A stretch of 32,132 nucleotides of DNA from Actinomycetota bacterium (GTDB taxonomy: Bacteria; Actinomycetota; Humimicrobiia; JAHJRV01), in assembly GCA_018830725.1 (NCBI GenBank), contig JAHJRV010000047.1, forward strand, positions 1-32,132. The letters are read 5' to 3'. The position numbers and the translations under genes are program-made. Shown piece after piece: positions 1 through 32,132 of this stretch; the stretch's first letter is position 1; the number at the start of each line of letters is the position of its first letter. The notes below the pieces were generated by a model, which was given only the letters and a program-made list of their open reading frames with translations, was not told the DNA's origin and did no database searches.

Positions 1-966
1 AATAATGCTGATATTTTTTCATGTGTTTCAAAACGACAAGAAAGTGCAACAATTGGTGAATTGGGGATTTTAGGAAGATTAAATCGATATACTTCTAAAT
101 ACAACTTTACAAGGTTGATTCCATGTGCGGCACCTGAGGATGATTTTTCTCACACTAAAAAGGTCTTGAGGGGAATTGATGTAGAAGAAGATGACTTCGT
201 GATTCTTTACAGTGGTGGTTACAACACATGGGTTGATGTTGATACACTTTTTAATGCTTTAACGATAGTAATGAATGAAAACCCAAAAATAAGATTTGTT
301 TCAACAGGGGGAGAGATTAAAGGAATTGATGAAAAGACATATCCTCACTTTTTAAAAAAGATTAAAAATTCACCTTTTAAAGATAGATTTTTAATGAAAG
401 GATGGATCCCTACTCAAGATGTTAAGAACTATTATTTTGAAGCCAATTTGGGAATTAATGTAGACAAAAAAATATATGAAGTTTTTTTAGGAAGTAAAAA
501 TAGGATTTTAGAATGGATGAGAGCGGGTCTTTTAGTACTGAGTTCAAAGGTTTGTGAGCTTTCATATCTTTTAGAAGAAGAAGGATTGGGGTTTACCTAT
601 ATAGCTGAGGATGCAAAATCTTTAAAGGATAAGATTGTTGAAATAATCTCAAATCCAAATTTAGTAAAAAAAGTTGCTGAAAAAGCAAAAAAGTATGTAA
701 TTGAAAACTTGACTTATTACAAAACAACAGAACCTCTAAGAGAATGGGCAAGAAATCCAAAAACATCACCTGATAGAGATAAGGAAAGGGTACTCGACAG
801 AAGCAAAGAAGAGGCTTTTCAAAATTTAGAGAGGATTGTTAAATCTCAACAGGAGATGATTAAAGTTAGAGATGAAAGAATAGCAGAGCTTGAGGAACTT
901 TTTCATAAAAAACTTATATACAGAATTTATAACTACCTAAAATTCATAAAAAAAAGAATATTCTAA
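1..966 (+). CDS. Glycosyltransferase family 4, C-terminal part (5' end outside window)
   Basis: The frame is open from the first base, so the gene starts left of the window and about 321 residues are visible. The protein looks like the C-terminal half of a GT-B (GT4) glycosyltransferase. It has a strand-loop 'ILYSGGYNTW', a 'STGG' strand, 'FLMKGWIP' and an acidic/hydrophobic segment ending 'NRILEWMRAGLLVLSS', where GT4 enzymes bind the nucleotide-sugar diphosphate. After about position 770 the product becomes charged and helical (a probable short coiled coil) and ends in a basic tail, consistent with peripheral membrane attachment. It probably transfers a sugar during surface-polysaccharide assembly in the cytoplasm, judging from the neighbouring glycosyltransferases. 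The specific sugar cannot be read from the sequence. A TTG at 61 is available as a start but would cut into the domain, so it is unlikely. Confidence 0.8.
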   Translation, partial: NNADIFSCVSKRQESATIGELGILGRLNRYTSKYNFTRLIPCAAPEDDFSHTKKVLRGIDVEEDDFVILYSGGYNTWVDVDTLFNALTIVMNENPKIRFVSTGGEIKGIDEKTYPHFLKKIKNSPFKDRFLMKGWIPTQDVKNYYFEANLGINVDKKIYEVFLGSKNRILEWMRAGLLVLSSKVCELSYLLEEEGLGFTYIAEDAKSLKDKIVEIISNPNLVKKVAEKAKKYVIENLTYYKTTEPLREWARNPKTSPDRDKERVLDRSKEEAFQNLERIVKSQQEMIKVRDERIAELEELFHKKLIYRIYNYLKFIKKRIF

Positions 967-1025
967 TATAGAATACATAAATTTAACAATGTATAAAATT
1001 CTAATTTTAAAAAGAAGTATTGAAT

Positions 1026-1138
1026 GATTTGGGCATAGTTTCTCCTTTCCCCTTCGTTACACTCGAGGGTCAATTCCCCTCCCTTTATGGGAGGGGGTAG
1101 GGGGAGGGTAAAATGTCTTCGAAACCATGCCACAAATC
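1026..1138 (+). repeat. Dispersed inverted-repeat element, copy 1
   Basis: The left arm GATTTGGGCATAGTTTC (1026-1042) is an imperfect reverse complement of the right arm GAAACCATGCCACAAATC (1121-1138). Between them lies a hairpin of CCCCTCCC and GGGAGGGG around a TTTAT loop, then a run of four G-tracts (1089-1108). It sits between two glycosyltransferase genes and its right end overlaps the false upstream ATG of the next gene. The same arms and core recur at 4612, 6246, 20100 and, reversed, 31949. Confidence 0.85.
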
Positions 1139-1154
1139 TCTGAAGAGAATTAAA

Positions 1155-2102
1155 ATGAATGAGGAGTCAAATTTCAAAAAAGTTTCTATAATAATTGTTA
1201 GCTATAATAGTTCAAAATTTATATTTGATTGCATAAATTCGATTAAGAATCAAGAATATCCTTATTATGAAATTATTGTTGTTGATAATGCTTCCTCTGA
1301 CAATTCTGTTTTTATAGTTAAAGAAAATTTTCCCGAAGTAAGAATTCATAAGTTATCAAGAAATCTCGGTTTTGCTGGAGCAGTGAATCTGGGAGTTAAT
1401 TTATCAAGTGGAGATATAATTGTTCTTTTAAATCCAGATGTTATTGTTAAAGAAAATTGGCTTTTAACCTTAACTGAAGCATTTCAAAATGAGCAAGTAG
1501 GAGTAGTAGGAAGTATTATATTAGATAGTAATCAATCATTTATTCAGCATGCTGGAGCAGTAATACACAAAAATGGTTTAACTGAACATATTGAATTAAG
1601 TCTTAAAGAGGTTTCTTTAACAGATAATGAAAAGTTAATGGAAAAAATAAAAGAAAAAATAAAAAAAGAGTTTGAAAAAACAGATATAGATTATGTTACA
1701 GGTGCATCAATGGCAATTAGAAGAAGTCTCTGGGATAAATTGTGTGGGTTTGATGAAAAATATTTTCCTGGATACTTTGAGGAGACAGATTTTTGCATTA
1801 AAATTAAAAATATGGGATATAAGGTAATATTAGAACCAAAATCAATATGCATTCACAAACAAGCATCATCAAGTGGCTTATTTAGTTCAACTTTTTATTA
1901 TTTTTATCATAAAAATAGAATCAGGTTTATTTTTAAAAACTATAGTTTTAGAAAATTTATTTATGTTTTTTTACCAAGTGAAATAAATTGGATAAGAAAC
2001 AAAAGGATTTCAAAAGAGAATATACCTCTTTTGAAAGCTTATCTTATAAATATCATAAATATTTTTTCAACTTTACATAGAAGAAAGAAATATATTTCAT
2101 AA
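1155..2102 (+). CDS. Glycosyltransferase family 2 (rhamnosyltransferase-like)
   Basis: This is a GT-A fold enzyme of 315 residues. The N-terminus has the nucleotide-binding start 'VSIIIVSYNSS', then 'VVDNASSDNS', 'NLGFAGAVNLG', the metal-binding region 'ILLNPDV' type, and the late 'GFDEKYFPGYFEETDFCIKI' block with its acidic catalytic-site residues. This layout is typical of WbbL/RfbN-like transferases that add deoxyhexoses to a growing lipid-linked glycan. I chose ATG 1155 because the upstream in-frame ATG at 1113 lies inside the inverted-repeat element. Starting there would add 14 residues that are copied in other element copies and are not part of the family. The ribosome-binding site is weak (GAAGAG). 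The gene is flanked by other glycosyltransferases, so a role in surface polysaccharide is likely. Donor and acceptor are unknown. Confidence 0.85.
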   Translation: MNEESNFKKVSIIIVSYNSSKFIFDCINSIKNQEYPYYEIIVVDNASSDNSVFIVKENFPEVRIHKLSRNLGFAGAVNLGVNLSSGDIIVLLNPDVIVKENWLLTLTEAFQNEQVGVVGSIILDSNQSFIQHAGAVIHKNGLTEHIELSLKEVSLTDNEKLMEKIKEKIKKEFEKTDIDYVTGASMAIRRSLWDKLCGFDEKYFPGYFEETDFCIKIKNMGYKVILEPKSICIHKQASSSGLFSSTFYYFYHKNRIRFIFKNYSFRKFIYVFLPSEINWIRNKRISKENIPLLKAYLINIINIFSTLHRRKKYIS

Positions 2103-2249
2103 ATTTATGTTTAATAATTTTTAATTGTTTAAAGGATTTTTTAAAAACTTAATTTCTAATGGTTTTATTATAGAATAAGTTTGAAAAATTAATTAATTAT
2201 TTATTTAGGAGATGTTTTTAATAAGCCAACACAGGTTGGGTGAAAAAAA

Positions 2250-4589
2250 TTGAAAAAGAATAATATATTAATTATAAGCTACGATGTCGTTGGAAGCCAA
2301 ATGGCTGGACCAGGAATAAGATACTATGAATTTGCCAAAACTTTATCTGATTTAGGTGAGGTAACCTTGGCTGTTCCAAATGAATGTGACCTACCCACAC
2401 CAGGTTTTGAGACAAAAAGATATGATTACAAAGCTCCAGATTCACTAAAACTATTTACTAATGATGCTGAAACAATAATTATTCAAGGTTATATATTACA
2501 TTTCTTTCCATTTCTGAAATTTTTTGAAGGAAAGGTTGTAGTAGATTTGTATAATCCTTTTCAATTTGAGAGCCTGGAGATGTTTAGTTATCATGGTATG
2601 GGTGAGAGACTAAGAATCGCAAGTAATGACCTTTCTACAATTAAAAGTCAATTACAACTTGGCGATCTGTTCATTTGTGCTAATGAAAGACAAAGAGATC
2701 TCTGGTTAGGTATGTTAAGTTCTGTTGGAAGAATAAATCCAAAGACCTATGATCAGGATAAGACTCTTAGGAAATTGATTGATGTTGTACCATTTGGAAT
2801 TCCAGCAGAAAAACCCAAACATACGAGGAAAGTTATGAAAGGAGTTATAGAGAATATAGGTTCAAATGATAAAGTCGTTTTATGGGGAGGAGGTATATGG
2901 AACTGGTTGGATCCAATAACTCCCATTAAGGCTATGGGAGAAATATGTAGAAAGAGGGAAGATATAAATTTGATCTTTCTTGGTGTAGAACATCCAGATC
3001 CGAGACTTCCTCAAATGAAAAAGGTATCTGAAGCAATAGATTTAAGTAAAAAAATGGGACTTTATAATAAGAACATATTTTTTAATAGGTGGGTTGATTA
3101 TAAAGATAGGCAGAATTTTTTACTTGAATCTGATATCGGAATAAGTGCTCATCCTTCTCATATTGAAACAAGATTTTCATTTAGAACAAGAATACTGGAT
3201 TACATCTGGGCTGGTTTGCCCATTATTACAACAAAGGGGGATTGGTCTCACAATTTAGTTGAAAGATATAGTATGGGAAAAGTTGTTGATTATAAAGATT
3301 ATCTGGGATGGGCGAGAGCTATATCAGAAATGATAAACAATACCTCAATTTATACAATCTATAAAAATAATGTAGCTAATCAAACTAATAATTACATATG
3401 GCCAAATGTAATTAAACCATTAAGGGGATACTTCAAAGAACCTTATTATGCTTCTGATAAAAAATACATTCATATTTTAAAAAACAAGGCTGAAGATGAG
3501 TTAATAGAAATATGTAATAATGAATTTAAAAATTATAATAAGATACTTCTATATTCAAATAGAAAAGATTTTCTATTTGAAAAGCTTAGTAAGGAAAAGG
3601 ATATAAATTTTGTCCCAATTGAATTTTCAAAAGACATCGAAAAGAAAGATGATTATTTAAGAGCAGAAATAGATTTTCATAATTTAGAAGATGAATTAAA
3701 AAAGAGTAAAAGATACGAGGCTGCTATTATAAGAAGTTCATTTAAACCTATTTCCTATCAGGATCTTTATAGTATTATCTCTCGGATATTAATACTACTA
3801 AAGAAGGATGGATTATTAGGAATTATATTGCCAGGCTTACCTTATTTCAGTAGATTTGTTACTGAACAAGAATCAATTGATACTCTTTTGGAGAAATATA
3901 TATTCACTATTGAGCTTCTTTTAAAAAATATAGGGTTTAAGATTTTAGATAAAACCGTTCTTAAATATTCAGCAATATTCAGTAGAGCATTAGAAGAGAG
4001 TCTGAAAGATTATATAACAAAAATTGAGGAAATATTAGGTGAACCAAGGATAATAAAGCTTGATAGAAAAGATTTTAGAGATATAAAACTTATTAGTAGA
4101 TTTGATATTTTAAGAGATGATTTAATAGAAGAGTTATTCTATAAAGAGATTAATAAGGTTAAAGGAGAATCAACAGAAAAGGAACCTAAAGTAAAGAAAC
4201 GAAGAGGAATAAGAAAGTACTTTGATTTTGTTGCAAGTTTATATTTTGAAAATATTAGAAGAAGTTATAATAAAACAATGCAGTCTATAAATCATAATGT
4301 TCACTTACAATTAAACAGGGAAACCAATCAGATAAATTCATTGTTAAGAAATGGTCTCCTGGCTATTAACAGTGACCTGGAAGAATTATTAAGTAACAAA
4401 CTAAACAGAATTTTAGAAGAAGTAAGAATGATAAAAAGAAGCTTTAAGCTCATTGATACTAAAAAATTAACTGATCATGAAGTGGATAACTTAAGGCAGA
4501 GAATAGAAGACATCTCTTCTGAATTAAGTCTTTTAGAAAATTTTGGTATGAGAATATCAAAGCAGATGGTAATATTTGCAAAAAAATAA
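2250..4589 (+). CDS. GT4 glycosyltransferase fused to a methyltransferase-like domain and C-terminal coiled coil
   Basis: The 779-residue protein appears to have three parts. Residues 1 to about 390 are a GT-B glycosyltransferase: N-terminal 'SYDVVGSQMAGPGIRYYEFA', then 'VLWGGGIWNWLDP', 'LIFLGVEHPDP', and the donor-binding segment 'FRTRILDYIWAGLPII'. Residues about 400-570 resemble a degenerate SAM-methyltransferase fold, with the late strand 'LLKKDGLLGIILPG' but no clear glycine-rich motif I. From about 620 the chain is charged and helical and probably forms a coiled coil. The start is TTG 2250, which gives the family's usual N-terminus. A 13-codon frame ending four bases into this gene could couple its translation. 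Neighbouring glycosyltransferases imply a role in polysaccharide building. The GT4 call is firm, the middle domain is an inference, and its activity may be lost. Confidence 0.8.
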   Translation: MKKNNILIISYDVVGSQMAGPGIRYYEFAKTLSDLGEVTLAVPNECDLPTPGFETKRYDYKAPDSLKLFTNDAETIIIQGYILHFFPFLKFFEGKVVVDLYNPFQFESLEMFSYHGMGERLRIASNDLSTIKSQLQLGDLFICANERQRDLWLGMLSSVGRINPKTYDQDKTLRKLIDVVPFGIPAEKPKHTRKVMKGVIENIGSNDKVVLWGGGIWNWLDPITPIKAMGEICRKREDINLIFLGVEHPDPRLPQMKKVSEAIDLSKKMGLYNKNIFFNRWVDYKDRQNFLLESDIGISAHPSHIETRFSFRTRILDYIWAGLPIITTKGDWSHNLVERYSMGKVVDYKDYLGWARAISEMINNTSIYTIYKNNVANQTNNYIWPNVIKPLRGYFKEPYYASDKKYIHILKNKAEDELIEICNNEFKNYNKILLYSNRKDFLFEKLSKEKDINFVPIEFSKDIEKKDDYLRAEIDFHNLEDELKKSKRYEAAIIRSSFKPISYQDLYSIISRILILLKKDGLLGIILPGLPYFSRFVTEQESIDTLLEKYIFTIELLLKNIGFKILDKTVLKYSAIFSRALEESLKDYITKIEEILGEPRIIKLDRKDFRDIKLISRFDILRDDLIEELFYKEINKVKGESTEKEPKVKKRRGIRKYFDFVASLYFENIRRSYNKTMQSINHNVHLQLNRETNQINSLLRNGLLAINSDLEELLSNKLNRILEEVRMIKRSFKLIDTKKLTDHEVDNLRQRIEDISSELSLLENFGMRISKQMVIFAKK

Positions 4590-4611
4590 CTACTACTTAA
4601 AAATAATTGGA

Positions 4612-4749
4612 AGATTTGGGCATAGTTTCTCAACTAATTATCCTCTCCCTTGGTGGGAGAGGGAAGGAGAACTTCTCTTATGATTCCCCTCCCTTTATGG
4701 GAGGGGGTAGGGGGAGGGTAAAATGTCTTCGAAACCATGCCACAAATCT
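4612..4749 (+). repeat. Dispersed inverted-repeat element, copy 2
   Basis: At 138 bp this is the longest copy. The left arm AGATTTGGGCATAGTTTC (4612-4629) pairs with the right arm GAAACCATGCCACAAATCT (4731-4749). It has two internal hairpins. One is CCTCTCCC/GGGAGAGG near 4642-4663, which is absent from the other copies. The other is the shared CCCCTCCC/GGGAGGGG hairpin followed by the four G-tracts at 4689-4708. It lies in the gap between the fused GT4 gene and the next GT2 gene. Confidence 0.85.
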
Positions 4750-4810
4750 ATAAGAAATTAATTAATTTAAGTATTAATAAAAATTAAGTAATTGATAAGT
4801 AGAAAGATTA

Positions 4811-6205
4811 ATGGAATTTTGGCCTTTTGTATCCATAATAACTGTAAATTTCAATGGTAAACATTTTTTAGATGAATGTTTTTCATCGATATTTTCAATA
4901 GATTATCCTAAAGAAAGATATGAAGTTATTATGGTTGATAATATCTCTACTGATGGTTCAGTTGATTTTGTTAGAAGAAATTATCCTGAAGTAATACTTA
5001 TAGAATCCTCACGAAATCTTGGTTTTGCAGGTGGAAACAATCTAGGGATTAGAAAGTCAAAAGGGGAGTATATAGCTCTAATCAATAACGATGCTCAGGT
5101 TGATGGAGATTGGCTAAAGGAACTTGTTTTGGTTGCAGATAAATTTCCAGAAATAGGAGCGATCACCTCTAAAGTATATTTCCATTATTTCTATTTACCT
5201 ATTAAATTAGATTGCAAAGCTGTTGTGCCAAAAGAAATGGGAAAAGGAAGGGATACAAGAAAGTTAGGTATAAGGGTAAATAAAGTTCTTATAAATAGGA
5301 TAGATGTTACGGAGGATGTTAAATTTATTAAAGGATTTTATCTTCCAGAAAAAATAAAGTCGGGTAATTTTTGCTGGAGTAGAGATAGTTCGGTTCTGGC
5401 AATTCCAATCAAAGATGTGGGGAAAAAAATAAAAGTTAGTTTATTTCTACAGTCTTTCTCACCCGATAATTTTCTAAATATAACTTTGGGTGATGAGTTA
5501 ATATATAAAGGCGATATTGGATTAAAGGAGATAAAAACAGTATTTTCCATTTCAAAAGAACAATCGTATCAGGTAAAAAATTTAATAAATAGTACTGGTA
5601 TATTTATAGACAAGCAAGGATATGGTGGTGATAGAGGCTTTGAGAGCTTTGATGAAAGTCAATTTGATGAGGTGCAAGAGGTTTTTGGAACAAGCGGTGT
5701 GAGTGCATTATTTAAACGTGAGATGTTAAATGAAGTTGGACTATTTGATGAGGATTTTTTTATGTATTATGAGGATTTAGATCTTTGCTGGAGAGCAAGG
5801 TATTTAAATTGGAAGATTTTATATAATCCAAAGTCAGTTGTTAGACATTATCACAGTGGTTCAAGCAAGGAATGGTCACCACTTTTTACATTTTATGTTT
5901 TAAGAAATAGATTATTAACCTTGCTAAAAAATGCACCCTTTAAAATGGTTATAAAATATTGGTTCAAATATTACCTTTCAATTCTATATTTAATAGGGCG
6001 TTTCTTTAAAGATCTGCTGCTTGAAGGAAAAATTGAAAATATGCTTAAAGTAAGATTAAAAGTTGCCCTTAGTCTTCTATTGAAATTACCAGGTCAATTA
6101 GCTAAAAGATTTAAGATACAAAAAACAAAAAAGGTTGATTTTAAAGAAATTTACAAGTGGATAGAAAAAGGGGAGAAATATAAAAAAGATTTTTCTAAAA
6201 TGTAA
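4811..6205 (+). CDS. Glycosyltransferase family 2 with a beta-rich insert domain
   Basis: The 464-residue GT-A enzyme begins 'VSIITVNFNGK', with 'MVDNISTDGS', 'NLGFAGGNNLG' and 'INNDAQVDGD' (the DxD-like metal site) in residues 7-100. The closing GT2 block 'FGTSGVSALFKREML' and 'FFMYYEDLDLCWRAR' comes only at 292-330. Residues about 125-256, absent from ordinary GT2 proteins, form a beta-rich insert with 'DTRKLGIRV' (148-156), 'GFYLPE' (175-180), 'CWSRDSSV' and 'SPDNFLNITLG'. A related insert occurs in the GT4 protein at 9495. The C-terminus (after about 345) carries hydrophobic and basic segments that suggest membrane association. The enzyme probably adds one residue of the surface glycan. 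The start ATG 4811 has little Shine-Dalgarno sequence, but the family motif begins six codons later, so it is well placed. Confidence 0.85.
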   Translation: MEFWPFVSIITVNFNGKHFLDECFSSIFSIDYPKERYEVIMVDNISTDGSVDFVRRNYPEVILIESSRNLGFAGGNNLGIRKSKGEYIALINNDAQVDGDWLKELVLVADKFPEIGAITSKVYFHYFYLPIKLDCKAVVPKEMGKGRDTRKLGIRVNKVLINRIDVTEDVKFIKGFYLPEKIKSGNFCWSRDSSVLAIPIKDVGKKIKVSLFLQSFSPDNFLNITLGDELIYKGDIGLKEIKTVFSISKEQSYQVKNLINSTGIFIDKQGYGGDRGFESFDESQFDEVQEVFGTSGVSALFKREMLNEVGLFDEDFFMYYEDLDLCWRARYLNWKILYNPKSVVRHYHSGSSKEWSPLFTFYVLRNRLLTLLKNAPFKMVIKYWFKYYLSILYLIGRFFKDLLLEGKIENMLKVRLKVALSLLLKLPGQLAKRFKIQKTKKVDFKEIYKWIEKGEKYKKDFSKM

Positions 6206-6245
6206 AAATGAATTCTCATTTAAAAATCAAAAAAAGAAATGTAGA

Positions 6246-6301
6246 AAGCTTTGGGCAAAGTTTCTTGACTAAATGTCTTCGAAACCATGCCACAAAGCTT
6301 T
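6246..6301 (+). repeat. Dispersed inverted-repeat element, minimal copy 3
   Basis: This copy is almost only the two arms. The left arm AGCTTTGGGCAAAGTTTC (6247-6264) and right arm GAAACCATGCCACAAAGCT (6281-6299) are separated by 16 bases. It lacks the G-rich core but keeps the conserved ATGTCTTC before the right arm. The outer stem pair differs from copies 1 and 2 on both sides (C with G instead of A with T), so the pairing is preserved. Confidence 0.8.
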
Positions 6302-6351
6302 TGAAATGAAATAGTTCAACAAGATATTAAATTTTAACTAAATAAATAAAA

Positions 6352-7341
6352 ATGGTTATAGTTTCAAAAAAAGAGATACCTAAATATCCAAAGATAAAAA
6401 GAGATGAAAAAATATCCGTAATAATAGTTAGTTATAATGTTGTTAATTTGCTTGAGAAATGTCTTAAGTCATTGACCCATGAAACTAAACTGTTGTTAGA
6501 TATCTGGGTTGTGGATAACAATTCTGGTGATGAAAGTGTGGATATGGTAAAAGAGAAATTCGAGCAGGTAAATTTGATTGAGAATAAAGAAAATATAGGT
6601 TTTGCCTGTGCAGTAAATAAAGTTTTAAAATTGTGTGATGGAGATTATATATTTCTTATTAATCCAGATGCTATTATTAAAAAAAATAGTATTGAAAAAT
6701 TGGTTGATTTTCTAAGGTCAAATCCAGAAGCTGGAGCTGTTGCACCAAAAATTTTATATCCTGATAATTCATTACAACTTTCCTGCAGGATTTTTCCTAA
6801 TATAACTACACAATTTCTCGAAAGTAGTTATTTATTCAAACTTTTTCCTAAAAGCAGATTTTTTGGTCAATATTTTATGAGTTGGTGGGATCATAATAGT
6901 CTAAAAGAGATTGACTGGGCATCGGGGTCTGCTTTAATGATAAAAATAGAAACATTATATGAAGTTGGGTTTTTAGATGAAGAGATGTTTATGTATAATG
7001 AAGACACAGATTGGTGTTATAGATGTTGGAAAAAAGGGTGGAAAATATATTACTTACCAGAAGCTAATATTATACATTATGATGCACAAAGTGCAAAAAT
7101 TTCTAAAGCAAATAGACTTATACAAGTATTAGAATCAAGATATCACTTTTTTAGAAAACACGGGTATAAAAATAGGATGTATATTATAAAAGCAATTGTT
7201 TTATCAGGACTTTTAGGAAGAATTATCATATCCTTTTTAGCTTGGTTACTGACTTTTTCTAAGGAAAGAAAAATTGTTAAATTTGAAAATTTAAAAAATT
7301 TTTACCAAGCTTTTTTATGGCATTTTTCTAAAAAATCTTAA
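6352..7341 (+). CDS. Glycosyltransferase family 2 (WbbL-like)
   Basis: This 329-residue GT-A transferase carries 'ISVIIVSYNVV', 'VVDNNSGDES', 'NIGFACAVNK', 'FLINPDAII' (the metal-site region) and 'FMYNEDTDWCYRCWKKGW', the acceptor-side acidic motif of rhamnosyltransferase-like GT2 enzymes. The segment 'GSALMIKIETLYEVG' precedes it in the standard order. Near the C-terminus a hydrophobic stretch around residues 280-300 could anchor the protein at the inner face of the membrane. About 28 bases separate it from the next GT2 gene, so the two are probably cotranscribed. An inverted-repeat copy lies just upstream. The start ATG 6352 has no obvious ribosome-binding site, and a downstream start would remove the N-terminal extension without touching the domain. 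Sugar specificity is unknown. Confidence 0.85.
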   Translation: MVIVSKKEIPKYPKIKRDEKISVIIVSYNVVNLLEKCLKSLTHETKLLLDIWVVDNNSGDESVDMVKEKFEQVNLIENKENIGFACAVNKVLKLCDGDYIFLINPDAIIKKNSIEKLVDFLRSNPEAGAVAPKILYPDNSLQLSCRIFPNITTQFLESSYLFKLFPKSRFFGQYFMSWWDHNSLKEIDWASGSALMIKIETLYEVGFLDEEMFMYNEDTDWCYRCWKKGWKIYYLPEANIIHYDAQSAKISKANRLIQVLESRYHFFRKHGYKNRMYIIKAIVLSGLLGRIIISFLAWLLTFSKERKIVKFENLKNFYQAFLWHFSKKS

Positions 7342-7369
7342 TATTTTTGCAGGATATTTTTAAAAGATT

Positions 7370-8326
7370 ATGGAAATTTCAATTGTTGTAACTGTAAAAA
7401 ATGAGGGTGAAGAAATAGAAAATTTCTTAAACTCTCTTTTTAATCAGAGCTTAAAAGCAAAAGAGATAACAATCGTTGATGGAGGTTCAACTGATAACAC
7501 TGTTGAAAAGTTGAAAAGGTTTAAGGACAAAATGCCAAATCTAAATATAGAGATAAAAAGAGGTTTTAATATTTCTCAGGGTAGAAACTTTGCTATTAAG
7601 AATTGTGATACCGAGCTCATTGTAGTAACTGATGGAGGAGTAGAATTAAAACAGGATTGGTTAGAGAATCTTTTTGATAGTTTTAAATACAATAAAGATG
7701 CAGAAGTTGTAGGAGGATTCAGTTTACCATTATGTAAAAGCTGGTTTGAGAGAACAATTTCATGTCTTTTTATGCCGCAGGTTGATGAAATAAATGGGAA
7801 AAAATTTATGCCTTCTTCAAGATCAATTGCTTTTAAAAAAGAAGTGTGGGAAAAAGTTGGTGGATATCCTGAAGAATTATATGTTGGCGAGGATATGTTT
7901 TTTAATTTCAAGTTAAAAAATCTTGGATATAATATAATTTTCAATCCAAGGGCTGTTGTTTTTTGGAAAATGAGGAGGAATATTTTTCAACTCTTTAAAC
8001 AATATTTCAGATATGCATTTGGAGATGGATTTGCAAATATGTATTTTTATAGGCATGCACTGAGATTTTTTGTTTACATTTCTTTAATTTTATTAATTTT
8101 AGTGTTTCTTTTAACTAGAAATTTTATATTTTTACTTATTCCATTACCTTTTGCTATATTTCACGTAAGAAAAGCTTATGCACGAAGTATAAAGACTTTT
8201 AAAAAAGAAACCTTTTGGAAAATGTTTTTTGCATGGATAGCTTTTCCAGTTTTACAGTTTTTAATAGATATTGCGAAAATGGTAGGTTATATTTCAGGAT
8301 TGATAAAAAGAACATTTAAAAAGTAA
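7370..8326 (+). CDS. Membrane-associated glycosyltransferase family 2
   Basis: The 318-residue protein starts directly with the GT2 motif 'EISIVVTVKNEGEEI', followed by 'IVDGGSTDNTVE', 'GRNFAIKNCDTELIVVTDGGVEL' (metal-binding acidic region) and 'EELYVGEDMFFNFKLKNLGY', whose acidic ED is the expected catalytic base. After residue about 225 two adjacent hydrophobic segments (FFVYISLILLILVFLL and IFLLIPLPFAIF) form a membrane hairpin, with further hydrophobic sequence near 285-305. This layout is shared with glycosyltransferases that act on lipid-linked sugars or whole polysaccharide chains at the membrane. It follows the preceding GT2 gene by 28 bases. A likely role is elongation of the same glycan. 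The exact linkage cannot be assigned. Confidence 0.85.
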   Translation: MEISIVVTVKNEGEEIENFLNSLFNQSLKAKEITIVDGGSTDNTVEKLKRFKDKMPNLNIEIKRGFNISQGRNFAIKNCDTELIVVTDGGVELKQDWLENLFDSFKYNKDAEVVGGFSLPLCKSWFERTISCLFMPQVDEINGKKFMPSSRSIAFKKEVWEKVGGYPEELYVGEDMFFNFKLKNLGYNIIFNPRAVVFWKMRRNIFQLFKQYFRYAFGDGFANMYFYRHALRFFVYISLILLILVFLLTRNFIFLLIPLPFAIFHVRKAYARSIKTFKKETFWKMFFAWIAFPVLQFLIDIAKMVGYISGLIKRTFKK

Positions 8327-8364
8327 TAATTATTATAATTTTAAATATTGGGAGGATTTATAGG

Positions 8365-9480
8365 ATGAAAGCAGTTATTTTAGTAGGTGGAGAAGGAACC
8401 AGACTCAGACCAATAACATATCAGATACCAAAACCTATGATTCCATTGGTTGGTATGCCTTTAATTGAATTTGTAATAAGAAATCTTAAAAAATATGAAA
8501 TAGAAGATATCATACTAAGCACTTTTTATATGCCATCTATATTTAGTTCCCATTTTGGGAATGGGGAAAAATTAGGAGTTAATATTACCTATGTAACCGA
8601 AGAGGTTCCCTTGGGAACATGTGGTGCAGTTAAAAACGCAGAGAAATATTTAAGAGATGAACCCTTCTTAGTTTTTAATGGTGATATTATAACCTCTTTG
8701 GATTTTAGAGAACTGATAAAATATCATAAGCAAAAAGAAGCAACTGTTACAATCACATTAACTCCTGTTGATGATCCCACAATGTATGGTCTTGTTCCTA
8801 TTGATTCAAATGGTAGAGTTTTAAAATTTTTAGAGAAACCTAGGTGGGATGAGATAACTACAAATCTTATCAATGCTGGAACGTATGTATTAGAACCAGA
8901 AGTTTTAGAGCTTGTTCCAGAAGGAAAGAATTATTCGTTTGAGAGAGAACTGTTTCCACTACTTTTGTCAAAAGGTGAAAAAGTATTTGGGTTTTCTTCA
9001 AAATCATATTGGCTCGATTTAGGAACTTCTCAAAAATATCTAAAAGCGCAGGGTGATATTTTAGATAGAAAAATAGATTTTGATTTTCAATTTAACCAGG
9101 AAAAGGTGGGCATTTGGATTGGAGTAAATACAGAGATTAACAAGAGTTCTAACATGTTTCCACCGCTTGTAATTGGTGAAAATTGTAAGATAAAAGAGAA
9201 TGTAATAGTAAATAATCATTCAGTAATACTTAATAATACTGAAATAGGTAATGGCACAAAAATTAAAAATAGTCTTATTATGGATAATTGTAAGATAGGT
9301 AGCAACTGTGTAATAAATAAAAGTATTATATGTAGTGGAGTTATAGTTGGAAATAATGTTCATATTTTGAATGGGACTGTTATAGGAAGTGACTGTTTAA
9401 TTGGAGATCAAAATGTTCTAACTAATAATATAAAGCTATTTCCAAAGACAGTTTTAAATAAAGGAATAATTACTTTCTAA
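8365..9480 (+). CDS. Sugar-1-phosphate nucleotidyltransferase with left-handed beta-helix (GDP-mannose pyrophosphorylase-like)
   Basis: This 371-residue enzyme makes an NDP-sugar from a sugar-1-phosphate and an NTP. The N-terminal Rossmann-like domain shows the signature 'GGEGTRLRP' with the following 'KPMIPL' lysine, 'LGTCGAVKNAE', 'FLVFNGDI' (metal-binding Asp) and 'FLEKPRWDE'. From about residue 245 the chain has hexapeptide-like repeats (V/I-I-G-x-x-x pattern: 'VIGENCKIKENVIV', 'EIGNGTKIKNSLI', 'KIGSNCVINKSII'), a left-handed beta-helix used for oligomerisation or regulation. Family resemblance favours mannose-1-phosphate guanylyltransferase, but glucose-1-phosphate substrates cannot be excluded. 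A good GGGAGGA site precedes ATG 8365. It sits among glycosyltransferases and upstream of a GDP-sugar SDR gene, so it may feed the same donor pathway. Confidence 0.85.
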   Translation: MKAVILVGGEGTRLRPITYQIPKPMIPLVGMPLIEFVIRNLKKYEIEDIILSTFYMPSIFSSHFGNGEKLGVNITYVTEEVPLGTCGAVKNAEKYLRDEPFLVFNGDIITSLDFRELIKYHKQKEATVTITLTPVDDPTMYGLVPIDSNGRVLKFLEKPRWDEITTNLINAGTYVLEPEVLELVPEGKNYSFERELFPLLLSKGEKVFGFSSKSYWLDLGTSQKYLKAQGDILDRKIDFDFQFNQEKVGIWIGVNTEINKSSNMFPPLVIGENCKIKENVIVNNHSVILNNTEIGNGTKIKNSLIMDNCKIGSNCVINKSIICSGVIVGNNVHILNGTVIGSDCLIGDQNVLTNNIKLFPKTVLNKGIITF

Positions 9481-9494
9481 AGAGGTGCAGCAAT

Positions 9495-11096
9495 TTGAAA
9501 GTTGGAATATATGATCTTTACCTTCCCACTTTAGGTGGTGGGGAGAAACACATGGGAAAGATGGCAGAACTATTAAGTAAAGATCATGATATTGAAATTT
9601 TAACTAATAAATATTTCGATTTAGATAAATTATCAAGACATCTTAATTTAGACCTTTCAAGAGTAAAGCTAAGAGTATTTCCATATATTTCATCTGATTA
9701 TGGTAGCAATATTACAAAGGATTATGACCTTTTTATAAATGCTACTTATCTAAGTTATATGAGGGGCTATGCAAAGAAAAATGTCTATTTAACTTTTTTT
9801 CCTACACCCTTTGATGTGGACTTCAATTTTATTCATAAAATAACTTTATTTTTGTTTAAGAATATTTCTAGAAATATCTACAGTTGGTTTTTAAGCAAAG
9901 AAGAAAAATATAAGGATGGTTTAAATCCAATTGAAGGAGTTCATGATCCAAAGCGTTTTTTAATGAAAAAATCTACCTGGACCTCAGGAAAAGCCACTTT
10001 TAAAATTGAAGAGAATTTAATAAAGAAGGGGTTAATCAGATTAAAAATTAATAGTGGTAGAAAATTTACTGCTCCAGATACACATATTGACGTTAGTTTT
10101 GGTAAAAAAAATGTTTACACATATCACAAATTACCAAGAAGTAAAAGTAGAGTTTTTAAAATTAAAATTCCATTAAAAAATAATGATACGATGACCATAG
10201 AGTCTAACTCATTTTGCCCCGCAGATTTTTATGCTTCAAATGATACAAGACAGCTTGGTGTTTCTGTTAAAAATATTTCGTCTATATCAATTTTTCGGAA
10301 AATAGTTTATTTTATAATAGGTTTTTTCCCCACATATCTTATAAACTTTCCTGATGATTTAAGCTTTTTAGATACTTACGATCTTATCTTAGCAAATTCA
10401 AAATATACTAAGAGATGGATAAAGAAACTTTGGAAAAAGGATAGTTTTCTTTTTTATCCACAGGTTGATATTGATTCCTTCAAAGAGAAGGAAGTAAAGA
10501 AAGAAAATATTATACTAAGCGTTGGTAGATTTTTTGTAGGACATCATAATAAAAAACAGATAGAACTTGTTAAAGCATTTAAAGAACTTTATAACTTGGG
10601 ACTTAAAGACTGGAATCTATATTTAGTTGGAGGAGTAGAAGGGAAAAAAGAACATTTCAGGTATTTAGATAGGGTAAAAAGAGCTTCAAAAGGCTATCCA
10701 ATAGTAATAAAGACAAATGTTCCGAGAGATGAACTAAATACTATTTATAGTAAAAGTAAGATATATTGGCATGCCAGTGGACTCGGAGAGGATGAGCAAA
10801 AGCATCCAGAAAGATTTGAACACTTTGGAATATCTTCTGTTCAGGCAATGGCAGCTGGGTGCATTCCCATTGTCATAGATAAAGGAGGGTCAAGAGAGAT
10901 AGTAGAGAATGGATATAATGGATTTTTATTCTCTAATTTAAAACAGTTAAAAGAGAAGAGTTTAAAAGTCATAAATGATAGTAAATTGCAAAATAAACTT
11001 GTAAAAAATTCATTAAAGAGTTGTAAAAAATATAGTTCAGAAAATTTTGAAAAAAGACTCCATGAAATAATTGAAAATATCTTTGACATTCTGTAA
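9495..11096 (+). CDS. Glycosyltransferase family 4 with a beta-rich insert domain
   Basis: The 533-residue GT-B enzyme opens with 'VGIYDLYLPTLGGGEKHMG', the GT4 N-terminal glycine loop. The C-terminal half has 'ILSVGRFFVGHHNKKQIELVKAF', 'LYLVGG', 'SKIYWHASGLGEDEQKHPERFEHFGISSVQAMAAGCIPIV' (the EX7E-type donor site) and 'GGSREIVENGYNGFLF'. Residues about 145-265 interrupt the N-terminal domain with a beta-rich insert holding 'GVHDPKR', 'TWTSGKATF', 'APDTHIDVSFG' and 'DTRQLGVSV'. Related motifs occur in the GT2 gene at 4811. The start is TTG 9495, preceded by AGAGGTG, only 14 bases after the pyrophosphorylase stop, so the pair is likely one transcript. It probably transfers a hexose or deoxyhexose to the polysaccharide. 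Donor unknown. Confidence 0.85.
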   Translation: MKVGIYDLYLPTLGGGEKHMGKMAELLSKDHDIEILTNKYFDLDKLSRHLNLDLSRVKLRVFPYISSDYGSNITKDYDLFINATYLSYMRGYAKKNVYLTFFPTPFDVDFNFIHKITLFLFKNISRNIYSWFLSKEEKYKDGLNPIEGVHDPKRFLMKKSTWTSGKATFKIEENLIKKGLIRLKINSGRKFTAPDTHIDVSFGKKNVYTYHKLPRSKSRVFKIKIPLKNNDTMTIESNSFCPADFYASNDTRQLGVSVKNISSISIFRKIVYFIIGFFPTYLINFPDDLSFLDTYDLILANSKYTKRWIKKLWKKDSFLFYPQVDIDSFKEKEVKKENIILSVGRFFVGHHNKKQIELVKAFKELYNLGLKDWNLYLVGGVEGKKEHFRYLDRVKRASKGYPIVIKTNVPRDELNTIYSKSKIYWHASGLGEDEQKHPERFEHFGISSVQAMAAGCIPIVIDKGGSREIVENGYNGFLFSNLKQLKEKSLKVINDSKLQNKLVKNSLKSCKKYSSENFEKRLHEIIENIFDIL

Positions 11097-11185
11097 TTGT
11101 AACAACAAAATGTGAAATAAGGTTGATATAAAATATTTTATTTTGTAATATAAAGGATTATATTAGAGAGGAGGAATTTACTAAA

Positions 11186-12151
11186 ATGAGAGTTTTAATA
11201 ACAGGAATTACAGGTTTTGCAGGAAGCCACTTGGCTGATTATTGTTTGACTAAACCTGATGTTGAGGTTTATGGAACTATAAGATGGAGAAGCATAAAGG
11301 ATAATATCTTTCATATTGAAGATAAAATAAAACTATATGAGTGTGATATCAAAGATGGAGTATCTGTTCAGAGTATGTTAAAGAAGGTAAGACCACACTA
11401 TATATTCCACTTAGCTGCACAAAGTTTTGTTCCAACATCATGGCATGCTCCTGCAGAAACTTTAACTACAAATATAATTGGACAGGTAAACTTATTTGAA
11501 GGTGTAAGAAATTTAGGTATTGACCCAATAATTCAGGTTGCTTGTTCTAGTGAAGAATACGGTTTAGTATATGAAGATGAATTACCAATAGATGAAAAGA
11601 ATACGCTACGACCCTTAAGCCCCTATGCAGTAAGTAAAATAGCTCAGGATTTTTTAGGTTATCAATACTATAAATCATATGGAATCAGGATAATAAGAAC
11701 AAGAGCGTTTAATCATACAGGTCCAAGAAGAGGTGAAGTTTTTGTTGTCTCGACTTTTTCTAAACAGATTGCTGAAATAGAAGCTGGTATAAAAAATCCT
11801 GTTGTAAGAGTAGGAAATCTTAATGCAGAAAGAGACTTTACGGATGTAAGAGACATTGTAAAGGCATACTGGTTAGCAGTGGAAAAATGTGAACCAGGTG
11901 AAGTATATAATATTTCATCAGGTAAATCCATTAGCATTAAGAAGATATTAAAAATGTTACTTGAAATGAGCGAAGCAGATATTAAAGTGGTTAAAGATGC
12001 TGAAAGAATGCGACCTTCTGATGTTGAAATATTGAAAGGAGATTCTACAAAATTCAGGGAATTAACAGGTTGGGAACCAGAGATTCCACTTGAAAAAACC
12101 TTAGAAGATACTCTTAATTATTGGAGAGATAAAATCAAGCACCGAGTTTAA
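11186..12151 (+). CDS. SDR-family GDP-sugar dehydratase/reductase (GMD/RMD-like)
   Basis: This is an extended short-chain dehydrogenase of 321 residues. It has the NAD(P)-binding 'TGITGFAGSHL' at residues 6-16, the 'HLAAQSFVPTSW' segment, the active-site region 'CSSEEYG' and the catalytic Tyr147-x3-Lys151 ('YAVSK'). 'RAFNHTGPRRGEVFVVSTFSKQIA' and 'ERDFTDVRDIVKAYWLA' match the GDP-mannose 4,6-dehydratase / GDP-6-deoxy-4-keto-D-mannose reductase group. The C-terminal 'MRPSDVEILKGDSTKFRELTGW' recalls the reductase (RMD), which forms GDP-D-rhamnose. Length fits RMD better than the longer GMD. A strong AGGAGGA site precedes ATG 11186, and an imperfect extended -10 (TGATATAAA, 11124-11132) suggests its own promoter. 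UDP- or dTDP-sugar epimerase activity remains possible. Confidence 0.8.
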   Translation: MRVLITGITGFAGSHLADYCLTKPDVEVYGTIRWRSIKDNIFHIEDKIKLYECDIKDGVSVQSMLKKVRPHYIFHLAAQSFVPTSWHAPAETLTTNIIGQVNLFEGVRNLGIDPIIQVACSSEEYGLVYEDELPIDEKNTLRPLSPYAVSKIAQDFLGYQYYKSYGIRIIRTRAFNHTGPRRGEVFVVSTFSKQIAEIEAGIKNPVVRVGNLNAERDFTDVRDIVKAYWLAVEKCEPGEVYNISSGKSISIKKILKMLLEMSEADIKVVKDAERMRPSDVEILKGDSTKFRELTGWEPEIPLEKTLEDTLNYWRDKIKHRV

Positions 12152-12325
12152 AAAAGTTTTGTAATTTATTTACAACTAAATTTATGAAATTATGTGAGAA
12201 AAGATTTCTTACCTCAGATTAAAAAGTATATATGTAACATAATCAATAAAGAACTTCAAAGTATTATTTTTTAAATACCTAATTCTTAAAATTGTTTTTA
12301 AAACTCAAATTATGGAGGATATTAA

Positions 12326-13582
12326 ATGGAATATGATGTAAAAGATATTAAACTTTCAGAAAAAGGAAATCTAAGAATTGAGTGGGCTGAAAATTTTATG
12401 CCCGTACTTTTCCAGATAAAAGATAGATTTTTTAAAGAAAAACCACTAAAAGGAATTAAAGTAGGAGCGTGTTTACATGTTACTACTGAAACTGCAAATT
12501 TAATAAGGACTCTTAAAGCAGGAGGAGCGGATGTAATGCTGTGTGCCTCAAATCCATTAACTACTCAGGATGATGTTAGCGCCTGTTTAGTTAAGGACTA
12601 TAAGATTTCAGTATTTGCTATTAAAGGAGAGAGCGATAAGACATATTATTCTCATATTTCAAAGATGTTGGACAATAAACCACAAGTAATTTTAGATGAT
12701 GGCGCTGATACAATAAGCCAATTACATTTGTATAGAAAACAGCAATTATCATCCATATTTGGAGGAATTGAGGAAACAACAACAGGTGTTATCAGATTAA
12801 GGAGTATGGAAAAAGAAGGTATTTTGTCTTTTCCAATAATTGCTGCAAATGATGCTGAAACAAAATACCTTTTTGATAATAGATATGGTACTGGTCAAAG
12901 TTCTATCGATGGAATTTTAAGAGCAACGAATAGAATGATAGCTGGGTCAATTTTTGTAGTCTGTGGATATGGTTGGTGTGGTAAAGGAGTAGCTATGAGA
13001 GCCAAAGGAATGGGGGCTCAAGTAATAGTAACAGAGGTTGATCCCATTTCTGCTTTGGAAGCTACTATGGAGGGATTTCAAGTAATGCCTATATCTGAGG
13101 CTGCTAAAATTGGGGATATTTTTATTACTGCTACTGGAGATATAAGAGTTATAGGTGAAAAGCATATAAAGTTGATGAAGGATAAAACCATTTTATGTAA
13201 TACTGGCCATTTTAATGTTGAAATTGATGTTAAAGCCTTAGAAAAATTATCAAAATCTAAAAGGAAAGTAAGAGATTTTGTTGATGAATATATATTGCCT
13301 GATGGTAGAAGAATCTATCTTTTAGCTGAGGGGAGACTCATTAATTCAAGTGCTGCTGAAGGACATCCAGCAAGTATAATGGACATGAGTTTTTCCAATC
13401 AAGCATTATCAGTTGAGTACCTAATAAAAAATAAGGAAAAATTAGAAAACAAAGTTTACAAGGTTCCTATGAAGATAGATAATTATATTGCAGAATTGAA
13501 ACTGAAATCGATGAATATAAAGATAGATAAATTAACAAAAGAGCAACAAAAATATTTAACTTCTTGGGAAACAGGGACATAA
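12326..13582 (+). CDS. ahcY: Adenosylhomocysteinase
   Basis: This enzyme reversibly hydrolyses S-adenosylhomocysteine to adenosine and homocysteine with bound NAD, clearing the product of methyltransferases. The 418-residue sequence has all family marks: 'HVTTETANLIRTLKAGGADV', 'EETTTGVIRL' (from Glu149), the substrate-site 'NDAETKYLFDNRYG' with Lys180 and Asp184, the NAD loop 'GYGWCGKG' at 214-221, and 'AEGRLINSSAAEGHPASIMDMSF'. The short length and the ending 'LTKEQQKYLTSWETGT' match the archaeal/Thermotoga-type enzyme rather than the longer eukaryotic and proteobacterial form. GGAGG stands before ATG 12326. mtnA follows closely, so the two form a methyl-cycle and salvage pair. I saw no SAH riboswitch upstream. 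Confidence 0.97.
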   Translation: MEYDVKDIKLSEKGNLRIEWAENFMPVLFQIKDRFFKEKPLKGIKVGACLHVTTETANLIRTLKAGGADVMLCASNPLTTQDDVSACLVKDYKISVFAIKGESDKTYYSHISKMLDNKPQVILDDGADTISQLHLYRKQQLSSIFGGIEETTTGVIRLRSMEKEGILSFPIIAANDAETKYLFDNRYGTGQSSIDGILRATNRMIAGSIFVVCGYGWCGKGVAMRAKGMGAQVIVTEVDPISALEATMEGFQVMPISEAAKIGDIFITATGDIRVIGEKHIKLMKDKTILCNTGHFNVEIDVKALEKLSKSKRKVRDFVDEYILPDGRRIYLLAEGRLINSSAAEGHPASIMDMSFSNQALSVEYLIKNKEKLENKVYKVPMKIDNYIAELKLKSMNIKIDKLTKEQQKYLTSWETGT

Positions 13583-13598
13583 AATAGTGGAGGGAAGG

Positions 13599-14630
13599 AT
13601 GAAGTCTATAGAATGGGCTGATAATAAGGTAAAAATGATTGATCAGAGAAAATTACCTCTTAAAGAGGAATACATTATATGTGATGACTATAAATGTGTT
13701 GCAAAAGCAATAAAATCTATGGTAATAAGGGGTGCTCCTGCAATAGGAGTTGCGGCTGCATATGGATTTGCATTAGCTGGTCTTTCAAGTAAAGCAAAAA
13801 CATCCAAAGCTCTTTTAGGTGATCTGAAAGTTGCTTATAGTCATTTATCCAAGGCCAGACCAACAGCCGTCAATCTTTTTTGGGCTTTATCAAGAATGAT
13901 GAATATTACTATAAACAACATAGATTTGGGTATTAATAAATTAAAGGATAGACTAATTGAAGAAGCAACAATTATTGAAAGAGAGGACATGGCTATTAAT
14001 GAAAAGATTGGTCAGTATGGGTCAGCTCTCTTTAATAAAAAGGTTTCAGTTTTAACTCATTGTAATACTGGAGCGTTGGCTACCGGAGGTTATGGAACTG
14101 CTTTAGGTATAGTAAGAAGTCTAAACAAGCAGGGTAAAATAAGAAGAGTATGGGTTGATGAAACTCGTCCATTTCTTCAGGGTGCTAGATTAACAGCTTA
14201 CGAACTTAAAAAGGAGGGAATTGAATATATTCTTATTACAGATAATATGGCTGGCTATTTTATAAATAAGGGTGATGTTGATGCTGTATTGGTAGGAGCT
14301 GATAGGATAGCAGCTAATGGAGATACAGCAAATAAGATTGGCACATATTCTTTGGCTGTTTTGGCAAAAGAGAACAATATTCCATTTTATGTTGTTGCTC
14401 CAACATCAACTATTGATATGAATATAGGTTCAGGAAGAGATATTCCAATTGAGGAGAGAGATAAAAGAGAAGTATTATTTATTGGTGAGAGTCAGATAGC
14501 ACCTTCCTGGACTAAAGTAAAAAATCCTGCATTTGATATTACTCCCGCAAGATATATAACAGCTATTGTAACAGAACTTGGAGTTATAAATTCACCATAT
14601 GATATAAATTTGAAAAAGAAATTATTATAA
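13599..14630 (+). CDS. mtnA: S-methyl-5-thioribose-1-phosphate isomerase
   Basis: The enzyme converts 5-methylthioribose-1-phosphate to methylthioribulose-1-phosphate in the methionine salvage pathway. Visible signatures are 'MVIRGAPAIGVAAAYGFAL', 'LTHCNTGALATGGYGTALG' with the catalytic Cys155, 'WVDETRPFLQGARLTAYEL', 'VLVGADRIAANGDTANKIGTY' with the catalytic Asp235, and 'VAPTSTIDMNI'. The length of 343 residues is normal. ATG 13599 is preferred over GTG 13587, because the GTG's first codons are the purine-rich GGAGGG that serves as the ribosome-binding site for the ATG. It follows ahcY by 16 bases and probably shares its transcript. No other mtn genes are in view, so whether the full salvage route exists is unknown. 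The related aIF2B and ribose-1,5-bisphosphate isomerase families are less likely given the exact motif fit. Confidence 0.95.
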   Translation: MKSIEWADNKVKMIDQRKLPLKEEYIICDDYKCVAKAIKSMVIRGAPAIGVAAAYGFALAGLSSKAKTSKALLGDLKVAYSHLSKARPTAVNLFWALSRMMNITINNIDLGINKLKDRLIEEATIIEREDMAINEKIGQYGSALFNKKVSVLTHCNTGALATGGYGTALGIVRSLNKQGKIRRVWVDETRPFLQGARLTAYELKKEGIEYILITDNMAGYFINKGDVDAVLVGADRIAANGDTANKIGTYSLAVLAKENNIPFYVVAPTSTIDMNIGSGRDIPIEERDKREVLFIGESQIAPSWTKVKNPAFDITPARYITAIVTELGVINSPYDINLKKKLL

Positions 14631-14703
14631 AATAAAAGAAACTAAACATAAGTTTTAATTAAATCTAAAATGCTCAAGAGGTTAAAAAGAGAGTGTTTAT
14701 GAT

Positions 14704-15819
14704 ATGAAAGTAATGATTTTAGCAGCAGGTTTGGGAACAAGGCTTCGCCCCCTTACTGATTTAATATCAAAACCTATGGTTCCAATAGTAAATAAACCGG
14801 TCATGGCTCACATAATTGAATTGTTGAAAAAACTTAATTTTAAGGAAATAATCGTAAATTTACATTGGTATCCAGAAGCAATTAAAAATTATTTTAAGGA
14901 TGGAGCTGCATTTGGAGTAAATATTCATTATTCTTACGAAGATAAGCTTTTGGGGACTGCTGGTGGAGTGAAGAATGCGAAAGATTTCTTTGGTAATAAA
15001 ACATTTTTAATAATGAGTGGGGATGCACTCACTGATATAGATCTTAAAGATTTAATTAAATTTCATAAACAAAAGAATGGATTGTGTACAATGGTATTGA
15101 CTACTGTAGATGAACCATCAGCATATGGTGTAGTTATTTTAAATGAAGAAAAAAGAATAACTGGGTTTCAAGAAAAACCTCCACAAGGTAAGGAAAAGAG
15201 CAAATTAGCTAACAGTGGAATATATGTTTTTGAACCTGAAATATTTAATTATATTCCGGATGATGAGTTTTATGATTTTGGCGCTGATGTTTTTCCTCAA
15301 ACTGTTGAAGAGAATACCCCAATTTATGGATATATAAATTCTCGATACTGGAATGATGTAGGTAGTCTCTCAGAGTATATGAGAGGAAATTTTGATGCTT
15401 TAAATGGAAAGGTTGAAGTTAATATACCGGGAACTGAAATAAGCAAGAATATATGGGTTGGTGAAAATTGTACGGTTCATGAGGATGTTATTATGTCTCC
15501 ACCAATCTGTATTGGCAAAAATTGCATTATCGAGAAAGATGCAAAGCTATTTGGTCCACTTATTATAGGTGATGATACATTAATTAAGGAGAGAGCAGTT
15601 CTATATAAAGGTATTAAGTGGGGGAGTGGATATATTGGTAAAGATGCAAGTTTAATAGGTGCCATAATAGGAGAATCAACAGAGATAGGAGATCAAGCAC
15701 ATATCTTGGAAAATGCAGTAATAGGATCTAAAAGTGTAATAGCAAGTGGGACAATCATTCATCCCAGTGTTAAAATAATGTCACAACAGATAATTGATAA
15801 AAATAACCATTCCTATTAG
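14704..15819 (+). CDS. Sugar-1-phosphate nucleotidyltransferase with beta-helix (mannose-1-phosphate guanylyltransferase-like)
   Basis: This second NDP-sugar pyrophosphorylase has 371 residues. It shows 'LAAGLGTRLRPLT' and 'KPMVPIVNKPVMAHII' at the N-terminus, 'LLGTAGGVKNAKDFF', 'FLIMSGDALTDIDL' with the metal Asp, and 'GFQEKPPQGKEKSKLANSGIYVFEPEIF'. From about residue 240 a hexapeptide beta-helix follows ('WVGENCTVHEDVIM', 'CIGKNCIIEKDAKLFG', 'IIGDDTLIKERAVL'). It resembles the N-terminal portion of long bacterial/archaeal GDP-mannose pyrophosphorylases that carry a phosphomannomutase domain, but this protein stops after the helix. It is paralogous to the 8365 gene yet clearly diverged. It lies two bases before comF and may be cotranscribed with it. 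Sugar specificity is inferred, not proved. Confidence 0.85.
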   Translation: MKVMILAAGLGTRLRPLTDLISKPMVPIVNKPVMAHIIELLKKLNFKEIIVNLHWYPEAIKNYFKDGAAFGVNIHYSYEDKLLGTAGGVKNAKDFFGNKTFLIMSGDALTDIDLKDLIKFHKQKNGLCTMVLTTVDEPSAYGVVILNEEKRITGFQEKPPQGKEKSKLANSGIYVFEPEIFNYIPDDEFYDFGADVFPQTVEENTPIYGYINSRYWNDVGSLSEYMRGNFDALNGKVEVNIPGTEISKNIWVGENCTVHEDVIMSPPICIGKNCIIEKDAKLFGPLIIGDDTLIKERAVLYKGIKWGSGYIGKDASLIGAIIGESTEIGDQAHILENAVIGSKSVIASGTIIHPSVKIMSQQIIDKNNHSY

Positions 15820-15821
15820 TT

Positions 15822-16526
15822 ATGAATAAATTTTTGAAAGCATTCCTTGATATTTTTTTTTCACCCAAGTGCGTAATTTGTTCAAAATTAGATGAAAGAT
15901 TTCTTTGTGAGAATTGTATAAATACTATTTCTAAAATAGAAAACCCTATCTGCCAATTTTGTGGTAAACCTACTTTAAGATCAGTTGATAGATGCATAGA
16001 ATGTAGAGATGAGAAACTATATTTTACTAAAGCGAGGTCTTTTGGTCTCTATGAAACTGTTTTAAAAGATGCAATAGTAGAGTTTAAATATAATCATATT
16101 AAATCTTTAACTGAGGTGTTAACTCAGCTTCTTTATAAAGTTTATCAGAAGAATTATGAAAACAATTTGTTTAATTCAATAGAGTTTGTACCATTGACCA
16201 GAAAGGATAAAAATTTAAGGGGATTTAATCAATCGGAGCTATTAGCAAAGAAGTTGGCCAAAATGACAAAAATACCTGCTAACGGTTTTTTAATAAAAGT
16301 GAGAAATACTGAAAGTCAAATGGGTCTACAGTTAAGTCAAAGGAGAAAAAATCTTGTTGGTGCATTTGATTTTTGTGGTGATAAAGGAAAGTGTGGTAGT
16401 AATATACTATTAATAGATGATGTATACACAACTGGTTATACAGTAAGTGAATGTTCAAAAGTTCTATTAAAAAATGGGGCAAAGAATATTTATGTTTTAA
16501 CTTTAGCCAGGTCAATATTGATGTAA
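15822..16526 (+). CDS. comF: ComF-family phosphoribosyltransferase-like protein
   Basis: The 234-residue protein has the ComF layout. An N-terminal zinc ribbon has paired cysteines (CVIC at 17-20, CENC, CQFC, CIEC in residues 29 to about 63). It is followed by a phosphoribosyltransferase-type domain ending in the PRPP-binding motif 'ILLIDDVYTTGYTV' (about 193-206). The segment 'VPLTRKDKNLRGFNQSELLAKKLAK' is also typical. In naturally competent bacteria ComF works in DNA uptake, but homologues are common in non-competent species, and no other competence gene is present here. Only two bases separate it from the pyrophosphorylase stop, implying coupling. ATG 15822 lacks a strong ribosome-binding site, in keeping with translational coupling to the upstream gene. 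Confidence 0.9.
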   Translation: MNKFLKAFLDIFFSPKCVICSKLDERFLCENCINTISKIENPICQFCGKPTLRSVDRCIECRDEKLYFTKARSFGLYETVLKDAIVEFKYNHIKSLTEVLTQLLYKVYQKNYENNLFNSIEFVPLTRKDKNLRGFNQSELLAKKLAKMTKIPANGFLIKVRNTESQMGLQLSQRRKNLVGAFDFCGDKGKCGSNILLIDDVYTTGYTVSECSKVLLKNGAKNIYVLTLARSILM

Positions 16527-16604
16527 TATCAATAAAAAATACAATTTAAAAATAATTGAATTCAAGACATAACACTTTAATCATTTTGAAAAATGGAGGT
16601 TAAT

Positions 16605-16805
16605 TTGCAAAGAGGAAAAGTCAAATGGTATAGTGAGGAAAAGGGGTACGGTTTTATAGAGGTTAAAGAAGGTAATGATGTTTTTGTACGCTTTTCATCG
16701 ATATTAGAAGAAGGTTATAAATCATTAGAAGATGGGCAGGGGGTAGAATTTGAGATTATAGATGGTGATAGAGGTCCTGAAGCTTCAAGTGTTAGGAAAC
16801 TGTAA
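16605..16805 (+). CDS. Cold-shock domain protein
   Basis: This is a small single-domain OB-fold nucleic-acid-binding protein, a likely RNA chaperone. '[17 protein letters not shown]' contains the RNP1 motif and 'DVFVRFSSI' the RNP2 motif. The usual RNP2 is VFVHFSAI, so the aromatic-adjacent His is Arg here. I place the start at TTG 16605, giving 66 residues, the standard Csp length, and the usual N-terminus. The in-frame ATG at 16593 overlaps the GGAGGT (16595-16600) that sits four bases before the TTG, so that ATG is more likely part of the leader. The gene lies between comF and hpf with its own AT-rich spacers. Cold induction cannot be judged from this sequence. Confidence 0.9.
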
Positions 16806-16871
16806 AATTTTATTTAATTAAAAATTTAAACTTAAAAAATTCATAATTTTTTTGAAAGGAGAATATGAAGG

Positions 16872-17408
16872 ATGAACATCATTGTAAAAGGTAAAAATAT
16901 AGAAATAACTCCAGATATTAAAGATTATGTTACAGAAAAGATTTCAAAGATATTAAGATACTTCAATCAAGCTATAAGTATAGATGTTGAATTATTAGTT
17001 GAGAAGAATCCAAGTATAAAAGCAAACAATATTGCAGAAGTAACTTTAAAAACGAAAGGAGCAACTATAAGGGTAAAGGAAGCTTCTTCTAATATATACA
17101 GTGCAATTAACCTTATTGTTGATAAATTGGAAAGACAAGTAAAAAAATATAAGAATAGATTGATTGATAGTACTCAAAAACCTAATTTGCATACAACACA
17201 CGAGTTAATTACGGGGGGAAAGAAAAAAGCAAGGATAGTTAAGATTAAAAGTTTTGAATTTATTCCAATGACTCCAGAAGAAGCAGTGGAACAGTTGGAA
17301 TTGCTTGATCATAGTTTTTATATTTTTAGAAATTCTGAAACAGATCAAGTAAATGTAATTTATAAAAGAAAGGATGGAAATTTTGGACTTATAAGTCCGT
17401 CTGAATAA
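16872..17408 (+). CDS. hpf: Ribosome hibernation promoting factor, long form
   Basis: The 178-residue protein has two domains. Residues 1 to about 105 are the ribosome-binding domain ('MNIIVKGKNIEITPDIKDYVTEKI', 'NIAEVTLKTKGATIRVKEASSNIYSAINLIVDKLERQVKKYK'). Residues about 120-178 are the dimerisation domain ('ARIVKIKSFEFIPMTPEEAVEQLELLDHSFYIFRN'). Long HPF joins two idle 70S ribosomes into 100S particles by pairing its C-terminal domains. A strong AAAGGAGA-type site stands upstream, with ATG 16872 following. It precedes secA, the usual neighbour in Gram-positive and related genomes. A weak hairpin lies downstream (17452-17473), so hpf and secA may be partly separate in expression. Confidence 0.96.
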   Translation: MNIIVKGKNIEITPDIKDYVTEKISKILRYFNQAISIDVELLVEKNPSIKANNIAEVTLKTKGATIRVKEASSNIYSAINLIVDKLERQVKKYKNRLIDSTQKPNLHTTHELITGGKKKARIVKIKSFEFIPMTPEEAVEQLELLDHSFYIFRNSETDQVNVIYKRKDGNFGLISPSE

Positions 17409-17451
17409 ATTAAATCTGGGTAAATTAGAAATATATTTTATGTTTTTAAAA

Positions 17452-17480
17452 GGTAAATCATTTATGCTTTACCCTAATTT
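17452..17480 (+). terminator. Possible weak terminator after hpf
   Basis: GGTAAA (17452-17457) and TTTACC (17468-17473) can pair over a ten-base loop and are followed by a short T-rich tract (CTAATTTTT). The stem is only six base pairs and AT-rich, so it may be weak or non-functional. Confidence 0.3.
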
Positions 17481-17539
17481 TTAACTATCAATTAGGTATA
17501 TTAAATAGTAAATAAGATAAGTAAAAAATTTGATTTAAA

Positions 17540-20044
17540 TTGAATATATTAAGCAAAATTCTTCGCATTGGAGAAGGAAAAACAATTAAAAATATTCAAA
17601 ATCTCGTTGATTATATTAACTCATTAGAAGTTAATATTAATAAACTGAGTGATGAGCAGTTAGTTTTTAAATCTAATGAATTTAAAAGCAGATTTAAAAG
17701 AGGGGAATCTCTTGATGATTTGTTGCCAGAGACATTTGCAGTTGTTAGAGAGATCGCAAAAAGAACGATTAATATGCGACATTTTGATGTTCAGATTTTT
17801 GGAGGAATCATTTTACATCAGGGTAAGATAGCAGAGATGGCGACAGGTGAAGGAAAAACGTTAGTTGCTACACTTCCTGTTTGTTTAAATTCACTTGAAA
17901 ACAAAGGAGTTAGTATTGTAACTGTTAATGATTATCTTGCAAAAAGGGATGCAAACTGGATGGGTCCAATATATAAAAAATTTGGGCTCAATATTGGACT
18001 ACTTCAGAATGAAATGGGAGTAGGTGAAAGAAAAGAAGCGTATAATTCTGATGTTATTTATGGAACCAATAATGAATTTGGATTCGATTACTTAAGAGAT
18101 AATATGATTTTCAGTGCTAATAATCAGGTTCAAAGGGGACATTATTATGCAATAGTAGACGAAGTAGATAGCATATTAATTGATGAAGCCAGGACTCCTT
18201 TAATTATTTCTGGAGCTCCTTATGAATCCGCTAAAATTTATTACACTTTTGCAAAATTAACTCCTGGATTAAAAAGAAATGTAGACTATGAGGTCAGTGA
18301 GAAAGAGAGATCAGTTTTTGTTACAGAAAATGGTGTAAAACGTGTTGAAAAAATGTTGAAAATTGATAACCTTTATGATCCAAAAAATGCAATTTTGATT
18401 CATCATCTAAATCAAGCATTAAAAGCTTTAATTCTTTTTAAAAGGGATGTTGATTATTTGGTTAAAAATGGCGAGGTGGTAATCATAGATGAATTTACAG
18501 GAAGATTAATGCCAGGAAGAAGATATAGTGAGGGATTACATCAAGCAATAGAGGCGAAAGAGGGTGTAAAAATTAAACAGGAGCACCAAACATTAGCTAC
18601 AATAACCATACAGAACTATTTCAGGATATATGAAAAATTAGCTGGTATGACAGGAACAGCAGCTACTGAAGCAGAGGAGTTTAGAAAAATTTACAGTCTT
18701 GAAGTGGTTGTTATTCCTCCTAATAAACCATTAAATAGAAATAATCTTCCTGATTTAATTTATAAAAATGAGGAAATCAAGTTTAAAAATGTTATAAAAG
18801 ATATAAGCAAAAGACATGAGATAGGTCAGCCTGTCTTAGTTGGAACCAGATCAGTTGAAAAATCTGAGTATCTTTCAAATATGTTAAAAAGAAAGGGAAT
18901 AAAACATGAGGTATTAAATGCAAAATACCATGAGAGGGAAGCAGAAATCGTTGCCAAAGCGGGACAGATGGGAGCAGTTACAATTGCCACCAATATGGCT
19001 GGAAGGGGAACTGACATTGTTTTGGGAGAAGGAATTACCAAAATTGGAGGTCTTCATATTTTAGGAACAGAGAGACATGAAGCCCGGAGGATAGACAATC
19101 AACTTAGGGGTAGGTCAGGAAGGCAAGGTGATCCTGGTTCTTCACAATTCTATTTGTCTCTTGATGATGAACTTATGAGGTTATTTGGTTCAGAAAGAAT
19201 TGGGAAAGTTATGGAAAGATTTAATTTTCCAGATTATGAACCAATTACTCATCAATTGGTCACAAAATCTGTAGAAATTGCACAAAAGGAGATTGAATCA
19301 GTTCATTTTGATATGAGAAAAAGGGTTTTGGAGTATGATGATGTATTAAATAAACAAAGAGAGGTTATATATAATCAGAGAAGTAATATTTTAAAACAAG
19401 AAAATATTACTGAAAATATAAAAAATATGATAGAAGATGTTGTAGAGAAAGAAATGAAGACACTCTCTTTAGAAGAGATAAAATCTTACCAAGGTGACAA
19501 ATCAATAATAAACTCATTTCTTATTCGACTTCTTCCACCTGAAAATTACACAAATTTTACGATTTTAGATATAAATAAGAAAGTAGAGCTTGAAAATTAT
19601 TTAAAAGAATACCTTTTGAATAAATACAAATCAAAAGAAAGAGAAGTTGGTATTGAGCAGATGAGGAGCTTGGAAAGGTATATTCTATTAAATGTAATGG
19701 ATTATCACTGGCGTGAACATTTAAGAGATATGGATGATTTAAGAGATGGAATAGGTTTACATGCATATGCACAAAGGGACCCATTAATAGAGTATCAGCA
19801 TGAAAGCTATAGTATGTTTGAGCAAATGATAGATGAGATGAAAGAGGATGTTTTAAGAGTATTGTTTCATGCAAAAAAAGTAGAGAAAAAAGAAGAGGAT
19901 AGAGAAGCTTCGAAAGAAAGGATATTAATAAAAAATAAAAAGGTAAAAACAAAAAGAATAGCAGCAAAATATAAAAAGATTGGAAGAAATGACCCATGTC
20001 CATGTGGAAGTGGAAAAAAGTACAAACTTTGCTGCGGTGCGTAA
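17540..20044 (+). CDS. secA: Preprotein translocase ATPase SecA
   Basis: SecA drives unfolded preproteins through the SecYEG channel using ATP. The 834-residue sequence is complete. It has Walker A 'MATGEGKT' (100-107), Walker B 'DEVDSILIDEART' (from 207), the preprotein-binding region, the helicase motif 'TNMAGRGTDIVLGEGI', 'GGLHILGTERHEARRIDNQLRGRSGRQGDPGSSQF', and the C-terminal scaffold/wing. It ends with the SEC-C zinc motif 'NDPCPCGSGKKYKLCCG' (Cys820, Cys822, Cys831, Cys832), which binds SecB or ribosomes. The start is TTG 17540, which yields the standard N-terminal 'KILRIGEGKTIKNI' spacing. Its ribosome-binding site is poor. An inverted-repeat element follows before prfB. Confidence 0.98.
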   Translation: MNILSKILRIGEGKTIKNIQNLVDYINSLEVNINKLSDEQLVFKSNEFKSRFKRGESLDDLLPETFAVVREIAKRTINMRHFDVQIFGGIILHQGKIAEMATGEGKTLVATLPVCLNSLENKGVSIVTVNDYLAKRDANWMGPIYKKFGLNIGLLQNEMGVGERKEAYNSDVIYGTNNEFGFDYLRDNMIFSANNQVQRGHYYAIVDEVDSILIDEARTPLIISGAPYESAKIYYTFAKLTPGLKRNVDYEVSEKERSVFVTENGVKRVEKMLKIDNLYDPKNAILIHHLNQALKALILFKRDVDYLVKNGEVVIIDEFTGRLMPGRRYSEGLHQAIEAKEGVKIKQEHQTLATITIQNYFRIYEKLAGMTGTAATEAEEFRKIYSLEVVVIPPNKPLNRNNLPDLIYKNEEIKFKNVIKDISKRHEIGQPVLVGTRSVEKSEYLSNMLKRKGIKHEVLNAKYHEREAEIVAKAGQMGAVTIATNMAGRGTDIVLGEGITKIGGLHILGTERHEARRIDNQLRGRSGRQGDPGSSQFYLSLDDELMRLFGSERIGKVMERFNFPDYEPITHQLVTKSVEIAQKEIESVHFDMRKRVLEYDDVLNKQREVIYNQRSNILKQENITENIKNMIEDVVEKEMKTLSLEEIKSYQGDKSIINSFLIRLLPPENYTNFTILDINKKVELENYLKEYLLNKYKSKEREVGIEQMRSLERYILLNVMDYHWREHLRDMDDLRDGIGLHAYAQRDPLIEYQHESYSMFEQMIDEMKEDVLRVLFHAKKVEKKEEDREASKERILIKNKKVKTKRIAAKYKKIGRNDPCPCGSGKKYKLCCGA

Positions 20045-20099
20045 AAAATTAAAATTAAATTAATAAAATATTAAATTCTAATAAAAAATAAATATTGGA

Positions 20100-20202
20100 A
20101 GCTTTGGGCATAGTTTCTCCCCTTGTTTTAATTGATTCCCCTCCCTTTATGGGAGGGGGTAGGGGGAGGGTTAAAATGTCTTTGAAAATATACCACAAAG
20201 CT
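20100..20202 (+). repeat. Dispersed inverted-repeat element, copy 4
   Basis: The left arm AGCTTTGGGCATAGTTTC (20100-20117) and right arm GAAAATATACCACAAAGCT (20184-20202) bracket the same CCCCTCCC/GGGAGGGG hairpin and four G-tracts (20151-20170) as copies 1 and 2. The right arm is diverged (ATATACC in place of CCATGCC) and matches the arm of copy 5, suggesting a subfamily. It fills the secA-prfB gap. Confidence 0.85.
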
Positions 20203-20230
20203 ATAAATTAAATGATGTTGGATTAATTAA

Positions 20231-21313
20231 ATGATATTAGATTATAGTGATGAAATTAAAAAGTTAATAGATAAAATAGAGTATTTTTGGAAACATCTTG
20301 ATATTGATTCCAATAAACAAAAATTGGCTGAACTTCAGAAAAAGGCAAGTAGGAAAAACTTCTGGGATGATACTGAAAATGCAAAAAAAGTGATGGATAA
20401 AATTTCAAAACTTGAAGAAGAAATCAATGATATTTACACACTTAAAAAGGAGTTATTAGAAATACAACTTATGAATCAACTTGCATTAGAAGGCAAAGAT
20501 AATGATTTAGCAAGTGAAGTGACAATTAAAATTTCAGAATTAATTAAAGATGTTAAAGAATTTGAATTAAAAAAGATTTTTACAGATAAAGATGATAAAC
20601 TACCAGCTATTATTAATATACATCCTGGAGCTGGTGGAACTGAGTCTCAGGATTGGGCTAATATGTTAATGAGGATGTACATGCGTTGGGCAGATAAAAA
20701 AGGATTTAAAACAGAAATAATCTCAATTTTTTACGGTGAAGAAGCTGGGATTAAGAGTGCAACTTTTACAATAGATGGCAAATTTGCGTATGGACTATTA
20801 AAAGTTGATAAAGGAGTTCACCGATTGGTGAGGTTATCTCCTTTTGATGCTGCTCATAGAAGACATACATCTTTTGCTTCAGTAGAGGTTACTCCATTAA
20901 TTAAAAATGATATAGATATTAAGTTAGAGCAAAAAGATTTAAAAGTTGAAACCTATAGATCAAGTGGTCCTGGAGGACAGCATGTTAATGTTACAGATTC
21001 AGCAGTTAGAATAACACATTTACCAACTGGGATCATTGTTCAGTGTCAGAAGGAGAGATCCCAAATATTAAATCGTAGAACTGCTCTCACAATTTTAATT
21101 TCAAGACTACATCAAAGAGAGATTGATTTAAGAGAAATAAAGAAAGAAAAACTTCATAAACAAAAAAAAGAAATAGCATGGGGTAGTCAAATCAGAAGCT
21201 ATATTTTACACCCATATAAAATGATAAAAGATCATAGAACTGGATTAGAAGTAACCAAGGTGACAGAGGTTTTAGATGGAGGTATTGATATTTTCTTAAA
21301 AAAATTTCAATAG
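20231..21313 (+). CDS. prfB: Peptide chain release factor 2
   Basis: RF2 recognises UGA and UAA stop codons and triggers peptide release. The 360-residue protein has the RF2 tripeptide region 'LSPFDAAHRRHTSFASVEV', the catalytic GGQ at residues 248-250 within 'SSGPGGQHVNVTDSAVRI', and the C-terminal 'HPYKMIKDHRTGLEVT'. Many prfB genes contain an in-frame UGA near codon 25 and need a +1 frameshift. Here the N-terminal region ('IEYFWKHLDIDSNKQKLAELQ') reads through without a stop, so that autoregulation is absent. ATG 20231 has no clear ribosome-binding site. It lies about 28 bases after the right arm of inverted-repeat copy 4. ftsE follows. Confidence 0.96.
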   Translation: MILDYSDEIKKLIDKIEYFWKHLDIDSNKQKLAELQKKASRKNFWDDTENAKKVMDKISKLEEEINDIYTLKKELLEIQLMNQLALEGKDNDLASEVTIKISELIKDVKEFELKKIFTDKDDKLPAIINIHPGAGGTESQDWANMLMRMYMRWADKKGFKTEIISIFYGEEAGIKSATFTIDGKFAYGLLKVDKGVHRLVRLSPFDAAHRRHTSFASVEVTPLIKNDIDIKLEQKDLKVETYRSSGPGGQHVNVTDSAVRITHLPTGIIVQCQKERSQILNRRTALTILISRLHQREIDLREIKKEKLHKQKKEIAWGSQIRSYILHPYKMIKDHRTGLEVTKVTEVLDGGIDIFLKKFQ

Positions 21314-21324
21314 TTAAAAAAATT

Positions 21325-21333
21325 TGATATAAT
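21325..21333 (+). promoter_or_regulatory. Extended -10 promoter candidate before ftsE
   Basis: TGATATAAT, an extended -10 (TGnTATAAT), begins 12 bases after the prfB stop and lies 30 bases before the ftsE start. A poor -35 (TTTCAA, 21305-21310) sits 17 bases upstream. The same core, including a TTAAAAAAATT lead-in, precedes tRNA-Arg. It would give ftsEX its own transcript. Confidence 0.5.
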
Positions 21334-21363
21334 TTAAAACTAATTTAATATTAGAGGTAATTT

Positions 21364-22071
21364 ATGGATGAAAGTTTAATAGAATTTAAAAATGTTACTA
21401 AACTCTATGAAAATGAAGACTATTCAGTAAGGGATATTTCATTTGAAATAAAAAAAGGTGAATTTGTTTTTCTTATTGGACCAAGTGGATCCGGAAAATC
21501 CACCATAATAAGATTAATATTGAAAGAGTTTGAGCCATCTTTTGGAGAAATTTATATAGCTGGAAAAAATATATGCAAACTTCACGGAAAAATGATTCCA
21601 TTTTTAAGAAGAAATATTGGATGTGTATTTGAAGACTTTAAGTTACTTCCAAATAAGACCACTTATGAAAATATCGCCTTTGCTCTTGAAGTTTTAGGCA
21701 AACCTAAATATGAAATAAAAACTAAAGTTCCACAAATTTTAAAATTGGTTGGATTAGAAGATAAAGCGAATAACTATCCCGAGCAATTAAGTGGTGGCGA
21801 ACAACAGAGAGTCTCCATTGCAAGAGCTTTTGTAAACAGACCACCACTATTTTTAGCAGATGAGCCAACTGGTAATATTGACCCCGAAATCTCACTGGAA
21901 ATTATTAAATTGCTTGCTCGAATAAATAACACTGGGACAACAGTTTTAATGGCAACACATGATTGGTCTCTGGTTGATATGATGAAAAAAAGAGTAATAG
22001 AATTAGATAACGGACAGATAGTTAGAGACCAGAAAAGGGGAATCTACGGTTATGAAACTAATAATTTATAA
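21364..22071 (+). CDS. ftsE: Cell division ATP-binding protein FtsE
   Basis: FtsE is the cytoplasmic ATPase of the FtsEX complex, which passes a signal across the membrane to activate wall hydrolases at the septum. The 235-residue ABC protein has Walker A 'GPSGSGKST' (39-47), the signature 'LSGGEQQR' (142-149), Walker B 'LFLADEPTG' (162-170) and the switch His199 in 'MATHD'. The FtsE-type Q-loop reads 'CVFEDFKLL', with a Glu in place of the usual Gln. A clean AGAGG site precedes ATG 21364 and ftsX starts 11 bases after the stop. With ftsX and the M23 peptidase downstream it forms a division-hydrolysis module. Confidence 0.97.
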   Translation: MDESLIEFKNVTKLYENEDYSVRDISFEIKKGEFVFLIGPSGSGKSTIIRLILKEFEPSFGEIYIAGKNICKLHGKMIPFLRRNIGCVFEDFKLLPNKTTYENIAFALEVLGKPKYEIKTKVPQILKLVGLEDKANNYPEQLSGGEQQRVSIARAFVNRPPLFLADEPTGNIDPEISLEIIKLLARINNTGTTVLMATHDWSLVDMMKKRVIELDNGQIVRDQKRGIYGYETNNL

Positions 22072-22082
22072 TAAAAAGTATT

Positions 22083-23051
22083 ATGAGAATTAACCCAAGA
22101 CTATTTTTTAGAGAGGCTTATTTAAGTATTCGAAGAAATTTTGTAATGACTTCTGTAGCCATTACTCAGGTTGCAATATCACTACTTATGGTTGGTACTC
22201 TTGCCATAGTTATTTATGATTCCAGACAAGTTATAAAGGCTATTGAAAGACAGGTTGAGATAAGTGTTTATCTTGAAGATGATATTTCTGAAGAATTCCT
22301 TCATAAATATGAAAATGAGATAAGATCCTGGAATGAGATTGAAAATGTTGAATATCGTAGCAAAGAAAAAGCAATGGAAAAATTATTGGAAAGTTTTGAT
22401 GAAGGTAGCTCAGTATTTGAGATAATAGATCCAGAAACTCTCCCAGCTTCATTTGAAATAAGTTTTAAAAATCCGCAAACGGTTGAAGACGTTGCAAATA
22501 GGTTTAAGGATGGGAAAATATTTGATTTAACAATACCTGAAGAACGGGAAGAAGAAGAAAAAGAAAAAGAATATTATTGGAAATGGATTAATGATATAAC
22601 CTATGGGAAGGATTATGTAGGTAAGTTTTTTAGAGTTACTAACACTATTAAAATTATAACACTTCTTATAATTTCACTTCTATTTATATCTTCAATTATT
22701 TTAATTTTTAACACAATACGTCTTTCTATCATTTCAAGAAAAAAAGAAATAGAGGTAATAAAACTTGTTGGAGCATCAAATTGGTATGTACGCTGGCCAT
22801 TTATAATTGAGGGCACAATTCAAGGAATAATGGGAGCATTAATTGCAATAGGTTTGATTTTTATAATCAATATGTCATTTCTAAAAAGATTGGAGAATGC
22901 ATTTAATAATCTTTTTCCCTTACCATTGAATTTTGCTATAACAGGTACAAATCCATTACAATTTCAGATTTTTCTATTACTTTTTATAACAGGAATATTA
23001 ATTGGAGCAGTTGGTAGTTTGATTGCACTCAGAAAATTTATTAAAATATAA
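22083..23051 (+). CDS. ftsX: Cell division membrane protein FtsX
   Basis: FtsX is the membrane partner of FtsE. The 322-residue protein has one membrane helix at about 20-45, a large extracytoplasmic domain (about 46-185), and three helices near the C-terminus (about 188-211, 238-265, 293-318), the standard FtsX topology. The first loop includes 'VYLEDDISEEFLHKYENEI' and a strongly acidic stretch around residues 150-162 that extends past the core fold. In Gram-positive bacteria this loop binds the coiled coil of a wall hydrolase (PcsB/CwlO type). The gene right after it encodes such a peptidase, so direct interaction is the natural inference. Confidence 0.95.
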   Translation: MRINPRLFFREAYLSIRRNFVMTSVAITQVAISLLMVGTLAIVIYDSRQVIKAIERQVEISVYLEDDISEEFLHKYENEIRSWNEIENVEYRSKEKAMEKLLESFDEGSSVFEIIDPETLPASFEISFKNPQTVEDVANRFKDGKIFDLTIPEEREEEEKEKEYYWKWINDITYGKDYVGKFFRVTNTIKIITLLIISLLFISSIILIFNTIRLSIISRKKEIEVIKLVGASNWYVRWPFIIEGTIQGIMGALIAIGLIFIINMSFLKRLENAFNNLFPLPLNFAITGTNPLQFQIFLLLFITGILIGAVGSLIALRKFIKI

Positions 23052-23175
23052 TATTAGTTATAAATAGAAAAGGTAATTTCTATTGATAATTTATAATAAG
23101 AGGATTTTAATAAAGGAGATAGAATATAATTCTTAGTATATTATTGCCAGTTCTTGATAATAAAAATCACATATT

Positions 23176-24360
23176 ATGAGATTAATGAAAACAAAATTGA
23201 AAAAGAATTTAATTTGCGCTTTCTCTTTAACTCTAATTTTTATATTCCTTTTCTCTAATACTGCTTATGGTGACAATGATAATATATATTCAAATCCCGA
23301 ACAAAAGCTCGAACAGATTAAGAATGAACAAGAAAAAACTAAAAATCAAATAAACCTTTCTAAGCAAAAAGAAAAGGAATTTCAGACTCAAGTTAATAAT
23401 GTAGAAGGTGGGATAAATAAGATTCAGGCAGATTTAGATGACCATTTAGCTAAGCTTGATGAGCTTAACTCAGAAATAAGAGGAATTGAGTGGGACTTAG
23501 AAAAGAAGAAGAATAAAATTATTCTACTTGAAAATGAACTTAGAGAAAAATATGCAATTTTAGTCAATAGGTTAGTAGAGATATATAAAGATAAAGAGGA
23601 AGGCTTTATTTCAATCCTTTCTGAACCCATAGATTTACAGGATTTTATTAATAGATGGAAATTAGTGAATATAGTTGCTGATAAAGATGCGATAATTGTT
23701 GAAAATGTATTAAAAACAAGAAATAACATTATAGTGGAGAAGAAAGAGATTGAAGAGGAAAGAGATTATTATGAACATTTGGTTGAAAAACAGACCACAT
23801 TAATTAGCATTACTGAGAAAGAGAGAAGCGACCTTCAAGAAATTTATAATCAGAAATTCGCTCTGTTAACAAGTGCAAAGAAAAATACCATGCAACTTGA
23901 GTACTTACTAAGACAGCAAGAAGCAGAAGCAAAGATGATTGAAGCATATTTAGCTAGTTTAAGAGAAGGTAGCTTTTCAGGAAAGTTTTTATGGCCAACT
24001 GTTCGTGGAAGCATATCTTCTGGTTTTGGTTACAGGAATTATCCCCGCAGAACTTTTCATTACGGAATGGACATCGCAGTTCCATATGGATCACCAATAT
24101 TTGCAGCTGCAAATGGTAAAGTTGTTAAAGTCACTTTTGGGTGGGGAGGCGGCTACGGGAATTATCTCATAATTTATCATGGTGGTGGGCACTCAACATT
24201 ATATGCTCATTGTTCGAGAATCATTATCTCTAATGGACAATCAGTAAAGGCTGGACAAGTAATAGCATATATAGGGTCAACTGGATTTAGTACAGGGTCT
24301 CATCTTCATTTTGAAGTCAGGATAAATGGAGTTGCAAAAAATCCTTCAAATTACTTCTAA
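23176..24360 (+). CDS. Coiled-coil M23 (LytM) peptidoglycan endopeptidase, FtsEX-linked
   Basis: This is a secreted wall hydrolase of 394 residues. A signal peptide ('NLICAFSLTLIFIFLFSNTAYG') ends near residue 31. Residues about 38-255 form a long coiled coil, and residues 284-394 are a LytM domain. The zinc site is intact: 'HYGMD' (His295, Asp299) and 'HLHFE' (His376, His378), with His345 in 'YAHC'. EnvC of E. coli has lost these ligands and only activates amidases, so this enzyme is probably itself catalytic, cutting peptide cross-links under FtsEX control. No ribosome-binding site stands next to ATG 23176. An AAAGGAGAT lies about 55 bases upstream. The next in-frame ATG is three codons on. 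Confidence 0.93.
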   Translation: MRLMKTKLKKNLICAFSLTLIFIFLFSNTAYGDNDNIYSNPEQKLEQIKNEQEKTKNQINLSKQKEKEFQTQVNNVEGGINKIQADLDDHLAKLDELNSEIRGIEWDLEKKKNKIILLENELREKYAILVNRLVEIYKDKEEGFISILSEPIDLQDFINRWKLVNIVADKDAIIVENVLKTRNNIIVEKKEIEEERDYYEHLVEKQTTLISITEKERSDLQEIYNQKFALLTSAKKNTMQLEYLLRQQEAEAKMIEAYLASLREGSFSGKFLWPTVRGSISSGFGYRNYPRRTFHYGMDIAVPYGSPIFAAANGKVVKVTFGWGGGYGNYLIIYHGGGHSTLYAHCSRIIISNGQSVKAGQVIAYIGSTGFSTGSHLHFEVRINGVAKNPSNYF

Positions 24361-24527
24361 TTTACACCCTTTTTCTTGTTTTATATTACCTCTAATTTAC
24401 ACCATGTTTAATGAAATATCTAATTTTTAAAAAAGCTATTTTTATTCAGGGCTCTATAGTGATTTCTGGTAAAATTATAATCGGTATATTTTTTAAGTAA
24501 AATTTAAAAAATAAAGAAATTTTTATT

Positions 24528-25958
24528 ATGGTAAAAAAAATATCTATAAAAAAAGTAAAAAATAGAATTTATATAATAATTCTATCTACATTGATATTTT
24601 CAATTATTACTTCTAGTATTGGTTGTAATATAAAGCAACAATTATTTAAAATACCTGAAAAAATAAAAGAAGTAGTAAAAATAAGGTCAGATATTAATAT
24701 TTCTCCAATTAATGATGTTATTGGTAGTATTGAGGAGGAATACCTATATGATATTAAAAGAGAGGAATTAATTACCTCAGCTTTTGAGGGGATAATTAAA
24801 AGCACTGATGAAAAATATCCTGGACTTTTATCAACTCAGGATAAAGATGAGTTAGAAAAAATTAAAGACAAATATCCAGAGGACTCTTTAGATTCCATAG
24901 TGGAAATAATAAGGAAATTAATAGAGAAAAAAGATGAACTTAAATCAGATGATCTTATTATGTATGCAAATGAATCCATAGTAAAGAGTTTACAAATTAA
25001 AGACAAATATGCATATTTCTTTTATCCGGAAAATTATAAGATTATGATGGAAGACTACTCAGGACACATTTCTGGTGTTGGTATGTATGTAAATCAGATA
25101 GATGAAAAAATTGTTGTAGTTAAACCAATAGAGAATACACCAGCTTATAGAGCAGGAATTAAAGCTGATGATGTAATAATAAGTGTAGATGGACAATCAA
25201 TTGAGAGTAAAAACATTGATGAAGTAATAGCACTAATTAGAGGTAAAGCTGGTACAAAAGTTACTATAATTTTCTTTAGACCTGAGACAAATAAAAAATT
25301 TACTAAAGAGCTTATAAGAGAAGAAATAGAAATTCCTAATTTAATAATTGAAATCCTAAATAACAAAATAGGGTATGTTAGATATATTCGATTTATTGAA
25401 GGAGGAGCAAATAGATTAAAAAATGAACTAGAGAAATTATCTGATCAAGGTATAGAAGCACTAATTTTAGATTTACGTGGAAATACTGGTGGTCTTCTTT
25501 CAGATGCAGTTAATTTAGGTCAACTTTTCATTAACAGAGGAAATATTGTAGTAGTAAAAGAAAAAGCAGATACTATAACATATAGAGGGAAAGATACACC
25601 ATATGCTCAATTTCCTTTAGTAATTATAGTAGATAAGTATTCAGCTTCTGCCTCGGAAATACTTGCAGGCGCACTACAGGATCATAATAGAGCCAAATTA
25701 GTTGGAAATACCACTTTTGGAAAAGGTACAGTTCAACAGATTTTTTCTCTTCCAGATAGTTCAGGCATAAAATTTACTACAGCAAATTATTTCCTTCCAA
25801 CTGATAGAAGTATTGAAGAAATAGGAATTACACCGGATATCATTATAAATGATGATGATAAAACTGAGGAAGATGAACAATTAGAAGCAGCAAAAAAGAT
25901 AGCATTAGAAATCATTGAAGAAAATAAGACTTCTCAAATTAATAAAGATGGAAAATAA
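24528..25958 (+). CDS. S41 carboxy-terminal processing protease (CtpA-like)
   Basis: This exported serine protease trims protein C-termini at or outside the membrane. The 476-residue protein begins with a hydrophobic export segment ('RIYIIILSTLIFSIITSSIGC'). The 'SIGC' resembles a lipobox, although Ser at -3 is unusual. A PDZ domain covers about 175-250 ('GVGMYVNQIDEKIVVVKP', 'AGIKADDVIISVDGQSI'). The S41 core has 'LDLRGNTGGLL', the nucleophile region 'KYSASASEILAGALQDH' (Ser at about 374) and the general-base Lys399 in 'FGKGTVQQI'. Its last 11 bases overlap smpB, so translation is probably coupled. Upstream is the M23 peptidase, and proximity suggests CtpA may regulate wall hydrolases, as in other bacteria. 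Confidence 0.95.
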   Translation: MVKKISIKKVKNRIYIIILSTLIFSIITSSIGCNIKQQLFKIPEKIKEVVKIRSDINISPINDVIGSIEEEYLYDIKREELITSAFEGIIKSTDEKYPGLLSTQDKDELEKIKDKYPEDSLDSIVEIIRKLIEKKDELKSDDLIMYANESIVKSLQIKDKYAYFFYPENYKIMMEDYSGHISGVGMYVNQIDEKIVVVKPIENTPAYRAGIKADDVIISVDGQSIESKNIDEVIALIRGKAGTKVTIIFFRPETNKKFTKELIREEIEIPNLIIEILNNKIGYVRYIRFIEGGANRLKNELEKLSDQGIEALILDLRGNTGGLLSDAVNLGQLFINRGNIVVVKEKADTITYRGKDTPYAQFPLVIIVDKYSASASEILAGALQDHNRAKLVGNTTFGKGTVQQIFSLPDSSGIKFTTANYFLPTDRSIEEIGITPDIIINDDDKTEEDEQLEAAKKIALEIIEENKTSQINKDGK

Positions 25959-26412
25959 AATTATAATTGCAACTAATAGAAAAGCCTATAGAAATTACAT
26001 AATTGAGGAGAAATATGAAGCTGGAATGGTATTAGAAGGTTCTGAGGTAAAATCTGTTCGCAATAGAAATGTGAATTTTAAAGATAGTTATGCTACTGTA
26101 AAAAATGGTGAAGTTATATTACACAGTCTTCATATCAGTCCCTATAATAAAATTGGATATGAAAGGATAGTACCTGATAAAGACAGGAAACTTCTTCTAA
26201 ATAGGAGAGAAATAAATAGAATAATGGGTAGAACAACACAAAGAGGTTATACAATAATTCCATTAAAAATATATCTTAAGGGTAAATATGTAAAAGTTGA
26301 ATTAGGTTTAGCAAAAGGTAAAAAGAAGTATGATAAGAGAAGAGATATAATGAAAAGGGAGCATGAGAGGGAGAAAGAAAGAGCTTTAAAAGATTATAAA
26401 AAAGTTGTATAA
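25948..26412 (+). CDS. smpB: SsrA-binding protein SmpB
   Basis: SmpB binds tmRNA and delivers it to stalled ribosomes for trans-translation. The 154-residue sequence has the family marks 'IIIATNRKAYRNYIIEEKYEAGMVLEGSEVKSVR', 'FKDSYATVKNGEVILHSLHISPYN' and 'TIIPLKIYLKGKYVKVELGLAKGKKKYDKR', with the basic C-terminal tail ('EKERALKDY') that enters the mRNA channel. The in-frame ATG at 25915 would add 11 residues coded inside the upstream protease gene. I chose ATG 25948, which gives the usual N-terminus and an 11-base overlap with that gene. tmRNA begins 10 bases after the stop, so the protein and its RNA partner are neighbours. Confidence 0.97.
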   Translation: MENKIIIATNRKAYRNYIIEEKYEAGMVLEGSEVKSVRNRNVNFKDSYATVKNGEVILHSLHISPYNKIGYERIVPDKDRKLLLNRREINRIMGRTTQRGYTIIPLKIYLKGKYVKVELGLAKGKKKYDKRRDIMKREHEREKERALKDYKKVV

Positions 26413-26421
26413 TTATTATGT

Positions 26422-26764
26422 GGGGGTGAATTGGCTTCGACGGGGAAATCGAAGCAAAAGTTGCAAGTCGAGGACCAGATCCTCGTAAGAAGCTGGAAAA
26501 ACATATAAATGCAGAACCTGCATACGCACTAGCCTAAAAAGGCTACATTCTTAAAGTTTTGTCTACGGACTTTAGTGAATGCCGGTAGTAGACTATCTCA
26601 CATCTTTACTTCTGAGGAAGATGGGAGTGAAAAGATACTCGGAATAGCAGTTGGTTATGTATTTCTGTATATAAACCAAATAGCGAATTTTAATACAGAA
26701 TAAACTTGTAGATACTTCTGATAGATTTCTTCGGACCCGGGTTCAATTCCCGGCACCTCCACCA
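26422..26764 (+). ncRNA. ssrA: tmRNA (SsrA)
   Basis: The RNA starts GGGGGTGAA, pairs with the 3' CACCTCC, and ends ACCA; both halves form the tRNA-like domain, including the T-arm GGGTTCAATTCCC. Pseudoknot 1 shows CGAGGA (26469-26474) pairing with TCCTCG (26480-26485), and loop CCAG with CTGG (26493-26496). The predicted tag codons run 26511-26534 with stop TAA at 26535-26537, reading AEPAYALA. The bases ATAAAT before the GCA resume codon keep the A-4, U-5 and A-6 of the E. coli resume context. The stop lies in the loop of a TAGCC/GGCTA hairpin, as expected. The tag is short (8 residues) and ends ALA rather than ALAA. Confidence 0.96.
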
Positions 26765-26781
26765 AATTTATATAATTTTAC

Positions 26782-26813
26782 GAGCTCTTGAGTTGAATTA
26801 AGAGCTCTTTTTT
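26782..26813 (+). terminator. Rho-independent terminator after ssrA
   Basis: GAGCTCTT (26782-26789) and AAGAGCTC (26800-26807) form a perfect 8-bp stem over a ten-base loop, followed by seven T residues. It sits 17 bases after the CCA of tmRNA and is the clearest terminator in the window. Confidence 0.9.
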
Positions 26814-26897
26814 ATATAATTTTTTTTAAAATTTTAAGAAAAAATGACATTGGGTATTTAATAATAAAAAAATTAATAGTAATAAAATTATTAGTAA

Positions 26898-26906
26898 TGA
26901 TATAAT
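26898..26906 (+). promoter_or_regulatory. Extended -10 promoter candidate upstream of rph
   Basis: TGATATAAT (26898-26906) matches the TGnTATAAT extended -10. No good -35 is present. It lies after the ssrA terminator and about 115 bases before rph, so it would give rph and rdgB a long AT-rich leader. Confidence 0.45.
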
Positions 26907-27019
26907 CCTAACTACTTTCTTAATAACACAAAAATTGTTAGATTGTATATTTAAGGTAATTAAATTCCTATAAAAAAACTAACCTAATTGCTTTCTTAAA
27001 AATAGAAGAAGGAAGAAAT

Positions 27020-27760
27020 ATGAAAAGAATAGATGGAAGAAAAGCTAATGAACTAAGAGAAATTAAAATAAAAAGAGATTATATAGAATATGCAGAGGGT
27101 TCAGTACTAATAGAGGTTGGAAAAACTAAATTAATATGTGCAGCGAGTGTTGAAGATAAAGTACCACAATTTCTAAGGGGGAGTGGAAGTGGTTGGATAA
27201 CTGCAGAATATTCAATGTTACCTCGTTCTACACCCGTAAGGACTTTTAGAGATTCTACTATTGGGAGGGTTAAAGGTAGAACACATGAAATTCAAAGATT
27301 AATTGGTCGGTCATTGAGAGCTGTTGTTGATTTAGATAAAATTGGAGATAGAACAATCTGGATAGATTGTGATGTAATTCAAGCTGATGGTGGGACAAGA
27401 ACTGCAGCAATAACTGGTGCTTGTATAGCGTTATATGATTGTTTAAATAAAGTGGTTTCTCAAGGAAAGATTATTTATTTACCAATAATGGACTTTGTGG
27501 GTGCAACAAGTGTAGGATTAGTTAATGGAGAAATTCTCCTGGATCTCTGTTTTGAGGAGGATAATAAGGCACAAGCAGACATGAATGTTGTTATAACTTC
27601 AAAGGGTGAAATAGTTGAGATTCAAGTAACTGCAGAGGATAAACCTTTATCAAAAGACATATTTCAAAAAATGTTAAAAGTTGCAGAAGAAGGAATAAAA
27701 AAGATAATCGATATTCAAAGTGATTTAATAGGTAAGGATATAGATAAATTAAAAAAGTGA
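27020..27760 (+). CDS. rph: Ribonuclease PH
   Basis: RNase PH removes nucleotides from the 3' ends of tRNA precursors by phosphorolysis. The 246-residue protein has the expected length and motifs: 'MKRIDGRKANELREIKI', 'FLRGSGSGWITAEYSMLPRSTPVR', 'RTHEIQRLIGRSLRAVVDL' (hexamer and phosphate-site region), 'DCDVIQADGGTRTAAITGAC' and 'DLCFEEDNKAQADMNVVIT'. The CCA ends are already encoded in the nearby tRNA genes, so its role is trimming, not repair. An AAGGAAG site precedes ATG 27020. rdgB is next, a pairing found in many genomes (the two are often fused or adjacent), so cotranscription is likely. Confidence 0.97.
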   Translation: MKRIDGRKANELREIKIKRDYIEYAEGSVLIEVGKTKLICAASVEDKVPQFLRGSGSGWITAEYSMLPRSTPVRTFRDSTIGRVKGRTHEIQRLIGRSLRAVVDLDKIGDRTIWIDCDVIQADGGTRTAAITGACIALYDCLNKVVSQGKIIYLPIMDFVGATSVGLVNGEILLDLCFEEDNKAQADMNVVITSKGEIVEIQVTAEDKPLSKDIFQKMLKVAEEGIKKIIDIQSDLIGKDIDKLKK

Positions 27761-27825
27761 TATAAAAAAATATTTAGATATTCATTTTAACCATCACTTT
27801 TATATAAAATTTGAGAACAAATGAT

Positions 27826-28428
27826 ATGTATACAAATAAACAAATTGAGATAGTTATTGCATCAAAAAATAGAGGTAAGATTAAAGAAATAAAATCGATT
27901 TTATCTAATAAGAATATTAGATGGCTAACCTATTTGGATTTTAAAGACTGGCCAAAAATAGAAGAATCATGTAATAGTTACGAAGAAAATGCTTTAAAGA
28001 AAGCTAAAGTAGTAACAGATTTTACTAAAAAACCGACATTAGCTGAAGATTCAGGACTTGAGATAGATTATTTGAAGGGAGAACCTGGAGTAAAATCAGC
28101 AAGACATGCTGGAGAAAACTCTACTGATTTAGAAAATATTAAGAAAGTTTTGAATCAGATGAAGGAATGTCCTTTTACAGAAAGAACAGCAAGATTTCGT
28201 TGTGTGACTGTTTTATATCTACCGAATGACAAATTTTTTATGTCGCAAGGAAAATGTGAGGGAAAAATAGATTTCTCACCATATGGTGAAAGTGGTTTTG
28301 GTTATGATCCCATTTTTGTTCCTGAAGGACATTCACATACAATGGCTCAAATAGGAATGGAAGAAAAAAATAAGATAAGTCATAGAGCAAAAGCATTAAA
28401 AAAATTATTTAGAATTATGAATATTTAA
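27826..28428 (+). CDS. rdgB: dITP/XTP pyrophosphatase
   Basis: This house-cleaning enzyme hydrolyses non-canonical purine triphosphates (dITP, XTP) to monophosphates, keeping them out of DNA and RNA. The sequence has the Ham1/RdgB motif 'IVIASKNRGKIKEI', the metal-binding 'LAEDSGLEIDYLKGEPGVKSARHAG' and the base-recognition 'SGFGYDPIFVPEGHSHTMAQI', ending in 'KNKISHRAKALKKLF'. The length of 200 residues is normal. I take ATG 27826 as the start. The earlier TTG at 27811 and the out-of-frame ATG nearby have no better ribosome-binding sites. It follows rph by 65 bases. Confidence 0.95.
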   Translation: MYTNKQIEIVIASKNRGKIKEIKSILSNKNIRWLTYLDFKDWPKIEESCNSYEENALKKAKVVTDFTKKPTLAEDSGLEIDYLKGEPGVKSARHAGENSTDLENIKKVLNQMKECPFTERTARFRCVTVLYLPNDKFFMSQGKCEGKIDFSPYGESGFGYDPIFVPEGHSHTMAQIGMEEKNKISHRAKALKKLFRIMNI

Positions 28429-28464
28429 TTTACAATTAGAATACAAAGAAATAGGAAATTCATT

Positions 28465-28543
<79 letters not shown>

Positions 28544-28656
28544 TACAAAACCTTGCAATTTTCTTTCTACTTATATCATGAATGAAGACAGAAGGTGCTC
28601 TTGAATGGTTGAGAAGAAATCTGTTTAATTTTGATTGATTCACTATAATATGTTTT

Positions 28657-28665
28657 TGGTATAAT
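28657..28665 (+). promoter_or_regulatory. Promoter candidate for tRNA-Gly
   Basis: TGGTATAAT (28657-28665) is an extended -10 sixteen bases before the tRNA. A TTGATT at 28635-28640 could serve as -35, with a long 19-base spacer. The short distance to the tRNA 5' end is typical of stable-RNA promoters. Confidence 0.55.
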
Positions 28666-28680
28666 ATATTTAACTAATGA

Positions 28681-28757
28681 GCGGGAGTAGCTCAGTTGGC
28701 TAGAGCGTCAGCCTTCCAAGCTGAAGGTCGCGGGTTCGAGGCCCGTTTCCCGCTCCA
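28681..28757 (+). tRNA. tRNA-Gly (UCC)
   Basis: The acceptor strands GCGGGAG and TTCCCGC pair with one G-T, then discriminator T and encoded CCA. The anticodon arm is TCAGC-CTTCCAA-GCTGA, with anticodon TCC at 28715-28717. The T-arm is GCGGGTTCGAGGCCCGT. A T-rich run follows directly. Confidence 0.97.
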
Positions 28758-29055
28758 TTTTTATTTAGTTTTAAATATGCGAATATTGTTAAAAATACTA
28801 AGGATTGTAAACAGATATCTTAAATAGTTCAAATTAAGACTTTTAATTACTTAATTATTTGCTTTTTAAATTTGCAATTACAATAATTTTTCGTCATATT
28901 ATTAAAAATAAATTTGAATGATTTATTTAGTTAATATAAAATCTTAAATATTATTTTGTTATTTGTAATATATAAATTTAATTTTAAGAATTTTATAGGT
29001 ATAAAATTAATAGAAAGGAGGATGGCTCTCATAAACTTCCTTAGAAAAAGGGGAA
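28758..29055 (+). other. AT-rich intergenic region, no gene seen
   Basis: About 298 bases separate tRNA-Gly and the regulator gene. The DNA is very AT-rich, with no ORF longer than a few codons apart from a 16-codon frame at 29022-29072 directly behind an AGGAGG. I see no tRNA, clear terminator or inverted-repeat element in it. It probably holds the regulator's promoter, but no confident -35/-10 pair can be picked from so AT-rich a stretch. Confidence 0.6.
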
Positions 29056-29775
29056 ATGAGCTACATTTTTAGGATGAAAATTACAAGGAGACAAATAGAG
29101 TTTCTCTCAAAATTTTTAAAATTATGTAGTGAATCAAATAGATATATTCATTATACTGACTTGGCTAAAGAGCTTGGTGTAAGTAAATATACCGCTTATG
29201 ATATGCTAAGACTTTTAGAGAGGAAAGAATTAGTTTCTCATAAGTATGTACTTGGTTATAAAAGAGGAAAAGGACGCTCAAAAGTTTTGTTTTACCCCTT
29301 TCCAAAAGCAAGAGAATTGCTCATAGAGTTATTGGGAGAAGATATTGAAAATAAGAAATGGAGAAATTTTAAAGAATTAATGCTAAAAGAAGTGGGTGAG
29401 GGGAGAAGAAAATCATATGCAAAACTTTTAAAAAGAATTTCCAAAAAAGCTGATGGAGTTAGAAGACCAATGGAATATTGCACTTATTATATGATGAGTC
29501 TATTTTTAGAAATTAAAAAAATAAAAAATGAATTTTTAAAGACTAAATTAATAAAAAATCTTAAGAAATTTAGGAAAAAAAGTAAATTGAAGATTAGTTC
29601 TCTTGCTACAATGATTTTAGGCACATTTCAGTTAGATGAAGAGCTTAATAATAATAATGAGCTTTTTTTAAATGACTTTCTAATATATGAACAATATTTA
29701 AATGAGATGAGCAGTAATAGTAGAGATGAACTTGATTCATTTGTAGATAAAATTTTTAGCAAGCTTTTTGCTTAA
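29056..29775 (+). CDS. Winged-helix DNA-binding regulator, unrecognised family
   Basis: I do not recognise the full protein (239 residues). Its N-terminal 80 residues look like a winged helix-turn-helix: 'RRQIEFLSKFLKLCSESNRYIHYTDLAKELGVSKYTAYDMLRLLERKELVSHKYVLG', with the recognition helix near 'SKYTAYDMLRLLER', then a wing 'GYKRGKGRSKVLFYPF'. Residues about 85-239 are Lys/Leu-rich and helical, without a known ligand-binding fold that I can name. ATG 29056 is used; a second ATG lies six codons on. A 16-codon frame ends one base before that second ATG. An inferred terminator overlaps the gene's end. It precedes an alpha-oxoamine synthase and plsY, which it might control, but the link is only positional. 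Confidence 0.7.
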   Translation: MSYIFRMKITRRQIEFLSKFLKLCSESNRYIHYTDLAKELGVSKYTAYDMLRLLERKELVSHKYVLGYKRGKGRSKVLFYPFPKARELLIELLGEDIENKKWRNFKELMLKEVGEGRRKSYAKLLKRISKKADGVRRPMEYCTYYMMSLFLEIKKIKNEFLKTKLIKNLKKFRKKSKLKISSLATMILGTFQLDEELNNNNELFLNDFLIYEQYLNEMSSNSRDELDSFVDKIFSKLFA

Positions 29776-29785
29776 TTTTTTTTAA
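29758..29785 (+). terminator. Possible terminator overlapping the regulator stop
   Basis: AGCAA (29758-29762) and TTGCT (29768-29772) form a short hairpin over a five-base loop, followed by TAA and a run of T residues. The stem overlaps the last codons of the regulator gene. The five-pair stem is short but the T-tract is good. Confidence 0.4.
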
Positions 29786-29859
29786 TTTATTTTTTTGGTT
29801 TTTTTGGAAAAATTTTAAAATGTAATTTTTATAGAAAATAAGAAAATGATGGAGGATAA

Positions 29860-31047
29860 ATGATAGAAAGATCGGAAAAAATTAAACTTTTTTCTCAAAG
29901 ATTAAAAGATGCAAAAAAAGCAAATAGATATTTCTATTTGAGGGAAATTCAAGGTCCCTCATTAGCGAGAATAATAGTTGAAGGAAAAGAGTTTATCAAT
30001 TTTGCTTCTTATAGTTATTTGGGTCTTATAGAACATCCAAAGATAATGAAAGCTGCTAAGGATGCAATTGATAAGTACGGATCAGGTGCTGGTGGTGTTC
30101 GATTATTAGCAGGAACTACAACATTACATAAAAAATTGGAAGAAAAATTGGCAGAATTTAAAAAAGCAGAAGCTGCAATTACATTTAGTAGTGGTTATGT
30201 TACAAACTTATCTACTATCTCATGCTTGACTGATCCAAAAGATATTATATTAATTGATAAACTTAATCATGCAAGTATTATTGATGGTTGTATGTTATCA
30301 GGAGCACGATTTAGAACTTATAAACACAATAATATGGAACATTTAGAAAAAATATTAGAAAAGAGCAAGGACTATAATACAAAGTTGATTGTAGCTGATG
30401 CTGTTTTTAGCATGGATGGTGATATTGCTGATCTACCAAATATAAGAAAATTAGCTGATAAATATGGAGCAGACGTAATGATAGATGAAGCTCATTCATT
30501 AGGAGTATTGGGTAAAACTGGGAGAGGAATTGAGCAACATTTTAATATGGAGGGTAGTGTAGATATTAGTATGGGAACATTAAGTAAAACAATACCAAGT
30601 ATTGGTGGTTATATTGCAAGCAATAAAGATGTAATTGATTATTTAAAGCATATTTCAAGAGGTTTTGTATTTTCTGCCAGTCTCCCACCCTCAGCAGTTG
30701 CAGCAACCTTAGCAGCATTGGAGGTTATGGAAAAAGAAACCTGGAGATATGAAAAATTAAGGGAAAATATCAGGTTATTTATTCAAGGATTAATTGAAAT
30801 GGGCTTTAATACTATGAATAGTGAAACTGCAGTAGTTCCAGTTCTAATAGGAGATGAAGAGAGAACACTTGAACTTGCCAGGTTTTTAAATGATAATGGA
30901 ATTTATGTATGTCCAATTCTTTACCCAGCTATTCCAAAAAATACAAACAGAGTTAGAAATCATTTGATGGCTACCCATTCTATAGAGGATATTAATAAAG
31001 CTCTTGATATATATTATAAGGGTGGAAAGAAGATAGGAATTAAATAA
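29860..31047 (+). CDS. Alpha-oxoamine synthase (KBL/BioF/SPT family)
   Basis: This PLP enzyme condenses an amino acid with an acyl-CoA and releases CO2 in most family members. The 395-residue sequence has 'FASYSYLGL', 'GSGAGGVRLLAGTTTLHKKLE', the PLP-binding 'DEAHSLG' (Asp209, His212) and the Schiff-base Lys243 in 'TLSKTIPSIGGY', plus the C-terminal 'YPAIPKNTNRVRNHLMATHS'. Family members include 2-amino-3-ketobutyrate ligase, 8-amino-7-oxononanoate synthase, serine palmitoyltransferase and ALA synthase. No threonine dehydrogenase or other biotin gene lies nearby. Plain inspection cannot pick between them. Immediately downstream is plsY, so an acyl-lipid role (sphinganine-like) is a possibility, not a conclusion. 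A GGAGG site precedes ATG 29860. Confidence 0.92.
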   Translation: MIERSEKIKLFSQRLKDAKKANRYFYLREIQGPSLARIIVEGKEFINFASYSYLGLIEHPKIMKAAKDAIDKYGSGAGGVRLLAGTTTLHKKLEEKLAEFKKAEAAITFSSGYVTNLSTISCLTDPKDIILIDKLNHASIIDGCMLSGARFRTYKHNNMEHLEKILEKSKDYNTKLIVADAVFSMDGDIADLPNIRKLADKYGADVMIDEAHSLGVLGKTGRGIEQHFNMEGSVDISMGTLSKTIPSIGGYIASNKDVIDYLKHISRGFVFSASLPPSAVAATLAALEVMEKETWRYEKLRENIRLFIQGLIEMGFNTMNSETAVVPVLIGDEERTLELARFLNDNGIYVCPILYPAIPKNTNRVRNHLMATHSIEDINKALDIYYKGGKKIGIK

Positions 31048-31164
31048 ACTGTTAGCTCATCAATCTAATCTTTTTTAAAGTTTAAAATATATAAAATAAT
31101 TTAGTATTTTTTAACTTTATATATTAACCTAATCTTAATTATAGATTTTTAAAAAGGAGGTGTC

Positions 31165-31755
31165 TTGGAGATATTATTATCAGGTTCATTAGTGATATTG
31201 GGATACTTATTAGGTTCAATACCTAATGTTTATATTGTAGTTAAACTTTTTACAGGTAAGGATATAAGAAATTTAGGAAGTGGAAATGTTGGTGGATTAA
31301 ATGCTGCAAGAAACGTAAGTTTACCAATTGGTCTTTTAGGTGGTCTTTTAGATGTGGCAAAGGGAGTCTTAGCAATATTTTTAGCTCAAAAATTTAGTTC
31401 AAATGAAATAGTCCATCTTTTAACTGGTATAGCAGCTGTTGCAGGTCATAACTGGCCTCTATATCTAAATTTTATTGGTGGAAAGGGAGTTGGAACAACT
31501 TTAGGTGTGATGAGTATGATAAACCCTATAGTACTTATTCCATGTTTTATTGGGGGAATATTAATTACAATAGTTTTAAAGGAATCTTCAGTTGGGGCAA
31601 TTGCAGGATTCTTAGCAGGAACTATTTATCTCTGGATTAATTCTAAATCTGTATGTTATCTTCTTTTTGGATTAGTTTTAACTTTATTTACTATAATAAG
31701 ATTCAGGAAAGATTTATTTGTATACCTTAAGAAGAGAAATATAATTAAAAGTTAG
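31165..31755 (+). CDS. plsY: Acyl-phosphate:glycerol-3-phosphate acyltransferase PlsY
   Basis: PlsY moves an acyl group from acyl-phosphate to glycerol-3-phosphate, the first step of phospholipid synthesis at the inner membrane. The 196-residue hydrophobic protein has several membrane helices. Its family motifs are 'GSIPNVYIV', the glycine-rich 'GSGNVGGLNAAR' and the conserved 'AGHNWPLYLNFIGGKGVGTTLG'. The start is TTG 31165, with a strong AAAGGAGGTG site five bases upstream, giving the usual N-terminus. It follows the oxoamine synthase by 117 AT-rich bases and precedes tRNA-Arg. PlsX, its acyl-phosphate-making partner, is not in the window. Confidence 0.96.
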   Translation: MEILLSGSLVILGYLLGSIPNVYIVVKLFTGKDIRNLGSGNVGGLNAARNVSLPIGLLGGLLDVAKGVLAIFLAQKFSSNEIVHLLTGIAAVAGHNWPLYLNFIGGKGVGTTLGVMSMINPIVLIPCFIGGILITIVLKESSVGAIAGFLAGTIYLWINSKSVCYLLFGLVLTLFTIIRFRKDLFVYLKKRNIIKS

Positions 31756-31799
31756 GAAAATTTGCATAATAACAATGTTAAAATTTTTCTTAAAAAAAT

Positions 31800-31808
31800 T
31801 GATATAAT
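31800..31808 (+). promoter_or_regulatory. Promoter candidate for tRNA-Arg
   Basis: TGATATAAT (31800-31808) is an extended -10 about 28 bases before the tRNA. TTAAAA (31778-31783) is a weak -35 with a 19-base spacer. The preceding TTAAAAAAATT also occurs before the ftsE -10. Confidence 0.55.
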
Positions 31809-31836
31809 TAGATAAAATTATAAATTCAAATTATAT

Positions 31837-31913
31837 GCGCCTGTAGCTCAGTTGGATAGAGCTACGGACTTCTAATCCGTAGGTCGGGGGTTCGAGTCCC
31901 TCCAGGCGCGCCA
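31837..31913 (+). tRNA. tRNA-Arg (UCU)
   Basis: The acceptor GCGCCTG pairs with CAGGCGC, then discriminator G and encoded CCA. The anticodon arm is ACGGA-CTTCTAA-TCCGT, with anticodon TCT at 31871-31873, reading AGA/AGG. The T-arm GGGGGTTCGAGTCCCTC is regular. AGA is the dominant Arg codon in the neighbouring genes by eye. Confidence 0.97.
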
Positions 31914-31948
31914 TTATTTTTTATTTCATTAAAAAAAGTTTTATCAAT

Positions 31949-32061
31949 AGCTTTGTGGTATATTTTCAAAGACATTTTACCCTCCCCCCTACCCCCTCCC
32001 ACTAGTGGAGAGGGTAATCCTCCTCTCTCTTTACCTCTCTCATCAGGGGAAAGGCTATATA
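31949..32061 (-). repeat. Dispersed inverted-repeat element, copy 5 (reverse orientation, decayed left arm)
   Basis: AGCTTTGTGGTATATTTTC (31949-31967) is the reverse complement of copy 4's right arm. It is followed by the C-rich complement of the G-tracts (31980-32000) and a modified hairpin (CTCC-ACTAGT-GGAG). The expected other arm (GAAACTATGCCCAAAGCT) is not recognisable. Only a vague GGAAAGGCTAT occurs near 32049, so the far boundary is approximate. It starts 35 bases after tRNA-Arg. Confidence 0.7.
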
Positions 32062-32132
32062 TTTTAAAGTCTTATTAATACCTTTAGGGTGTATTTCTGA
32101 AGTTATTTTAAGATGAAATAAGATTTATTGAC

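Follow-up and report, generated by a model that had tools for sequence, protein, structure and literature searches.

A genus-restricted family of palindromic repeats with an exchangeable loop in low-GC Actinomycetota

The intergenic inverted repeats described here belong to a hairpin family with about 40 to 70 copies per genome, confined to one genus of low-GC Actinomycetota. We consider it probable (about 0.6) that this family is a MITE-like, non-autonomous, genus-restricted palindromic repeat that was spread and homogenised as DNA and whose loop is exchangeable. The window, that is, the whole stretch of 32,132 nucleotides that was analysed, corresponds to all of contig C47 of the source genome (G000; 171 contigs, 1.44 Mb). 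The original prediction counted five copies in the window: all five places exist and copies 1-4 are complete, but they are only the local share of a family with 42 right arms genome-wide. Three points were absent from that prediction, namely the G-rich repeat inserted in the loop, the single-genus range with species-specific arms, and an orientation that follows the genes.

The hairpin, its copies in the window and its range

The basic unit is a hairpin of 53-55 bp. Its stem starts with a helix of 7 pairs, separated by a bulged A from a second one of 11 pairs; a 2x3 internal loop and 3 further pairs follow, and a loop of 5-7 nt closes the hairpin. The bulged A is conserved, lies on the 3' arm and is a G in some copies. 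Among the 118 full copies in the stretches fetched, the loop measures 5-10 nt in about 80 and 30-129 nt in the remainder, which identifies the empty hairpin as the basic unit. The core had been described as dispensable, which is right, but the relation has to be inverted, the empty hairpin being the common form and the core an insert. Empty hairpins have predicted folding energies of -24 to -30 kcal/mol (z -4.3 to -6.4). The members found in the window are the following.

Copy 1, 1025-1139, plus strand: left arm 1025-1045, loop cargo 1046-1112, right arm 1113-1139.
Copy 1 cargo, 1046-1112, plus strand: module C, TTTCCCCTTCGTTACACTCGAGGGTCAATT, first, then G-rich module A at 1076-1108.
Copy 2, 4612-4749, plus strand: left arm 4612-4632, loop cargo 4633-4722, right arm 4723-4749.
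Copy 2 cargo, 4633-4722, plus strand: a module B-like segment at about 4642-4669 and module A at 4686-4718.
Copy 3, 6247-6299, plus strand: a hairpin with an empty loop, in the form of the basic unit, common to G000, G001 and G003.
Copy 4, 20100-20202, plus strand, in the secA/prfB gap: left arm 20100-20120, cargo 20121-20175, right arm 20176-20202.
Copy 4 cargo, 20121-20175, plus strand: contains module A at 20138-20170.
Copy 5, 31949-31975, minus strand: right half only, opposite to the neighbouring genes, adjoining tRNA-Arg and common to G003 (L100).
Modules attached to copy 5, 31976-32055, minus strand: two G-rich palindromic modules, A at about 31981-32013 and B at about 32019-32054.

The family arm patterns are AGATTTGGGCATAGTTTCTCG for the left arm and ATGTCTTCGAAACCATGCCACAAATCT for the right arm; pairs of arms at most 140 bp apart occur four times in the window and in none of 20 first-order Markov simulations of it. 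Copy 3 has a predicted minimum free energy of -26.4 kcal/mol (z -5.0), and the left and right arms of copy 4 belong to different subtypes. Copy 5 had been called reversed and decayed; it is indeed a right half on the minus strand with two G-rich modules, the second of which is missing in G003, but no recognisable left arm was found at this locus. Positions 1-60 of another G000 contig, C103, are near-identical to the window end (31916-32132), copy 5 included. Since a G003 contig (L100) joins the window end to C103, the assembly seems to be broken at the copy 5 repeat. The window also carries a tmRNA gene at 26422-26764, with the tag AEPAYALA.

In the G000 genome the right arm (at most 3 mismatches) occurs 42 times, copy 5 probably being counted twice because of the overlap with C103, and the left arm 40 times; the reversed-pattern control gave 0 for each. 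Three sister genomes of the same genus hold 54, 45 and 19 right arms, whereas 57 further genomes from the same class or phylum hold 0-2, the level of the reversed control. Identity among the four sister genomes is about 95% and 78%. A covariance model built from 74 copies matched 35-71 times in each of G000-G002, 22 times in G003, which is incomplete, and not at all in 36 further genomes of the class; some copies were matched on both strands. The named records containing the family are metagenome-assembled genomes labelled Actinomycetes bacterium (CSMAG_2450, CSMAG_2074 and RS_16_36); we take CSMAG, from the record name, to stand for cold seep, and thus call the hosts mostly cold-seep. Two single matches in Lachnospiraceae were taken as chance. 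Viral contigs searched with both arms matched neither, by which a phage origin was ruled out.

Half-copies with the break exactly at the loop are seen at L155:14084, L170:6307, L162:12153 and L065:1011. Right half-copies begin 1-5 nt past a stop codon, and left halves with their cargo sit just ahead of a start codon. An arrangement of left half, gene and right half, with the gene inside the hairpin, was rejected, the half-copies flanking genes without consistent pairing around one gene.

Loop cargo, gain and loss, and homogenisation

Nine orthologous hairpins have a filled loop in G000 and an empty one in at least one relative (loop lengths in nt).

Window copy 2: 90 in G000, 6 in G001 and 6 in G003.
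L156:1566: 40 filled, 5 empty.
L163:5670: 54 filled, 5 empty.
L165:4436: 54 filled, 5 empty; 7 in G002.
L167:19315: 67 filled, 6 empty; 7 in G002.
L172:1586: 40 in G000 and G001, 6 in G003; 7 in G002.
L027:137: 54 filled, 6 empty; 7 in G002.
L035: 69 filled, 7 empty.
Window copy 4: 55 in G000; empty in G002 (L202:6671).

At eight of the nine sites, 0-3 of the 42 bases in each flank distinguish the filled copy from its nearest empty sister; copy 4 was compared with the more distant G002. This outgroup is empty at five of the nine hairpins, so the cargo was gained. At several sites, among them L163:5670 and L027:137, private arm variants are common to filled and empty copies, and this retention of unusual arm bases indicates that the loop changed without the arms changing. 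By these alignments, the 'G-rich core' is cargo, an independent repeat inserted in the loop of the hairpin.

At least three unrelated palindromic cargo families occupy the loop, namely the G-rich modules A and B and a CCCCTTCGTTACACTCGAGGG module characteristic of G002, and cargo modules are also found in tandem. Comparison of the sequences shows that unrelated palindromic repeats have entered the loop many times. Genome-wide, 15 of the 32 A or B modules lie with both arms, 11 with one arm (one or two of these calls being possibly spurious) and 6 without arms, and all hairpin loops together make up well under 0.1% of the genome. We infer that the loop is a preferred acceptor of other repeats. 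Eight viral contigs also contain a B-like pattern, so the B module family is not limited to the genus.

Whole elements are likewise present or absent at the same site between sister species; copy 1, for instance, is entirely missing from the orthologous site in G003 (L120). The inserted tracts measure about 100-165 bp, AT-rich flanks included, and no clean or consistent target duplication was seen at the polymorphic filled and empty sites, where the AT-rich flanks blur the exact ends.

Arm types are species-typical even at orthologous sites, with TATAC/GTATA in G002 and CATAG/CCATG in G000, G001 and G003. A comparison of L165:9813 with L182:2449 shows a joint change in the two arms, against a single difference in the 42 bases of upstream flank. 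The species-typical arms and this joint change amount to concerted evolution. Divergence between orthologs is somewhat lower in the arms than in the flanks (e.g., 0.055 vs 0.085), which leaves room for purifying selection, at the level of a weak constraint.

Two further repeats were observed beside the hairpins. A second, unrelated palindromic repeat, CATTGCGAGGGACAAAGTCCCGAAGCAATCTC, often directly adjoins them (at L090, L088, L115, L116 and others) and is co-oriented with the genes in 13 of the 14 cases that fall in co-directional gaps. A GTCAGGTCTTGACATGAGACATATC repeat abuts the left arm, upstream of the hairpin, in many G002 copies (L095, L129, L028, L174), and in one comparison of G001 with G000 it entered along with the hairpin.

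Stem covariation and orientation

In an alignment of 74 distinct copies (A1), 92.7% of stem cells are paired. Cells changed on both sides number 107, compared to 41 after shuffling (a value of 107 was reached in none of 500 shuffles), and nine stem pairs vary on both sides; controls with a slid structure gave only 2-6 such cells. The two-sided change predicted at one stem position is confirmed at pair 11/64, which is C-G in 40, A-U in 26 and U-A in 1 of the 74 copies. The main alternatives at other pairs are C-G/U-A at 18/56, G-C/C-G at 22/52 and A-U/G-C at 30/43. The strong covariation agrees with the original proposal that the fold is selected or that the element is copied in folded form, and the refuting outcome named beforehand, only these copies and no covariation beyond chance, did not materialise. 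The family also shows that strong covariation in a dispersed repeat is by itself no proof of RNA function.

Selection on the sense RNA only should tolerate G.U pairs more than A.C pairs. Both are depleted alike, G.U being found 23 times (55 shuffled) and A.C 29 times (63 shuffled), one fixed A.C pair being set aside and the numbers being small. This favours, within these small numbers, a hairpin whose pairing would be kept at the DNA level rather than specifically in the sense RNA. The fixed A.C mismatch, at A1 columns 21 and 53 (left CATAG, right CCATG), occurs in half of the family, e.g., in the window at 6247-6299, and corresponds to a G.T wobble if read on the opposite strand.

The hairpins are dispersed between genes. 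Of the 105 full copies that lie in co-directional gaps, 101 have the orientation of both neighbouring genes and 4 the opposite one. Median distances are 30 nt from the preceding stop codon and 64 nt to the following start codon. The conserved asymmetry of the element (the bulged A, ATGTCTTC), together with this co-orientation, could mean a function at the transcript level, against the reading as a DNA repeat. Such a cis-acting RNA element would be an operon hairpin selected for its fold, which is processed (e.g., by RNase III) or shields the 3' end of the upstream message. We regard this as possible, if on balance doubtful. It would account for the co-orientation, for the placement between stop and start codons, for the presence of several copies within clusters of ribosomal-protein-like genes (L182, L165), and for the strong covariation, conserved bulge and stable fold. 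However, G.U is tolerated no better than A.C, entire copies are present in some species and missing in others, the loop can be anything from 5 to 129 nt long, and no Rfam 15 family matches the hairpin, by which a riboswitch or known structured RNA was also ruled out.

The orientation itself may be read otherwise. Neighbouring gene pairs are co-directional in 91% of cases, any one stretch has about 88% of its genes on the same strand, and the same lean is seen in two other types of repeat without known link to the hairpin, so that the hairpin orientation may only reflect replication, which again weighs against the RNA reading. Copies between minority-strand genes are too few to choose between transcription and replication as the cause of the bias. 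Two further RNA matches were seen: a selenocysteine tRNA gene (Rfam tRNA-Sec, L155:12960-13051) adjoins a hairpin in G000, the G001 hairpin being on its other side, and G002 has a glmS ribozyme match at L196:11573-11805.

That the copies are repeated Rho-independent terminators or attenuators seems extremely unlikely. Although they are GC-containing hairpins downstream of stop codons, no T-tract follows the stem in alignment A1, and a search for terminators in the first 8 kb of the window found none at copies 1-3. The location between secA and prfB and in other tight, gene-dense co-directional clusters on one strand argues against strong termination.

Candidate enzymes, related repeats and the likely nature of the family

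Genes for Y1 transposases are present in all four genomes (G000-G003), and at the one locus read completely (L215) the Y1 gene is accompanied by a TnpB-like gene, forming an ordinary TnpA/TnpB pair. No arms were found at the Y1_Tnp loci of the four genomes, and mobilisation by a RAYT was ruled out because the Y1 genes lack such hairpins. An RVT_1 gene was found in none of the four genomes, which are incomplete, and retro-mobilisation by a reverse transcriptase was ruled out since RVT_1 is missing. G000 holds one IS110-type (Transposase_20) gene, DDE_Tnp_1 gave only weak matches, and tyrosine recombinases (Phage_integrase) are present, the long ones (305-319 aa) being full-length and in the sister genomes. 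We read two of these recombinases, which were not subtyped, as housekeeping Xer. Consistent with the original prediction, no transposase at the Y1_Tnp, Transposase_20, DDE_Tnp_1 and Phage_integrase loci of the four incomplete genomes is flanked by the ends of the family; the sole exception near recombinase loci is a neighbouring hairpin beside one G001 recombinase gene.

Two enzyme-based alternatives bear on these searches. The family has terminal inverted repeats and is non-coding, intergenic and polymorphic, as expected of a classical MITE, here what internal deletion would leave of a DDE-type insertion sequence that has the same inverted repeats. We consider this origin decidedly unlikely, given that no full-length element with these ends was seen in the four genomes, that the DDE_Tnp_1, IS110-type and Y1 genes lack them, and that no target duplication is visible. 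It is highly improbable that the hairpins are attC-like sites, i.e., cassette hairpins that an integron-type recombinase would recognise in folded, single-stranded form: they do lie just past stop codons, are co-oriented and resemble attC in their variable terminal loop and in the extrahelical base of one arm, but RYYYAAC/GTTRRRY core sites are missing from alignment A1, the long tyrosine recombinases are read as ordinary Xer, and the copies are dispersed singly among housekeeping genes, with no cassette array.

The anatomy of the family is that of a MITE, with terminal inverted repeats in a short, non-coding, dispersed element. The ERIC or IRU element of enterobacteria is a 127-bp intergenic palindrome whose RNA acts in a manner that depends on orientation (PMC2229807). 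Our family resembles it as a short, polymorphic intergenic palindrome with a predicted RNA fold, but it is set apart by description, having 54 bp, a range of one actinobacterial genus and a loop that takes other repeats. REP and REPIN sequences are defined by a GTAG or CGTC tag beside the palindrome (PMC3733652); dispersed palindromes, species-specific variants, complementary stem variation and mosaics with other repeats are shared with REP, REPIN and BIME, whereas the tag is missing from alignment A1 and no RAYT gene is flanked by hairpins. For YPAL/RU-2 of Yersinia, insertion at or beside dyad symmetry has been described (PMC2229807). It is also a small palindromic element with filled and empty sites, but has 168 bp and target duplications, whereas here none are seen and the hairpin itself is the target. 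IS1397 and other insertion sequences target REP palindromes (PMC1525189), which are similarly preferred insertion targets; the incoming DNA in our family is instead a short non-coding palindromic repeat, found at the same loop spot in many copies. In kind, the family belongs with ERIC and REP among the small palindromic interspersed repeats, from which its exchangeable loop sets it apart. Of the classes originally proposed, MITE-like or REP-like is the best fit, while for a structured transcript element the equal depletion of G.U and A.C gives no sign of selection on the fold of the sense RNA specifically.

We hypothesize that the MITE-like repeat would be copied and corrected as a folded DNA unit, a single-strand hairpin or cruciform, by a trans-acting enzyme on single-stranded DNA or by template switching between copies. 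Such copying would keep the arms complementary without need for a cellular function, and the exposed loop would be the preferred place to acquire or exchange other repeats. In mRNA, the hairpin would be a tolerated intergenic structure with, at most, a mild effect on processing or stability. The failure to find an enzyme with these ends or a clean target duplication counts against this reading. A dedicated system, in which a single-stranded-DNA-processing enzyme specifically opens the loop and refills it with other palindromic repeats, and in which arms and cargo spread as independent modules, seems rather unlikely.

The family is one more of a known broad kind, and a clear example of the spread of small selfish or structural repeats. 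Across four genomes, one and the same hairpin may have an empty loop or carry one repeat or another in it, so that gain, loss and loop exchange can be read directly; for small palindromic repeats, this process is usually deduced from consensus sequences alone.
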